Source of the DNA: Planctomycetota bacterium
GTDB lineage: Bacteria; Planctomycetota; UBA8742; UBA2392
Assembly (NCBI GenBank): GCA_019912315.1
Contig: JAIOJA010000001.1
Coordinates: 1 to 64,000, forward strand
DNA: 64,000 bases
Reading direction: 5' to 3'
Part shown: positions 1-64,000 of the stretch, one piece after another
Layout of the letters: every line of letters begins with the position of its first letter
Numbering within the stretch: position 1 is the first letter of the stretch
Position numbers and translations under genes: made by a program
Notes under the pieces: model-generated
Seen by the model: only the letters and a program-made list of their open reading frames with translations
The model's database searches: none
What the model was told of the DNA's origin: nothing

Positions 1-175
1 GATCAAGGGCGAGGTGAAGGACCGGATCAAGTGGTGGGACACGCCGGAGAACTGGAGCATCTGCTGGCGCAACCGCGGCGCCCTGAACATGAAAATTTTG
101 AAGGAAAGGCTGACGGATGAAGTGTGGGACCCGACCACGCGTTTTGGCGGCACCCGCGCACCGCCCGGAGGGTAG
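1..175 (+). CDS. C-terminal fragment of an unknown protein (…IKWWDTPENWSICWRNRGALNMKILKERLTDEVWDPTTRFGGTRAPPGG*)
   Basis: Open frame from base 2 to TAG at 173-175; truncated by window edge; stop codon abuts a heptad array. Confidence 0.45.
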   Translation, partial: IKGEVKDRIKWWDTPENWSICWRNRGALNMKILKERLTDEVWDPTTRFGGTRAPPGG

Positions 176-275
176 TTGATAGTTGACGGTTGACGGTTGA
201 CCGTTGACCGTTGGTTTGGAGTTTGGAGTTAAAGACCCGCAGTTACTCCCGACTCCGGCCTCCAAACTCCCGACT
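175..275. repeat. 7-nt periodic word array (GTTGACN, GTTTGGA, then CCNNNCT words)
   Basis: Read directly: GTTGATA|GTTGACG|GTTGACG|GTTGACC|GTTGACC at 175-209; GTTTGGA|GTTTGGA at 214-227; AGTTACT|CCCGACT|CCGGCCT|CCAAACT|CCCGACT at 241-275. Confidence 0.8.
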
Positions 276-402
276 TGTCCGCGTATTGACGCGTCAGCAG
301 GTGATGGGCGCTCGTCGCGTCGTGGCATGGGGCGGTTATCGCGGAACCCGTCTCCCGACTCGTCGTTAAATCGACGCGTCAACAGCACACAAAACCCCGT
401 CA

Positions 403-430
403 GGGACTTGGAACTCAGAACCCGGAACTC
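403..430. repeat. Four-unit 7-nt array GGGACTT|GGAACTC|AGAACCC|GGAACTC
   Basis: Direct reading of heptad phase. Confidence 0.65.
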
Positions 431-431
431 G

Positions 432-3110
432 TCACGGTGTGGCCACAAGACAGACCCGGCCGTCCCTTGTCAGCACCATGAGCTCACTGCTCCCGTGATT
501 GTGGAAGCAGGCCACGGCGTCCGGCGCGCCCAGCCTGGTGATTGATGTCTGCTCGAAACCTTCGCCTTCCTTCTTGAACCAGTTGACGTGCGTGCCCGTC
601 ACGCCCGCGACCCGGCCCGGACGCAACAGCGTCGCGCACAAATAATCGCCGCGCGCCGCCACAATGCGCGATTCACAGCGCAACCCGAACGTGCCGGCCT
701 TGAGCGCACTCCAGTAGAGAGACCCGTGTTCATTGCGGCCGGCAAGTTCAATGTTGCCAGGTGACGGCGCGATCAGCGAGCCTTCGGCGCCCGGCAGAAA
801 TCCCATCGCGCGCCAGTGCGTCGCAGCTTCCTGCCACTTTGTTTCGGTGTGTGCGGGGCTGATCGTGCCCAGCCAGTACGCCCGGCGATCGCCTTGCAGC
901 AGCAGCCCCGTGACGCCGCCGTTTCGAATCAGGGCGCCGTGCCATGCGCCCGGGGCGGACAGCGGATACTCGGCGTACGGCTCGAACCCTTCGCCGCGTC
1001 TGATCACAACCGTGTTTCGCCAGTCCTCAAGCAGGGCGATCATGTTGTCACCGGCGCTGAGAAGGCGGACATCCCCGCGCAGGCGCTCGGTGCCCCGTCC
1101 GCGAAAGAACTGGCCGTCCGCACGACGGGCGAAGCACGAGAGTTCGCGGTCTCCTTCATCCGTGTCGGCGGAGACAACCAGCATGTCCGCTTTTGGACTG
1201 ACCGCCAGCCCGACTACCGGGCGCCCGCCCTCGCGGACAAGCCCGGTGCCGCCGGTGGGGGAGAAGCGGTAGATGCGTCCGTCCTGAAACGCGACAAACA
1301 GCTCGCCGGTGTCGTCCGCGAAAACGGCGGCGACCACCACGCCCGTCGCGATCCGCACCGTCGAGACGACATCGGTGTCAGCGGAGGTTGCCTGCTTCGG
1401 GCGCCGCCTTGCTTCATGCCGGACGGCGAATTGCGCGTCGCTGACCAGGGCGTCGGACCACGCCTTGCTGTCGAACGGAATGGTTCGGTTGTTCTGGCGG
1501 CGGCGCAGGTTGTTCGCAATTCCGCACAGGGCGCGGTCGCGAAGCTCGGCCCGGTGCTCGCCCATCGATTCGCGCCGCGCCAGGGTCGCCAGCATGTTGT
1601 AGTAGCGGGCGGCCTGCGCTTCCTGACCGGGGGGCGCGAAGAAGCGGTCGGACTCGTCCGTGAGTTTCAGCAGCTCATCCACGTTGGCGTCGTCCGCGTG
1701 GATCACGGCCATGTGCAGGGCACACGGCAACGCGCCGGGGTGGGGACGCGCGCGCCAGCCCTCGCTCAAGAATGTCAGCGCCTCCGCGCCGGCGCCGGTC
1801 TTGGCCATCATCAATTCGCCGGCGCCCGCGTATTCCCCGCGGGCGGCCAGCAGACGCGCGGCAGCGCGGTACTCCTCCAGCGCCCCTTCATCGTCACCGG
1901 CCCGGCGCAGCAGATCACCGGCGGGCACGTGCTGCCCGATCTTGCGGTACAGGCGCACGGCCTCATCCACGTTGCCCGCGGTCTCCCAGGCGCGCGCGGC
2001 CGACACCGGATCATTCAGCTTCTTCAGGTACAGCACCGCCGCGTCGTGATGCAGCCCGCCCTGCTGCAGCGTGAGCGCCGCGGTGCGGTAGTCGCCCAGC
2101 AGCTTGCCATAGATGTACGCGGCGCGGCGGTGGTCACCGGATTTGCGGGCGTCGTCGGCGGCCTTGCGGTATTCGCCGACAAGCGCGCCGTAGATATCCG
2201 GTTCCGTGAACCACATGCCGGCGCCGCCGGAGCCTCTGCCAATCAGCCCGCCCAGGGAATACATCAGGTTATGGAATGGCAGCAGCGCGCTGCCGGACGG
2301 TCTGGCGCCTCGCGACGCTTCCGCGCCGAGTGGCAACGCGCGGCGCAGGGCTTCGTCGACGCGCCCTTCCTTGAACTTGCGCAGCAGGTCGCGCAGGGCG
2401 GCTTCCTGCTTGCCCATAAGGCCTTCGGTCATCTTCGGGTTGTGGTTCAGCCCTTTGCCTATCAGGTTCCCGCCCGCCTGCTGCATCCCCTTGCTGCCGA
2501 ACATGCCTCCGAGTTTCGCCAGCACCTTGCCTGCGGCGAACTCAGCCTTGCCAAGCATCGACTTGCCCGTGCCGGAAGCGTCGGGCGCGGGCTCCTGTTC
2601 ACCGATGCCATCGCCGCCTTTGTCCAGCAGCTCTTCGGGCACGTCATCAGGCCTGTCCAGAATGAACTCGCGAATCTCGTTGGGCTGCGGGGGCGCCTTG
2701 GGCAGCGGCTTCCAGTCGCGCCGGTGGACCGGGCCTGGTGCAAGTAACTCCGACAGGTTCATCGGCGTTGACAGGTCAAGTGCGTAAAAGCCGTCGGGCA
2801 GGCAGAGCATCGGGCGCAGCCCCCGGGCTTCGTCGGGCAGCAACGCGGGCGAAAGTTCGGCATCGATGGGCACAAACACGCCGTCGAATATTTCCGCCAT
2901 GCGCAGGCCGCCGGCAAGCAGCATTGTCTGCGGCGTGTCCGGGCGGATCAGGCAGCCGCCGCCCGTTCGGTAGACGCGCGGCAGCGGCTCCGGGCCGGTT
3001 TGCGCCAGGGCCTCAAGCACCGCCGCGGAGTCGCCACCGGCAAAGAACCATGCCGCGCATTTCGCGTGGCCGGGCTCGGGCTTTCTGAAAATGCGCAGGG
3101 CGACTTCCAT
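432..3110 (-). CDS. TPR plus beta-propeller protein of a MoxR-vWA ternary system (N-terminal bpX6-like region)
   Basis: 892 aa; central TPR-like repeats (AAYIYGKLLGDYRTAALTLQQGGLHHDAAVLYLKKL), C-terminal WD/propeller-like blades; 3-nt start/stop overlap with upstream gene. Confidence 0.65.
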   Translation of the reverse strand: MEVALRIFRKPEPGHAKCAAWFFAGGDSAAVLEALAQTGPEPLPRVYRTGGGCLIRPDTPQTMLLAGGLRMAEIFDGVFVPIDAELSPALLPDEARGLRPMLCLPDGFYALDLSTPMNLSELLAPGPVHRRDWKPLPKAPPQPNEIREFILDRPDDVPEELLDKGGDGIGEQEPAPDASGTGKSMLGKAEFAAGKVLAKLGGMFGSKGMQQAGGNLIGKGLNHNPKMTEGLMGKQEAALRDLLRKFKEGRVDEALRRALPLGAEASRGARPSGSALLPFHNLMYSLGGLIGRGSGGAGMWFTEPDIYGALVGEYRKAADDARKSGDHRRAAYIYGKLLGDYRTAALTLQQGGLHHDAAVLYLKKLNDPVSAARAWETAGNVDEAVRLYRKIGQHVPAGDLLRRAGDDEGALEEYRAAARLLAARGEYAGAGELMMAKTGAGAEALTFLSEGWRARPHPGALPCALHMAVIHADDANVDELLKLTDESDRFFAPPGQEAQAARYYNMLATLARRESMGEHRAELRDRALCGIANNLRRRQNNRTIPFDSKAWSDALVSDAQFAVRHEARRRPKQATSADTDVVSTVRIATGVVVAAVFADDTGELFVAFQDGRIYRFSPTGGTGLVREGGRPVVGLAVSPKADMLVVSADTDEGDRELSCFARRADGQFFRGRGTERLRGDVRLLSAGDNMIALLEDWRNTVVIRRGEGFEPYAEYPLSAPGAWHGALIRNGGVTGLLLQGDRRAYWLGTISPAHTETKWQEAATHWRAMGFLPGAEGSLIAPSPGNIELAGRNEHGSLYWSALKAGTFGLRCESRIVAARGDYLCATLLRPGRVAGVTGTHVNWFKKEGEGFEQTSITRLGAPDAVACFHNHGSSELMVLTRDGRVCLVATP

Positions 3111-5857
3111 CAGCGCCTCCGCCCGACGGTGGCCAGCTTGAGAGCCTGCCCGACCCGGCCCAGCGCATCCGGCGATGTCGGGCCGCCGGTGATGCTTGCG
3201 GGTCCGTAGCGCGTGCCGTCCGGGAGGCTTGCCGCGACGGTGCCCCGGAACACATAGAACATCGCGACCAGGTTTTCCGCCGCGTCGAAGATCGCGACCT
3301 GGCCGTGCTTGTCCGAAACAAACAGCAACCCGCCCGGTGAGTAGGCGTAACGCTGGAAGCGGGCGGGATCATACTTGCAGGGCGACACCTGCCCCGGTCG
3401 CAGATGAACCTTGCGCGGGTTCAGCGCGGAGGCCTCGCGCTTGCGCCGGATGAAATCTTCAATCGCGTGGCGTCCCTGAAGAAACGCCACTTCAAGGCGC
3501 TCGCGATCCCAGCGAACAAGGTGCGTGAACTTGCCGCCGTACACCGTGAACCAGCTGTCGCCCGTCTCTACCTCGACCAGTGAGTGGCTGCGCCCGGCGC
3601 TGACTGTCAGCAGGCGCTCTGCCGTGTCACCAAGTTCAAAGCACACCGCGCCGGCTGTCTTGTTTCGAAAAGCCACCCGCGCGCCGTCGGCGCTGACGGC
3701 CAGTCCGCGCACGCCGGCCTGCGCGTTGTACTCTCCCAGAAAGCGCCACTCGGGGCCGCGATAGATCAGCACGCGTTCGTGGCGTTCTCGCTCCGTGCGC
3801 ATCAACAGCGTGCCGCCGGCGTGAACGGCTTCGATGACGCGTGCGTCCTTCAACAGCGCGCCGCCGTCAGCGCGCGGCACCCAGGATTTCCACAACCCGG
3901 TTTCAGTCAGCAGTCCGATTCGTCCTTCCTTGGGCACGTGCGCGAGCACGCTGCAGACGCCCGCGCCCCGCAGGCGTTGCAGGTCTGCCGGCGGCTGGTG
4001 TACAACTTCGACAGACGGCGGCAGCGGTCGCCCGGCGGCTTGCAGAGCGGCCTTGGCGGCCTCATCAACGCGACGTCCGCGCGCGGGCGGTGGCGCAACC
4101 TCGCCCGTGTCCAGGTCGAGCGCCAGCACTTCGTGGCCGCCTTTGCCGTCCGGTGTCGTCACGCAGACGCAGTGGCAGTCGTCGAGATAGCTGAGCGCCG
4201 GCGAGTCGGGGAACAGCGTGACGTCGGACCGGATCGTGTGGATCACCGCCCGCCGTGCGGCCAGGTCGTAGTGGGCCACCAGCAGCGCGTGATTGTCGCG
4301 ATAGCAACAGGCGAGTCCGCCGCGCACGCCGGCGATAGCGACGGGCTCGCCGGCCAGGCGCCCGCTTCGCAGGGGGCGAGGCAGGATTTCGCCGTAGTCG
4401 GCGGCGGGCTCCCACAGATGCAGCAGCCCGCCCTCAGACACCGCGAACAGGTAGCGACCTTGCGGATCAAGCGCCAGGTGCCGGATGGCGCTGACGACAC
4501 CGAACCGGAACGGGTAGGCGATTGGTTCAACCTCGCCGGTCCATGGCGACCGGCGCGAGGACTCCGTGACGGGCGGCCGAGGGCTGTCAGGCTGCAACAA
4601 CTGAAAGCTGCGCACGGGCACCTGTTGCCCATGCCGGAGTTGACACAGCTCGGCGTATCCCAGCTCATCTACGGTCAAAGCGAACAGCCGGACGTTGGGG
4701 GTGAGCCTGCGTGCGGCCGCGCGCACGTCTTGCTCGTGCAGGTTGCGAGGGTGGGTCAGCAGCACGACGTCGCGAAACTCGTAGCCCGGCTCGTCGAGGA
4801 CGCGCTCGAGTGCCAGGCCGGGGTTCGGGGTCAGGTCGCTGACTTCAAGCAAGGCGGGTCTGCCATCGGCGACTGGGGCGCCGCCGTTGCCGGTGGTCGC
4901 GTAGCGCAGCATTCGCCCGTGCTGTTCCGCGCGCCGCCCGAATGCGATTGCCGCGGCGGTCAGTGCCAGTCGCACTTCGCCCCAGGTTCGGACTCCCTGG
5001 TCACACAGGACGATCATGTCGTCACGCACGCGGGACTGGGGTTCTTCCCGCTGCCAGTACAGAAGCTCGTTTTCAGCGTAGCGGCGCAGGAACTCCGGCT
5101 CATCGACGGCGAATTCGCCGGGCAGGATCTGGTCCGGGTGTCCGCGGTTCGTGACGCTGCTGTAGCCGCCCACGGGCAACTCGCTGTACATCACGTGGCG
5201 CGGCGGAAGCGTCAGGGCGCTGATCATCTGGTCAATGAACGGCGCGACTCCGGCCAGTCGCTTGCGTTTCAGCGCGTCCACAAACGCGTCACCTGGCGCC
5301 CGTGGTGACGGTGGCGGCAGATCGGGCGGCGGGCTTTCCTGATTTGGCAGGGGCCCGCGCCCGTGGCGCAGCCAGTGCGCGAGGTCCGCGTCCGTCAAGG
5401 CCTCCAGCGCCGCGTCCAGGTGGGCGCTGAAACGGTCCGGCTCCAGGGGCGGAGAGACGGGGCCACGGGGCAGGAATTGCAGCTCGCCGAGCGGCGTCTG
5501 GCGGCGCAGCAGGGCGCACAGTTTGCGCACGTCGATGCGCCCGGGCACGCGAGGCAGAGTCGCCGTCAGGCTTGCAAACAGCGCGCCCGCGTTGCGAATA
5601 CTGTTCGCGCCGGTGTTCCAGATTCTGTGCAGGCGACCGTCGCCGCGCGTCAGGCGCCGTACGAAATGCAGCACAAAGGCGAAGTGTACCGGGCCGTCGC
5701 GGGCGCCCGCGTCTTCCATGAACTGGGCAAGCGCGGGCGTGAGTACGACGGTATTGCCGTCGGCGTCAACGATCGCGTCGAAGGTGGGGGACCAGTCAAG
5801 GCCGCCAAGCGACTGGGCGTAGCGGTTCGGGACGATCAGGTATTCCAGCTCGCTCAT
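3110..5857 (-). CDS. vWA-like domain plus beta-propeller protein of the ternary system (bpX5-like N-terminus)
   Basis: MSELEYLIVPNRYAQSLGGLDWS start; vWA-like RDDMIVLCDQGVRTWGEVRLAL…DVVLLTHPRN; propeller blades AIRHLALDPQGRYLFAVSEGGLLHLW; ATGA overlap with upstream gene. Confidence 0.65.
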   Translation of the reverse strand: MSELEYLIVPNRYAQSLGGLDWSPTFDAIVDADGNTVVLTPALAQFMEDAGARDGPVHFAFVLHFVRRLTRGDGRLHRIWNTGANSIRNAGALFASLTATLPRVPGRIDVRKLCALLRRQTPLGELQFLPRGPVSPPLEPDRFSAHLDAALEALTDADLAHWLRHGRGPLPNQESPPPDLPPPSPRAPGDAFVDALKRKRLAGVAPFIDQMISALTLPPRHVMYSELPVGGYSSVTNRGHPDQILPGEFAVDEPEFLRRYAENELLYWQREEPQSRVRDDMIVLCDQGVRTWGEVRLALTAAAIAFGRRAEQHGRMLRYATTGNGGAPVADGRPALLEVSDLTPNPGLALERVLDEPGYEFRDVVLLTHPRNLHEQDVRAAARRLTPNVRLFALTVDELGYAELCQLRHGQQVPVRSFQLLQPDSPRPPVTESSRRSPWTGEVEPIAYPFRFGVVSAIRHLALDPQGRYLFAVSEGGLLHLWEPAADYGEILPRPLRSGRLAGEPVAIAGVRGGLACCYRDNHALLVAHYDLAARRAVIHTIRSDVTLFPDSPALSYLDDCHCVCVTTPDGKGGHEVLALDLDTGEVAPPPARGRRVDEAAKAALQAAGRPLPPSVEVVHQPPADLQRLRGAGVCSVLAHVPKEGRIGLLTETGLWKSWVPRADGGALLKDARVIEAVHAGGTLLMRTERERHERVLIYRGPEWRFLGEYNAQAGVRGLAVSADGARVAFRNKTAGAVCFELGDTAERLLTVSAGRSHSLVEVETGDSWFTVYGGKFTHLVRWDRERLEVAFLQGRHAIEDFIRRKREASALNPRKVHLRPGQVSPCKYDPARFQRYAYSPGGLLFVSDKHGQVAIFDAAENLVAMFYVFRGTVAASLPDGTRYGPASITGGPTSPDALGRVGQALKLATVGRRR

Positions 5858-6564
5858 GTCGCCCCCAGTCGGACCGACGCGCGGGTCAGGCGGCTGAAAG
5901 CGTCGCGGGGAATAATGTCGATGCCGGCGTGGCGCATCAGGGCGAGTTCGTTGTGGTCGGCGCCAAGTGCTTCCAGCAGCGCGCTCTCCGGCAGGTCGGG
6001 GTCGGGGGTCCATCCAAGAGGGCACAGCAGGTGCTCGCCCCACAGGCGTTCCCCATCCAGCGGCGGCAGTCGTTGACCTGTCAACATCACAGTTTCGCCA
6101 CAGCGCGCGGCGTCAAGTGAGTTGAGATCCCGCGAAGCCGCGAGCTCGATCCACGTGGACAGCGTGGCCAGGCGACACAGCAGCGCTGTCGCGGGGCGCG
6201 CCACAGTTGAGCGCTTCAGTGCAAGCACAAGCCGCGGCGCGGGCTCTGCTCTCTCGGGGACGGTCTGTTGCGGTTTCGGGACCAGCGCCGAGGCAAGTGG
6301 CACAAAGCCGTCGTCGGGGACATCGAATACCGGCAGGGTGCGTCCACACAGGCGCCAGTGCTTATCCGCGCGCTCAAAGAACCGCGCGCCCTGTACCGGT
6401 AGCAGTACGCGCGGGACTTCGAAGCCCGCTTCGTCCCAGCGCACCCACAGAAACCGGGCGTCCGCGCGAACCTGCACCGACGGGTGCGCGCGCAGGCGGC
6501 CAAGTAGGCTCAGCGCGTCGACGGGTATGCGGGCCAGGCATGTGTTGGTGAGTATTCCCGGCAT
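5854..6564 (-). CDS. Small partner protein of the ternary system (bpX2-like)
   Basis: MPGILTNTCLARIPVDALSLLGRLRAHPSVQVR…; position between MoxR and vWA genes; translationally coupled. Confidence 0.5.
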   Translation of the reverse strand: MPGILTNTCLARIPVDALSLLGRLRAHPSVQVRADARFLWVRWDEAGFEVPRVLLPVQGARFFERADKHWRLCGRTLPVFDVPDDGFVPLASALVPKPQQTVPERAEPAPRLVLALKRSTVARPATALLCRLATLSTWIELAASRDLNSLDAARCGETVMLTGQRLPPLDGERLWGEHLLCPLGWTPDPDLPESALLEALGADHNELALMRHAGIDIIPRDAFSRLTRASVRLGAT

Positions 6565-6566
6565 GG

Positions 6567-7691
6567 TTAACCAAGCTTCGAATGCAGGTCTCTGGCACGT
6601 TCCAGCAGGTGCTCGCGGGCGCGGCCGTCCTCGATCCATGCGCAGCGATCGCCCAGGCCGGCCAGACGTTCGCGGGCGCGTGCGATTCCGCTCAGGGTCA
6701 GGTTGCCGCCCTTGAGTTCGGCGCTGACGGCGTCCAGCTCCCGCGCGATGTCTTCGGGCTCGACACGGGATTCGGCACGCGCCAGGGGGTGCGACTGCTC
6801 GCCCTGGTGGTGCTCGAGGATGCCGTTCACCAGCGCGCGAAGGGGCGCGATCTGTTCCTCACGGTCCCACACGTAGCGCAGCACCCACAAGTCGCCGGGT
6901 TGCGCTCGGTCGCGTCCGCACAGGATGGCACTCGCGGCGAGCAGCTTCTGCACCTTGACGGCGCGGCGGTCGCTGAAATCAATGCCCAGGTCGCGCACTT
7001 TGAACACCGCGTCCATGTATGCTTCGCGAATGCTTGACAAGTCAATACTCCAGAGACGCGCGGCCAGTCGGCGCAGTTCTTCAGAGGTAACCGCGTGGGT
7101 CTGCTCGACAGGTTGTTCGAGGTCCCAGCCCGCGCGCAACAGCGCGCTCATGTTTTCGCGCGGCAGGTTGTCGACGTGGCAGCGCAGCAGGAAGCGGTCA
7201 AAGAGCGCGCGCAGGGCGTCGTCCTCGGGCAGGCTGTTGCTTGCGCTGAACAGCGACAGCAGCGGCAGTTTATGCAGCTCCGCGCCGCGCCTGTAAGTTC
7301 GCTCGTTCAGCACGGTCAGCAGGTTGTTCAGGATCGCGCTGTTCGCGTTGAATATCTCGTCCAGAAACACGAACTCCGCGCGCGGCAACATGCCGTCGGT
7401 GATGGTGGCAACAACACCCTCGCGCAATCTGGCGATGTCCACGGGGCCGAAAATCTCGTTGGGCTCGCTGAAGCGTGTGAGCATGTACTCGAAGTAGGGC
7501 GCTTCCACGTCCCCCGAGAAATGGCGTATCAGGGCGGACTTGGCCGTGCCGGGCGGGCCGTACAGGAACAGGTGCTCGCCGGCCACGACGGCCAGTGCGA
7601 TCAGCTCAATGACCTCGTCACGATCGACGAAGCGCTGCTTCAGCTTCTCGACCACATCCCGGCGCAGGCGTTGCGCGATTTCGTCCGTCAA
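6567..7691 (-). CDS. MoxR-family AAA+ ATPase
   Basis: Walker A GPPGTAKS, Walker B FVFLDEIFNA, sensor-1 SASN; probable TTG start overlapping upstream stop (TTGA). Confidence 0.85.
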   Translation of the reverse strand: MTDEIAQRLRRDVVEKLKQRFVDRDEVIELIALAVVAGEHLFLYGPPGTAKSALIRHFSGDVEAPYFEYMLTRFSEPNEIFGPVDIARLREGVVATITDGMLPRAEFVFLDEIFNANSAILNNLLTVLNERTYRRGAELHKLPLLSLFSASNSLPEDDALRALFDRFLLRCHVDNLPRENMSALLRAGWDLEQPVEQTHAVTSEELRRLAARLWSIDLSSIREAYMDAVFKVRDLGIDFSDRRAVKVQKLLAASAILCGRDRAQPGDLWVLRYVWDREEQIAPLRALVNGILEHHQGEQSHPLARAESRVEPEDIARELDAVSAELKGGNLTLSGIARARERLAGLGDRCAWIEDGRAREHLLERARDLHSKLG

Positions 7692-8266
7692 CTGGACCTC
7701 ACAAGTTCGATGTACTCGTTGGCGCGCCCCTGCGGGCACCAGCCCGGCTTCGGGTGGCGGGCGTATCTCTCCGCGTACAGCAGCATCAGGCCCTCGTGAT
7801 CTCCGAAGTTGAGTCCGACTGGCGCCTCGTCGATGTCGCAGAGAACGCCGCTCAAGGGCAAACGCCGGAGCGTTGCTTCCAGACATCGCACCAGCGCGTC
7901 GCCCGGGTTCAGGGCTTTGGCGCGCCTGTGTACGCGCGCGGCGTAGCGCATGGTCAAGTCGGCCGAGTAGTGGTCGCCCGGGCTGGACGCCACGCCCTGC
8001 CACGCGATCTGCCGCTGAACCTGGTCGTCATCCTCGTCGTGATTGAGCATGAACCAGCAACTCTGGCGGAGCACTTCCGCTGCCTTGAGAGCCGTTTCCG
8101 GCTGCATGGGCGGCGGGCGTCCCGGCAGGTCAAGCAAGTAGCGTTTGTAGCCCGATTCCAGCGCGCGCAAGGCTTCCGTATCGTGCGCGTTGGCAACGAC
8201 GGGCGCCTTGCGAAAAACCACTTCGCCGCGTGTAAACAGAACATGCAGGAACCGAGCCAGACTCAT
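7688..8266 (-). CDS. Small partner protein of the ternary system (bpX-family-like)
   Basis: MSLARFLHVLFTRGEVVFRKAPVVANAHDTEALRAL…; first gene of the five-gene overlapping operon. Confidence 0.5.
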   Translation of the reverse strand: MSLARFLHVLFTRGEVVFRKAPVVANAHDTEALRALESGYKRYLLDLPGRPPPMQPETALKAAEVLRQSCWFMLNHDEDDDQVQRQIAWQGVASSPGDHYSADLTMRYAARVHRRAKALNPGDALVRCLEATLRRLPLSGVLCDIDEAPVGLNFGDHEGLMLLYAERYARHPKPGWCPQGRANEYIELVRSS

Positions 8267-8320
8267 CGGCGGTATTGTAGCGGAAGCGGGGCAAACCAGA
8301 ACAGGCGCCTGTTGTTACGT

Positions 8321-10852
8321 CTACTTGCCCGTGATGGGGCTCTTGGGCTTGTCCTTGTCTTCGCGTTCCTCGCGTTCTTTTTCCCGCTTCTTGTGTTCGG
8401 TGATCACGGGCATACTCGCCTGCTTGAGGAACAGAATCGCGAGGCAGTTGTTCACGTTGGCGCTCATGTCGCGGGTGACGCCTTCCAGTTCGCGCTCGAC
8501 GCCCCAGCTACCGTCGAGGTTCTGGTTCTCGATCAGTCCCTCGGCGCCAACGCGGTACCAGTCGAGTTCCCCCTCAAGTTTGCTGATGCCGGCCATCACG
8601 CACGCGCGCTCCACTGAATACAGGTTGTAAAACGTGCCCCAGCCGTCGCTGCGGCCCGACATCAGCGCGTTACGGGCGCCGCTGAACTGCTCCGGCGTGT
8701 AGTACTGCGCGCGCACCAACGCCTCGGCGCCGCGGATCGTCAGCCCAATCTTGTGCGCGAGGTCCTGCTTCAGTTTGCCTCGCACCTTCAACTCATCCAT
8801 GCAGATGGTGAGGCTGCTGATACCGGCGGCGGTCATCTGCAGGTTGTAGCCGGTGCTTCCGCAGGAGTAGCTCCAGCCCCCCGGCTTGATGGTGTCATTG
8901 AAGTCGCTGGCGGTCTTGCGCCCGCGGTCGTCTTTATCGCCTTCGCGCTCGTCCTCAACGTGGACGTATTCCACCGCTTCGGCATTCTCGTCCGGCGTGT
9001 ACTGGCGGATCAGCCGCTCGGCCTCGTCCGCGAATACAGCGATCCCGAACTCCGCACCCAGCAGGCTGGCGGCCTTGCAGCCCAGCATCGCGTACTGGCT
9101 GAGCGAGTTGTCGCTGTGCACGCGCCCGGTTGTGTTCGCGGCGCTGTAGTTCCAGCCGCCCTGCTTGCCGCCCACGTACGCGGCGTCGATGTTGTTGAGG
9201 ATCGCGGTGATCGCTTTGCGATGGGCCTCGCCGATGTCGTTCCAGACCTGGCGGCGGGCCGCTTCGAAATCCTCCGGGGTATCGACGTACAGAATGCCGG
9301 CCTTGCGTTGCGCGGCCTCGTAGTACTTCTGCAGGCACATCAACACGCAGGCGCTGTCGTAGGTGCCGGCGCGGCGCAGTACTTCCGGTTGCAGCAGCCA
9401 GTCAACGCCACGCTTGATGGCCTCATGTTCCGGCGACCAGCCGCCGTGCATCAAGGCAAGCAGGCACAGCGCCGTGTTTCCCGGGCGGCCGCTGTGCATT
9501 CCGGGGAAGCTGCCGTCGTCGTTCTGGATTTCCGCCAGGTAGTCACACCCGTCGCTGATGGCGAGGTTAACCCGACCCTGAAAGTCGGCGGCACCCTGCT
9601 TGGCGCTGTTGGCGTGCAGAACCGCAAGGGCGTAAAACAGGCGTCCGATGTTGTCCAGCTCGCGCCCGGCCAAAGGGGCTCTGCCCGTAGCGTACAGCCC
9701 GCCGCTGAGCGCGATGCAAGTCAGCGCTGTCTCGCAGGTCGTGCTTTCCAGGCGCGTCCAGGCGGTCTCATGCAGCCCCAGGTCCCGGGCCATGGTGTCG
9801 CGCGGCAGGATGTACCCGCCTGGCTCAAGTTCCGCCACGCCTCTGCGCCGCAGGGACGCGCGCCACAGGTCGGCGCTCTCGCGTTCCGGGCTGTATTCGG
9901 CGGACAGCGACAGCGCGACCAGCAGGCGCGCGCCACGCCACGGGCGCTCGCCATACTCGCGATCAAGCCGGTCCAGTGTCTCCGTCACGTGCTTGCCCAT
10001 CGTTTCGACGGCCTTGGTTCCGCTGCGTCGCAGGGTCTTGTCAGGCAGGTTCGACGCGAGCCCGACGGCCGCCAAAGCCATCAGGTTCGGGTGAAGGTCG
10101 TATGCTTCGTTGATGGCGGGTTTGTGCAGCCCGGACCAGGCGACCTCTTTCTTGTGGGCGCCTTCCAGGGCCTTCAGGTCAGTCTCCCAGAGTTTGGCGT
10201 CGATCTCGATATCCATTTCGAGGGCGGCGCGCATCATCAGCGCGCGCCAGAGAATATTGCCGACCCAGCGCGGCTGGGTCTGGTCGCGCTGTACCAGGGA
10301 GGACTTCGCCGAGGTCGCGTCCGTCAGCGCGTCGCCCGCGCGCAGTAGATTCTCAACCTTCAGCTTCAAATCATCTTTGCGACCGAGGCTGTCGCGCAGC
10401 CAGGCGGCCCGCGCGGTCAGCACCATCACAGCCAGGGGTGCGAGGTCGTTGCCGCCTGGTGCGGGGGTGTCCAGAAAACGCTGCAACTGGCGATCCAGGG
10501 CGGGCGTCACCGGTAACCCGGATTGAAGCACTGCCCATAGGCGCAGGCACTCCAGGCGTGTCAGGGGCGCGTCGGATTTGTCCTCGAAGGGCTCAAGCAC
10601 ACAGGGGCGAATGCGCCTGCCCGACATCAGGTCGGTTTCGAATTCCGGGCGCAGCAGAAAGCGCAGCCCGTTATACAGGGTTTGCTGCTCAGTACTGAGC
10701 GTCAGGCGCAGGGCGTCGGCGCTGTCAAGTTCTTCCTGCGTGAACTCACGGGGCGCGGGCTCGTCGTCGGCCGATACAACCAGGCCGGCGCAAAGGGCGC
10801 AGACAAGAAGAAGCGTGATCGCGGGACGGACAAAACGCATGTGGGCGGCCAT
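8321..10852 (-). CDS. Secreted squalene/terpene-cyclase-fold (prenyltransferase-like alpha/alpha toroid) protein
   Basis: Signal peptide MRFVRPAITLLLVCALCAGLVVS; repeated NDDGSFPGMHSGRPGNTALCLLALMHGG, GGWNYSAAN, QNLDGSWG motifs. Confidence 0.65.
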   Translation of the reverse strand: MAAHMRFVRPAITLLLVCALCAGLVVSADDEPAPREFTQEELDSADALRLTLSTEQQTLYNGLRFLLRPEFETDLMSGRRIRPCVLEPFEDKSDAPLTRLECLRLWAVLQSGLPVTPALDRQLQRFLDTPAPGGNDLAPLAVMVLTARAAWLRDSLGRKDDLKLKVENLLRAGDALTDATSAKSSLVQRDQTQPRWVGNILWRALMMRAALEMDIEIDAKLWETDLKALEGAHKKEVAWSGLHKPAINEAYDLHPNLMALAAVGLASNLPDKTLRRSGTKAVETMGKHVTETLDRLDREYGERPWRGARLLVALSLSAEYSPERESADLWRASLRRRGVAELEPGGYILPRDTMARDLGLHETAWTRLESTTCETALTCIALSGGLYATGRAPLAGRELDNIGRLFYALAVLHANSAKQGAADFQGRVNLAISDGCDYLAEIQNDDGSFPGMHSGRPGNTALCLLALMHGGWSPEHEAIKRGVDWLLQPEVLRRAGTYDSACVLMCLQKYYEAAQRKAGILYVDTPEDFEAARRQVWNDIGEAHRKAITAILNNIDAAYVGGKQGGWNYSAANTTGRVHSDNSLSQYAMLGCKAASLLGAEFGIAVFADEAERLIRQYTPDENAEAVEYVHVEDEREGDKDDRGRKTASDFNDTIKPGGWSYSCGSTGYNLQMTAAGISSLTICMDELKVRGKLKQDLAHKIGLTIRGAEALVRAQYYTPEQFSGARNALMSGRSDGWGTFYNLYSVERACVMAGISKLEGELDWYRVGAEGLIENQNLDGSWGVERELEGVTRDMSANVNNCLAILFLKQASMPVITEHKKREKEREEREDKDKPKSPITGK

Positions 10853-10961
10853 GGGGCGGGCTCGGGGCGGGCTCGGGGACACGTATAGGGTAAGGCACAG
10901 CGCGTGATTCACCAAGCATCCGCGCGACATGCCATCGCGCATTCGAGCGTCGCGCTACTCG

Positions 10962-13226
10962 TCATGCGGATTCGGGAACAGCGTCGGGTGCTGGGTGGCC
11001 ATCGTGTTCGCGACGGCGGCGAAGTTCCGCAGCCAGGCGTGCCGAGTTGACGGCGACGCTGACGTCGGACAGCACCATGGCAAGCGCCGCGTAACTCGGC
11101 GGCAGAAAGAGCCCTGCCCACACGAAGGCGCCCGCCGCAAGGGGGATGCCGACAGCGTTGTAGCAGAGGCTAAGGAACAGGTTCTGGTAGATGGCGCGCA
11201 GGCTTCGCCGTCCGAAGTCGATGGCGACGGGCAAGTCGGCCAGTTGCCCGGACATAAGAATCAGGTCCCCGGTTTCCTTGGCGACGTCACTGCCCCCGCC
11301 GATTGCGACACCGATATCCGCGCGGGCCAGCGCGGGCGCGTCATTGATGCCGTCACCAATCATGGCGGTGACGCCCTCCTGCTTGAGCCTGTCGATCAGG
11401 TCGAGTTTGCCGGATGGGCTGATCCCTGCATGCACTTCCTCAATGCCGAGCTGGTCTGCAACACGACGCGCGGCCGCCGCGTGGTCGCCAGTGATCAGCA
11501 CGGTGCGCGCGCCCTGCTTTCGCAACTCGGCCAGCACCTGCCGGGCTTCGGCGCGCGTGGTATCGGCAAAGCCGAAGGCCGCCAGGGCGCGGGCGTCGAC
11601 AGCCAGCAGGCTGACGCTGTGGCCCTGTTCGCGAAGGGCGGCGGCTTTGGCCTTCAGGTCATCCGGGACACTGACCGAGTTCTCGGCCAGCAGGGTCTCC
11701 GTGCCAAAGATGTGTGTTCTGCCGTCGGCCCTAGCCACCAGTCCGCGTCCCGCATGTTCGGTCGATTTTGGATTCTGGATTTTGGATTTTGGATTGTCAC
11801 GGCTGTCGAGCCACTCCGCCGCTGCTTTCGTAAACGGGTGAGTCGATGCCTGACTTACGACGGCAAGTGCATCCAATACTTCCGGCTCGTTGACGCCGTC
11901 CGTGTATTCAACGCCCTGTACGCCAGGCTTGCCCTCCGTCAGCGTGCCGGTCTTGTCGAAGGCGAAGATGGTCGCGCGCGAGATGCGCTCCAGTGCGGCG
12001 CCGTTCTTCACGAGGATGTTTCGTTTCAGTGCGGCGCCGCTGCCGATCATTACAGCCGCAGGCACCGCGATCCCGAGCGCGCAGGGGCAGGCGATCACGA
12101 GCACCGCGATGCCGTGCGTAATCGCGCGTCCGAAGCCTGCACCTGAAATCAGCCAGGCACCAAATGCAACCAGGGCGATGCCGACGACCACCGGCACGAA
12201 ATAGTTGCTGACGCGATCCGCGAAGCGCTGGATCGGCGCCTTGGTACGCTGGGCTTCTTCGACCAGTTTGACGATGTTCGCCAGTGTCGTATCGCGCCCG
12301 ACGGCCGTGGCTTTGATTTCGAGACTGCCGCTGGTCGCGATGGTGCCCGTGCGGACGACATCGCCGATCTTGCGGGCGACAGGCACGGGCTCGCCGGTCA
12401 GCATGGCTTCGTTCACGTCGCTTTCGCCGGCGAGTACTTCGCCGTCAACGGGGATGCGCCCGCCGGCGTTTACGACGCAGACCTCGCCCTGCGTCACGCT
12501 TGACGCGTCAATCTCGACAATTTCGCCGCCGCGCTTCACCCTGGCCCTTTCCGGCGCCAGCTCCATCAAGCTGCGCAGGGCGCCAAGTGCGGTACCCCGC
12601 GCGCGGGCTTCCACGTACTTGCCGAGACGCAGGAAGACAACCAGCAACGTCGCCGCTTCGAAGTAGACAGATTTGTCGAGCCCCTGCGGCAGTGGCCAGC
12701 CCAGCAGCACCACACCCGCCCCGTAAATGAACCCGGTCGCCATGCCGATGCTGACCAATACATCCATGCCAAGGTTACGGTTGCGAATGCCGGCGACGGC
12801 GCCCTTGTAGAAGTCCAGACCGACGACGCCCTGCATGATCACCGCCAGCCCCAGTGTAACGTAATCCGCGATCACGCCCGCACGGCCGTGCAGGTGCACA
12901 AAGTGGAAGACGAGCACGGGCGTGACCAGCGCGACGCCAAGCAACAGCAGCAGCAGATTGCGGCGTTCTTCGCGCTTTGCGTGCTGGGCCGGGTCACGTT
13001 TTTCCGCTTCTTCCTCTTTAACGAGCGTGTAGCCGCCCTTGCGGACCGCGGGCTCCAGCGTGTCGAAGTCAGGTTTGCGGCCGGTGTAGTCCAGCGTGAC
13101 CGACCCGCTGGCAAAATCCGCCGATGCCGCTGTCACACCGCCAACGCCCGTTAACGATCGCTCGACGGCCTTGGCGCAGTGGGCACAGGTCATGCCGTCT
13201 ACTTTAAGGTTCAGTTTTGCGCCCAC
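10962..13226 (-). CDS. copA: Heavy-metal (Cu+) translocating P1B-type ATPase
   Basis: HMA domain LNLKVDGMTCAHCAKAVERSL, CPC motif VIACPCALG, DKTGTLT, GDGINDAPAL; GTG start proposed at 13226. Confidence 0.9.
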   Translation of the reverse strand: MGAKLNLKVDGMTCAHCAKAVERSLTGVGGVTAASADFASGSVTLDYTGRKPDFDTLEPAVRKGGYTLVKEEEAEKRDPAQHAKREERRNLLLLLLGVALVTPVLVFHFVHLHGRAGVIADYVTLGLAVIMQGVVGLDFYKGAVAGIRNRNLGMDVLVSIGMATGFIYGAGVVLLGWPLPQGLDKSVYFEAATLLVVFLRLGKYVEARARGTALGALRSLMELAPERARVKRGGEIVEIDASSVTQGEVCVVNAGGRIPVDGEVLAGESDVNEAMLTGEPVPVARKIGDVVRTGTIATSGSLEIKATAVGRDTTLANIVKLVEEAQRTKAPIQRFADRVSNYFVPVVVGIALVAFGAWLISGAGFGRAITHGIAVLVIACPCALGIAVPAAVMIGSGAALKRNILVKNGAALERISRATIFAFDKTGTLTEGKPGVQGVEYTDGVNEPEVLDALAVVSQASTHPFTKAAAEWLDSRDNPKSKIQNPKSTEHAGRGLVARADGRTHIFGTETLLAENSVSVPDDLKAKAAALREQGHSVSLLAVDARALAAFGFADTTRAEARQVLAELRKQGARTVLITGDHAAAARRVADQLGIEEVHAGISPSGKLDLIDRLKQEGVTAMIGDGINDAPALARADIGVAIGGGSDVAKETGDLILMSGQLADLPVAIDFGRRSLRAIYQNLFLSLCYNAVGIPLAAGAFVWAGLFLPPSYAALAMVLSDVSVAVNSARLAAELRRRREHDGHPAPDAVPESA
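11764..11795. repeat. GATTTTG heptad array inside copA
   Basis: GATTTTG|GATTCTG|GATTTTG|GATTTTG|GATT; encodes DNPKSKIQNPKST on the minus strand. Confidence 0.8.
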
Positions 13227-13398
13227 GTTCCAGGCTCCAGGTGTGAGGAAATGCTTGGTCCACGCAACGACGAAGGTTAACCTAACACCGTAGTTAACTC
13301 CGGATTCCAGTAATTTCGCCGCCCACGTTCGCCGCTGCTTCCGTATAAGCACTTGCGCCCCTGTCTGATATTGTGGGGCCGAACGCATGGAGTCATGA

Positions 13399-15720
13399 AT
13401 GAAGTACACCCGGTTTCTCGCGCTGCTTACGCTCGCGCTGGCGATCGTCGCCTGCTCGCGCACGGAATCGCCTGTTTCGGAAGAACCGCCGGCGCCTGCC
13501 GGGCGGGAGCACACGGACAAAGTTGTTGTCCAGGATGACAATTCGTCTGATGGCGAAGTCGCGAACAAGGCCACCCGTGAAGCCTCCCTCGCTGAACTGA
13601 ACGCGTCGCTGGAGCAGTTGGCCAAAGCTACTTCTCTGCATGATGCATTCCGCATTGCCGAGGCGATTGAAGACCTCGGGCGCGGGATTGCACCCGAGTT
13701 GCAGGCCGGCGTTCCCAAGCTGCCGGAGCAGCCGCGCATTGCGGGCTGGCGCGCGGTCTGGACGCTGGGCTCGCTCAAGAACAAGGGCTGGGACAAAGGC
13801 GTGCAGGGGCTGCTGGAGATCGTCGTCGGCGAAGGCCCGATTGAAGTCCGCGTCGCCGCCGCGGAAGTTCTGGGTACAGTCGCCAGCACCCGCCACGGCG
13901 AAATCCTGCGCAAGGCTCTGAACGATCAGGTGTTCGCGCCCGAGGTGAAGGTCCAGCTTTCTGTCGCTCTGTGGCGCACCAACAAAGATGTCGAAGCGAC
14001 CAAGGTGTTGCGCGAAATGCTGGGCAGCGAAAACGATAGCTTCAAGATACAGGCCGCCCTGGCCCTGGGTGAAATCAACCAGCTTACGTCCGATGCCAAG
14101 GCCGTCCTTGAAGTCATCGCCGATGAGCCCACCCTGCGCGGGCGCACGGCCAAGCGCGCCCTGGACTACGAGCGCGCGATCAAACGCTTTGAGGCGGTCA
14201 TGCAGGGCAAAATGCCCGGGCAGACTCCTGTTGAGCGCGTAGACACCAAGCTGCTGGACACGATCGAGAAGATGCTGAAAGAGCGCTACATTTATCCGGA
14301 CGCCATTTCCGGGCGCAAACTGCTCTATGCCGCCGCCGCGGGAATGCTGGATGGTCTCGATCCTTACACATGCCTGCTCGAGGACGGGCAGTTGCGCGAC
14401 GCCGGAGAGATTCGCCGTTTTGCCGCGCCCACACTTGGCATCATGCTGGGCAGCGCAAAGATGCAGGAGAATCGCGAGATTCGCCTGACCCGCGTGCTCA
14501 GCGTCCGGCCGGGCAGCGCCGCGGACCGCGCCGGGTTGCGTCCCGGCGATCGTATCTACCGTGTAATCAAGGGCGTGACCGAGCAGCGCATTCATGATCT
14601 GCGACTGGACAGCAGCGACCTGCCCGAGGATCCCAACCCGATCCAGCTTGCGCCGCTTGACGAGGCGATCAGCCAGTTTCAGGGCGCTGTCGGCACCACC
14701 ATTGGGGTCAACGTCATGCGCGACGGCTGGCTGTTGTCGCGCTGGGTGCATATGACCCACGCCGAAACCAATGGCGGAAGCGTGGATTGGGAGCTTCTGC
14801 CCGGCAAGCTGGGCATGATTCATATTGTTGACCTGAATGCTTCCTCGCCCGCGCGCGTCAAGGAAGCCATGAGCGCCTTGAAGGAAGGCGGAGTGAAGGC
14901 GATTATTCTCGATCTGCGCAACTGTGCCGGAGGAAGCGTCGAAGCCGCAACGCAGATTGCGGGCAACTTCCTGCCCAAGGACACGCTGGTTACCTGGAGC
15001 GCCGGTCGCAGCGAAGAGCTTGCCAAAACCACCAAGTACACCACCAGCAATGCCGAACCAGACGGCGACACGCCGCTCACCGTTCTGATCAACGGCGGCA
15101 CTGCCGACGCGGGTGAGATTTTGGCCGGCGCCTTGCGCCAGCACGGTCGCGCGAAGACGGCCGGCACCCGGACCTTCGGGCGTGCCATCGTGCAGGAGCT
15201 GATCCCGTTGAGCGCCACCGAGTTGGAAGAGGACAAGCGCCAGGCCGCGCTACTGCTGACGGTCGCGCGCTTTTACGGGCCGAAGACCGAACTGGTGTAC
15301 TACGATCGCGGCGTCGAGCCGGATGCTGAACTGACACCGAAATTGTTCGAGGGCTGGATCTATGACCAGTTCGATGTTCTGCGCGAAGGCTCGGCACTGA
15401 ATGAATACGTCAGCGTGCTCATTAAAGATGGCGAGATGGACAAGCTGAAGAAACTTGCCCGCGGTGACGGACGCAAAACGGATAGCTACGCGGGCTTTGA
15501 GGGGTTCTACAGCAAGGTTGCCGACAGCAAACTGGATCGTGAAGACGTGCGCTACCTGGTGCGCGCTGAGTTGCGCAAACGCCTGTTGGCTGAGGGCGCC
15601 GACATCAACCAGGTAGACTTGCAGGAAGACAACGTGTTCACCGGTGCGGTGAAGGAAGCGGCCAAGGCGGCCGGCATCGACCTTAGCGCAATCCCCGAAT
15701 ACAGCATGATCAGCAAGTGA
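13399..15720 (+). CDS. S41 family C-terminal processing peptidase lipoprotein with HEAT-like and PDZ regions
   Basis: Lipobox LALAIVACS; PDZ TRVLSVRPGSAADRAGLRPGDRIYRV; S41 core KAIILDLRNCAGGSVEAATQIA…INGGTADAGEILAGAL. Confidence 0.8.
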   Translation: MKYTRFLALLTLALAIVACSRTESPVSEEPPAPAGREHTDKVVVQDDNSSDGEVANKATREASLAELNASLEQLAKATSLHDAFRIAEAIEDLGRGIAPELQAGVPKLPEQPRIAGWRAVWTLGSLKNKGWDKGVQGLLEIVVGEGPIEVRVAAAEVLGTVASTRHGEILRKALNDQVFAPEVKVQLSVALWRTNKDVEATKVLREMLGSENDSFKIQAALALGEINQLTSDAKAVLEVIADEPTLRGRTAKRALDYERAIKRFEAVMQGKMPGQTPVERVDTKLLDTIEKMLKERYIYPDAISGRKLLYAAAAGMLDGLDPYTCLLEDGQLRDAGEIRRFAAPTLGIMLGSAKMQENREIRLTRVLSVRPGSAADRAGLRPGDRIYRVIKGVTEQRIHDLRLDSSDLPEDPNPIQLAPLDEAISQFQGAVGTTIGVNVMRDGWLLSRWVHMTHAETNGGSVDWELLPGKLGMIHIVDLNASSPARVKEAMSALKEGGVKAIILDLRNCAGGSVEAATQIAGNFLPKDTLVTWSAGRSEELAKTTKYTTSNAEPDGDTPLTVLINGGTADAGEILAGALRQHGRAKTAGTRTFGRAIVQELIPLSATELEEDKRQAALLLTVARFYGPKTELVYYDRGVEPDAELTPKLFEGWIYDQFDVLREGSALNEYVSVLIKDGEMDKLKKLARGDGRKTDSYAGFEGFYSKVADSKLDREDVRYLVRAELRKRLLAEGADINQVDLQEDNVFTGAVKEAAKAAGIDLSAIPEYSMISK

Positions 15721-15737
15721 GCGAAGCGAACGACCAG

Positions 15738-15766
15738 AACCCCGGCCGAGAGGCCGGGGTTTTTCT
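15738..15766 (+). terminator. Rho-independent terminator
   Basis: AACCCCGGCC-GAGA-GGCCGGGGTT followed by TTTCT, just after the S41 stop. Confidence 0.9.
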
Positions 15767-15767
15767 T

Positions 15768-16742
15768 TCATGGCTGCTTAGCGTGGCGAGTACCTGCCAG
15801 GCTCCATCCCGCCAGGGCGCACAACCCAAACCCGAAGGCGTTCAGCGACCCGTGCCACGCGATCATCTCCGGAATGGTCAACGTCGGGTAGCCGCGCCGC
15901 ACGCCCCACATGAAGATAAGCGCCAGCGTCATGGCGGTACCCAGCGACAGATCCGATACCACCAGCAACGCCCGCGAGTACCAGGGCAAACCGGACTTCG
16001 GCCACAGGGCGAGAAACAGTTGCATCCAGCCCAGCACGACGACACTGCTTGCATAGAAGCAAACGGCGGCAAACTCGATCCACAGCGGCATACCAAGGTG
16101 CGAAGTCAGGATACCGGTTGCCACGAACGGGTTTCCCAGCGAAACGCAGATTGCGGTGATCCATGGCAGGCGACCCGGGCGCGCGGCGACGATGCGCGAG
16201 GCAAGCACCTGCAACACCAGCCCCGCGTACAGTTGGTGCACGCCGGCCAACAGCACGATGATGTGCGGGAAGCCGAAGACCTCCCAGCGCATGGCACTCG
16301 CGAAAATCCAGGCCCCGCTGACGCCGAACCACAGCAGACCCCAGTCGGCCAGCGCGCCAGGACGCCGCAGCCCCTGCGAAAGCAACCGCCACACACCGAA
16401 GCCTGCGCAGGCTGTCGTGAAGATCAGCCAGGGCAACGCCAGCCAGCCGATACCGGTTGCGAATGCCACAACCAGCGAGATTGCCAGCGGTATCAGGGTG
16501 TACTCACGATGGTGAAAGTACCGTGCAGCACGCCCCGATTCATTTTGAAGCATCAGCTCAAGCGCAAGCGGCACGTGGACGTACGCACCCAGCCAAAGCA
16601 CCGACATCTCCCATGACGGGCTGAACGAGAGGTGTGCGATGAGCCAGCACCCGGCGCCGATCAACCCACGCAGCCACGCGTGCGGTGACCATGCCGGAGC
16701 CGACACTTGTGCGGGGGTATGGGTTATGGCCGGCTCCGACAT
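15768..16742 (-). CDS. Polytopic membrane protein, YndJ-like
   Basis: MSEPAITHTPAQ…; multiple TM segments; WHGSLNAFGFG motif. Confidence 0.6.
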   Translation of the reverse strand: MSEPAITHTPAQVSAPAWSPHAWLRGLIGAGCWLIAHLSFSPSWEMSVLWLGAYVHVPLALELMLQNESGRAARYFHHREYTLIPLAISLVVAFATGIGWLALPWLIFTTACAGFGVWRLLSQGLRRPGALADWGLLWFGVSGAWIFASAMRWEVFGFPHIIVLLAGVHQLYAGLVLQVLASRIVAARPGRLPWITAICVSLGNPFVATGILTSHLGMPLWIEFAAVCFYASSVVVLGWMQLFLALWPKSGLPWYSRALLVVSDLSLGTAMTLALIFMWGVRRGYPTLTIPEMIAWHGSLNAFGFGLCALAGWSLAGTRHAKQP

Positions 16743-16743
16743 G

Positions 16744-17364
16744 TCACGCGTATGGCAGGGCAAACATCACGAGTAAATCCCAACTGACGTGGGCAACGAA
16801 CGCCGCCCAGAACGAGCGCGTCTTGTAGGCAATCAAACTCCAGCAACCGCCGAACACGAGCGCCGCAACCAGCAGCAGCGGCGGGCCCCAGGGTATGTGC
16901 ACCAGCGCGAACGAGCCCGCGCCGAGCGCGACGCCCCAGAGTTTGAGTTTGTCCGTGAAACCCAGAGTCACCGCCAGGCGGAACACAATCTCCTCGCCCG
17001 TGATCACCCAGAACAGCAGGGGCCAAACCTGCCAGCCGGGCGCGGAATCGAGCAGCCCGTAGGTGACGTCAATGTCCGCCGCAACTTCCGGCAGCAACGT
17101 TTGTATCAGCCGCACGCCAACCCAGCCGATCACATACAGCAGCACACCGGCCAGCAGCCCGAGCTCCAGGTGCTTCAGCTTCACCTTGAAGATCGACTTC
17201 CAGTCCAGCTGCACAGCCAGATGCGCGGCCGGGATCATGGCCACATAGAAAAGCGCAAGCCGATACCAAAGATTCGCAACCACAGCAGTCAGCACAAACA
17301 TCAGTACGAACCCAGCAAGGGTCAGCGAGATCGCCGCAATCAGATTCCGGCGCTCGGTGGTCAT
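16744..17364 (-). CDS. CPBP/CAAX-type intramembrane metalloprotease
   Basis: GEEIVFRLAV, FALVHIPWG, FVAHVSWD motifs in TM context; ATGA overlap with upstream gene. Confidence 0.8.
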   Translation of the reverse strand: MTTERRNLIAAISLTLAGFVLMFVLTAVVANLWYRLALFYVAMIPAAHLAVQLDWKSIFKVKLKHLELGLLAGVLLYVIGWVGVRLIQTLLPEVAADIDVTYGLLDSAPGWQVWPLLFWVITGEEIVFRLAVTLGFTDKLKLWGVALGAGSFALVHIPWGPPLLLVAALVFGGCWSLIAYKTRSFWAAFVAHVSWDLLVMFALPYA

Positions 17365-18245
17365 GCGGAGACCCCGTTGCGTTTGCGCAGCATGACGACC
17401 GAAGTGAGGAGCGCCCCGGTAAGCAGCCCTGTCACGGATGTGCCCAGGTACAGCAGTGACTCGGGCCACCAGCAGAACGCCACAACAAAGACGGGCAACA
17501 CCACGATGTGCCCGGCCAGCATTGGCAGCACCACCGAGCGGGTTGAAAAATCGCGCTCGCCGCCGATGCCGATTGCGCCAAGCATTCCGGTAATTGCCCC
17601 GCCGGCAAGCGCAGCCAGATAGCCGATCCCCGCGACATCCTTCATCACTGCGCAGAGTGGCAATGCAATGATTCCCCAGAAGATGCACTGCCCGACCGGG
17701 GCGAGAATGGCCGCGACAACCTGCTCGCCTCTCGCGACGGGCGCGAACTTGCGCCGCGGCATGAGTTGATTCCAGCGCCTTACTCTTGAGCGACGGAACG
17801 CGCGGCGCCTGCGAGTCAGCCGGTCAAAAATCAGCACGCCGAACAGCGCGCCACAAAGAGCCGGTGGGGCGACGATGATCGCCAGGTAGGCGCCGAGGAT
17901 CAGATAGCCCGGCTCAAGGTGCGCTATGGCGAGGGCTTTCGAGACTACGTAAATGCCTCCGCTGACGACCAGCGTTCCCAGCCACGCGCAACAGATTCTG
18001 TCCTCCTGCTTCGAGAGCGGGCCAAGCAGGAGCGCCGCAACAGCGCCGGCCGGCAGGCCTGCACCGAGTACGAGAAAGCCTGCAATAGGGCCGAGGTCAG
18101 AATCGAGTCTTCCTGCCAGCAGGCAGAGCGCGACGAATGCCGGCACCGAGATCGCCGCGCCACAGACCGCCAGCGTCTTTCGTCGAAGGGTTGGCTCATG
18201 CACGCGGGTCTCGCCGCCGAGTGCGGATGCGTAAGGGGTCGTCAT
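17361..18245 (-). CDS. Hypothetical polytopic membrane protein
   Basis: 294 aa, many hydrophobic segments; 4-nt overlaps on both sides. Confidence 0.65.
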   Translation of the reverse strand: MTTPYASALGGETRVHEPTLRRKTLAVCGAAISVPAFVALCLLAGRLDSDLGPIAGFLVLGAGLPAGAVAALLLGPLSKQEDRICCAWLGTLVVSGGIYVVSKALAIAHLEPGYLILGAYLAIIVAPPALCGALFGVLIFDRLTRRRRAFRRSRVRRWNQLMPRRKFAPVARGEQVVAAILAPVGQCIFWGIIALPLCAVMKDVAGIGYLAALAGGAITGMLGAIGIGGERDFSTRSVVLPMLAGHIVVLPVFVVAFCWWPESLLYLGTSVTGLLTGALLTSVVMLRKRNGVSA

Positions 18246-18688
18246 GACTCAGCCCCCCGGTTGATTGCGAGCGTCGCCAGCCATGCGCCGAGTGTGCTGC
18301 CGCCGCCGGTCAAGCCTGCGCAGATGAAACCTACGATCAGCATCGGATGCACCGGGATCATGGCAACGTAGCCGACCAGCCCCCAACCCAGCCCGAACCA
18401 GGCGCTCTCGCTATCTTTCATGCGCCGGAACTGCCCAATCCACGCGACGCCGAGGGCCGCGAACGCCGGCGACAGCACGATCACAGTCAGGGCAGCGAAC
18501 TCGGCTTCGAGCAGCAACGCGGTTGCGACGTAGCCCGTGAGTACGATCAGGCTGGCGATGACGGTGGGTGCGGGTGAAGTTCTTGCTTTGGTCGGCTTCG
18601 GCAGGTGGCGGAACTTGACCGGCGGCCATTCGCCGCTGTCCTGCGGGCCGAGTTTGTCACGGCGTTGTGCGAGGTAGGTGGAGTACAT
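18242..18688 (-). CDS. Hypothetical membrane protein
   Basis: 148 aa, about four TM segments; first gene of the membrane cassette. Confidence 0.6.
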   Translation of the reverse strand: MYSTYLAQRRDKLGPQDSGEWPPVKFRHLPKPTKARTSPAPTVIASLIVLTGYVATALLLEAEFAALTVIVLSPAFAALGVAWIGQFRRMKDSESAWFGLGWGLVGYVAMIPVHPMLIVGFICAGLTGGGSTLGAWLATLAINRGAES

Positions 18689-18716
18689 GGGTCACCTCCG
18701 TCATCCCTATCGTTTG

Positions 18717-18734
18717 TGTCAGTAAAAACTGACA
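18717..18734. promoter_or_regulatory. Palindromic operator TGTCAGT-N4-ACTGACA upstream of membrane cassette
   Basis: Perfect 7+4+7 palindrome TGTCAGTAAAAACTGACA, 29 bp before start at 18688. Confidence 0.75.
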
Positions 18735-18749
18735 ATCATTGCAAAAAAA

Positions 18750-19319
18750 CTACCCGCCCCGTTTCGGGAACAGCTTGGCTGCGGTGCGGAACACCTTGGC
18801 CATGCGCCCGTGCCCGACGGCCAGGAACACGTCAATCAGATCCACGAACTCGTGGGCGAAGTCGGCGAACTGCTCGACCTTGCCGTGCAACTCCTCCAGC
18901 GCCTCGCGCTCGGCCCCTTTCGCGCCCTTGCTTGCACCCTCGGCGAAGCCTGCGGCCTCGTGCAGACGCTCCATGACCGGCACGACTTCGCGACGTCGGC
19001 GCTCGCGAATGGTGGTGTGAAACCAGGTCCAGGGGTCTTTCTCGGCCTCGAAGAAGGTTTTGCGGTCGCCGGGCTTGGTCACGCGGCGCACCACGCCCCA
19101 GGCCATCAGGTCGCGAATGCTGGTGCTGGCGTTGCCGTGGGAGATCTGCAGGCGCTCGGCGATGCTGTCGATGTCGAGGGAATCTGGCGTCAGGTACAAC
19201 AGAGCGTGCACGCGCCCGACGGATTTGTTGACGCCCCACAGTTGTGAGATGTCGGACCAGACCTCAATGAAGCGGTCCTCAACTTCGCGGTGGGGGTCTC
19301 TGGTCGTTTCATCGCTCAC
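18750..19319 (-). CDS. GbsR/MarR-family winged-helix transcriptional regulator
   Basis: ISQLWGVNKSVGRVHALLYLTPDSLDIDSIAERLQISHGNASTSIRDLMAWGVVRRVTKPGDRKTFFEAE; GTG start at 19319. Confidence 0.8.
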   Translation of the reverse strand: MSDETTRDPHREVEDRFIEVWSDISQLWGVNKSVGRVHALLYLTPDSLDIDSIAERLQISHGNASTSIRDLMAWGVVRRVTKPGDRKTFFEAEKDPWTWFHTTIRERRRREVVPVMERLHEAAGFAEGASKGAKGAEREALEELHGKVEQFADFAHEFVDLIDVFLAVGHGRMAKVFRTAAKLFPKRGG

Positions 19320-19336
19320 CGTAGTATCCTCTGAAC

Positions 19337-19354
19337 CGTCAGTCTTAACTGACA
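19337..19354. promoter_or_regulatory. Second copy of the palindrome (cGTCAGT-CTTA-ACTGACA) upstream of the regulator
   Basis: Same arms and spacing as 18717-18734, 18 bp before the proposed GTG start. Confidence 0.75.
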
Positions 19355-19421
19355 ATACAGTGTGGATGGGCGAGAAGCAAATTACTTTGACGCGAAGCTC
19401 GCGACCTTCGCGCACTTCGCG

Positions 19422-20480
19422 TCAGGCTGTGGCAGTTTGCTCTGCGCGCCGGAGCCAGCGGCGGATGAATGCGGGTGCGTGGGCGAGTTTGGCATCGGGA
19501 ACGTCGGGCAGCGCTGCGCTGGATTTCGTGCACCAGAACAATGTTGGGCCGTGCGTGAACTTAAGCAGCGCAGCGCCGGACTTGGCGGCGTAGGTCGTGT
19601 CCAGTGGCGGCGCACCAAGCGCGCGGAATCGCGCTGCGGCCGCCAGCCCGTCCCGCGTTACGCGCGCGTAGCCCCAGCCGAAGTGTCTGGTGTTCAGCAC
19701 CAGCAGCTTCGGGTCGACTTTTACTTCCGGCCCTCCGATTTCGTGCAGGTATTTCGCTGTGGCTCGCGCAAGGCGCAGCACCTGGCTGCGCGCCGTCACC
19801 GGCCACGGCGTCACCCGGACAGCGTGCAGCTTCGGCAACTCGCCGGGCCACAAACCAAGCTGCTTTGCGAGCGGCAGACCGACCAGCAAGCCGGCCGTCG
19901 TACAGGTGCTGCCGATCGCGACAACCAGATGTTCCGGCGTCGGCATAGCGCCGGCGTTCAGTTGTTCGGCGATTTCGAGCGCGTTCGCCACGTGCCCCAG
20001 CGCGCCCAGGGGGTTCGCTCCACCGGGCGGCACCAGGTACGCTTCGCGCCCGTGCGCGCGGTGCAGGGCCAGCCAGTGCAGAGGAAAGCTCGCGATGCTG
20101 CGCAGTGTTTTCACGTCCGCACATTCGCCAAGGCTGACGCGAAGATTCTCGGCGCCCGCGGGCGTTGCCCGCTGCGGGAACAGCACCGCGCCCGGCTGAA
20201 GCCCCAGCCGCCGCGCGTGAAGGATGCAGGCCACGGCCTGGTTGCTGCCGTATGCGCCGAGGGTCCATACGCGCTTGATGCCGCCGGCCCGGGCGTCGGC
20301 AAACAGGGTTTCGAGAGTGCGGATCTTGTTGCCGCCATAAACCGGTGAGCTCAAGTCTTCGCGCTTGAGCCACACGTCGCCAAGCGCCGGCAAATGCTCA
20401 ATCGGCGTGGGGTATTCACCCAGGCGAACGTGCGGCACGTTCAGACCGTGGATGTGTCTGTTGAGCGCAAAGTCAGTCAC
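19422..20480 (-). CDS. PLP-dependent D-cysteine desulfhydrase / ACC deaminase-like enzyme
   Basis: LGEYPTPIEHLPALGDVWLKREDLSSPVYGGNKIRTLE, GAYGSNQAVA, GSTCTTAGLLVG. Confidence 0.75.
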   Translation of the reverse strand: MTDFALNRHIHGLNVPHVRLGEYPTPIEHLPALGDVWLKREDLSSPVYGGNKIRTLETLFADARAGGIKRVWTLGAYGSNQAVACILHARRLGLQPGAVLFPQRATPAGAENLRVSLGECADVKTLRSIASFPLHWLALHRAHGREAYLVPPGGANPLGALGHVANALEIAEQLNAGAMPTPEHLVVAIGSTCTTAGLLVGLPLAKQLGLWPGELPKLHAVRVTPWPVTARSQVLRLARATAKYLHEIGGPEVKVDPKLLVLNTRHFGWGYARVTRDGLAAAARFRALGAPPLDTTYAAKSGAALLKFTHGPTLFWCTKSSAALPDVPDAKLAHAPAFIRRWLRRAEQTATA

Positions 20481-20518
20481 GGCGCACAGCCTGCCTGCGG
20501 AGCGGCGTTGTGCAATCG

Positions 20519-20845
20519 CTAGAACCGTCCCAGCATCCAGACCATGACGTAGCACAGGCAGGGCACGATCGCCAGTGAGGCCAGTTGTCCGTTGCTCACG
20601 AACTTTGGCGGATTGTGTCGGCGACCGGGAATGACCCGCGTCATGGGCTTCGCGCTTCGTTGGTTCGTGGGGATCTGAGCGCGACGGTTATTTGAAGTAC
20701 CCTTATAGGTGAGGATGAGCTCTTCGGGTCCGTCTCGCCTGACAGGGCCGCCGCAAGCAATCGTGGCCGTGCGCGCGACGTGGTAGCCGTTGTAGGTATC
20801 GAGTTCGGACGAATCCGCGGGCAAGTCTGTGAAGATGTATGCCAT
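20519..20845 (-). CDS. Small hypothetical protein with C-terminal TM segment
   Basis: MAYIFTDLPADSSELDTYNGYHVARTATIACGG…LASLAIVPCLCYVMVWMLGRF. Confidence 0.4.
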   Translation of the reverse strand: MAYIFTDLPADSSELDTYNGYHVARTATIACGGPVRRDGPEELILTYKGTSNNRRAQIPTNQRSAKPMTRVIPGRRHNPPKFVSNGQLASLAIVPCLCYVMVWMLGRF

Positions 20846-20976
20846 GATCGGCCTCCTGCCACAGTTTCGCACATGTCCGCGCGGCAAGCCAATTTTTCCC
20901 CACAAAACGAACAGGGTTCAGCAATCAGGGAGGACTCGCTATCATATGCCATCTTGTTGGATGAATCGGGGTTCGC

Positions 20977-21468
20977 ATGTCAGCCGAATTGACCCTGCTG
21001 TTTCTTGAAAAGCGCGTGGAAGCCTCGCGCCTGTGCGCATCAATTACGGAGCCCTTTGCGACCGGCACTGAGCCCGCCAAGCCGGAAGTGTTGGCCGGCG
21101 ACTTTCAGCAGGTCGCCAACGCGCTTGGTGATTGCCTGGCAGAGTTGAAAACTCTGAACGACGGGCTCGAGAAAGACAACTCGCTTGAAGCAGGCGACAT
21201 TCGGCATGTGCGCGGGCGCATCGGCACGGCAGTGGGCGAAGTTGCGCGCGCGGCACAGGACTTCGCGGCGCAGATTCGTTTCTTTGAAGCCATGAATCCG
21301 AACGACGCCGACAAAACAAAACCTGCGCTGGACAAGTTCGAAGACGTCGAGAAATCGACCCGCGAGTTCACAATTCCTGAGGGCCCTGAAGAGGGCGCGG
21401 AACTCGCCCCGGCCGACGACACAGGCCTGTCACCCGAGCACGACGACGTCGACCCCATGCTGATGTAG
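20977..21468 (+). CDS. Hypothetical protein, 163 aa
   Basis: Coherent ORF with acidic C-terminus; divergent from 20845. Confidence 0.6.
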   Translation: MSAELTLLFLEKRVEASRLCASITEPFATGTEPAKPEVLAGDFQQVANALGDCLAELKTLNDGLEKDNSLEAGDIRHVRGRIGTAVGEVARAAQDFAAQIRFFEAMNPNDADKTKPALDKFEDVEKSTREFTIPEGPEEGAELAPADDTGLSPEHDDVDPMLM

Positions 21469-21476
21469 CGCGATCG

Positions 21477-24400
21477 CTACATGTTGCGGCGGTACTGCCC
21501 GCCAACCTCATACAGCGCATGGCTGATCTGGCCCAGCGAGCACTGCCTTACGGTCTGCATCAGCTGGTTGAAGATGTTGCCGTTTTCCAGAGCCGTCCGC
21601 TTCAAGGCTTCGAGGGCGTCTGGCGCGTCCTTTTGGTGGCGTTTCTGAAAGCTGCGCAGGCGCTCGATACAGGTGTCTTTTTCTTCCTTGTTGGCGCGCG
21701 CAAGTTCGATCTTCTGCCCGGTGGCGGGCGTCTGCGGGTTCAGGAAAGTGTTCACGCCGATGATCGGCAACTCGCCTGAATGCTTCAGGCGCTCATAGAA
21801 CATGCTTTCTTCCTGAATCTTGCCGCGCTGGTACTGGGTCTCCATCGCGCCGATGACGCCACCGCGTTCCGTGAGACTGTCAAATTCCTTGAGTACCGCT
21901 TCCTCAACCAGGTCCGTCAGCTCTTCCACTATGAAGCTGCCCTGCGTCGGGTTCTCGTTCTTTGCGAGCCCGAGTTCCTTGTTGATGATGTGCTGGATCG
22001 CCAGCGCCCGACGCACGCTTTCGTTCGTCGGCGTGGTGATCGCTTCGTCGTAGGCGTTCGTGTGCAGGCTGTTGCAGTTGTCGTAGATCGCGTACAGGGC
22101 CTGCAATGTCGTGCGAATATCGTTGAACTGAATTTCCATGGCGTGCAGCGAACGCCCGGAAGTCTGGATGTGGTACTTCAACATCTGGCTGCGGTCGTTC
22201 GCGCCGTACAGCCGCTTCATGGCGACGGCCCAGATGCGGCGGGCGACGCGGCCTATGACCGAATATTCGGCGTCCACGCCATTGCTGAAGAAGAAGCTGA
22301 GGTTCGGCGCGAAGGCGTTCACGTCCATGCCGCGGGCGCGGTAGGCCTCGACGTATGTGAACCCGTTGGCGAGCGTGAAGGCGAGCTGGGTGATCGGGTT
22401 GGCGCCGGCCTCGGCGATGTGGTAGCCGCTGATGCTGACCGAGTAGTAGTTGCGGACATTGTGGTCAATGAACCACGACTGCACGTCGCCCATCATTTTC
22501 AGGGCGAACTCGATGCTGAAGATGCAGGTGTTCTGGGCCTGGTCTTCCTTCAGAATATCGGCCTGGACGGTGCCGCGCGTGGCGCTGACAGTGTCGTCTT
22601 CAATTTTCGCGAACTCCTCGTCGCTAAGCAGCTTGCGGATATCTTCCCAGGGTTTGTCAAAGCAGCGCGGGTCCTGCCAGGCGGCGTTTCGCAGCGCGTG
22701 CGGGTCGGTCATTTCCGTGGGGAGAGTTTTGGCGTCGCGGATCGGGACGAACAGACTCTCCGGGCCGCGGTCTGGCTTAAGCCTGCCTTGCTCCATGAGC
22801 TGTTTGCGGGCCTGCTGCCGGATCGCCGCGTTGAAGAAGAAGGCCAGAATGATCGGCGCCGGGCCGTTGATGGTCATGCTGACGCTGGTGGTCGGCGCGC
22901 AGAGGTCGAAACCGGCGTAGAGGATTTCCATTTCTTCGACGGTGAAAATCGCGACGCCGCTTTCGCCGACCTTGCCGTAGATGTCCGGGCGCTCATGCGG
23001 GTCTTCACCATAGAGCGTAACGCTGTCAAAGGCCGTGCTGAGGCGCGCCGCGGGCTGGCCTTCCGATACAAGGTGAAAGCGGGCGTTGGTGCGCGCCGCC
23101 GGGCCTTCGCCCGCGAACATGCGGGTCGGGTCCTCGCCGCTGCGCTTGTAGGGATACACGCCGCCTGTGTACGGGAAACGCCCGGGGACGTTTTCTTCCA
23201 GCAGCCAGACCAGTACGTCGCCCCAGTCGTGGAATCTGGGCAGCGCGACCTTGGGCAACCGGGTGCCGCTGAGGGTCCTGGTGTAGTTCGCAACGTGGAT
23301 TTCACGCCCGCGTACTTCGTAGACGTTCTCCGCGGCGGTGTAGCTTTTCTTCAGCTCAGGCCAGGCCTGCAACTCGGCCAGGCACTCCTTGTCCAGCTGT
23401 TTCAGCAATTCGTTGTAGCGCTTGCGCAGCTTCAGCAGCCCGGCGTCCTTGACGTCTTCCTTCAGGGCAACCAGCGGCTCGGCTGGTGCGTCGCCGAGAT
23501 CAAGCAGCACGCTGTATGTCGCGCCAAGTTTGCCGGCGATTGCGCGCTGCTGCTCCACCCACTTGTGGTAGCCGCGCACGGATTCGCTGACTTCGGACAG
23601 GTAGCGCACGCGCTTGCCCGGCACGACGGTGGATTGTTCCGGGCCCTCGGGGCCTGCGACCTGCGTGAAATAGCGGGTTGCAAGCTCACGCCCGCCGGCT
23701 TTGCCGAGGCGCGCCAGCAACTCGATGTAGAGCGCATTAACACCCACGTCATTAAACTGGGCCGCGATGGTCGGGAAGACCGGCATGGTCTCGGGCAGCG
23801 CGTCACCAGGCGCGCCCTTGTTGCGCCACACCTGCTTGCGGATGTCGCGCAGGGCATCCTTGCCGCCGCGGCGCTCGAACTTGTTCAGTGCCACCAGGTC
23901 GGCAAAGTCGAGCATCTCGATTTTCTCGAGCTGCGTGGGCGCGCCGAACTCGGGCGTCATGACGTAAAGGCTGACGTCGCTGAACCTGGTGATCGCGTCG
24001 TCGCCCTGGCCGATGCCGCTGGTTTCCACAAGTATGAGGTCGTAGCCCGCGGCCTTGCAGATATCGATGGCTTCGTCGAGGGCTTCGCTGATTTCGGTGT
24101 GCGAATCGCGCGTGGCCATTGAGCGCATGTAGACGCGGTCGCTGTTCAGGGCGTTCATGCGGATACGGTCACCCAGCAATGCGCCGCCGGTGCGCTTGCG
24201 GGTGGGGTCGATGCTCAGCACGGCGACGTGGCTGTCCTCAAAATCAAGCAGATAGCGGCGCAGCAACTCATCGGTCAGGCTGGATTTGCCCGCGCCGCCA
24301 GTGCCGGTGATACCGAGTACCGGAACCTGGTGCTTACGTGCTGACTTCTTGCCGGCCACGGCCGCGTGCAGCCTTTCAAGCTGTTCCGGCGGTGCCTCGG

Positions 24401-24923
24401 CGTTCATTTCTGCCAGCGTGATGAGTCGGGCGACGCTGCCCTTGTGGTGGGTATCGAAGTCGTTGAGTTCGCCGTTAAGATCATTGAGTGTGCTGAAGTC
24501 GCACTCGGCGATCATGAGGTCGATCATGCCCTCAAGCCCTAGCTCGCGCCCGTCCTGGGGGCTGAAGATGCGTTTGATGCCGTAGTCGTGCAGCTCGCGG
24601 ATTTCTTCGGGCACGATCACGCCGCCGCCGCCGCCGAAGATCCTGATGTGACCCGCGCCCTTCTGTTGCAGCAGGTCGTGCATGTACTTGAAAAATTCCA
24701 TGTGCCCGCCCTGGTAGCTGCTGACAGCTATGCCCTGGGCGTCTTCTTCAATGGCCGCGTTGACGATTTCCTCCGCGCTGCGGTTGTGACCCAGATGGAT
24801 CACCTCCGCCCCATGCGCCTGCAGGATGCGGCGCATAATGTTGATCGACACGTCGTGCCCGTCGAATAGCGACGCGGCGGTCACGAAGCGGATCTTTGTC
24901 TTGATCTGCGTGGCTTGTTTCAT
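21477..24923 (-). CDS. icmF: Fused isobutyryl-CoA mutase (B12-binding, MeaB-type G-protein and mutase domains)
   Basis: ASLFDGHDVSINIMRRILQAHGAEVIHLGHNRS (B12 domain), GITGTGGAGKSSLTDELLRRYL (P-loop), mutase region VSISGYHIAEAGANPITQLAFTLANGFTYVEAYRARGMDVNAFAPNLSFFFS. Confidence 0.93.
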   Translation of the reverse strand: MKQATQIKTKIRFVTAASLFDGHDVSINIMRRILQAHGAEVIHLGHNRSAEEIVNAAIEEDAQGIAVSSYQGGHMEFFKYMHDLLQQKGAGHIRIFGGGGGVIVPEEIRELHDYGIKRIFSPQDGRELGLEGMIDLMIAECDFSTLNDLNGELNDFDTHHKGSVARLITLAEMNAEAPPEQLERLHAAVAGKKSARKHQVPVLGITGTGGAGKSSLTDELLRRYLLDFEDSHVAVLSIDPTRKRTGGALLGDRIRMNALNSDRVYMRSMATRDSHTEISEALDEAIDICKAAGYDLILVETSGIGQGDDAITRFSDVSLYVMTPEFGAPTQLEKIEMLDFADLVALNKFERRGGKDALRDIRKQVWRNKGAPGDALPETMPVFPTIAAQFNDVGVNALYIELLARLGKAGGRELATRYFTQVAGPEGPEQSTVVPGKRVRYLSEVSESVRGYHKWVEQQRAIAGKLGATYSVLLDLGDAPAEPLVALKEDVKDAGLLKLRKRYNELLKQLDKECLAELQAWPELKKSYTAAENVYEVRGREIHVANYTRTLSGTRLPKVALPRFHDWGDVLVWLLEENVPGRFPYTGGVYPYKRSGEDPTRMFAGEGPAARTNARFHLVSEGQPAARLSTAFDSVTLYGEDPHERPDIYGKVGESGVAIFTVEEMEILYAGFDLCAPTTSVSMTINGPAPIILAFFFNAAIRQQARKQLMEQGRLKPDRGPESLFVPIRDAKTLPTEMTDPHALRNAAWQDPRCFDKPWEDIRKLLSDEEFAKIEDDTVSATRGTVQADILKEDQAQNTCIFSIEFALKMMGDVQSWFIDHNVRNYYSVSISGYHIAEAGANPITQLAFTLANGFTYVEAYRARGMDVNAFAPNLSFFFSNGVDAEYSVIGRVARRIWAVAMKRLYGANDRSQMLKYHIQTSGRSLHAMEIQFNDIRTTLQALYAIYDNCNSLHTNAYDEAITTPTNESVRRALAIQHIINKELGLAKNENPTQGSFIVEELTDLVEEAVLKEFDSLTERGGVIGAMETQYQRGKIQEESMFYERLKHSGELPIIGVNTFLNPQTPATGQKIELARANKEEKDTCIERLRSFQKRHQKDAPDALEALKRTALENGNIFNQLMQTVRQCSLGQISHALYEVGGQYRRNM

Positions 24924-25147
24924 AAGTCAGCAAAGCAGAGCGCCGTGGTGCGGCGCGTGCAAGCGGTCTCCAATCGGTCTGTTATAAACCCTGACGTCCG
25001 GAAGTTGTAGCCCCGAACCCCGGTTGTCGAAGTCACAGATTCGCGCCCGCCGGCGCGAACGAACGCGCGCGTCGTGTACCTTATCTCCGGGCGTGAAACG
25101 GGAGGCCCCGGGGCCTCCCGCCTGTAGCTGACCACATGTGGCTGCAA

Positions 25148-27817
25148 CTAGCCGACCAGAACTTCTTCTTCTTCACGTTCTCTGCGGCTCGGCAAGGCCG
25201 CGTTTTGTCCGCCGCCGGGAAGGAAGCTGCCTTCGTATGGCGGTGGAGGCGCGATGTCGGGCCCGATGCTGTCTTCCTTGATGTCGTCGCCGCCCTTGCC
25301 CACGTCTTCCGGGTTAAGCGACATGGTGTAGTCGATCCACTTCTGTTCAAGGGCGTCCCAGTCCGCGTCGGTTTTGATGCCGAATACTTCCTTGAACTTG
25401 GTGATGCCGACGGTGTCGGTCCAGCTGTTGACACTGATCTCGCCCTTGTAGTCCTTGGCAATGTACTCCCACCATTTGTCGCGGTACGGGTACTTGCCGT
25501 TTTCCTTGTAATGCTCGAAGAAGTAGCTGATCTGGCAGGCGGTGGCGTAGAACACGCCGCGGGCGTTGCCCATCAGCCAGTCCCCGTTGACCTTCCACTT
25601 CTTTTCGAGCAGCCGGTCATAGGCCTTCTGGTCACATTGGCCGTAGTGGCGGCACTCGATTGTGTCGCGAATACGGTAGAGCACATCCTTGCCGAGAATC
25701 TCGTAGATCTGCTGGAAGCTGCGAAGACGCAGGTGATTGAGACGCAGGAAGTCGTACTTGGCGTCCTCACCCATTCCTTCGCGCAGGAAACCCGCCACGC
25801 TGTCGGTCAGACCCTCCTGGACCAGGATGTTGGCGTAGCGCGGACGTTTCATCATGTCGTCGCGCTCGAACATGGGGTTGGCAGCGTAGAAATCTGACAG
25901 CATGTGGAACGTCTCGTGAATGATCACTGATTCGTTGAACCACTGGGTGTCGGGGCTGGAGTCGGCCCGGTCGTCATAAGTCATGACGCGCTGGTCGAGG
26001 GGAGAGTAGTACGCGCGAGCGCCTGGCGGAATCGGCTCCTTGTTCGTGTCCAGGTAATGCTTGGCGAAGGTGGCACTGTCCTTGAATACGACGATTTCCA
26101 TGGGCCAGCCTTCCTTTTGCGCCAGCTCCGCGTTGTCCTTGGGCTTTACGCGCTTGAGGTTGAACTTGGTGACCAGGCGCTCATCGAACCATGCGACCAG
26201 TTGCTGAAGCAGGGCCTTCTTGCTTTCCAGCGTTTCCAGAAAGTCCTCATCCAGGCTTGCGCGCCCCAGCGGTTTCTCCACGAACACCATCAGCGACGGG
26301 CCGTAAGTGTAGGTCCAGATTTCGTCAAACTCTTCGTTCTCGCGCTCCATGGCGCGCGGACTGAACGAGCGCTGCCCCTTGGTGCGGTCCACTTTGCCGG
26401 CCTTGTGGGCGGCGCGGAAGCGAATCCAGGCCTTGCGGGATTTCTTGGCGTAGCCGTCTTTGGCATCGCGGGCGTTGAGATCGGCCCAGTTGCCGAGGGC
26501 GACTTCTTCAAGCTGCTGCAGCTTTTCAACGATGTCGGGAGGAAACAGCTTGGCGTCGCGGTAAATCTGAAGAATGTCGAAGTTGTAGTAGGCGCTGTAA
26601 TCCGATGCGCCGGCGACCTCATACTCAATGCAGAGATTCATTTCTTCGGGGTACTGGTATTCAACCCAGCCGACGCGTGTGACGATGTCCTTGAACTTCG
26701 GGACAACAACAAGGGTCTTCTTTTCCGAGCCGTCCTCCAGCAGACGTTTTTCTTCTTTGGTGGCTTTGCCGGCCTTGTCCATGGCGGCCCAGGCCTTTTC
26801 CAGGAGCAGGTCCGCACTGGGGTTCTTGTCGTCGGAAAGCATCAGGGCGATATCGGCCAACTGGTCGACGGACGCGCCGGATTCCGTCTTGCGAACCAGA
26901 TGCCTGGCGAACTGGTCCTGCATGGACTTGAATTCGGCGTTGTCGCGGCGCCCGCGCGCTTCCTCGTAGTAGAAGCGCACCTGGTCAAGTGACAGGGCGT
27001 CCACGTTATTGAAGGCCTTCTTCATGTCTTCCAGCAGGCGCTCGTCCGCGCCCTGCTGCGCGGCGGGCGAGTTGCCGGCGGCGACTGTGTCGCCGCCGTC
27101 AGGTCCGGGCGTTGTCGTGCCTGTATCGCTGAACACCACGACCAGTACCACGATCAGGATCAGCCCGACCACGCCTCCGCCGATGCCGAGCATCAGGGGC
27201 ATGTTGTTCTTCTTGCGCGGCGGGCCCATGCCTGGGGGCATGGGGCGACCGGACGGCGCCGGGCGCGGCGCGCCCGTGCCGCCGCGACGTACGGGGGCGC
27301 GGGTACCCGGCGCGCTGACGCCCACCGCGGGCGGCGCGCCGATGACGGTCTCTTCTTTGCGCAGGACGCTGGCGCCGCCGGTCATGTCAACTTCGGCGGA
27401 CGGCCTGCTGACCGGCTCGTCGCGCGTAGACGACCCGGGGTCGATGTCCGCGCGACGGATTGTGCGCGTGCCGCCCACAATGGTTGGATTGGCCACCTGC
27501 GGCGACGGCACCGTGACGGGTGCTGCGCACTTTTTGCATGTGGTTTTCTTGCCCGCGTGATGTGGTGAAACGCTGTATTTGGTTCCACAGGCGGGACACG
27601 GAAAAACGATGTTTTCGGACATCGTGGTTTGCTCCCTGCTATCTTGCTTGTGATTCGACCAGTTACTGTATGACTTTTCGCCTTCCGCCGAAAGGCGCGA
27701 GCCCCCGGCGGCAAGCTTCGCGGCTGTCCGCGCCGCAGCCTGAAGCACATTGGCGTCAAGCCCAGGCGGCGGCGTAGGACCGCGAAAACGGTTTCCAAAC
27801 GGATCTGTATTGCTCAT
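25148..27817 (-). CDS. Zinc-ribbon, TM, HExxH metallopeptidase-like (DUF1570-like) protein; start may be 27622
   Basis: CPACGTKYSVSPHHAGKKTTCKKC ribbon; TM LGIGGGVVGLILIVVLVVVF; SVIIHETFHMLSDFYAANP; ORF start overlaps sigma stop (ATGA). Confidence 0.7.
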   Translation of the reverse strand: MSNTDPFGNRFRGPTPPPGLDANVLQAAARTAAKLAAGGSRLSAEGEKSYSNWSNHKQDSREQTTMSENIVFPCPACGTKYSVSPHHAGKKTTCKKCAAPVTVPSPQVANPTIVGGTRTIRRADIDPGSSTRDEPVSRPSAEVDMTGGASVLRKEETVIGAPPAVGVSAPGTRAPVRRGGTGAPRPAPSGRPMPPGMGPPRKKNNMPLMLGIGGGVVGLILIVVLVVVFSDTGTTTPGPDGGDTVAAGNSPAAQQGADERLLEDMKKAFNNVDALSLDQVRFYYEEARGRRDNAEFKSMQDQFARHLVRKTESGASVDQLADIALMLSDDKNPSADLLLEKAWAAMDKAGKATKEEKRLLEDGSEKKTLVVVPKFKDIVTRVGWVEYQYPEEMNLCIEYEVAGASDYSAYYNFDILQIYRDAKLFPPDIVEKLQQLEEVALGNWADLNARDAKDGYAKKSRKAWIRFRAAHKAGKVDRTKGQRSFSPRAMERENEEFDEIWTYTYGPSLMVFVEKPLGRASLDEDFLETLESKKALLQQLVAWFDERLVTKFNLKRVKPKDNAELAQKEGWPMEIVVFKDSATFAKHYLDTNKEPIPPGARAYYSPLDQRVMTYDDRADSSPDTQWFNESVIIHETFHMLSDFYAANPMFERDDMMKRPRYANILVQEGLTDSVAGFLREGMGEDAKYDFLRLNHLRLRSFQQIYEILGKDVLYRIRDTIECRHYGQCDQKAYDRLLEKKWKVNGDWLMGNARGVFYATACQISYFFEHYKENGKYPYRDKWWEYIAKDYKGEISVNSWTDTVGITKFKEVFGIKTDADWDALEQKWIDYTMSLNPEDVGKGGDDIKEDSIGPDIAPPPPYEGSFLPGGGQNAALPSRREREEEEVLVG

Positions 27818-28365
27818 GATTCTTCAGTCCGCAGCCACTCTCGCAGCTTTTCGAGCGCCAGGCGATGACGGCTTTCGACCGTCTTCGTGGCGGCTTGCAG
27901 TACGTCCGCAATCTCTCCAAATTTCATGCCGTACATCCGAAGCAGAATCACTTCCCGCTGTTCGTCCGACAGGCGCTGCAAGGCGCTGTTCAACCTGTCC
28001 GCCTCCTCTCGCGACGCTACGGTGTCCCGCGGTCTGACCAGCACGAGCGGGCTGCTGCCCGTCAATGCCTTCTTCTCCCTTTGTCGCTTGCGAAACTCGT
28101 CCAGAACACGATTCCGCAGGCTGCGGTACAGGTACGCTTTCACGTTGGCCACATCCGCAAGCTTCTCGACGTTCTCCAAAAAGCCCAGCCACAACTCCTG
28201 GACCGCGTCCGCAGCCCTGGCCGGCTCGTAGCATAAACTCAGGGCATAGCCGTAAAGCCCGCCGCGATGGCGCTCATACAACTCGCCGAACGCATCAACG
28301 TCGCCACGGCGGAACCGGGCGACCAGAGCGTCATCGGATTGCTGCTTCGTCTCCAGTTCCACCAC
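27814..28365 (-). CDS. ECF-type RNA polymerase sigma factor
   Basis: DALVARFRRGDVDAFGELYERHRGGLYGYAL; region 4 LQRLSDEQREVILLRMYGMKFGEIADVLQAATKTVESRHRLALEKLREWL. Confidence 0.85.
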   Translation of the reverse strand: MVELETKQQSDDALVARFRRGDVDAFGELYERHRGGLYGYALSLCYEPARAADAVQELWLGFLENVEKLADVANVKAYLYRSLRNRVLDEFRKRQREKKALTGSSPLVLVRPRDTVASREEADRLNSALQRLSDEQREVILLRMYGMKFGEIADVLQAATKTVESRHRLALEKLREWLRTEES

Positions 28366-28426
28366 TCTTGTGACGCCTTGGACGCACTAAAACCTCAACG
28401 CATTCTGCATTTTTTTGCCTTCAGCA

Positions 28427-28525
28427 GTACAAGAGTCCACTGTCCAACAGTTCAAAAGTCGCCAGTAAAGCAAGAATCCGCCTCTGGGCGGACTATTGGA
28501 CTGTTGCACCGTTGTACTCTTGGAC
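28427..28525. repeat. Two inverted arrays of 8-nt words (GTCCAACA family) around a 21-nt spacer
   Basis: Plus: GTACAAGA|GTCCACT|GTCCAACA|GTTCAAAA|GTCGCCA (28427-28464); minus: GTCCAAGA|GTACAACG|GTGCAACA|GTCCAATA|GTCCGCCC (28525-28486). Confidence 0.75.
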
Positions 28526-28533
28526 TTACGTCG

Positions 28534-29268
28534 TTACTCAACCCGGCAAAGCCCAACCGTAATGTTGTCGGTCCCGCCGGCCGCGTTGGCGGTCTCGATC
28601 AGGGCGCGCGCCATGGCGTCCAGATCATCGCCGGAAGACAGGATTTTCTCGGCGATTTCGCCGTCCGGCACCAAGTCGGTCAGCCCGTCAGTGCACAGCA
28701 GGTAAAGGTCGCCGCTGCGGGCCTTCTCCCATTTCACGTCAACTTCGACCGATGGCTCCATGCCCAGTGCCCGGGTGATGATGTTCTTGAGCGGGTGCGA
28801 GCGCGCGTCTTCTTCACTGATCAGATTCTTCTTGCGCAGCTCACCAACCCAGGAGTGATCCTCCGTGACCTGTTCGAGTTTCTTGTCGCGCACACGGTAA
28901 ATGCGGCTGTCGCCGACATTGGCCGTGACAATGTAATCACCCGCCAAGACGGCCGCGACAATGGTGGTGCCCATGTTCTTAAGCGCGGCGTCTGCGTTGC
29001 CGCGCCGGTAGATTTCCTTGTTCGCGGACTTGATGCATTTGGACAGCAATTCCGCGTCCTTACGCTCGTCCTGGCCGTTACGGGGACGGTCCTTGAAAGC
29101 TTCAGTGACGGCTTCAATGGCAATATTGGAGGCAATCTCGCCACCGAGATGCCCCCCCATGCCATCGGCGACAACGCAGAGCCCGGCCTCCTCGATCAAT
29201 GCGCAGGAGTCCTCATTGTTCTTGCGTTGCAAGCCGACATCTGTAGCCGTGACCATTCGCACGACCAT
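28534..29268 (-). CDS. PP2C-family Ser/Thr protein phosphatase (Stp1-like)
   Basis: ATDVGLQRKNNEDSCALI, CVVADGMGGHLGGEIAS, GDSRIYRVRDKKLEQVTEDHSWV, DLYLLCTDGLTDLV. Confidence 0.9.
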   Translation of the reverse strand: MVVRMVTATDVGLQRKNNEDSCALIEEAGLCVVADGMGGHLGGEIASNIAIEAVTEAFKDRPRNGQDERKDAELLSKCIKSANKEIYRRGNADAALKNMGTTIVAAVLAGDYIVTANVGDSRIYRVRDKKLEQVTEDHSWVGELRKKNLISEEDARSHPLKNIITRALGMEPSVEVDVKWEKARSGDLYLLCTDGLTDLVPDGEIAEKILSSGDDLDAMARALIETANAAGGTDNITVGLCRVE

Positions 29269-29489
29269 GACGCCGTCCTTAAAACCGGCATCCGTATGGG
29301 GCATAGACAACCGACCCCCCGTTCCCGCCGGGATCACAAGTTCTTGGACAATCCATCCAAAGTACCAGCCACATGGCAGGTGTCAATCAACCTGGACGTT
29401 CCATCAAGCGTCTACATTATCTTCTGAATCGCACAGGTATCAAGCGGACGTTGACGGTAACCTTTCGAGGCACCACAATCAGCCCTCTT

Positions 29490-31031
29490 ATGCGCCTTCT
29501 CATACTGATCTTTTTTCTGCTCGTCATGGCGCCTCTGGGTGCCCAGCCGCCAATTCCCCCGAACGGCGGGCCGGACAACGGTGACACCACCACGCCCAAG
29601 GATTCGCCGGGTGGCTCCGGACTGACCGAAGAGGACATTCTGGCGATCCTGGATGAGCGCCAGGAGGGGCTTGAGCAGTACGTGGAAGAACGGGTGGACC
29701 AGGAGGTCCGGCGGCGGTTTGAAGATTTCGCGCCCATCCGTTCGCGCCGGGAGCTGTTCATTGAGTTTGCCGGCGGCGTGACTATCAAATACCGACAGGC
29801 CCAGAAAAGCGCGGACGGCGACCAGCCCGACGGCGGGCACAGGGCGCCCAACGGAATCGGCCTGGACGAAGTCTGGCTGTCGGTTTTCGCCGGTTACAGC
29901 GACGTCGTGGAGAGCGAGGTCAGCGTACTGTTCAACGGTGACTACACCCTGCTGGACGAGGAGATCATTGAGATCCCGCGCGCCGTCGTCATCTATAACC
30001 GTCCTCTCAGTCAGTTCGCCCCGCCCGGCTATTTCGCGGACAGCTTTCTGTTTGGTGTGGACGGGCACTTCTGGCGCCAGCATCGGGCCAGCGCAACGAT
30101 GGCGCTTGGGCATCGGGCATTTCACCAGGACGAGGTCGCCCAGTTCCGGTACACGGCCCGGCTGATGGAAAACTTCTACCTTATAGGAGCACTGTCGGAC
30201 GGCACGCTGCTCGGGCGCGGACACGTGGACGACTCGAACAACTACCCGGTCATGCAGGACGACAAAACCCGCTACATTCGTGGGCTGGGCGACACGGGCG
30301 AAGTCAGCCGCTACTTGCAGGTGGAATTCGGCGGCGGGTTCATCTTCGATTTCAACACGGCCAGCTTCCTGAGCAGCACCGCCCACTTCGACCCGGAGCG
30401 CTGGACGGCCCAGAACACGAACTACTTCCATATCCTTGCGTGGGGTTCGATCGACCGCCTCAGCTACAACGAAGTCAGCCTGATCGAAGGCATGCAGCGC
30501 CAGCCTTTCTATGGCGGCACGCAGGAGGACCCGGCCAAGCGCGTGCGGCGTGCCAAGTGGCGCATGGGGGCGAACCTCGACTTCGCGTTCCGTATCGCCG
30601 GCGGCGACCTGTTCGTGCAGGCCCACTACATACACGCCGAGGACGGGCGCTTTGTGCGCGACGCGTGGGGCGTTGAGCTGCGCTACACATTCGAGTTGCC
30701 GCGCATACCGTTCTTTCTGCGCATTACGCCGATGTTCCGCTACAGCGAGCTGGTAACAAACAACAACGACAACCCGCTGGACAGCTCGGACCCCTTTGGC
30801 GGGCCCCTGCGCGTATCGTCGGGCGCGGTGCCGGGTTTCAGTCTGGCAGACGCCGCCGGCTTTGCAGCCAACCGGCGCGAGTTCATGCTAGGCGTTAATT
30901 TTACCCTTGCGCGCAACGTAACCCTTGGCTTCGAGATCGTCTTCAACGAGGAAGACTTCAACCAGACCCGGGCCGTTCCCAATGACATTCCCAACACGTT
31001 CTACGTGCTGCGTATCGCGGCCGGGTTCTAG
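29490..31031 (+). CDS. Outer-membrane porin-like beta-barrel protein
   Basis: Signal peptide MRLLILIFFLLVMAPLGAQ; coiled-coil-like N-term; alternating strand-like C-term ending LGFEIVFNEEDFN…FYVLRIAAGF (terminal F). Confidence 0.65.
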   Translation: MRLLILIFFLLVMAPLGAQPPIPPNGGPDNGDTTTPKDSPGGSGLTEEDILAILDERQEGLEQYVEERVDQEVRRRFEDFAPIRSRRELFIEFAGGVTIKYRQAQKSADGDQPDGGHRAPNGIGLDEVWLSVFAGYSDVVESEVSVLFNGDYTLLDEEIIEIPRAVVIYNRPLSQFAPPGYFADSFLFGVDGHFWRQHRASATMALGHRAFHQDEVAQFRYTARLMENFYLIGALSDGTLLGRGHVDDSNNYPVMQDDKTRYIRGLGDTGEVSRYLQVEFGGGFIFDFNTASFLSSTAHFDPERWTAQNTNYFHILAWGSIDRLSYNEVSLIEGMQRQPFYGGTQEDPAKRVRRAKWRMGANLDFAFRIAGGDLFVQAHYIHAEDGRFVRDAWGVELRYTFELPRIPFFLRITPMFRYSELVTNNNDNPLDSSDPFGGPLRVSSGAVPGFSLADAAGFAANRREFMLGVNFTLARNVTLGFEIVFNEEDFNQTRAVPNDIPNTFYVLRIAAGF

Positions 31032-31082
31032 GCGCTGCCTCGGCCAACGCGGCAGAGCCGTGGCGCGAGTGGGGTCGGTGCC

Positions 31083-32027
31083 ATGGCGGAGCTGGTAACC
31101 GCGATCGTCTGTACCTACCGTCGCCCGCACCTGCTGGAGCGATCCTTGGGCAGCGTGCTGCGCCAGACATATCGCCCGCTTGAGTTGATCGTTGTGGATG
31201 ACGGCAGCGGCGACGACACGCCGGAAGTGCTGAAGACCTGGCTTGACCGGGCCGCCGGTGCGGGCATGGATTGCCGCTGTTTCGAGAAGGCGAACGGCGG
31301 TCCAGGCCCGGCCAAGACGTTCGCCCTGGAACACGCCCGTGGAGAGTTGCTGGCGTTCCTTGATGACGACGACCGCTGGTATCCCCAGAAACTGGAAACC
31401 CAGATCAACATGATGCGCACACACCCCGAGGCGGGCGCGTCATTCACCCGCTTCGTACATGAGGGCAAGGAGGACCAGCCAAAGCCGCGCCTGCAGCACA
31501 TGCGCGACGGCTGGGTGTTCGAAAGCCTGTGCAGCGGGGAAACCCGTGCCCACATGCAGACGCTGATTGTGCGACGTGACCTTGCACGCGAGGTCGGCGG
31601 GTTCGGGACGGAGCGGCACTGGGACGACACGGAGTTCGAGCTGCGCTTGTCGCTCGCAACGCCGTTTCTGGCCGTGCCCGAGGCGTTGACCGTGATTTGC
31701 ACGGTGGACAACAGCATCAGTCGTGAGGACGGGCTACCCGGTGACCTGCAGCGTGACGCGGACAAACTGCGCATCCTGGACGGGTTCGTGGCGCGCTTTG
31801 GTCAACACCCGCGCTTCCGCCCTGCATCCGCAAAACTGCTGCGCGCGCGCCTGTATGACGAGCATATCAAGCACCTGCTCTGGCTCGGGCGCGTCGAAGC
31901 GGCCCGCGAAGCCTGGGAACGTGCCCTGGAAGAGTGCGGCGAGCAGCCCATGCTGAACAGGCTGAAAAGCAAGCTGGCCCGCGCACGCGTAAAGGGCTGG
32001 TTCGGAATGCGCCTCAAGAAGCCTTGA
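31083..32027 (+). CDS. Glycosyltransferase family 2
   Basis: VTAIVCTYRRPHLLERSLGSVLRQTYRPLELIVVDDGSGDDTPEVL; LLAFLDDDDRWYPQKLE. Confidence 0.9.
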   Translation: MAELVTAIVCTYRRPHLLERSLGSVLRQTYRPLELIVVDDGSGDDTPEVLKTWLDRAAGAGMDCRCFEKANGGPGPAKTFALEHARGELLAFLDDDDRWYPQKLETQINMMRTHPEAGASFTRFVHEGKEDQPKPRLQHMRDGWVFESLCSGETRAHMQTLIVRRDLAREVGGFGTERHWDDTEFELRLSLATPFLAVPEALTVICTVDNSISREDGLPGDLQRDADKLRILDGFVARFGQHPRFRPASAKLLRARLYDEHIKHLLWLGRVEAAREAWERALEECGEQPMLNRLKSKLARARVKGWFGMRLKKP

Positions 32028-32203
32028 TCAGGCACCCCGAACAGCAGCCCCGAACGGAAGGCGGGGCCTGCCGACATTGAGCAATCCCGCCCTCGCCTGG
32101 CGTCAGATCGCGGTGATTGCGCTCTTGGCGAGACGCTAATTGCGGGCGGCGGTTGCCCTGCGCACACATAAAGAAATTTATGCGGAACCGCTTAGACCAT
32201 TCA

Positions 32204-32247
32204 CAAATCAAAGCGGGCCGCATCGATGTGCGGCCCGCTTTGATTTG
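32204..32247. terminator. Perfect 19-bp stem, 6-nt loop hairpin, probable transcription terminator
   Basis: CAAATCAAAGCGGGCCGCA-TCGATG-TGCGGCCCGCTTTGATTTG. Confidence 0.75.
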
Positions 32248-32484
32248 AAGGCGAAGTTCAGGGCGGTGCTGGGCTCATCACCCTGGTTTCTTCGCCTTCA
32301 AGCTTTGAGAACTTTTTGAGTCCTCCACTCCGTGCCTTGCCGCCTTCGGGGTTCGGGATTCCCCGCCTGCGACATGAACAAGTATGCCCTGCAAATGCTA
32401 ATCGACAAGTTCGATGGTGAAAAAGGTTCTAAGTTGGCTTGCTAAATGGCAAGATGGCCTTCCTGACTTGCGATTCGTGAAGAC

Positions 32485-33960
32485 ATGGACATCAACCACA
32501 CAATCGCCGCGCGCATCACGGATCTGGTACACGAGTACTCCCAGGCCGCCGTCGCCCGCGCCGGCGGCGTCAACGAGAGCAGCGTCTACCACTACCAGCG
32601 CGGGCGACGCGTGCCAGCTGACTTCTGCGTAAAGCTCAGCGAGTCTCTCGGCGTCAATCTGAACTGGCTGCTGACCGGCATGGGTGCGCCGCAGGCCGGC
32701 GAAACCACCCTGCAGGCCGACGCTGTCGGCGAAAGCATGGAGCGCATGGTGCGCGTGCTCGGTGCGCTCGAGAGTGAAGCGGAAGGCACACTCAAAGGCG
32801 CGCCTTCCGCGCGGCGGTTCGAGAAGCTGAACGAGATGCTCAAGACCTGGGACCAGGCCAATGAGCGTCTGAACAGCAGCCTGCTTCCGGTGGCTGACCG
32901 CCTGGGCAGGTCCATGAACGACGCCATGGACCGCATGAACCTGACGCGCGCGGGCGACATTAAACCCGGGCTGGAGTATCTCAAGCGTTTCGACCTGCCG
33001 TCGGACACGATCAATCAGATCGACCTGACGCTTGCGCGCTTCGCGTTTCTGGACCTCGACTACGAGCACGACTTCGAGCTTCGCCAGAAAATTCTCTGGC
33101 GCTACCTGATCGGCGGCGGCAGCGACCCTCGCGAAGTCCTGAAATACGCGTTCGCGGTTGTGCACTCCGGCTACGGCATGGGGCGCCACGCCGAAGCCGT
33201 AATGATGGCCGACGGTGTGCTTGCCGCCACGCGCATCGTGCCCGAGCGCGACAAACACCGCCTGCGACTGCGCATTGTGCGCTCAAGCTGTCTGGTTGAA
33301 CTCGGGCGAGTCTCAGAAGCCATCGCGGAGCTGTCGGATGCCGTGCCGCGCCTGCCTGATGACATGCGCAACCGGTTCTGGGGGCTGCACATCCGGACGC
33401 TGGTGCTGGCTGGCTCGATGGAAATTGCGCCCGCATTCTCCGTGATTGAAGGCTACGCCTACCCGCAGGACGACACGGCCCTGTTCAGCCTGGCGTTTCT
33501 GGAGTCGGACAAGTCACTGCTGCAACGCGCGCTGAAGTTCGCCGAAAGGACCGGCGCCGTACACCCGGACACGACCCAGCCCACCAACTGGCTGCACGGG
33601 CAGTGTTGGATGCAGGCCATGGACGGTGACGCAAGGGGTGCGGTAAAGCGCTGGCTCGCGGCGGTGGAGGGCGCGCGTGTGAAAAGGACCCGCAAGGCCG
33701 CGCTGGCGTTCATCGAGATCGAGTTGCTGCGCGTCGGCGGCAACGAGAAGCTTGCACGGGCGCGTCTCCGGCAGTTCTGGAACGCGCACGAGCACGGGCT
33801 GCCAGGAGACATTTTCCAGCGCGCCGTCATGTATCGCGAGACGCTGCGCCTGGAGCCCGCAAATGTCACGCTGCACGCCCGCGCGCGCGTATGGCTGCGG
33901 CGCATGGTACGGCAGGGGTACGTCTACTTCCGCAACTGGCTGGCTGAGCCCGCCGAATAA
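32485..33960 (+). CDS. XRE-like HTH plus TPR-like helical protein
   Basis: N-terminal AAVARAGGVNESSVYHYQRGRRVPADFCVKLSESLGVNLNWLLTGMG; long helical repeat C-terminus. Confidence 0.6.
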   Translation: MDINHTIAARITDLVHEYSQAAVARAGGVNESSVYHYQRGRRVPADFCVKLSESLGVNLNWLLTGMGAPQAGETTLQADAVGESMERMVRVLGALESEAEGTLKGAPSARRFEKLNEMLKTWDQANERLNSSLLPVADRLGRSMNDAMDRMNLTRAGDIKPGLEYLKRFDLPSDTINQIDLTLARFAFLDLDYEHDFELRQKILWRYLIGGGSDPREVLKYAFAVVHSGYGMGRHAEAVMMADGVLAATRIVPERDKHRLRLRIVRSSCLVELGRVSEAIAELSDAVPRLPDDMRNRFWGLHIRTLVLAGSMEIAPAFSVIEGYAYPQDDTALFSLAFLESDKSLLQRALKFAERTGAVHPDTTQPTNWLHGQCWMQAMDGDARGAVKRWLAAVEGARVKRTRKAALAFIEIELLRVGGNEKLARARLRQFWNAHEHGLPGDIFQRAVMYRETLRLEPANVTLHARARVWLRRMVRQGYVYFRNWLAEPAE

Positions 33961-34019
33961 AGCACTGCGTGTTTGAGTGCCGCTCTCGCTATCATGTGGG
34001 CCTCTTGAAGGGAGCGGTC

Positions 34020-34934
34020 ATGAAGAAGTTGCTGTCTGCGGTGATGCTGGGACTGCTGGTCGGTTGCGGCAGCAGCGAGAAACGTAGTGAACCTGACGAC
34101 GACGATCCCTACACCCAGGAAGACCTCGATAGAGACACAGGCGATGTCTATCGCCCATCTGATCCGGGCAAGGATGACGACGGCGTAGACAAGGGCGGTC
34201 GCGACAAGCCGACCCGCAACGACCGCGTGAATAACACCAAGGAAGATCCGAAGAAAGACCCGGGCCCGAGCGTCGAAAAACCCAAGGACGACCCTGGGCC
34301 GAAGGACGAGCCGAAGAAGGATCCTGCCAAAGACCCGGTCGCCGAGAAGCCGAAGGACGACCCGAAGAAAGACCCGGAGCCAGCAAAACCGGATCGATCA
34401 GGCCTGATCAAGGCGTTCATCAGTGACGTCAGCGCGCGCATGGATGATCTGGAAGAAAGCAGGCTCTGGAAGGACCTGATCCAGGCCAAAGAAAAGTTCG
34501 ACGCCAGCACAGACAAGGCCCTCGAGAAGGGTAACGACGAGCGCGGCAAGGACGCCGAGGCGGCCTGGGCCAACGCCATCAAAGACTGGTACGAAGTGCG
34601 CTACCTGACTGAGCTGTTCAAGCACGTCAACTGGAGCGCTCCGAGCGACTTCTACGTAGACGGGCCGCTAAACGAAGAAGTGGTGGGCGCATGCGCCGAT
34701 CAGCATCTGCGCAATGGCGATTGCGCGCAGGCCTGGGCGGCCTACGAGCTGATCGAAATCAACATGAAGGAAGTCCGTCAGTTCCAGACCGACATCCTCA
34801 AGTACGACCTGGTGGCCAGCAAGGTCTACCAGGACCCGAAGCAGGAAAAGAAGTGGGTTGGCCAGAAGGACAAGTGGCAGGACGCGGTAAACGGAACGTT
34901 CGACAAGAACGACCTGAAGAAATACGGGAAGTAA
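34020..34934 (+). CDS. Lipoprotein with KDDPxKD-type low-complexity linker
   Basis: MKKLLSAVMLGLLVGCGSS lipobox; KEDPKKDPGPSVEKPKDDPGPKDEPKKDPAKDPVAEKPKDDPKKDPEP. Confidence 0.65.
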   Translation: MKKLLSAVMLGLLVGCGSSEKRSEPDDDDPYTQEDLDRDTGDVYRPSDPGKDDDGVDKGGRDKPTRNDRVNNTKEDPKKDPGPSVEKPKDDPGPKDEPKKDPAKDPVAEKPKDDPKKDPEPAKPDRSGLIKAFISDVSARMDDLEESRLWKDLIQAKEKFDASTDKALEKGNDERGKDAEAAWANAIKDWYEVRYLTELFKHVNWSAPSDFYVDGPLNEEVVGACADQHLRNGDCAQAWAAYELIEINMKEVRQFQTDILKYDLVASKVYQDPKQEKKWVGQKDKWQDAVNGTFDKNDLKKYGK

Positions 34935-34936
34935 AC

Positions 34937-34965
34937 TTGACTCGTCAATACACGCGCGCCATACT
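34937..34965 (+). promoter_or_regulatory. Sigma70-type promoter TTGACT-N17-CATACT
   Basis: Direct match with optimal 17-bp spacer just after the lipoprotein stop. Confidence 0.5.
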
Positions 34966-34993
34966 TGTCAGCGCAGCACCAACGGAGGTCTCC

Positions 34994-35029
34994 ATGTCGG
35001 TCAATGTCGAAAACAACAAGGCCCACTAG
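34994..35029 (+). CDS. Candidate 11-aa small ORF MSVNVENNKAH
   Basis: GGAGG Shine-Dalgarno 5 nt before ATG; lies between the 34937 promoter and the 35060 hairpin. Confidence 0.3.
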   Translation: MSVNVENNKAH

Positions 35030-35059
35030 CGAGACTCCGTACCTACTCAATATTCATTG

Positions 35060-35084
35060 AAGGCCGGCTCTCGCAGCCGGCCTT
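35060..35084 (+). terminator. Hairpin terminator
   Basis: AAGGCCGGCT-CTCGC-AGCCGGCCTT then GTTC. Confidence 0.65.
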
Positions 35085-35241
35085 GTTCAATTGTGGTGTG
35101 GGCTTCCAGCCTGCATGTGTTCGCCGGGCATCCTGCCCGGCGAAATGTGCGCACACCACGAGAAAGGAGCACAACCATGAACACGCAGAACTGGCACGAA
35201 ACCAATCCGCGGCTCGCCGCGCATACGGGAACAAACAAGCA

Positions 35242-35991
35242 ATGGACAACGAAACGAAAGAAGCGCTCGAGCCGTTCATCGACCTGGCGCTGATTACGGA
35301 AGTGCTTTACACGGTCAAGAGTGGCAAGGAAGCCACCGTGTACGCATGCCGCGCGCACCCGGACACGGGCGCCGACATGCTGGCCGCGAAGGTTTACAAG
35401 AATCTCAAGGAACGCAGCTTTCGAAACGACGCCGCGTACCAGGAGAACCGCACTCTGCTGTACCACAACACGCGGGTGAAACGGGCCTACCAGAAGGGCA
35501 GCGACTTCGGGCTCGACGTTCACTTCCTGCTGTGGGTCGGCCAGGAGTGGGAGCATCTGAAAACGTTGTACGAAGTCGGCGTCTACGTGCCCGTGCCGGT
35601 CAAAAACATCGGGCGCGTCATCCTGATGGAGTACTTCGGCACCGAGGAAGGCCCCTGCCCGATCCTGCAGCACGCCAAAGTGCCGCGCGAGCGGGCCGAT
35701 GAGCTGTGGCGTCTGATCAAATCCAACGTCGAGATGATGTTGCAGGCCGACTACGTGCACGGGGATTTAAGCCCCTACAACATCCTGGTTGATCTGGACG
35801 AGCCGGGCGATCCGCTGCGCATCATCGATCTGCCCCAGGCCGTGGACGCCCGCTACAACCCGAACGCCAGGGACATGCTGCAGCACGATGTTGAAGTCAC
35901 GTACAAGTACTTCGAAAAGCTCGGAGTCAAAGACAACCCGCAGAGCTTCGTCGCCGACCTGTGGCGAAAATGGAAGCGGGCCGAACTATAA
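35242..35991 (+). CDS. RIO-type Ser protein kinase
   Basis: YTVKSGKEATVYACRA, MEYFG, YVHGDLSPYNILV, LRIIDLPQAVD. Confidence 0.85.
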   Translation: MDNETKEALEPFIDLALITEVLYTVKSGKEATVYACRAHPDTGADMLAAKVYKNLKERSFRNDAAYQENRTLLYHNTRVKRAYQKGSDFGLDVHFLLWVGQEWEHLKTLYEVGVYVPVPVKNIGRVILMEYFGTEEGPCPILQHAKVPRERADELWRLIKSNVEMMLQADYVHGDLSPYNILVDLDEPGDPLRIIDLPQAVDARYNPNARDMLQHDVEVTYKYFEKLGVKDNPQSFVADLWRKWKRAEL

Positions 35992-36012
35992 GGAGAAGCC
36001 TTCACAACCCAT

Positions 36013-36057
36013 CAACGAAAGTGGGGGCGGGCTCTAAACCCGCCCCCACTTTCGTTG
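36013..36057. terminator. Bidirectional hairpin terminator between convergent genes
   Basis: 19-bp perfect stem CAACGAAAGTGGGGGCGGG-CTCTAAA-CCCGCCCCCACTTTCGTTG. Confidence 0.8.
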
Positions 36058-36062
36058 GCCGC

Positions 36063-37436
36063 TCAGGTTGTTTTCCAGTACTTCAGCCAGGCGGCCTGGT
36101 ATTGGTCGAGCTTTTCGTCGGTGAAGATTTCGTCGACGACTTCGTCCACGTGGCGCCCCTTCATCAACTCCCAGAACATTTTGCTGTAGTCTTTGCGGAA
36201 GTTGTCGTCTTTGCCCTTTAGCGCGAAGTAGGCGATGCTCCAGGCTTGCGCGTAATGGATGTTCACGTCGCCGTCGTTCCAGTCGCTCGATGTGAAGCGG
36301 AAGAACTTATTGAATGGCACATACTCCACTTGGGCGATGGTCTCACGAATGCGCTCATAGCGCGTGTAGGTGTCGCCGCGCACGCGGATCAACAGCCCCA
36401 GCTCAATCTTCGCGCCCTTGCTTTTGACTTCGGCGTGCCCAAGGAACTCCGCCAGCCCTTCGTCTACCCAGATCGGCGTCTGCTCCGTCAGCATGTCGAA
36501 GAACTGGTGCCAGCCCTCGTGGAAGAAGGTGTCCACCGTTTCCAGCGCCAGCCCGCATACCTTCGACTTCGCGCCCGGCTGGCTGTAGAGCTGCAGGTAC
36601 TTCATGTTCGGCTCATAGAAGCCCAGAGTGTTCTCCGTGTCGCCGTCGCCTCCACATTCAAGGGCGTACTGGTGGAAGTCGTCCTCATTCATGAAGAAAA
36701 AGACTTTGAAGACCTTGCCCTCGGGCATGTCCTTTTCTTTCAACCCCGTAAAGCGCATGTACTCGTCGCGCGCGAGCTCGGCCAGATTCGCCAGCGATAT
36801 CAGGTCGTCATTCGGCTTCAGCAGCTTCTCCAGCTTTTTCTGGTCGGACTTGCTTTCCAGGTCCAGCTTGCCGGCCTCTTGCTCCAGCTTGTCCATTTCC
36901 TCGACACTGACCCCGACGTCGCTGACAATCTGGTAGTTGCCCTTCTTGCTGGTGGTTTCCAGCTTGCCCCAGGTCAGGGGCCAGCGCTGCTTGAACGGTC
37001 CGTTGATCACGCTCTTCAGCCGGTCCGCGCGCTCCTGGTAGTCGAAGTCGATCTTCTGGTTCAGTTCCTCGAGTGCTTCGCCCCAGCGACCGGCCTCGTG
37101 CAGCAGGCGGCAGTAATAAATGCGAAACCAGCAGTCCGGCTTGAGCTTCAGGGCCTGCCCGTAGTGTTCCAGCGCCTCGGCGTCCTGGCGCAGGTCTCGG
37201 TGGCAATGCCCGGTGTTTCCCCACCACAGCCACTCGTCCTCGGCATCCATGGTGCCCTTGGCGTCCTGCATCACTTTGAGGGCTTCGCCGGGCTTGCCAT
37301 CTTCAAGCAGGTCAAGCGCGGCGTTGCACGCGCTGATGCCGCGAAGCTTCGGCGCGTCCTGTGCGACAGCCTGCGGCGCGGTGTAAGCCAGCAGCGCGAT
37401 TAGTAGCAGCGGGATAGTCAATGACAGCTTGGGCAT
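36063..37436 (-). CDS. Secreted TPR plus HExxH metallopeptidase-like (DUF1570/peptidase-MA-like) protein
   Basis: Signal peptide MPKLSLTIPLLLIALLAYTAPQAVAQ; TPR; FFHEGWHQFFDMLTEQTPIWVDEGLAEFLG. Confidence 0.7.
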   Translation of the reverse strand: MPKLSLTIPLLLIALLAYTAPQAVAQDAPKLRGISACNAALDLLEDGKPGEALKVMQDAKGTMDAEDEWLWWGNTGHCHRDLRQDAEALEHYGQALKLKPDCWFRIYYCRLLHEAGRWGEALEELNQKIDFDYQERADRLKSVINGPFKQRWPLTWGKLETTSKKGNYQIVSDVGVSVEEMDKLEQEAGKLDLESKSDQKKLEKLLKPNDDLISLANLAELARDEYMRFTGLKEKDMPEGKVFKVFFFMNEDDFHQYALECGGDGDTENTLGFYEPNMKYLQLYSQPGAKSKVCGLALETVDTFFHEGWHQFFDMLTEQTPIWVDEGLAEFLGHAEVKSKGAKIELGLLIRVRGDTYTRYERIRETIAQVEYVPFNKFFRFTSSDWNDGDVNIHYAQAWSIAYFALKGKDDNFRKDYSKMFWELMKGRHVDEVVDEIFTDEKLDQYQAAWLKYWKTT

Positions 37437-37659
37437 GGGTTCTCCGGGGCACTGGAAAACAGCAAGCTAGTTTCACGAACGACGACCTGCGATTATATGA
37501 ACGGACGGGATATGTAGCAGGATTGGTTAAGGCCAAACGGCCTCGAACTGACCCACAGTTCCGGGTCAGATCGAAGCACGTGGCACGGCCGAACGCCTTC
37601 CAGGCTGCGGTGAGTAGCTGACATCGCTCCTGGACGACTCGTGGGGCGGCATTCTTGTC

Positions 37660-38049
37660 CTAGCGCCACCTGAATTCACTAGCTCCGCTGTTCCAGGTGA
37701 AATGCAGGTCGCCACGCCCATCATCACCGGAAATGGAGACGGCGCGAATGCGCGCGTCCTGGATGTTGCTGTTCGCGATTGCGTTCTGAACCTTGAAGTA
37801 GTTGCCCGTACGATCCTTGGCTTTCACCCCGCAATCAGAGAGCTTCTTCGGCGATGTGCCCGTTCTCGCGTACTCGATGCGTGCGACGTCCCTCACGGTA
37901 CCAAGGATGAGTTCGCCTTCTGATCTGCGGGCATCTTGCGTACTCGCGCTAATGACGGGAACAGACGCCAAGGCGAGGATGCCGGTGATCACCACTACGA
38001 TCAGCAATTCGATGAGCGTGAATCCACGCCGGTTCTTTGCTCTGGACAT
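37660..38049 (-). CDS. Type IV pilin-like / pseudopilin
   Basis: Prepilin motif RRGFTLIELLIVVVITGILALASVPV. Confidence 0.85.
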   Translation of the reverse strand: MSRAKNRRGFTLIELLIVVVITGILALASVPVISASTQDARRSEGELILGTVRDVARIEYARTGTSPKKLSDCGVKAKDRTGNYFKVQNAIANSNIQDARIRAVSISGDDGRGDLHFTWNSGASEFRWR

Positions 38050-38242
38050 TGTTCTTCCTCCGGGTTCGCAATGCACAAAATGACTATACTGTATAATACG
38101 AATATAGTCAACCAGAACGCATAGAATTTGTGCAGTTGCCTTCTGTGCGGCCAGCCTGCCCAAACGACACGAGACTGTTCAACAGAAGGGCTTACAACCA
38201 TGATGCTGCCACAATGGCAGCGATTTTCAGGCAAATGACAGC

Positions 38243-38258
38243 TTGGCACGGTCGTTGC
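38243..38258 (+). promoter_or_regulatory. Sigma54 (-24/-12) promoter upstream of clpB
   Basis: TTGGCACG-GTCG-TTGC: GG and GC separated by exactly 10 bp; clpB ATG about 106 bp downstream. Confidence 0.6.
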
Positions 38259-38364
38259 GACTGTCAGTTGAGCCCCACGCTGGGGGCATCCGGGTCCGGG
38301 AAGTGTTCTGCCCCCAACTTTCCGCTGGCTTGTGGTGCCTCCTGCGTAAGGCTCGGAGGTCGAC

Positions 38365-40992
<2,628 letters not shown>

Positions 40993-41040
40993 CCACGTGG
41001 TTTGTCGCGGCGTGTGTTAATCTGAAGCCAGGAGGTGACC

Positions 41041-41238
41041 ATGTCAGACCTGGCGCAGTTTCTATTGAAACAGGCCAAGCGAGCCCTGAGGGAACACCGG
41101 AGCGAAGAGGCCGAAGCGCTGATCAAGCGCGCGCGGCGGCATGATCGCGCGGGGCCGACACCGGGAAAACTTCTGGACCGGCTGCATTTGGAGTTGCTGC
41201 TGGAAAACCTGTACAACTCCAATCCAAGGTGGCGCTGA
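41041..41238 (+). CDS. Small hypothetical protein (65 aa)
   Basis: AGGAGGTGACC before ATG; stop overlaps ATG at 41238 of next gene. Confidence 0.5.
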   Translation: MSDLAQFLLKQAKRALREHRSEEAEALIKRARRHDRAGPTPGKLLDRLHLELLLENLYNSNPRWR

Positions 41239-42290
41239 TGGAAGCCCCGCCACCCATCCATGGCCGTGGAACATCGCGCAACCCCGCGAACCGGTTTGAA
41301 CGCATCGAAATCGCCTGGGACCCTGACGTAGACGACCCGGAAACCCCCGCGCCAAAAACCGAGTTCTTCTGGGATGACACAAAGGAGATCATTTCCTGGA
41401 ACACGTCACCCGACATCCCCTTTGACGCCGCCATCAATCCGTACCGCGGCTGCGAGCACGGCTGCGTGTACTGTTTCGCGCGCCCGTTTCACGAGTACCT
41501 GGGCTACTCTGCGGGCCTGGATTTCGAAACAAGAATCCACGTCAAGCGCAACGCCGCCGAACTGCTGCGCAAACAGTTCATGAAAAAGTCCTGGCAGCCA
41601 CAGGTTGTCAGCATCAGCAGCGTGACGGACGCTTACCAGCCCGTTGAAGCCAGGCTGAATGTCACGCGCGGGCTGCTGGAAGTGTTTGCGGAGTTCCGCA
41701 ATCCGGTAGGAATCATCACCAAGAACGCGCTCGTCACGCGCGACATCGACCTGCTGGGCGAGCTGGCGAAACACAATGCGGCGCGCGTCGCCGTCAGCAT
41801 CACCACCCTTGACGAGTCAATTGCCCGCAAGCTTGAGCCGCGCACCAGCACGATTCGTAAGCGCTTCGAGGCGGTGAAGATGTTGACCGATGCCGGCATT
41901 CCGACCGGCGTGATGCTGGCGCCGATCATTCCGGGGCTTACGGACAGTGACATTCCGGGGCTTGTCGAGCGTGCGAAGCGGTGCGGCGCGACCCGTGTGG
42001 CCATGTTGCCGGTGCGCCTTCCCCTTGGCGTTGGTCCGCTGTTCGAGGAATGGCTCGGCATTCACTTTCCCGGGCACAAGCAGAAGGTGTTGAACCGGAT
42101 TCGGGAAATGCGCGGCGGTGAGCTCAATGACGGGCGTTTTGGCAGTCGCATGAAAGGCGAGGGAAAACGGGCGGACCACCTGCACGGGCTGTTCAGGCTG
42201 GCCGTCAGCAAGCACGGCATGAACGAGACACGCCCGGCGATGAACTGCGAAGCATTCCGCCGCCCCGGCGGCACCAAAGCCATGTTCTAG
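41238..42290 (+). CDS. PA0069-family / SplB-like radical SAM protein (GTG at 41229 also possible)
   Basis: NPYRGCEHGCVYCFARP radical SAM cluster motif; FETRIHVKRNAAELLR. Confidence 0.85.
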   Translation: MEAPPPIHGRGTSRNPANRFERIEIAWDPDVDDPETPAPKTEFFWDDTKEIISWNTSPDIPFDAAINPYRGCEHGCVYCFARPFHEYLGYSAGLDFETRIHVKRNAAELLRKQFMKKSWQPQVVSISSVTDAYQPVEARLNVTRGLLEVFAEFRNPVGIITKNALVTRDIDLLGELAKHNAARVAVSITTLDESIARKLEPRTSTIRKRFEAVKMLTDAGIPTGVMLAPIIPGLTDSDIPGLVERAKRCGATRVAMLPVRLPLGVGPLFEEWLGIHFPGHKQKVLNRIREMRGGELNDGRFGSRMKGEGKRADHLHGLFRLAVSKHGMNETRPAMNCEAFRRPGGTKAMF

Positions 42291-43001
42291 AGCGTTTTCA
42301 TAGTTCATGTTCAGAATATCCGCAGTGGCGGAAGTAGTTGCGGCACTCCGTGGCTGGGAAGCTGTCCTCCAGGCGGTCGGCCCGCAGCGCCGCGATGAAG
42401 GTCGTGGTCAGCCAGTGTCCGAAGGGCACGTGGTCGACCAGCCTTTCGCCGGCTGCGGCTCGGCCGTAGCGGCGGGTCATGTTGGTTTTCACCCATGTTT
42501 CGTCGATGAAGACCAGGCGGTCGGGGTCGAGGCGGGCATCTCGGCGCGCCACAATTCCCGACGCTCAACGACGTCGGGGCGGTTCTGCTCGGCGGCGTGG
42601 AGTACTTTTTTTGAAGGTGATGCCGAGGCGACGAAGGGTATTGAAGATGGTGGAGAGGGCGACGTCCATTCCGAGCGTGTCGCGCAACTCGGCCAGGGTG
42701 GCGTCCGGTCTTTCGTGTACGAGTTCTTGCAGCTCAAGGAGATCGAGCTTGGGTTTGCGTCCGCGCTTGCCGTTCTTGACGGCGATGCTTCCGGTCTCGC
42801 GCCGCCGCTGCATGAGCCGCCGGACCCATGCAGTGGAGACTTCGAAGCGCTCGGCGACATCCGCGGTGGGCTCGCCATTGAGCCGGGCGTGAGCGACGCG
42901 CTCCCGCAAATCCATCGAGTAGGCGGTAGGCATACGGTTTCCTCCTTACCGTCTGAATCGGCAAGGAGGAAACCTCCGCTATAGTTAATCTGAAAACGCT
43001 C
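42290..43001 (-). mobile_element. Internally deleted IS630-type element, 712 bp
   Basis: Terminal inverted repeats GAGCGTTTTCA…TGAAAACGCTC flanked by TA dinucleotides (42288-42289, 43002-43003); encodes IS630-type transposase fragments. Confidence 0.9.
42298..42933 (-). pseudogene. IS630 family transposase, frameshifted and internally deleted
   Basis: MPTAYSMDLRERVAHARLNGEPTADVAERFEVSTAWVRRLMQRRRETG; VFIDETWVKTNMTRRYGRA; FPATECRNYFRHCGYS; central DDE residues missing; frame changes around A7 run and near 42550. Confidence 0.85.
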
Positions 43002-43945
43002 TAGATTCGTGCGGTGCCCGCGCGTGTCGTGACGCCTACACAGCCCAGCACGACGAGCAGCGCAAGCCACCACGAGCCGCCCCCGTCACTTGTGGAACAA
43101 CCGCCGCTGTCACTCTTGCCGCCGCCGCTCTTTTTTGGCGGTGCGATACTCGCCACCGTGCCCGGCAACACCACATGCCAGATGAACTGGTTGGCAGACG
43201 TGGCCACGATTTTGACGCGCAGGGTAACAGTCCCGTTTCGGGGTGACGTTGTCAGGTTGTCATCGTCTTCGAAGGTGCCGCTCAGGGTCAGTGTTCCCAG
43301 CAGGTTCTCCGTGCCGGCGGGTAGCACTTCGTACACCTCGACCGTTCCCGCCGTAAAGGCCTCGGCCTGGACCCATAAGGTAATGGCCTGGTCAACCGAG
43401 CCGAAGTTCACGTTGACGTCTGTGCTGACCGTGCCCGCCCCGGTGCTCAACGCGGCAAATCGCGCGCCGCGCCCCAGCAGGTCGTAATAGCCGGTGAGGT
43501 ACGGAATGACGGTGCGGCCTGATTCCGTGATCGCGCCTGGGTTCAGCGCGGCTGCGGTCATGGTGCCGCTGAAATCCGACGACCCGGTGGCGCCGAAAGT
43601 CTCGACGCTCACCATGAACTGGTGGACGCCCATGTACGAGGGCGTGACAAGGCTGACGTTGATGGCGCCCGCACCCGGATTGAAGCCGGTGTCTGTCGAT
43701 GTGGCCGTGCCGTTCAGGGCCAGCTCGTCAAGATCGATCAGCGCGACATCGAGCCCACCGGCGGCGCTGGTCGTACTGATGGCAAGGTCCAGCGTGATGC
43801 TCTGGTGCGCGCCGCCGAAGTCCACTTCAAACAGGACATGCTCCGTTTCATCCGCGCGGACATTGCCCGCGAACGGCAGGCTCGCCTGCGCGTTTACGGC
43901 GGCGGCCAACAGCACGGTGGTCATAACAACGGTAAAGTGCTTCAC
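43001..43945 (-). CDS. Secreted protein with C-terminal GGC-TM-R sorting-like signal
   Basis: Signal peptide VKHFTVVMTTVLLAAAVNAQA; C-term GGGKSDSGGCSTSDGGGSWWLALLVVLGCVGVTTRAGTARI; GTG start with AGGAG. Confidence 0.65.
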   Translation of the reverse strand: MKHFTVVMTTVLLAAAVNAQASLPFAGNVRADETEHVLFEVDFGGAHQSITLDLAISTTSAAGGLDVALIDLDELALNGTATSTDTGFNPGAGAINVSLVTPSYMGVHQFMVSVETFGATGSSDFSGTMTAAALNPGAITESGRTVIPYLTGYYDLLGRGARFAALSTGAGTVSTDVNVNFGSVDQAITLWVQAEAFTAGTVEVYEVLPAGTENLLGTLTLSGTFEDDDNLTTSPRNGTVTLRVKIVATSANQFIWHVVLPGTVASIAPPKKSGGGKSDSGGCSTSDGGGSWWLALLVVLGCVGVTTRAGTARI

Positions 43946-44032
43946 AATGTGCTCCTGGAAAGTGTCGGGCATCATAGCGTCTCGAATGCGGAGACGGCAG
44001 TCAGAACGACGATTCGGTACTAGAGTGCGCAC

Positions 44033-45607
44033 ATGGAAGTAAGCGCCGAACAGGCCTACCTGTTTCGCCACGCGGTGGTGCGCGACGCCGCATATCACCT
44101 GCAACCACCAAGCGAGCGCGCCGTGCTGCACGCGCTGGCGCTGGATGTGATCGTGGCACTGCCCGGACTGAATGAAGGCGCGTACGGGCTGGAACTGGCG
44201 CAGCACGCCCGTTGGGCGCAAGCCCATGACCGGCGCTTCGAAGCACAGGAGCGCAGATATCTCAAGCTGGGCGGGGATTTTGCCCGCTTCAATTATGACT
44301 ATGCAAACGCCCTTGACGCCTACCGGCGCCTGCACGAGCTGCTCGTGAACCAGCCCGCCGAGCGCGCCCTGGCGGCCGACAGTCTGGCGGACCTGCTGGA
44401 GCGCCTGGGACGATGGCAGGAAGCTCTGGTCTGCTTCGAGGAAGTACGCGCCCACGCCGCCGACCCCGAGTATCGCGGGCGCGCGCTGGTGCACCTGGCA
44501 TGGATCGGCATGGAAACCGGCGGCGACGTGGAGGACTATCTGCGCGAAGCCCGCGACCTGGGCGAGCAGGTGAACAGCGACCGCTTGCGCATCGCCGTGC
44601 TGATGTGCGAAGCAAAGCGTCACGCAACCGGCGGACGCCATGACCGCGCCCTGGAAACCATGCGCGAGGTAATCGACTTCGCGCACCGCACCAGCGACTG
44701 GGCACAGGAAATGGCGGCGCACAGCAACGCGGCGGACTACGCGATCCAGGCGGGCGACCTCGTAGTCGCGCAGGCCCACAACGACCGGGCCGAAACCTTC
44801 GCCCGTGACCCTCGCGCCCGGCATTTCCTGGTTGGGGTGCTGCTGAATCGCACGAACCTCGCGATCCGGCGGCGCGAGTTCGAGGCGGCGCTGACATGCG
44901 CCGATGAGTCTGTGCGGATCGCCGTGGAGACTCGCTCGCGCGGGCTGGCCGGCGCAGCCCTGAATGCGCGGGCGATAGCCTTGACAGGTCAAGGCCAGTA
45001 CGTCGAGGCATGGCAGTCTTTCGAAGAAGTCCGCCCGATCATTGCCGAAACCGGCGATGCCACCCTGGGCGCGCGCTGGCTGACGGCCCGCTCCGAGTTG
45101 CTGCGACTCTGGAATAAGCCTGAGCACGCAATCGACGACCTTGAAGCCGGCGTACACGAACTGGCCGGGCGCGTGCCGGACCGCACTGTTTCCGGCGTGC
45201 GGGTTGAACTCGCCCTGTGTCACGCGGCACTGGGAATGCAGGAGGATGCCTTGAGCGTAATCAGCAGCCTGGACGACGCGCGCCCCGATTCACTGGTCCC
45301 GGTGTATCGCGGCGGGCTGCTGCACTCCCAGGGAGAAGACGAAGAGGCTGTCAATGAACTTACGGGCTGGCTCAAGAACGAGCCCGCGCCGGGCGTGTAC
45401 GCCGAGCCGCTGGATTTTCTGGCACGGGCGTGGCTGGCGCTGGCACTCGAGCAGATCGGGCGCGATGCGGGCCCCGCCGCCCGTGATGCCCTGCGCGTAG
45501 CGGAACACCGCAAGCTGTCGCGCCATCCCTCGCCGCCGCTGGGGCAACTGATACGGCGGTGTGTGGAGCTTGCCAACGAATCTCCGGATTTCGTTGATGA
45601 GGGCTGA
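44033..45607 (+). CDS. TPR protein resembling the C-terminal half of STAND/AAA ATPase-TPR proteins
   Basis: Begins with YLFRHAVVRDAAYHL motif typical of the ATPase-TPR junction, followed only by TPRs. Confidence 0.6.
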   Translation: MEVSAEQAYLFRHAVVRDAAYHLQPPSERAVLHALALDVIVALPGLNEGAYGLELAQHARWAQAHDRRFEAQERRYLKLGGDFARFNYDYANALDAYRRLHELLVNQPAERALAADSLADLLERLGRWQEALVCFEEVRAHAADPEYRGRALVHLAWIGMETGGDVEDYLREARDLGEQVNSDRLRIAVLMCEAKRHATGGRHDRALETMREVIDFAHRTSDWAQEMAAHSNAADYAIQAGDLVVAQAHNDRAETFARDPRARHFLVGVLLNRTNLAIRRREFEAALTCADESVRIAVETRSRGLAGAALNARAIALTGQGQYVEAWQSFEEVRPIIAETGDATLGARWLTARSELLRLWNKPEHAIDDLEAGVHELAGRVPDRTVSGVRVELALCHAALGMQEDALSVISSLDDARPDSLVPVYRGGLLHSQGEDEEAVNELTGWLKNEPAPGVYAEPLDFLARAWLALALEQIGRDAGPAARDALRVAEHRKLSRHPSPPLGQLIRRCVELANESPDFVDEG

Positions 45608-45645
45608 GCCGCCGCTAACATGGCCGCAACTCAGGGAGTCGAATC

Positions 45646-47706
45646 GTGTCGAAGGGCCTGAAGTGGCCTTTGTTGATACTGGTCTGCGGCGTGATCGCCG
45701 TGGTCACGGTGTCGCATGAATTGTGGCTGCCATACGTAACCGGTGAGTTCAGCAGCAGCAGCGCCGCGAACGCGCGTGCGCCTCTGGCGTCCGACCTTGG
45801 ACACGAGCTGGACGACGAGTTCACGGACAGGCAGCGCGCCGAAGAGGCGCCACTCAATCTGGGCCGCGAGGACGGCGAGAACAGCGACGATGACTTGAGC
45901 ACTGACCCGACCGTTGACCGTACCGAGGACGCCGGGCGCGGCGAGGCAGTCGAAAGCGCGACAACTTCCGCTGAGGGCAAGGATGGCAAAGCCGGCGGTG
46001 CTGTTAAAGAAGAAAGCAAGCCCGAGGAAAGCGCGGTCAAAGTTGAGCCCGAGCCCGAACCCGAGGCAGCCGAAACCGTTGAGGGGCAACAGATCAACCC
46101 GAACCTGCACGGTGCGCTCGGCGAGGTCAGCAGCAAACGCATCAAGGGCTGGGTACAGGACAAGTTCGAGCCCGAGACGGCGCTGCTGGTGGAAATTCTG
46201 ATCGACGACCAGCCCGCCTATGAGTTGCAGGCGGGCAAACGGCAGGACCACAAGACGCTGGGCGTGATCTGGTGGTTTGAAACCGGCGAGCCCGCCGAGT
46301 TGCAGGACGCCGAAAAGCACGTGGTGCGCGCGCTGGTGTTCCGGCGCGACCAGCACGGCAAGACGGAGCTGCGGGGCTCGCCGCGTACCAAGACCGTCGG
46401 TTCATACCCGCGCGGCAAACTTGAGGAAGCCACGCCGGAGAAGGGCATCAGCGGCTATGCCTGGGACCCGGACACAAACGAGAAGCAGTGCCAGGTAATC
46501 GTGCAGATTGACGGCGAGACAGTCGCGGAGATCACGGCCAACGGAAAGAACGAAGAGCTGAAGAAGCGCAGGATAACTCCGACGGACACCTGCGCCTTCA
46601 ATACACCCTGGCCTGAAAGCCTGAACGACGGGCTGGATCACACGGTGCAGGTCTTCGCGGTGGACACGGACGACGCCACACACCATGAGATCGATGGCAG
46701 CCCGCGTGTCGTGAACGCCCGCAGCGGGCTCGCCAACGAGGCGCCCTTCGGCGGCTTCGACATCTGCAACAAAGTCGTCCTTGCGGGCTGGGCATGGGAC
46801 CCGGATGTCGCGACCGGCAGCATTGACGTCGAAATCTGGATCGACAACGAGCTTTTTGCCCAGGTGCCCGCCAACAGCAAGCGCGACACACTGCGCAACA
46901 GCAAAGTCACGCCCGACCCATACCACGGCTTCGTGACCACGACGCCGACGGCGCTACTGGACGGGGCGACCCACACGGTCCGCGTGTACGGGGTGAACTA
47001 CCCGAGTGGCGTGAAAGTTGAGCTGAGTGGCTCGCCAAAACAGTACCGTCTCGAGGACAACACCGAGCCCATGGGCGGCTTCTGGCGCGCCGATGACAAC
47101 ACGCTGCGTGGCTGGGCCGCCGATCCGGACATGAACAGCGACCCCTGCGAAATCGAAATCTACATCGACGGCAAGCTATGGCAGAAGCAGTTGGCCGACC
47201 GTCGTGAAGACTGGCTGATAGGCAGCGGGTTCGCGCCAAACGCCGAACACGGCTTCGCCATCAAACCGCCTGATTTCGTGAAAGACGGCGAAGAACATGA
47301 GGTGCAGATTCTGGCGATCAATTTCCCGGACGGCCCGCCGAAGAATCTCGGCACGCGCACAATCGGTGTGAACAGCACGTTTCCGGGCTTCTGGACCAGC
47401 GACAAGCTGCTGGACACGCGCGTTGATAAAGGGCTCTACGTCAGCGGTGTCAGCCCCTGGTACGACGCCTACCACAAGGACGTCAAGGTTGGCGACGTGC
47501 TGCTGGAGTACGACGGGATCGTGGCCGGCAACGCCGAAAAGAAAGACAAGGAAGGCAACGTGACCGAAGCCGGGACAATGACCACGGACTTCCGGATCTG
47601 GCTGAACACGAACAAGAAGAAGAACGACGTGTTAACCTTCAAGTTCTGGCGCGACGGCGAGACGTACACGGTCGACATCAAGATGGGCGAGATCATCGGC
47701 AAATAG
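45646..47706 (+). CDS. Membrane-anchored protein with about four tandem beta-sandwich-like repeats and a PDZ-like C-terminus
   Basis: N-term TM LLILVCGVIAVVTVSHELWLPYV; repeats GYAWDPD / GWAWDPD / GWAADPD …IDG…HGF…DGxxHxVxVxAxN; C-term YVSGVSPWYDAYHKDVKVGDVLLEYDG. Confidence 0.65.
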   Translation: MSKGLKWPLLILVCGVIAVVTVSHELWLPYVTGEFSSSSAANARAPLASDLGHELDDEFTDRQRAEEAPLNLGREDGENSDDDLSTDPTVDRTEDAGRGEAVESATTSAEGKDGKAGGAVKEESKPEESAVKVEPEPEPEAAETVEGQQINPNLHGALGEVSSKRIKGWVQDKFEPETALLVEILIDDQPAYELQAGKRQDHKTLGVIWWFETGEPAELQDAEKHVVRALVFRRDQHGKTELRGSPRTKTVGSYPRGKLEEATPEKGISGYAWDPDTNEKQCQVIVQIDGETVAEITANGKNEELKKRRITPTDTCAFNTPWPESLNDGLDHTVQVFAVDTDDATHHEIDGSPRVVNARSGLANEAPFGGFDICNKVVLAGWAWDPDVATGSIDVEIWIDNELFAQVPANSKRDTLRNSKVTPDPYHGFVTTTPTALLDGATHTVRVYGVNYPSGVKVELSGSPKQYRLEDNTEPMGGFWRADDNTLRGWAADPDMNSDPCEIEIYIDGKLWQKQLADRREDWLIGSGFAPNAEHGFAIKPPDFVKDGEEHEVQILAINFPDGPPKNLGTRTIGVNSTFPGFWTSDKLLDTRVDKGLYVSGVSPWYDAYHKDVKVGDVLLEYDGIVAGNAEKKDKEGNVTEAGTMTTDFRIWLNTNKKKNDVLTFKFWRDGETYTVDIKMGEIIGK

Positions 47707-47772
47707 GTTTGCCCTCAAGCCCGCATTCCTGAATTGACGAAGTAGCCCTTGCCGCCATGCGGCGAGGTGACC

Positions 47773-48597
47773 ATGCGTCTGCTGTTTGTGATGATTCTCT
47801 GCGCGCCTTGCCTGTTCGCCCTCGATACCAAAGATATCGACGGCGACACCCTGCGGAGCGTGCGGATCGCCTTGCTGAAGGACGAAGTGCGCGGACACTT
47901 CGGACTGCGCATCGGCGATTTCGAATCACTGGATCAGGCTTTACGTGTCAAGTTCGATGGCGCGCACCTGCTGTGCATGCGCCTTGGCGGCAATGCCGCT
48001 TGCGTGATCATCCGCGACAGCAAGCCCGGCGCACACCTGTTTATGGAAATCGAGAACAGCGTGCGCCTGGCCGCGTTCGACGACTGCCACGTCATACTGC
48101 GCTGCAACCTCGCGGATGACGGCCCCGAGCGCGCACGATTGCTGCGCTTGCACGACGGCAAGCTGGAATTGTGTTTCACCTGGACCAGCTCCGAGTGCGA
48201 AAAGCTGGAAGGCGGGCGCTATACCATCACTACCGTGCGCGAGTTGCGGCAGGAAAAGACCGGGCTGCGCCTCACGGAGGCGACGTCCTACGCGCTGGAC
48301 GGCAAACAGGTTGAAGGGGGGCATGCCGAGTGCGCCTGGGACCTGCTCCAGTGCGACGCGGGGCTGAAGCGTGGTGACAAAACGGAAACCCGGATCAGCG
48401 TGACGACCAACTGCACCATCGCCCGCCGCCTGGAGCGCGACAACCTGACCGAAGCCGCATACCATCACGCCCGTCTGGCCGAGGCCCGCGCCAAGGCCGA
48501 GAACTTCCGTGAGGACGACTCTCGCCGGCTCGACGCGATGTCTCTCGTGACGCGCCTGCAGGCCCGTCTGCGCGAGCCCGGAGTGGTAGCCCGCTAG
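47773..48597 (+). CDS. Hypothetical secreted protein
   Basis: Signal peptide MRLLFVMILCAPCLFA; GGCGAGGTGACC upstream. Confidence 0.6.
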   Translation: MRLLFVMILCAPCLFALDTKDIDGDTLRSVRIALLKDEVRGHFGLRIGDFESLDQALRVKFDGAHLLCMRLGGNAACVIIRDSKPGAHLFMEIENSVRLAAFDDCHVILRCNLADDGPERARLLRLHDGKLELCFTWTSSECEKLEGGRYTITTVRELRQEKTGLRLTEATSYALDGKQVEGGHAECAWDLLQCDAGLKRGDKTETRISVTTNCTIARRLERDNLTEAAYHHARLAEARAKAENFREDDSRRLDAMSLVTRLQARLREPGVVAR

Positions 48598-48613
48598 AGC
48601 ATTTTCATGGTTG
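48595..48613. repeat. Solo IS630-like terminus
   Basis: TAGAGCATTTTCATGGTT versus IS left end TAGAGCGTTTTCATAGTT (2 mismatches in 18). Confidence 0.5.
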
Positions 48614-48908
48614 GTTTGCAGGCTTCCGCTTGCGGCAAGCGTTTCATCTTTTCATCGCGGTCGCACAGGCGACGTTGCCTCGCCAACGTACCGCGTCGGC
48701 GGTGGAACTGGATCCCCGTGCGGGAGCACAAAGCGTGGGCAGGGTGTACGCCCAATCTCCGCGGCTGATTCCGTGTACATCCGTGGCTGATCTAAACCCG
48801 TGGCGTCGTCGTGCTCGTGGCGTGAGGCGGTTATCGCGGAACACGATGGCCGCTCCCTCGCGGGCGGCGGTTCGCGCCATGGACGTCTCAAGACTGATGT
48901 AGCACCGC

Positions 48909-51680
48909 TTAGTGTTCGGGATGCCGCACGGCCTGCAACTCCGCACCGCCGTGGGCTTTCTTCTTTTCGCGCAGGGGCACCAGGTCAACGGCGCAGACCT
49001 TGTACTCGCCGGTGCCGGTAACTATGTCGCCGGCGTCGTTGGTCAGGCGGTTGGCGGCTTCTTCGGCGAAGTGCATCGGCATCCAGACGCAGCCCTTCTG
49101 AACTCGCCCTGACAGCCAGACTTTCGCCTTGATACCGCCCCGGCGGCTGACGATTCTGACCGTCTCGCCGTCCATGATGCCGTATTTCTCGGCGTCGTCC
49201 GGGTGAACCTCGACGAAGTTCTCGCCAGCTTTGGCGTTCGTGCCCGCATCGCGCCGTGTCTGGGTCGCGCTGTTGTACTGGTACAGCACGCGCCCTGTAC
49301 TGAGGATCAGCGGATAGCCATCGTCCGGTAGCTCGGCGCTTGGGCGATACTCCACGGACTGGAACTGGCCTTTGCCGATCACCGGGCCGCCCTTATGCAG
49401 GTAGTCCGAGCCCGGGTCATCGGCCGACTTGCATGGCCACTGAAGCCCGCGCGGGTATTCTTCAAGACGTTCATAGCTGATGCCGGAGAAGTTCGGGCTC
49501 AGGCGTGCAAGCTCGGCGTAGATTTCACCCGGGTGCTGGTATTGCGGCATGTCGTAGCCGACTGCCTTGGCGAAATCGATCAGGATTTCCCAGTCCGGGA
49601 GCGCGTTGCCGGGCGGGTTCACGCCCTTGCGCACGCGCTGAACGCGGCGGTCTGAATTCGTGAACACGCCGTCCTTTTCGGCGAAGCTCGCGCCCGGGAG
49701 AATCACGTGGGCGAAGGGCGTCGTCATGTTCGGGAAAATGTCCTGGCAGACCAGGAACTCAATTGTCTTGAGCGACTCTTCCAGCACGTTGCAGTTCGGC
49801 TCACTGATCACGATGTCTTCGCCCATGATATAGAGCGCCTGCATCTCACCGTGCTCAACCAGCTTCATCATTTCGTTGAGGTTCTTGCCGGGGCCCGGTC
49901 CTTCGCCGATACCCCAGGCCTCACCGAACTTCTTGCGCACGCTTTCGTCGTCGCACTTCTGGTAGCCCGGATAGAACACCGGGCTGCAACCGGCGTCGTT
50001 GGCACCCTGTACGTTGTTCTGCCCGCGTAAGGGGTTCATGCCCGCGCTGCGCACACCAAGGTGCCCGGTCATCAACACCAGGTTCGCGAGCGAGTAGACG
50101 TTGTCCGTGCCGTGAGTGTGTTCCGTGATGCCGAGCGTGTAGTAAATCCCCGCGCGTTTGTACTGCGCGTACCAGATGGCCGCCTGCTTGATGTCCTCGG
50201 CTTTGCAGCCGGTGACACGCTCGGCTTCTTCCAGTGTGAATTTCGCCAGGTTGTCGCGCAGCGCCGGCCAGCCTTCCGTGTGCTTGTCGATGAAGTCCCG
50301 GTCAACCAAGCCTTCGTCGACGATCACCTTGGCCATGGCGTTCAGCAGGAACACATCCGTGCCGGGTGTAAGCTGCAGGTGAATGTCCGCGTGCTCGGCA
50401 AGCCAGATCTTGCGCGGGTCCGCAACAATCAGCTTCGCGCCGCGCTGGCGGGCAACCTTCATTTCCATGGCGATGATGGGATGGGCTTCCGTCGTGTTGC
50501 TGCCAATCACGAACATCAACTCGGTGTCCCGGATTTCCGGGATCGAGTTCGTCATGGCGCCCGCGCCGAACATCTTGACCAGACCGGCCACCGTAGGCGC
50601 ATGTCACGTGGCCGCACACTGGTGAACGTTGCCGGTTTTGAAGGCCGCACGGGCGATCTTTTGCATCAGGTAGTTTTCTTCACCTGTGCAGCGGCTGGAA
50701 GAAACGAAACCGATGGCTTCCGGGCCGTGGCGCTGGGCGACTTTCTTCATGCCTTCGGCGGCGAAGGCGATGGCTTTTTCCCAGGTTGTCGGGTGCAGTT
50801 CGCCGTCTTCACCGCGAATCATCGGCTCGGTGAAGCGGTCCTTGTGATGGATGAAGTCGTAGGCAAAACGGCCCTTGATGCAGAGGTTGCCGTCGTTGAC
50901 CGTCGTGCCGGGCTCGGGGCTTGTTACGCGGACTACTTCGTTGTCCTTGACGTTCAGGTCCATCTGGCAGCCGACGCCGCAGTAGTTACAGGTGGTGCGG
51001 ACTTTTTCGACTTCGTGGGGCAGAGTCTTTTCGGCCTTCTTTTCGATCAGCGCGCCCGTCGGGCAGGTGTCGATGCAGCCGCCGCACAACTCGCAGCTTG
51101 TGTCCAGCAGCCCGCGCATACCCGCCGTGCCGATGGTGGTTTCACTGCCGCGGCCGGTAAGCGTGATGGCGTTGACCGCTTCGATTTCGTCGCAATAGCG
51201 TGTGCAGCGTGCGCACAGCACGCAGAGTTCCGGGTCGAATTCGATGTACGGGTTTACGTCGCCCGGTCGCGCCACGCGCGGCGCGTTCACCGGCTCGAGC
51301 TGGAGCGTACTGCAATCTTTGGCCCAGGCGCGCAGGTCGTTTCCGTTGCCGGTCTCGATCGGCAGGCCTTCGCAATCAAGCTTGTGGTCGGCCATGTACA
51401 GGCTGACCAGCACATCCTGGTGGCGCTGCACGCGCTCGCTGACCTTGTGCGTCTTGACGTCCTGCCCGTCCGCGGCCTTCCAGGCGCAGCTCGGCTGCAG
51501 GCGGCGCTGCCCGTCAATTTCAACAAGGCAGGCACGACATGCCCCGGCCGGGTCCAGGCGCTTATCGTCGCACAGGGTCGGAATTTCGATTCCCTCACGA
51601 CGGGCAACCTGAAGCACAGTTTCGCCCTGAAGCGCAACGCACTCTTTGCCGTCAATCTTGATGTTGAAGGTTTTGCTCAT
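48909..51680 (-). CDS. fdhA: Formate dehydrogenase alpha subunit, selenoprotein (UGA=Sec at 50604-50606)
   Basis: N-term 2Fe-2S and 4Fe-4S ferredoxin domains, TTCNYCGVGCQMDLNV; the two track ORFs are in frame across TGA giving VHQCAATUHAPTVAGLVKMFGAGAMTNSIPEI, aligned to E. coli FdhF CCARVUHGPSVAGL. Confidence 0.9.
50571..50606 (-). promoter_or_regulatory. Bacterial SECIS-like hairpin
   Basis: UGA followed by 18 nt then apical GGUCU in UGGCC-GGUCU-GGUCA stem-loop. Confidence 0.7.
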
Positions 51681-51720
51681 CCACTCAGAAGTATAGCAAA
51701 ACACATAACCCACGCATCCA

Positions 51721-53232
51721 TTAGCGCTTCTCAAAGGCTTGCGGGAAGTACTTCATGGAATCCACCAGCGGCTTGTGGGCTACCATTCCGAGCCCGCAGA
51801 TGCTGCCTTCTTCCATTTCCCAGCCGACGTCATTGGCATGTTTCAACGCTGCCGGGTCGCCGGTTTCCAGGTACTTTGTCACTTGATTGTGCAGGTAGCG
51901 GCTACCGATGCGGCAGGGGGCGCACTGGCCGCAGGACTCGTCTTCGAAAAATTCGAGCTGCCACTGGGCGGCTCGTGCCATGTCGACCGTGTCGTTCAAC
52001 ACGACCACGCCGGCGCTGCCGAGCATTGTGCCCGCCTTCTGCAAGCCCTTGAAATCCAGCGGCTCGTTGCGCTTGTCGATCGGCAGGAAACCGGAACTCG
52101 CGCCGCCCGGGCTGAAGGCCATCGGGTTGCCCATATAGCCGCCGGCCGCTTGCACCAGCTCTTCCAGCGTCGCGCCGAGGGGCAGCTCGTACACACCCGG
52201 GTTGTGGATGTGCCCGCTGATGCAGTACAGCTTGCTGCCGGCCTCGGTTTTGCCCCAGGCCTTAAACTTCTCGCCGCCTTCATTAATGATGTACGGCACG
52301 CAGGCGAAGGTCTCCACGTTGCTGACCAGAGTGGGTTTGCCCCGAAAGCCGAACTCGTGCGGAAATGGTGGCTTCAGGCGCGGCATTCCGCGCTTGCCTT
52401 CCATCGACTCGAGCAACGCTGTTTCTTCGCCGCAGATGTAGGCGCCGTGGCCTCTATGAAAATGCCAGTTCCAGTCTTTGACGTGATCGCCGGCGCGCTT
52501 CAGAGCAGCCTGCACGGCTTCAGCTTCCGCGTTGAACTCGCCGCGTATATAGAAGTAGATGTCCTTCGCACCCACAACCAGCGCTGCGATTGCCATGCCT
52601 TCGATCATTTTGTCGCTGCGCCGCAGCATGGTTTCGCGGTCCTTAAACGTCGCGGGCTCGGCTTCGTCCGCGTTGCACACCACGTAGCGGACCGGGTCAG
52701 GCTGTGAACTCACGCCCTTCCACTTGATATGTGCCGGGAAGCCGGCGCCGCCGCGACCCTGCAGCCCGGAAGCTTCGATCTGTTTCAATATGCCGTCGCG
52801 CCCGAGCTCGCGTGCCTTCTTCAGCGCCGCGTACTCAAAGTTCTGCTCGCCGCCCAGGTTCAGGGGCAGCCTGGGATCATCCGGCGTGATGCTGCGTTTC
52901 TGTTTCGCGGCGTCGAATACCTTCATTGACTCGTCAAGAGCAGCCGGCGCGCGGTCACACTGGCCCAGGCAGCTGACTTCCTCGACTTCTTTGCCCTTGG
53001 CCTTGAGGTCCGCCGCAAGCTGGTCGCTGCCCATGATGCGGCAGCTCAGCCCGTTGCAGACGCGAATGCCCGGGCCGCCCTTCAGCAGGTGGTAGAAAGT
53101 GCCCGAACCCCAGATGTCAGCCTCGGGCACGCCGGTCAGCTCGTGTACGCGCTTGACGTTCTCTTCGGTAACTCCGCCGAGTTCTTCCAGCAGGGGCAGC
53201 ACCCGTTCACGGTCGGCGGTTTTCTTCAGCAT
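51721..53232 (-). CDS. NAD-dependent formate dehydrogenase beta subunit (fused NuoE/NuoF-like, FdsB-like)
   Basis: NuoE-like ADIWGSGTFYHLLKGGPGIRVCNGLSC…CLGQCDRAP; NuoF-like GRGGAGFPAHIKWKG, ESCGQCAPCRIG. Confidence 0.85.
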   Translation of the reverse strand: MLKKTADRERVLPLLEELGGVTEENVKRVHELTGVPEADIWGSGTFYHLLKGGPGIRVCNGLSCRIMGSDQLAADLKAKGKEVEEVSCLGQCDRAPAALDESMKVFDAAKQKRSITPDDPRLPLNLGGEQNFEYAALKKARELGRDGILKQIEASGLQGRGGAGFPAHIKWKGVSSQPDPVRYVVCNADEAEPATFKDRETMLRRSDKMIEGMAIAALVVGAKDIYFYIRGEFNAEAEAVQAALKRAGDHVKDWNWHFHRGHGAYICGEETALLESMEGKRGMPRLKPPFPHEFGFRGKPTLVSNVETFACVPYIINEGGEKFKAWGKTEAGSKLYCISGHIHNPGVYELPLGATLEELVQAAGGYMGNPMAFSPGGASSGFLPIDKRNEPLDFKGLQKAGTMLGSAGVVVLNDTVDMARAAQWQLEFFEDESCGQCAPCRIGSRYLHNQVTKYLETGDPAALKHANDVGWEMEEGSICGLGMVAHKPLVDSMKYFPQAFEKR

Positions 53233-53428
53233 TGACGCACCCGGTTATTCACAAGGTCGCGCATGATAACCAATTGCGCTGAAATTAGGCCATGGCGTCT
53301 TGCGGATAACCAGTGACGGCGGCGGCAGTTGCAGCTTGCGGATAAGCGCAATCGCCAACGCCGTCCTTGCGGTGTGACACAACCCCTTCCACAATCAGGT
53401 GCAGGTGCGGCGCAAAGGAGGAGGACCG

Positions 53429-54484
53429 ATGCGCAAAACTTTCATTCTGCTGCTGGCCGTCATGTTCGGCCTGTTGACACTGACGAGCCACAGTGCCGTC
53501 AACGCCAAGGACGAGCCCGAAGAGCCCGAGGATTACTTTCAGCTTTACCGCTACGCCGGTCGTAAGTGGCTGTTGAAGCGCACCCCCAAGTCCGGTAACG
53601 AGGGCGGCGACTCCGAAGTAACCTACCACGAGTTCGAAGTACAGAACGTCTGGGAGAACAAGGCCCAGTACACCCAGAACACACTGGATGCCGGCAAGAA
53701 GGACATCCCCAACAGCGTGTTCGAGATCACCGTGGACTTCGACAAGGACGGCACGGTCTTCAAGGACCCGATTGGTTTCAAGAAGCAGAAGCGCGAAAAG
53801 GTAAAAACCGAAGCAGGCACTTTCGACTGCATCCTGTGGTTCGCGGCCGCGACTTTTGACGGCGACGCGCGCTTGTGGCGCAGCGTCGAGTTTCCCGGGC
53901 TGGTTGTGAAGCAGGATGACCGTTTCGGCACGCGCGAGCTTGAGGAGTTCCGGTGGTGTCCGGGTGAAAGCGGCTACAAGGGCGATGACAAGGGCAAGAA
54001 GAAGAAAAAAAAGAAGGGCGACGCAGAGCCCGAGCAGGTTGACCAAAAGCGCCTATACGGCAACAAGGGCTCGCTGTGGGTGCTGAACACGGCCGTTGAA
54101 AAGGGCGAGCGCGGCTACAAAAGCTGGGACGTCAACCAGTACGAAATCAAGAAAGTCACCGACGAAGAGTGCGTTCTCGAAATCACCAAACTGTCGCAGT
54201 TGCTTGAGAAGATCAAAGGCGAGGAGCCCGTCGAAGTAATCATCAAGTTCGATGACAGCTTCAGCGAGCAGCTTGAGCCCCCCGGCCGGTCGATTCTTGA
54301 GCGCACGGAACAGCGCATCACCGAAGTAGGGCTGTTTGAATGCAGCGTCTACACATACAAAGATGAAGAAGGACGCGCAGGGCGCGTCTGGTACGCCAAC
54401 GAATGGCCCGGTCTGGTGATACGCCGGATAGTCACGGGCGAGTTGTACAAGGCGGTCACGGAGATCGTCAAATTCGAGCAGTGA
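53429..54484 (+). CDS. Secreted protein with two copies of a novel-looking beta-rich domain
   Basis: Signal peptide MRKTFILLLAVMFGLLTLTSHSAVNA; two halves each with LYxxxGxxWxLxxxxxx…F(D/E)C…PGLVxx. Confidence 0.65.
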   Translation: MRKTFILLLAVMFGLLTLTSHSAVNAKDEPEEPEDYFQLYRYAGRKWLLKRTPKSGNEGGDSEVTYHEFEVQNVWENKAQYTQNTLDAGKKDIPNSVFEITVDFDKDGTVFKDPIGFKKQKREKVKTEAGTFDCILWFAAATFDGDARLWRSVEFPGLVVKQDDRFGTRELEEFRWCPGESGYKGDDKGKKKKKKKGDAEPEQVDQKRLYGNKGSLWVLNTAVEKGERGYKSWDVNQYEIKKVTDEECVLEITKLSQLLEKIKGEEPVEVIIKFDDSFSEQLEPPGRSILERTEQRITEVGLFECSVYTYKDEEGRAGRVWYANEWPGLVIRRIVTGELYKAVTEIVKFEQ

Positions 54485-54502
54485 ACATCAACGGGAGACA
54501 CG

Positions 54503-56014
54503 ATGAAAGCCGGTTATCTGCTGTGCCTGCTGGCCGGAGCTGCCTTTTGCGGGCCGGTATTCGCGCAGGAAGAGGACGACATTGACCAGTACTTTTCCGG
54601 CATCGACACCGGCAAGGACGACAAGATCAGCGTAGACGAAATGAAGGCGGCTGCTTACGCGGATCTGGAAGCGGATGCGGGCACACGCGACAAGTTGATC
54701 GCCTGGGCGCCCCACGTTATTGATTTCGTGCTGGCCGACGCCGATGACGACCGCGTTGTGACGCGTGCGGAGTTCCGTGCCTACATTACGGCAGCGCAGA
54801 ACGGTGAGCCTCTGAAGTTCAGTACCAAGGACTGGGACTTCTACCAGAAGGATTACCTCGACCCGTACATCAGCGAAACCATGAAGGCCGCCGACAAGGA
54901 TGGCGACAAGGCCCTGACCAAGGAAGAGTACAACACGCTCAGTGACGCGACGCCGGACGAATTCGCGGAAGTTGACACGAACGGTGACGGCAAACTCACC
55001 GGCGACGAATACAAGCAGGTCATCAAGAAATACCTGAACGACTACTACGAGGTCGAAGGCACTGGCGACGGGCAGAACGAAGAGTTGAAGAAGAGATTCG
55101 CGGGTTTTGACGCTGACGGCGACGGCAAGATCAGCGCCGCGGAATGGAAGGCCAGCACCACCAAGCCTGATTCGGCCAAGGCTGACTGGTGGGGACTGTA
55201 CCTCGCGCTGCTGGTGATTGATACCAACGACGATCTGGGCGTCGACCTGAGCGAGTTTGCGAGCTTCGCCGCCGATCAGGAAAAGGGCGTCAAGCCGAAG
55301 CTGCTGCCCTCAGATCGCACCGGCTTCGAGGACCTGGTCTGGAAAGAGACGGACACGGACAAGAACGGTACCCTGAGTCGCGCCGAGTATGTCGCCGCCG
55401 CACCCGAGGGCGGCGCGAAGATTTACGGCGACGAATACGACGGCATGGACGCCGACAAAGACGGCGAGGTCACGCGCGACGAGTTGTGGCAGTCCTTCAA
55501 AGTGCACCTCACGGACTACGAGATCGTGAAGGAAAAAGCGGGCGACGTCGGCGACAACGCCGCTGACCCGGTCTGGGACCTCTACAAAAAGGTCGGCCGC
55601 ACCTGGACGCATAAAATCGTATCGGTATTCGGCGCCCACGAGACGGTCTCGTGGAGCAAGTATGAAGTTCTGAAAGTAAACGCGGACCACGCTGTTGTGC
55701 GGGTCACCACACTGGATGAAAATCAGCAGCCTGTGGAAGGCGTTGAGCCCATGGAGACCAAGATTTCGTTCAAGAGCGCAACCGGCGGCGAGCCGGGCGA
55801 CGCGCCAAAAACAATCGACCTGGGCGAAAAAACCATCACCGTGGAAGCGGGCGAATTCGAGGCCAAGGGCACTGAGATCACCGTTGAGGCGGCCGGCACG
55901 AAGTCAACCACGACGTCCTGGACGCACAAGAAGTTCCTGGCGTTGATCGTAAAGAGTGAGAGCAAATCGGCGGGTGGAAGCAGCACCATGGAACTGGTTG
56001 CGTTCAGCGAGTAA
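54503..56014 (+). CDS. Secreted multi-EF-hand protein with same C-terminal domain as the upstream gene
   Basis: About eight EF-hand-like loops (DTGKDDKISVDE, DADDDRVVTRAE, DKDGDKALTKEE, DTNGDGKLTGDE, DADGDGKISAAE, DTNDDLGVDLSE, DTDKNGTLSRAE, DADKDGEVTRDE). Confidence 0.85.
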   Translation: MKAGYLLCLLAGAAFCGPVFAQEEDDIDQYFSGIDTGKDDKISVDEMKAAAYADLEADAGTRDKLIAWAPHVIDFVLADADDDRVVTRAEFRAYITAAQNGEPLKFSTKDWDFYQKDYLDPYISETMKAADKDGDKALTKEEYNTLSDATPDEFAEVDTNGDGKLTGDEYKQVIKKYLNDYYEVEGTGDGQNEELKKRFAGFDADGDGKISAAEWKASTTKPDSAKADWWGLYLALLVIDTNDDLGVDLSEFASFAADQEKGVKPKLLPSDRTGFEDLVWKETDTDKNGTLSRAEYVAAAPEGGAKIYGDEYDGMDADKDGEVTRDELWQSFKVHLTDYEIVKEKAGDVGDNAADPVWDLYKKVGRTWTHKIVSVFGAHETVSWSKYEVLKVNADHAVVRVTTLDENQQPVEGVEPMETKISFKSATGGEPGDAPKTIDLGEKTITVEAGEFEAKGTEITVEAAGTKSTTTSWTHKKFLALIVKSESKSAGGSSTMELVAFSE

Positions 56015-56033
56015 TCAACCAGGCGGCACAGTG

Positions 56034-56053
56034 CCCCGCCCGAAAGGGCGGGG
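56034..56053 (+). terminator. GNRA-loop hairpin
   Basis: CCCCGCCC-GAAA-GGGCGGGG after the EF-hand gene. Confidence 0.6.
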
Positions 56054-56098
56054 ACGGCCGCGCTGGCGTATGGCGGCAGGTTCTACATACTGCAGGTA

Positions 56099-56779
56099 TC
56101 AAGCCGCCTTTGGATCAACTGCTCCGGGGGCGAGCCTGTTCTCGTCATGGACCTGAGTGATCCGGCCGAACAGCAGCGCGGCCACCAGCCCGAATGGCGC
56201 GGCCAGCACCGCACCTGCCATGCCTGCGGCGAAGAACTGCGCAACCCCTGCGCGGCCGCCTTCGTCGCTGCCAAGTCCGTGCCAGTGCCCGAAGGCGACG
56301 CCGGCAATCGCGCCGGCGATCATGGCGCCGCTGAAGATGTTCCAGCCCAGCTTCGACAAAAACGCGCGCGGCGGCTTTGTGCCTTCCGGCGGGCGTTGCT
56401 CCGGCGGAATGTACGGGTCGGAGCGTTGCAGCATGCCGATGCGCGCCTCCATACTGGTTGTAGCTGTCAGGTAGTCATGCAGCTTGCGCTCGCCGTCCGG
56501 GTCCGCGTGCACTACGTTTTCGTCGCCCAGGGCCTGCAACTCCTCCCGGCGTTGGTCGCGAAGCTTCATCAGCCCGACCACTACGTAGACGGGAAAGAAC
56601 CAGCCAACCGCAACGGTGACCAGCGCCGTGAGCAGGACGTAGACCACCCAAAGCGCCCGCGCAACAACGCCGCTTCCAAAGGAATCGAGGGTCGTCGCGA
56701 AAAACAGCGACGCAAGCACCCACAGGATGCCTGTCAGCAAACCGCCTACAATAAACCGCTTGGGAACACGCTGCTTCAT
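56099..56779 (-). CDS. Hypothetical membrane protein
   Basis: MKQRVPKRFIVGGLLTGILWVLASLFFATTLDSFG…; several TM segments. Confidence 0.65.
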   Translation of the reverse strand: MKQRVPKRFIVGGLLTGILWVLASLFFATTLDSFGSGVVARALWVVYVLLTALVTVAVGWFFPVYVVVGLMKLRDQRREELQALGDENVVHADPDGERKLHDYLTATTSMEARIGMLQRSDPYIPPEQRPPEGTKPPRAFLSKLGWNIFSGAMIAGAIAGVAFGHWHGLGSDEGGRAGVAQFFAAGMAGAVLAAPFGLVAALLFGRITQVHDENRLAPGAVDPKAA

Positions 56780-57055
56780 GCGCCCATGTTAACACGCTTG
56801 GAAGTGCATCCCAATACTGGTTTGCCAGCCCCGGCTGCCGGTAACTCGCAAACTCCGGCGCGGGCCAGTCTGCTTCTGTACGTCCGGTAACCGCGCGATT
56901 TCGCCACGCGCCGCATTTTCCTCAAAGTCGCAAATGCCTACCTGCCGAATGCAGGACTACCGGCCGGACCCGTTGTCCGGCCTTGGAATCACAACCAGCG
57001 TCCATTGAGACGATGTGGGACGAAGAAAGACGCAGCGAAAGAAGGAGGAAACACG

Positions 57056-57808
57056 ATGACCAGAAGCCGCATTTCCATGATTGTCGCGGCGGCCGGGCTG
57101 GTCCTCGTCGGGTTGCTGGCGGTTGCACTGTTCACGCCGGGCGAAGAAGCCACGACGGAAGACCAGACCGCCAAGACCGACGAAGTCACGCCCGTTGACG
57201 CGAAACCGATCGAAATGAAGAACCCACTCGGCTACGAACTCACGGTGCCGCCCATCGTGGCGAAACCGGAGCCAAAGCCGGAGCCGGAGATCAAGCCCGA
57301 GCCTGTGAAGCCCGAGCCGCCCAAGAAGATCACGGGCGGCGTGATCGACTACACGATCCAGCCCGGCGACATGATCAGCAAGATCGCCGTGAAGCACGGC
57401 TGCAAAAGTGAAGACATCTACAAGCTGAATGACGGGCTCAACAAGGATACCGCCAGCAAGATCCGCGTCGGGCAGGTCATCAAGGTGCCGGTAGGGGAGG
57501 AAGGCGCCGAAGCCGTCGCCAACGCGGGCAAGACGCAAGCCGCACCCGCCAGCGAGTACTACCCCGAACGCACCGTAACGGCCGAGCCCGGCGACACGGC
57601 CTACAGCCTCGCGATCGAGTACTACGGGGCGCGTTACATGTTCCGCAAGATCTACGAGGCCAACCCGGGGCTCACCTGGAGCGACAGGCTGAAGGGCGGC
57701 GAGCAGGTGACACTGCCTGCGCACGGAACGGCTCCCAGCACCGCAAGCAGCGAGCAACCCTCGGGCGACACGGTTCAGCGCAACAGCCTGATCCCCCCGC
57801 GCAAGTAG
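57056..57808 (+). CDS. LysM-domain protein
   Basis: Two LysM-like modules: YTIQPGDMISKIAVKHGCKSEDIYKLNDGLNKDTASKIRVGQVIKVP and VTAEPGDTAYSLAIEYYGARYMFRKIYEANPGL. Confidence 0.85.
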   Translation: MTRSRISMIVAAAGLVLVGLLAVALFTPGEEATTEDQTAKTDEVTPVDAKPIEMKNPLGYELTVPPIVAKPEPKPEPEIKPEPVKPEPPKKITGGVIDYTIQPGDMISKIAVKHGCKSEDIYKLNDGLNKDTASKIRVGQVIKVPVGEEGAEAVANAGKTQAAPASEYYPERTVTAEPGDTAYSLAIEYYGARYMFRKIYEANPGLTWSDRLKGGEQVTLPAHGTAPSTASSEQPSGDTVQRNSLIPPRK

Positions 57809-57822
57809 CACGCATGAAACAA

Positions 57823-57850
57823 CACGCCTCCGCCAACGGGCGGGGGCGTG
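57823..57850. terminator. Hairpin terminator between convergent genes
   Basis: CACGCCTCCGCC-AACG-GGCGGGGGCGTG (one G-U). Confidence 0.7.
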
Positions 57851-57859
57851 TCGCGTTAA

Positions 57860-59320
57860 TCAGGCGCGGGTGTCGGCCGTTGCGAGTTCCGGGGCCCGCA
57901 GGGCAAGCAGTTCCATGAAGACGGGGTACAGGGGCAGCAGCAGGTGCGCGGCGAAGGCGAGTGCGCCGGCGCGCCCGGGACCTTGCAGCACAAGGCGTCC
58001 GCGCCGCACACGCCCGCTGGCGTACAGCGGAATGTTGAGTGCCTCGTGCCCCGGGTCGGGTACGCCAGCACTCCACACACGGTTGCCGTCGTCGTCGAAG
58101 AGCGCGATGGCGGTGACATCCGTAAGTGCCATCCAGTCGATCAACGCGGCGTCGGTAAGCCCGGCCACGGCACCGGATTCGGCGCCCGCGTCGGCCATGG
58201 CCATGGCGGCGTCCGTGGCGGCGCCGGCGTTGCGCAGGTTGTGCCAGCTTGCGTAGCCGCCCATGGCGTAGACCGCGTAGTACAGCCCGAGCGGCAGCGC
58301 GATCGCGGCGCCCGCCAGGACCGCCTGCACGGCGGTCAACTCGCCGCCGTTTGTGTTCAGCTTGAACCACATCGCGCCCGCCGCACCCAGCGCGCCCATG
58401 AACAGCAGCGTCAGGGTTGTACGAAGCGAGTTGCCCTCGAACAGCAGCAGCAGAATGTGGTGGATATGCCCCCGGTCGGCGCGCAGGGGGCTTGCGCCCT
58501 GGATCAGGCGGCGGAAGAACACGAAAGTGATGTCCACAATCGGCAGGCTCAACAGCAGGAACAACGGAATCACGTCAATCGCGCCGGCCGGCGTCACCAC
58601 CGCGCGCAGTGCCAGAGTCGCGATCAGGAACCCGAGCAGCATACTGCCCGAGTCGCCAAGGAACGCCTTGGGCTTGCCGAAGTTGAACCGCATGAACGCC
58701 AGCGCCGCCGCGCCCAGCGGCAGGGCCAGTTCGAGGCGGAATTCACCGGCGCCGGCGGCGAACAGACCGATGCCGACCAGCGCGATGAACGCCGCGCCGC
58801 TGCACAGGCCGTCCACCCCGTCAATCATGTTGTAGGCGTTGGTCACCGCGACAATGAATACCACAGTCACGGGCAGAGACAGCGTGTCAGGCAACATCAG
58901 CGACGCTGCACCCGCGCCGACACCGCCGATCTTGAAACTCAGGAACCACGCCACTGTTCCCGCCGCGCCCTGCACCAGCAGCTTGGCGGCCGCGCCCAGG
59001 GGGTGCAGGTCGTCCATCAACCCCAGCCCGGCAATCGCCAGGGCCGGCAGCAGCAGGTACAGGTGGTCGATATCGGTAAGGTAGGCGCCGTCCAGGCCCA
59101 GCGCGCGCGCGGCGATCATCTGTGCCAGCAGGCTCGCCACCAGGGCCGCGGCAATGGTCATGCCCCCGGATTTCGCCACCGGCTCCGCGTGTACGCCGCG
59201 CAGTTTGGGCCCGTCGATTAACCCCAGACGCCAGGCCGAGCGCCGGAACCAGCGCCCCCCCGCAAACACAACAAGTGCCGCCGCACTGATACCGGCCGCG
59301 TATGGTACGTATTCAAGCAT
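57860..59320 (-). CDS. MraY/WecA-family undecaprenyl-phosphate GlcNAc-1-phosphate transferase
   Basis: GLIDGPKLRGVHAEPVAKSGGMTI, GLMDDLHPLG, NAYNMIDGVDGLCSG, FLGDSGSMLLGF, ADRGHIHHILL. Confidence 0.9.
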   Translation of the reverse strand: MLEYVPYAAGISAAALVVFAGGRWFRRSAWRLGLIDGPKLRGVHAEPVAKSGGMTIAAALVASLLAQMIAARALGLDGAYLTDIDHLYLLLPALAIAGLGLMDDLHPLGAAAKLLVQGAAGTVAWFLSFKIGGVGAGAASLMLPDTLSLPVTVVFIVAVTNAYNMIDGVDGLCSGAAFIALVGIGLFAAGAGEFRLELALPLGAAALAFMRFNFGKPKAFLGDSGSMLLGFLIATLALRAVVTPAGAIDVIPLFLLLSLPIVDITFVFFRRLIQGASPLRADRGHIHHILLLLFEGNSLRTTLTLLFMGALGAAGAMWFKLNTNGGELTAVQAVLAGAAIALPLGLYYAVYAMGGYASWHNLRNAGAATDAAMAMADAGAESGAVAGLTDAALIDWMALTDVTAIALFDDDGNRVWSAGVPDPGHEALNIPLYASGRVRRGRLVLQGPGRAGALAFAAHLLLPLYPVFMELLALRAPELATADTRA

Positions 59321-59340
59321 CCCCGTTGTCTTCTCCTGAA

Positions 59341-59766
59341 CTAACTGACGAAAGCCAGCACCAACAGCCCCACGGTGCTGACGACCGCCGACATGCCTAC
59401 CGCGTACGCCGCGCCCGGCGGCATACGCTTGATCTGCCCGAACGCGCCGCCGCAGATGATCAGCGCCGACGCGAAGCCCGCCGTGCCCAGCCCCGCAAAC
59501 AGCGTGGTCAGGTCGTAGCTCGGTCTGACCAGCGCCCAGGTGCGCCCCCCGATGTGCGTGACCTCATAGCTGTCGCTGCTGGCCACCTGCAGGTTGAAGT
59601 TGCCTACGACGCAGACCATCAGCCCGACCAGCCCGACCATGCAAAGCACCATGCACGCGATGGCGGCCTCGCGTGAATAGGAGCGCGCCCGCACCTCCCC
59701 GCGCGCCGAAAGCGAGGCCTTGCGCGCGCTGAGGCGTACCAGCAGCTCTTCATCCGTGAGCGGCAT
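59341..59766 (-). CDS. Small membrane protein
   Basis: MPLTDEELLVRLSARKASLSARGEVR…; overlaps end of carbamoyltransferase by 17 nt. Confidence 0.55.
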   Translation of the reverse strand: MPLTDEELLVRLSARKASLSARGEVRARSYSREAAIACMVLCMVGLVGLMVCVVGNFNLQVASSDSYEVTHIGGRTWALVRPSYDLTTLFAGLGTAGFASALIICGGAFGQIKRMPPGAAYAVGMSAVVSTVGLLVLAFVS

Positions 59767-61522
59767 TCGCGGGCTCCTGTTGCGCGTGCGCGTGCGGCCT
59801 GTTGCGCGCGACCAGATGATTGCCAAGCACGACCGCATCCATTTTCGTGCGCCGGAAGCAGTCAAGTGCTTCTTGTGGTGTGCGGACGATCGGCTCGTTT
59901 TCGTTGAAGCTTGTGTTCAGCAGCGCCGGCGTGCCGGTCACGCGCTCGAAGGCGTCGATCAGTTTCCAGTAACGCTCGTTGTCCTCGCGCCGGACGGTCT
60001 GCACCCGCCCCGTGTGGTCCGCATGGTCAACCGCCTGCAACTCCGTGTACCTGGCGGGTTTCGTGCGGTACACCATCAGCATGAACGGTGACTCGTGGCT
60101 GCTTTCGAAATAGTCGCCCAGGCGCTCCGCCTTGATGCTCGGTGCGAAGGGACGGAACGGCTCGCGCTGCTTGATGCGCGCGTTCAGTATTTCTTTCATG
60201 CGCGGGTGCCCCGGATGGGCGACAATGCTGCGGTTGCCCAGGGCGCGCGGGCCCCACTCCATGGCACCCTGGAACCAGCCGACAACTTTGCCGTCGGCAA
60301 TCAGCCCGGCGGTTGCCTTGTAGAGTTCAGCATCATCCAACCGGGTTGCCGAATCCCCCGACTCCCGTAGCGCAGCCTCAATCTCGTCGTCGCTGAAGCT
60401 GCTGCCCCAGTATGCGTGCGTCATTGCGAAGCGGGGCTGCCCCGCGCGGGCCTGCTGCCACGCCGCGGCCCCGAGCGCCGTGCCGTCGTCGCCGGCTGCG
60501 GGCTGCACGTAAATGCGCTTGAAGGGCGTTTCTTCAAGCAGCTTGCCGTTTGCGACGCCGTTCAGTGTCACGCCGCCGGCCAGGCACAGGTCTGTCAATC
60601 CGGTCTGCTTGTGCAGCAGGTTGGCCATGTGCACGAAGGCCTGCTCAAGGCGCTGTTGCAGGCTGGCCGCGAGGTTTCGGTCGCGCTCGGTCAGCTCGTT
60701 GCCGCGCGGGCGCGGGGCGCCGAACTGGTCGATCCATTGACGGGTGTAGAGCGGCGCGAAGCTCGGGCTGCCGTGCTCGTCGCTGTCTGTCTCAACGCCG
60801 ACGGTGTGATGGTTGAACCAGGCGAGATCGAGCTCAAAGCCACTGTCCGTGAAGCGGATCAATCGGCTGAAGAAGCCCGCGTACTCGGGCTCGCCGTAGG
60901 GGGCCAGCCCCATCACTTTGCCCTCGTCGCCGTAGCGGTCAAAGCCGATGAACTGGCAGACTGCGGTATAAACTATGCCGAGACTGTGGGGGTAGGTCAC
61001 CCGCCCCAGCACTTTGATGTCGCTGCCCTGGCCGATACCCCACAGGGCGCTGGCGAAATCGCCGAAGCCGTCGAGGGTGAGAATCGCCGCGCGCTCGAAG
61101 GGGCTGACAAGAAACGCGCTGGCGGCATGGGCCAGATGGTGCTCAACGCGGCGGATCGGACCCTTGAGCGCGGACAGGGGCACACCGCAGGCTTCAACCA
61201 ACTGAACGTCCAGTTGTTTAAACCCCGCGCGGTCGCGCAGGCGTTTGCCCGCGACCTTGCGGGTCTTGCGCACGTTCTTCAGGATGTAGCCCAGGCGCTT
61301 GCGCAGGTTGGCCGTGCTGTCCCGGGCGATCACAACCTCGTCAACCTGTCCCAGTGTGACACCTTTGATGCGCAGAACCTCGGCGACGCTGAGGGTGGGA
61401 AAGCCGGCGCAGTGCTTGATGCGCGTCAGGCGCTCTTCTTCAATGCCCGCAACGAGGCGCCCGTCCGCGAACAGCACCGCCGCGGCGTCGGCATGAAAGG
61501 CATTGATTCCCAGCGTCAGCAT
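59750..61522 (-). CDS. NodU/CmcH-family carbamoyltransferase
   Basis: MLTLGINAFHADAAAVLFADGRLVAGIEEERLTRIKH; VEHHLAHAASAF; LCLAGGVTLNGVANG; SFNENEPIVRTPQEAL. Confidence 0.93.
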   Translation of the reverse strand: MLTLGINAFHADAAAVLFADGRLVAGIEEERLTRIKHCAGFPTLSVAEVLRIKGVTLGQVDEVVIARDSTANLRKRLGYILKNVRKTRKVAGKRLRDRAGFKQLDVQLVEACGVPLSALKGPIRRVEHHLAHAASAFLVSPFERAAILTLDGFGDFASALWGIGQGSDIKVLGRVTYPHSLGIVYTAVCQFIGFDRYGDEGKVMGLAPYGEPEYAGFFSRLIRFTDSGFELDLAWFNHHTVGVETDSDEHGSPSFAPLYTRQWIDQFGAPRPRGNELTERDRNLAASLQQRLEQAFVHMANLLHKQTGLTDLCLAGGVTLNGVANGKLLEETPFKRIYVQPAAGDDGTALGAAAWQQARAGQPRFAMTHAYWGSSFSDDEIEAALRESGDSATRLDDAELYKATAGLIADGKVVGWFQGAMEWGPRALGNRSIVAHPGHPRMKEILNARIKQREPFRPFAPSIKAERLGDYFESSHESPFMLMVYRTKPARYTELQAVDHADHTGRVQTVRREDNERYWKLIDAFERVTGTPALLNTSFNENEPIVRTPQEALDCFRRTKMDAVVLGNHLVARNRPHAHAQQEPANAAHG

Positions 61523-61720
61523 AGACTCGTTTTCCACAGGTAAACGACCCGTCAAGGGTACCTTGAGACGGGGCGAATCGCAAAAAGCTTTGATGTGGCT
61601 TGGGTTTGCAACGATTATGACAGAACGGCAACTCGCACTGAAAGCACATTGCGTCAGTTTCTCAACCTTACCGGGTGTGGCAGTCGCGCCACTGTTTCCC
61701 GGGTGTTGCGGCGCCCTCTT

Positions 61721-61856
61721 GCGGAGGCAGGCGCGCCCGCTAACATCCTCCGCCTTGTCTGCCCGGCCTAGGCTTGGTGCAGGCGGGCTTTGGCGGTGAC
61801 AGGCAACCCTGCATGGTGCTCGGACCTGTCGCGTAAGTACGTCGCGGACTCGCGAC
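61721..61856 (+). promoter_or_regulatory. Candidate structured leader of rpmE
   Basis: GCGGAGG/CCTCCGC, GCCCG/CGGGC, GACAGG/CCTGTC, GTCGCG-GACT-CGCGAC helices in the 5' region of L31. Confidence 0.35.
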
Positions 61857-61884
61857 GGAACGGAAAAGCAGAGAGAGAACGATC

Positions 61885-62247
61885 ATGAAGGCTGACATTC
61901 ACCCGGACGCGCATCGCACGGCGGTTTCCTGCACCTGCGGCAACACGTTCACAATTCTGTCGCGCCACGAAACCCTCAGTGTTGACATCTGCAGCGCGTG
62001 CCACCCCTTCTATACCGGCACCCAGAAGTTCGTTGACAGCGCCGGGCGGGTGGACGCATTTACACGCCGCTTCCAGTGGAACGCCGACCAGGCCAAAGAG
62101 CAGGCCGCCAAGAAGTCCCAGCCCCGGCCTACCAAGCGCATCCAGAAGGACCTCAAGCTTGAGCTCGAGAAGAAGAAGGTCTTCGGCAAGAAGAAGATCA
62201 TTCCGGAACTTGAGGGCAAGGGCGACAAGCGCGACGACCGCCGCTAG
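61885..62247 (+). CDS. rpmE: 50S ribosomal protein L31 (Zn-binding type) with basic C-terminal extension
   Basis: [63 protein letters not shown]. Confidence 0.95.
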
Positions 62248-62284
62248 TTACGCACAAACGTTTGCCGGCGTGGGACTTCGTGTC

Positions 62285-62357
62285 CTGCGCCGGTTTTGCG
62301 TGCCGTGTCCTGGGTCAACGACCGGGACTCGGCACACGGGACGCGGCACACTAGACT
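62285..62357. repeat. Inverted arrays of 7-nt words (CGGGACT/CGGCACA)
   Basis: CGGGACT|CGGCACA|CGGGACG|CGGCACA|CTAGACT at 62323-62357; opposing arm CAGGACA|CGGCACG|CAAAACC|GGCGCAG on minus, 62312-62285. Confidence 0.7.
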
Positions 62358-62366
62358 GGTACCACC

Positions 62367-63446
62367 ATGATCAACCTGCTCAAACAACGCGCTGAACGCT
62401 ACGCCGAAATCGGCAAGCTGATCGAAGACCCGGAGGTCTACTCGAACAGCAAGCTGTTCGCGCAGTACCAGCGCGAACGGGGCTCACTGCGCGAGCAGGC
62501 CGAGGCCTTCGAGCAGCTGACGGCCTTGCAGCAGCAGATCTCCGGCAGCGAAGAGATTCTCAATGACGCCGGCGCCGACAGCGAGATGAAGGAGCTGGCG
62601 GGTATCGAGGTCGAAGAGCTGCGCGAGAAGTACGACGCACTATGGAAAGAAGCGCAGGACATGATCCTGCTGGATGACGAAGACGACAGCCGCGACGTCA
62701 TCCTCGAGATCCGCGGTGCCGAGGGCGGCGACGAAGCCAGCCTGTTTGCGCGCGAGTTGATGGAAAACTACGTGCGCTGGTGCGTGCCCCACAAGTTCAA
62801 GTTTGAGACGCTGGACGAAGTCGAATCCGAAGTCGGCGGGCTCAAGAACGGGACCTACCGCATCAAGGGCGAAGGCGTGTGGCGCTGGTTCAAGTACGAG
62901 GGCGGCGGGCATCGTGTGCAGCGCGTGCCGTCAACGGAAGGCGCCGGGCGCATTCACACCAGCCTCGCGACCGTGGCCGTGCTGCCGGAAATGGAAGACG
63001 TCGATATTGACGTGAAAGAGTCAGACCTCGAAATCAAGGCGGCTCGCAGCGGCGGCCCCGGCGGGCAGAACGTGAACAAGACTTCCTCGCGCTGCCAGAT
63101 GCGCCACCTGCCCACGGGCCTGTTCGTGGACTGCCAGAGCACGCCCAGCTTTCACAAGAACCGCGATGAAGCACTGCGCATTCTGAAGTCCAAGCTGTAC
63201 CAGATGGAAAAAGAAAAGCGCGACCGTGAGCAGGCCGAAAAGCGCGGCGCCATGGTGGGCAGCGGCGCCCGCGGCGACAAGATTCGCACCTACAACTTTC
63301 CGCAGGATCGCTGCACGGACCACCGTGCCAAAGTAAGCCTGCCCCTGACGCGCATCATGGCCGGCGACCTGGACGAGCTGGTGGAAACCTGCCGCAACTG
63401 GGAAAAGGAAGAGCGCCTCAAGGCCATGTCCAAACAAAGCGCCTGA
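62367..63446 (+). CDS. prfA: Peptide chain release factor 1
   Basis: GGHRVQRVPSTEGAGRIHTSLATVAVLP; GGQ motif SGGPGGQNVNKTSSRCQMRHLPTG. Confidence 0.96.
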   Translation: MINLLKQRAERYAEIGKLIEDPEVYSNSKLFAQYQRERGSLREQAEAFEQLTALQQQISGSEEILNDAGADSEMKELAGIEVEELREKYDALWKEAQDMILLDDEDDSRDVILEIRGAEGGDEASLFARELMENYVRWCVPHKFKFETLDEVESEVGGLKNGTYRIKGEGVWRWFKYEGGGHRVQRVPSTEGAGRIHTSLATVAVLPEMEDVDIDVKESDLEIKAARSGGPGGQNVNKTSSRCQMRHLPTGLFVDCQSTPSFHKNRDEALRILKSKLYQMEKEKRDREQAEKRGAMVGSGARGDKIRTYNFPQDRCTDHRAKVSLPLTRIMAGDLDELVETCRNWEKEERLKAMSKQSA

Positions 63447-63673
63447 CAGCCCCGAACCCATCACATCCGTGCAGCAAGCTTCGCCAGCGAGCCCGGCCCC
63501 AGTACCGGGGCGCCCGGCCGCATGGCGTTTTGATGTGACGTTTGTGTGCGTTCAATGCGGTGTGTAGTATCGCAATATCGTGTTTTTTTTACGAAGATCA
63601 CTGATTTTGTGCTATGGTGGCGTGTTGTCCGAGGTGTTGCCACAGCCCCACATTCTCAGGAGTGAAAAAACAA

Positions 63674-64000
63674 ATGAAAGCGACCGTAGCAATGATGTGC
63701 GTGTCATTGGGACTGCTGGTTTCCGGCAGCGTTGTCATTGGTGGTACTTCGGTACCGGTTGAGGAGTACGGTGACGCCAACGTCGATGGCGGCGTCGCCG
63801 GTTTCCTGTACGTTGAGCACGTTCCTGGGGATATTTGTCGGACATGGGGTGATGGCACCTGGTCAGACACGGACGATCCCTTCAATCTCGTACAGGAAGC
63901 AAGGGATGTTGAGGAGCATTTGGGAACCATCGAGTCAACCCAGCCGCGCTGGGATGTTACTGTCGCATACTCGTTCGAGCTTTATGCGCGAGTGGGCGTG
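63674..64000 (+). CDS. N-terminal part of a secreted protein, runs off window
   Basis: MKATVAMMCVSLGLLVSGSVVIGGTSVPVEEYGDANVDGGVAGFLYVEHVPGD…; open to 64000. Confidence 0.6.
   Translation, partial: MKATVAMMCVSLGLLVSGSVVIGGTSVPVEEYGDANVDGGVAGFLYVEHVPGDICRTWGDGTWSDTDDPFNLVQEARDVEEHLGTIESTQPRWDVTVAYSFELYARVGV

Follow-up and report, generated by a model that had tools for sequence, protein, structure and literature searches.

What does a compact run of five genes at the end of a planctomycete contig encode, and what might its products do together? We studied this question in a stretch of 64,000 nucleotides, here called the window, whose position 1 is the first base of contig C62 in a 4.0-Mb genome of 87 contigs, the close named relatives being Planctomycetota metagenome-assembled genomes. 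A preliminary description had listed five minus-strand genes that overlap or almost touch and had proposed that they form a MoxR-vWA-beta-propeller ternary system. The coordinates and junction sequences, when read again, were all as claimed (Table 1), the junctions being, in order, a 4-nt TTGA overlap, a 2-nt gap, a 4-nt ATGA overlap and one shared nucleotide. The assembly ends 431 bases beyond the last cassette gene, and this contig end (positions 1-431) contains repeated units of the GGTCAACC type. The upstream gene at 8321-10942, encoding squalene-cyclase-like repeats, was considered as a sixth member and rejected, because it belongs to a paralogous family that is unlinked to the cassette in relatives; that family is large, with several copies in these genomes, often in tandem, and its adjacency to the cassette is put down to chance. 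Elsewhere in the window, positions 21477-24923 encode a 1148-aa protein of IcmF-like architecture, in which a B12-binding domain is joined to MeaB GTPase and methylmalonyl-CoA mutase domains.

Table 1. Positions of the cassette genes and protein domains in the window, and of the retron parts found elsewhere in the same genome.
Feature	Position	Strand	Match or basis
bpX4 protein, 192 aa	8266-7688	minus	PF19920, 1.9e-37 (Pfam)
bpMoxR, MoxR AAA+ ATPase of the RavA clade, 374 aa; its TTG start overlaps the stop codon of bpX4	7691-6567	minus	PF20030, 1.8e-90 (Pfam)
bpX2 protein, 236 aa, alpha+beta	6564-5854	minus	PF19918, 1.5e-40 (Pfam)
vWA-like/beta-propeller protein, 915 aa	5857-3110	minus	bpX1, 5.4e-5 (Pfam; 23.4 bits, cut-off 27)
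Domains of the vWA-like protein	bpX0-like N-terminus, about aa 1-200; vWA, about 276-420; WD40-like propeller, about 440-835; bpX1, 838-899		
Third component, bpX3/TPR/propeller, 892 aa	3110-432	minus	bpX3, 6.7e-12 (Pfam)
Domains of the third component	bpX3, 16-164; Gly/Ala-rich linker, about 165-240; TPR, about 241-520; propeller, about 560-892		
Retron RT of the window's genome	C12:43385-44749 (L078:9383-10846)	minus	retron RT models
msr-msd-like RNA of the window's genome	L078:10736-10910 (G000:C12)	minus	upstream of the RT; also in 11 other family genomes

Each of the five proteins matched the Pfam family expected for it, and the genes were found together in a conserved order in other genomes, two observations that decisively upheld the proposed family assignment. 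The cassette belongs to the beta-propeller class (subsystem 4) of MoxR-vWA systems, which Kaur et al. (2020, eLife, PMC7159879) had predicted. As described there, this class has a MoxR protein with a GXXXTAKS variant of the P-loop, a vWA protein that in a subset of cases is devoid of one or both metal-site aspartates, and a third component with a variable N-terminal region followed by C-terminal TPR and propeller; a subset of the systems carries additional conserved genes, and conventional effectors are absent, for which the class was called enigmatic. The preliminary description had further named bpX0 to bpX6 as partner domains, of which bpX1 to bpX4 were matched in the window and bpX0 in relatives only, with bpX5 and bpX6 being absent from the matches.

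The fourth protein, taken to be vWA-like with a propeller, agreed with this description in its fold, even though Pfam gave no vWA match in the window copy. In its AlphaFold model (mean pLDDT 85.8) an alpha-helical N-terminus is followed by a Rossmannoid domain at 276-420 and then by the propeller, which was confirmed by Foldseek with fold matches down to 7e-11. As Pfam finds no vWA, the vWA call is based on the AlphaFold topology together with Asp286, which lies directly after strand 280-285 and is invariant in 31 vWA homologues. Across these homologues the usual metal-site motif DxSxS is changed to DxGxRxWG, without conservation of the second Asp, and the cassette vWA is thus degenerate, with one of the two metal-site aspartates kept. 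The weak bpX1 match in the window reflects divergence, since the corresponding protein of distant relatives matches bpX0 and exceeds the bpX1 cut-off.

For the third component, the proposed combination of TPR and propeller was corroborated by TPR/WD40 matches, including a match of the TPR region to IFT144 (6.3e-7), and the bpX3 domain at the N-terminus could be added. No transmembrane segment was found in the window protein, the best 19-residue hydropathy (1.75) lying inside the propeller, and among 28 third-component homologues only that of Hymenobacter had a clear one. Because Kaur et al. (PMC7159879) regard this segment as part of the variable region and set it as no strict criterion, membership in subsystem 4 was kept.

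The P-loop GPPGTAKS and the Walker B motif FLDE were invariant in an alignment of 19 bpMoxR sequences, and the nearest solved structure was RavA (4.5e-59, profile positions 16-305), which was also the NCBIfam match. bpMoxR hence belongs to the RavA clade and is intact as an AAA+ motor. Since PF20030 is unspecific, being over its cut-off in most genomes, both score and context were used to call bpMoxR. In a six-contig genome of the family, bpMoxR is present in frame-shifted pieces (G001:C3:744464-745073), perhaps because of a sequencing error.

It had also been stated that no obvious effector is visible, and indeed no enzyme-like or catalytic effector was recognisable in the cassette, in agreement with Kaur et al. 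(PMC7159879). The accompanying suggestion that one of the small proteins could be the effector was not borne out. The bpX2 model (pLDDT 91.8) had no PDB match at E<=0.001, and we therefore regard bpX2 as no recognisable enzyme, whereas bpX4, with invariant residues D103, R107 and R167, gave sequence matches at noise level only.

Conservation of the cassette was followed with home-built profiles in 103 loci from several phyla, consisting of the best 80 loci of a genome scan (roughly 600 or more loci) together with added loci and two plasmids, and thereby partly redundant. bpMoxR was detected in all 103 loci, bpX2 in 102, the vWA protein in 100, the bpX3/TPR protein in 94 and bpX4 in 90, some of the absences being contig ends. 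All five genes lay on one strand in 82 of the 103 loci, with the standard order in 78 of these 82 as judged by frame start, and a 4-base overlap was the commonest spacing at every junction of the complete loci. With tblastn, 12 further genomes of the family showed the same genes, arranged as in the window (without a bpX4 hit in three of the 12), and eight distant Planctomycetota had most of the cassette genes. While bpX2 occurs in essentially all cassettes, bpX4 is the least constant member, with otherwise complete cassettes being devoid of it in G006, G013 and G014. With all five genes on one strand in 82 of the 103 loci, and in this order in 78, the conserved unit resembles a cassette of five genes more than a system of three parts, which also tells experimenters what to clone. 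As separate observations, one locus has a split cassette (L112:3559-13658), with bpX4 and bpMoxR on one strand facing bpX2, vWA and bpX3 on the other, which could be either a real inversion or an assembly error, and in two genomes of one genus without bpX4 the gene immediately preceding bpMoxR on its strand encodes an M61 peptidase that has a PDZ domain (L049:10353-12173 and L054:7860-9680).

With a probability of about 0.62, we propose that the five gene products assemble into a single complex of the MoxR-vWA-beta-propeller class, which remodels proteins with energy from ATP. In such a complex the bpMoxR ring would dock the vWA protein, which together with the TPR protein would scaffold the ring with bpX2 as an obligate and bpX4 as a near-obligate adaptor, the propellers would recognise clients or danger signals, and ATP hydrolysis would remodel the captured client. 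The setting is most likely a stress or anti-invader response, in some lineages with a neighbouring retron, as suggested by genomic association. No experiments on any member of these systems were found in the literature searched.

The manner of inheritance bears directly on a different reading, which we find rather unlikely, in which the cassette would be a housekeeping assembly chaperone, like RavA-ViaA or CoxD-CoxE, that helps to assemble or repair an enzyme or a membrane complex of the cell and takes no part in conflict. Strong bpMoxR matches (about 300 bits) were present in 13 of the 16 genomes of the family, the match in G001 being split by frameshifts. Each genus other than that of the window formed a clade both in the vWA tree and in the third-component tree, and the window's genus itself was a clade in the former, with the window's genome as the basal branch, and was unresolved in the latter. 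With gene trees that group largely by genus, the cassette appears to be inherited vertically within the family. All five genes were furthermore under purifying selection (Ka/Ks < 1 in genus comparisons), with the propellers (Ka/Ks about 0.16-0.52) among the regions that change fastest, and with the slowest change in the TPR, the vWA core and the stretch before it, and the neighbouring genes are mostly ordinary metabolic ones. Such descent, selection and surroundings, as well as RavA being the closest solved relative, would all suit a housekeeping chaperone, but the distribution above the family level is patchy, with strong matches (at least 280 bits) in 15 of 284 other Planctomycetota genomes, and the cassette, leaving aside the seed genome, in 14 of 395 Bacteroidia. 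Its presence on two Bacteroidota plasmids and its recurrent retron neighbours also argue against a pure housekeeping role, and we thus prefer the remodelling complex with a probable stress or anti-invader setting.

In several relatives (G001-G005 and G009/G012) the cassette adjoins a reverse transcriptase (RT), and most of these genomes have a sigma factor and a DUF4349 gene as further neighbours. This neighbourhood is intact on contig C12 of the window's genome without the cassette, for which reason we consider the cassette site not to be fixed and read the difference as relocation. Horizontal acquisition in the window's genome was also considered, but relocation is likelier, as the gene trees keep this genome near its own genus.

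Retrons belong to the known anti-phage elements. In genomes of the family, the RT that adjoins the cassette matches retron RT models, with higher scores for RT_other/outgroup than for RT_XIII. A diversity-generating retroelement was considered and rejected for this RT, as the retron models match best and an msr-msd-like RNA precedes it. That RNA, seen upstream of the RT in 12 genomes including the window's, folds like a retron RNA, combining a long hairpin with an inverted repeat of ~17 base pairs at its ends, and compensatory changes were found at 22 of the 53 predicted pairs of its fold. A retron with this covarying ncRNA adjoins bpX4 in two Planctomycetota genera, one of them the window's own. 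In the window's genome no obvious effector lies beside the retron RT, its neighbours being DUF4349, the sigma factor and an electron-transfer flavoprotein dehydrogenase-like gene.

Outside the family, the neighbours include retrons of type XIII, the parts of which in PADLOC are RT_XIII, HEAT-ARM_XIII or WGR_XIII, and SWIM_XIII. In a Pirellulales genome (G346; L167/L235), HEAT-ARM_XIII (7e-172), SWIM_XIII (2e-176) and the RT come after the cassette on the same strand, at a distance of 71 bp, and in a Flavobacterium genome (G349; L177/L227) SWIM_XIII (4e-230), WGR_XIII (2e-273) and an RT lie beside the cassette in convergent orientation. Judged by profile matches, both genomes thus have a complete type XIII retron as the immediate neighbour of the cassette. 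In a genome of Cytophagales (G330; L142/L236), RT_XIII (1e-187) is situated 185 bp upstream of bpX4 at a contig end. The regions before the RTs of G346 and G349 fold far better than shuffles (z of -9.4 and -7.6), and an Rfam search of the retron loci returned tRNAs only. A related SWIM and WGR pair adjoins the cassette in two further Flavobacterium loci (L151:16525-20972 and L164:16534-20975). In these two and in L161:2-4146, also of Flavobacterium, a SWIM and WGR/DUF6493/DUF7824/DUF7825 pair was noted at or near the cassette, and under the thresholds applied a retron-type RT was found in none of the three genomes.

Among 38 genomes outside the family that carry both cassette and RT, with 53 RTs in all, three RTs were located within 6 kb of the cassette against 0.1 expected by chance (P about 1.5e-4), or P about 0.0045 when using only the two cases found after the hypothesis had been formed, both values being approximate with RTs hand-counted, genomes taken as independent and a mean genome size of 6.5 Mb assumed. 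At the genome level, an RT was found together with the cassette in 9 of 15 Planctomycetota against 34 of 269 without it (p=5e-5). Among genomes of at least 6 Mb the proportions were 8/12 and 24/46 (p=0.52), and co-occurrence is therefore not claimed; the 14 other cassette genomes in the Bacteroidia sample had no RT. The retron link is one of recurrent adjacency, not of obligate partnership. A retron-coupled system, in which the RNA and RT of a type XIII-like retron would provide the sensor or lock, and the MoxR-vWA machine the module that executes or disassembles, can draw on the complete retrons, the G330 case, the covarying ncRNA next to bpX4 and the excess proximity, but is made improbable by 35 of 38 other genomes that have both without adjacency, by the separate contigs in the window's genome, by a retron without cassette in G008, by the loss of co-occurrence after size control and by G330 and the family cases having generated the hypothesis. 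It is likewise doubtful that in some bacterial lineages cassette and type XIII-like retron are combined into a single immune module. If they did, the retron RNA and RT would sense infection and the effector-less AAA+/vWA/propeller machine would respond, each filling the gap of the other.

For the remodelling complex as such, a role in defence is thus something that we infer, with the recurrent retron neighbours in relatives as the best evidence. We go no further because PADLOC gave no match beyond noise for the five cassette proteins, and because of the vertical descent, the purifying selection and the mostly ordinary neighbours; the retron not being adjacent in the window's genome and the co-occurrence signal being lost with size control also speak against such a role. 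The retron neighbours nonetheless provide a concrete and testable partner, with G346 and G349 above all as the loci to test. No papers connecting retrons with these cassettes were found in the literature searched, and the novelty of the link is accordingly provisional.

Compared with known systems, the cassette resembles RavA-ViaA of E. coli in pairing a MoxR with a vWA protein. ViaA is not known to have a propeller, and bpMoxR, being 374 aa against about 500 aa for RavA, is without the C-terminal part of the latter. The type XIII retron is a direct neighbour of the cassette in several relatives, yet it is a separate element and absent from the window, where neither a SWIM motif nor a retron RNA motif was found, the RT of this genome being on another contig. 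With the class described by Kaur et al. (PMC7159879) the window cassette shares the GXXXTAKS MoxR, the vWA protein with its C-terminal propeller, the TPR-propeller third component, the extra small genes and the lack of a conventional effector. It differs in that its third component has no transmembrane segment, and its bpX0 and bpX1 are so diverged that bpX0 was missed and bpX1 fell under the cut-off. Moreover, the extra small genes (bpX2 and bpX4), published for a subset of the systems, are near universal in the loci examined here. We therefore regard the cassette as a new member of the class, which, as far as the published description was covered, goes beyond it in the five-gene composition and in the adjacency to retrons.
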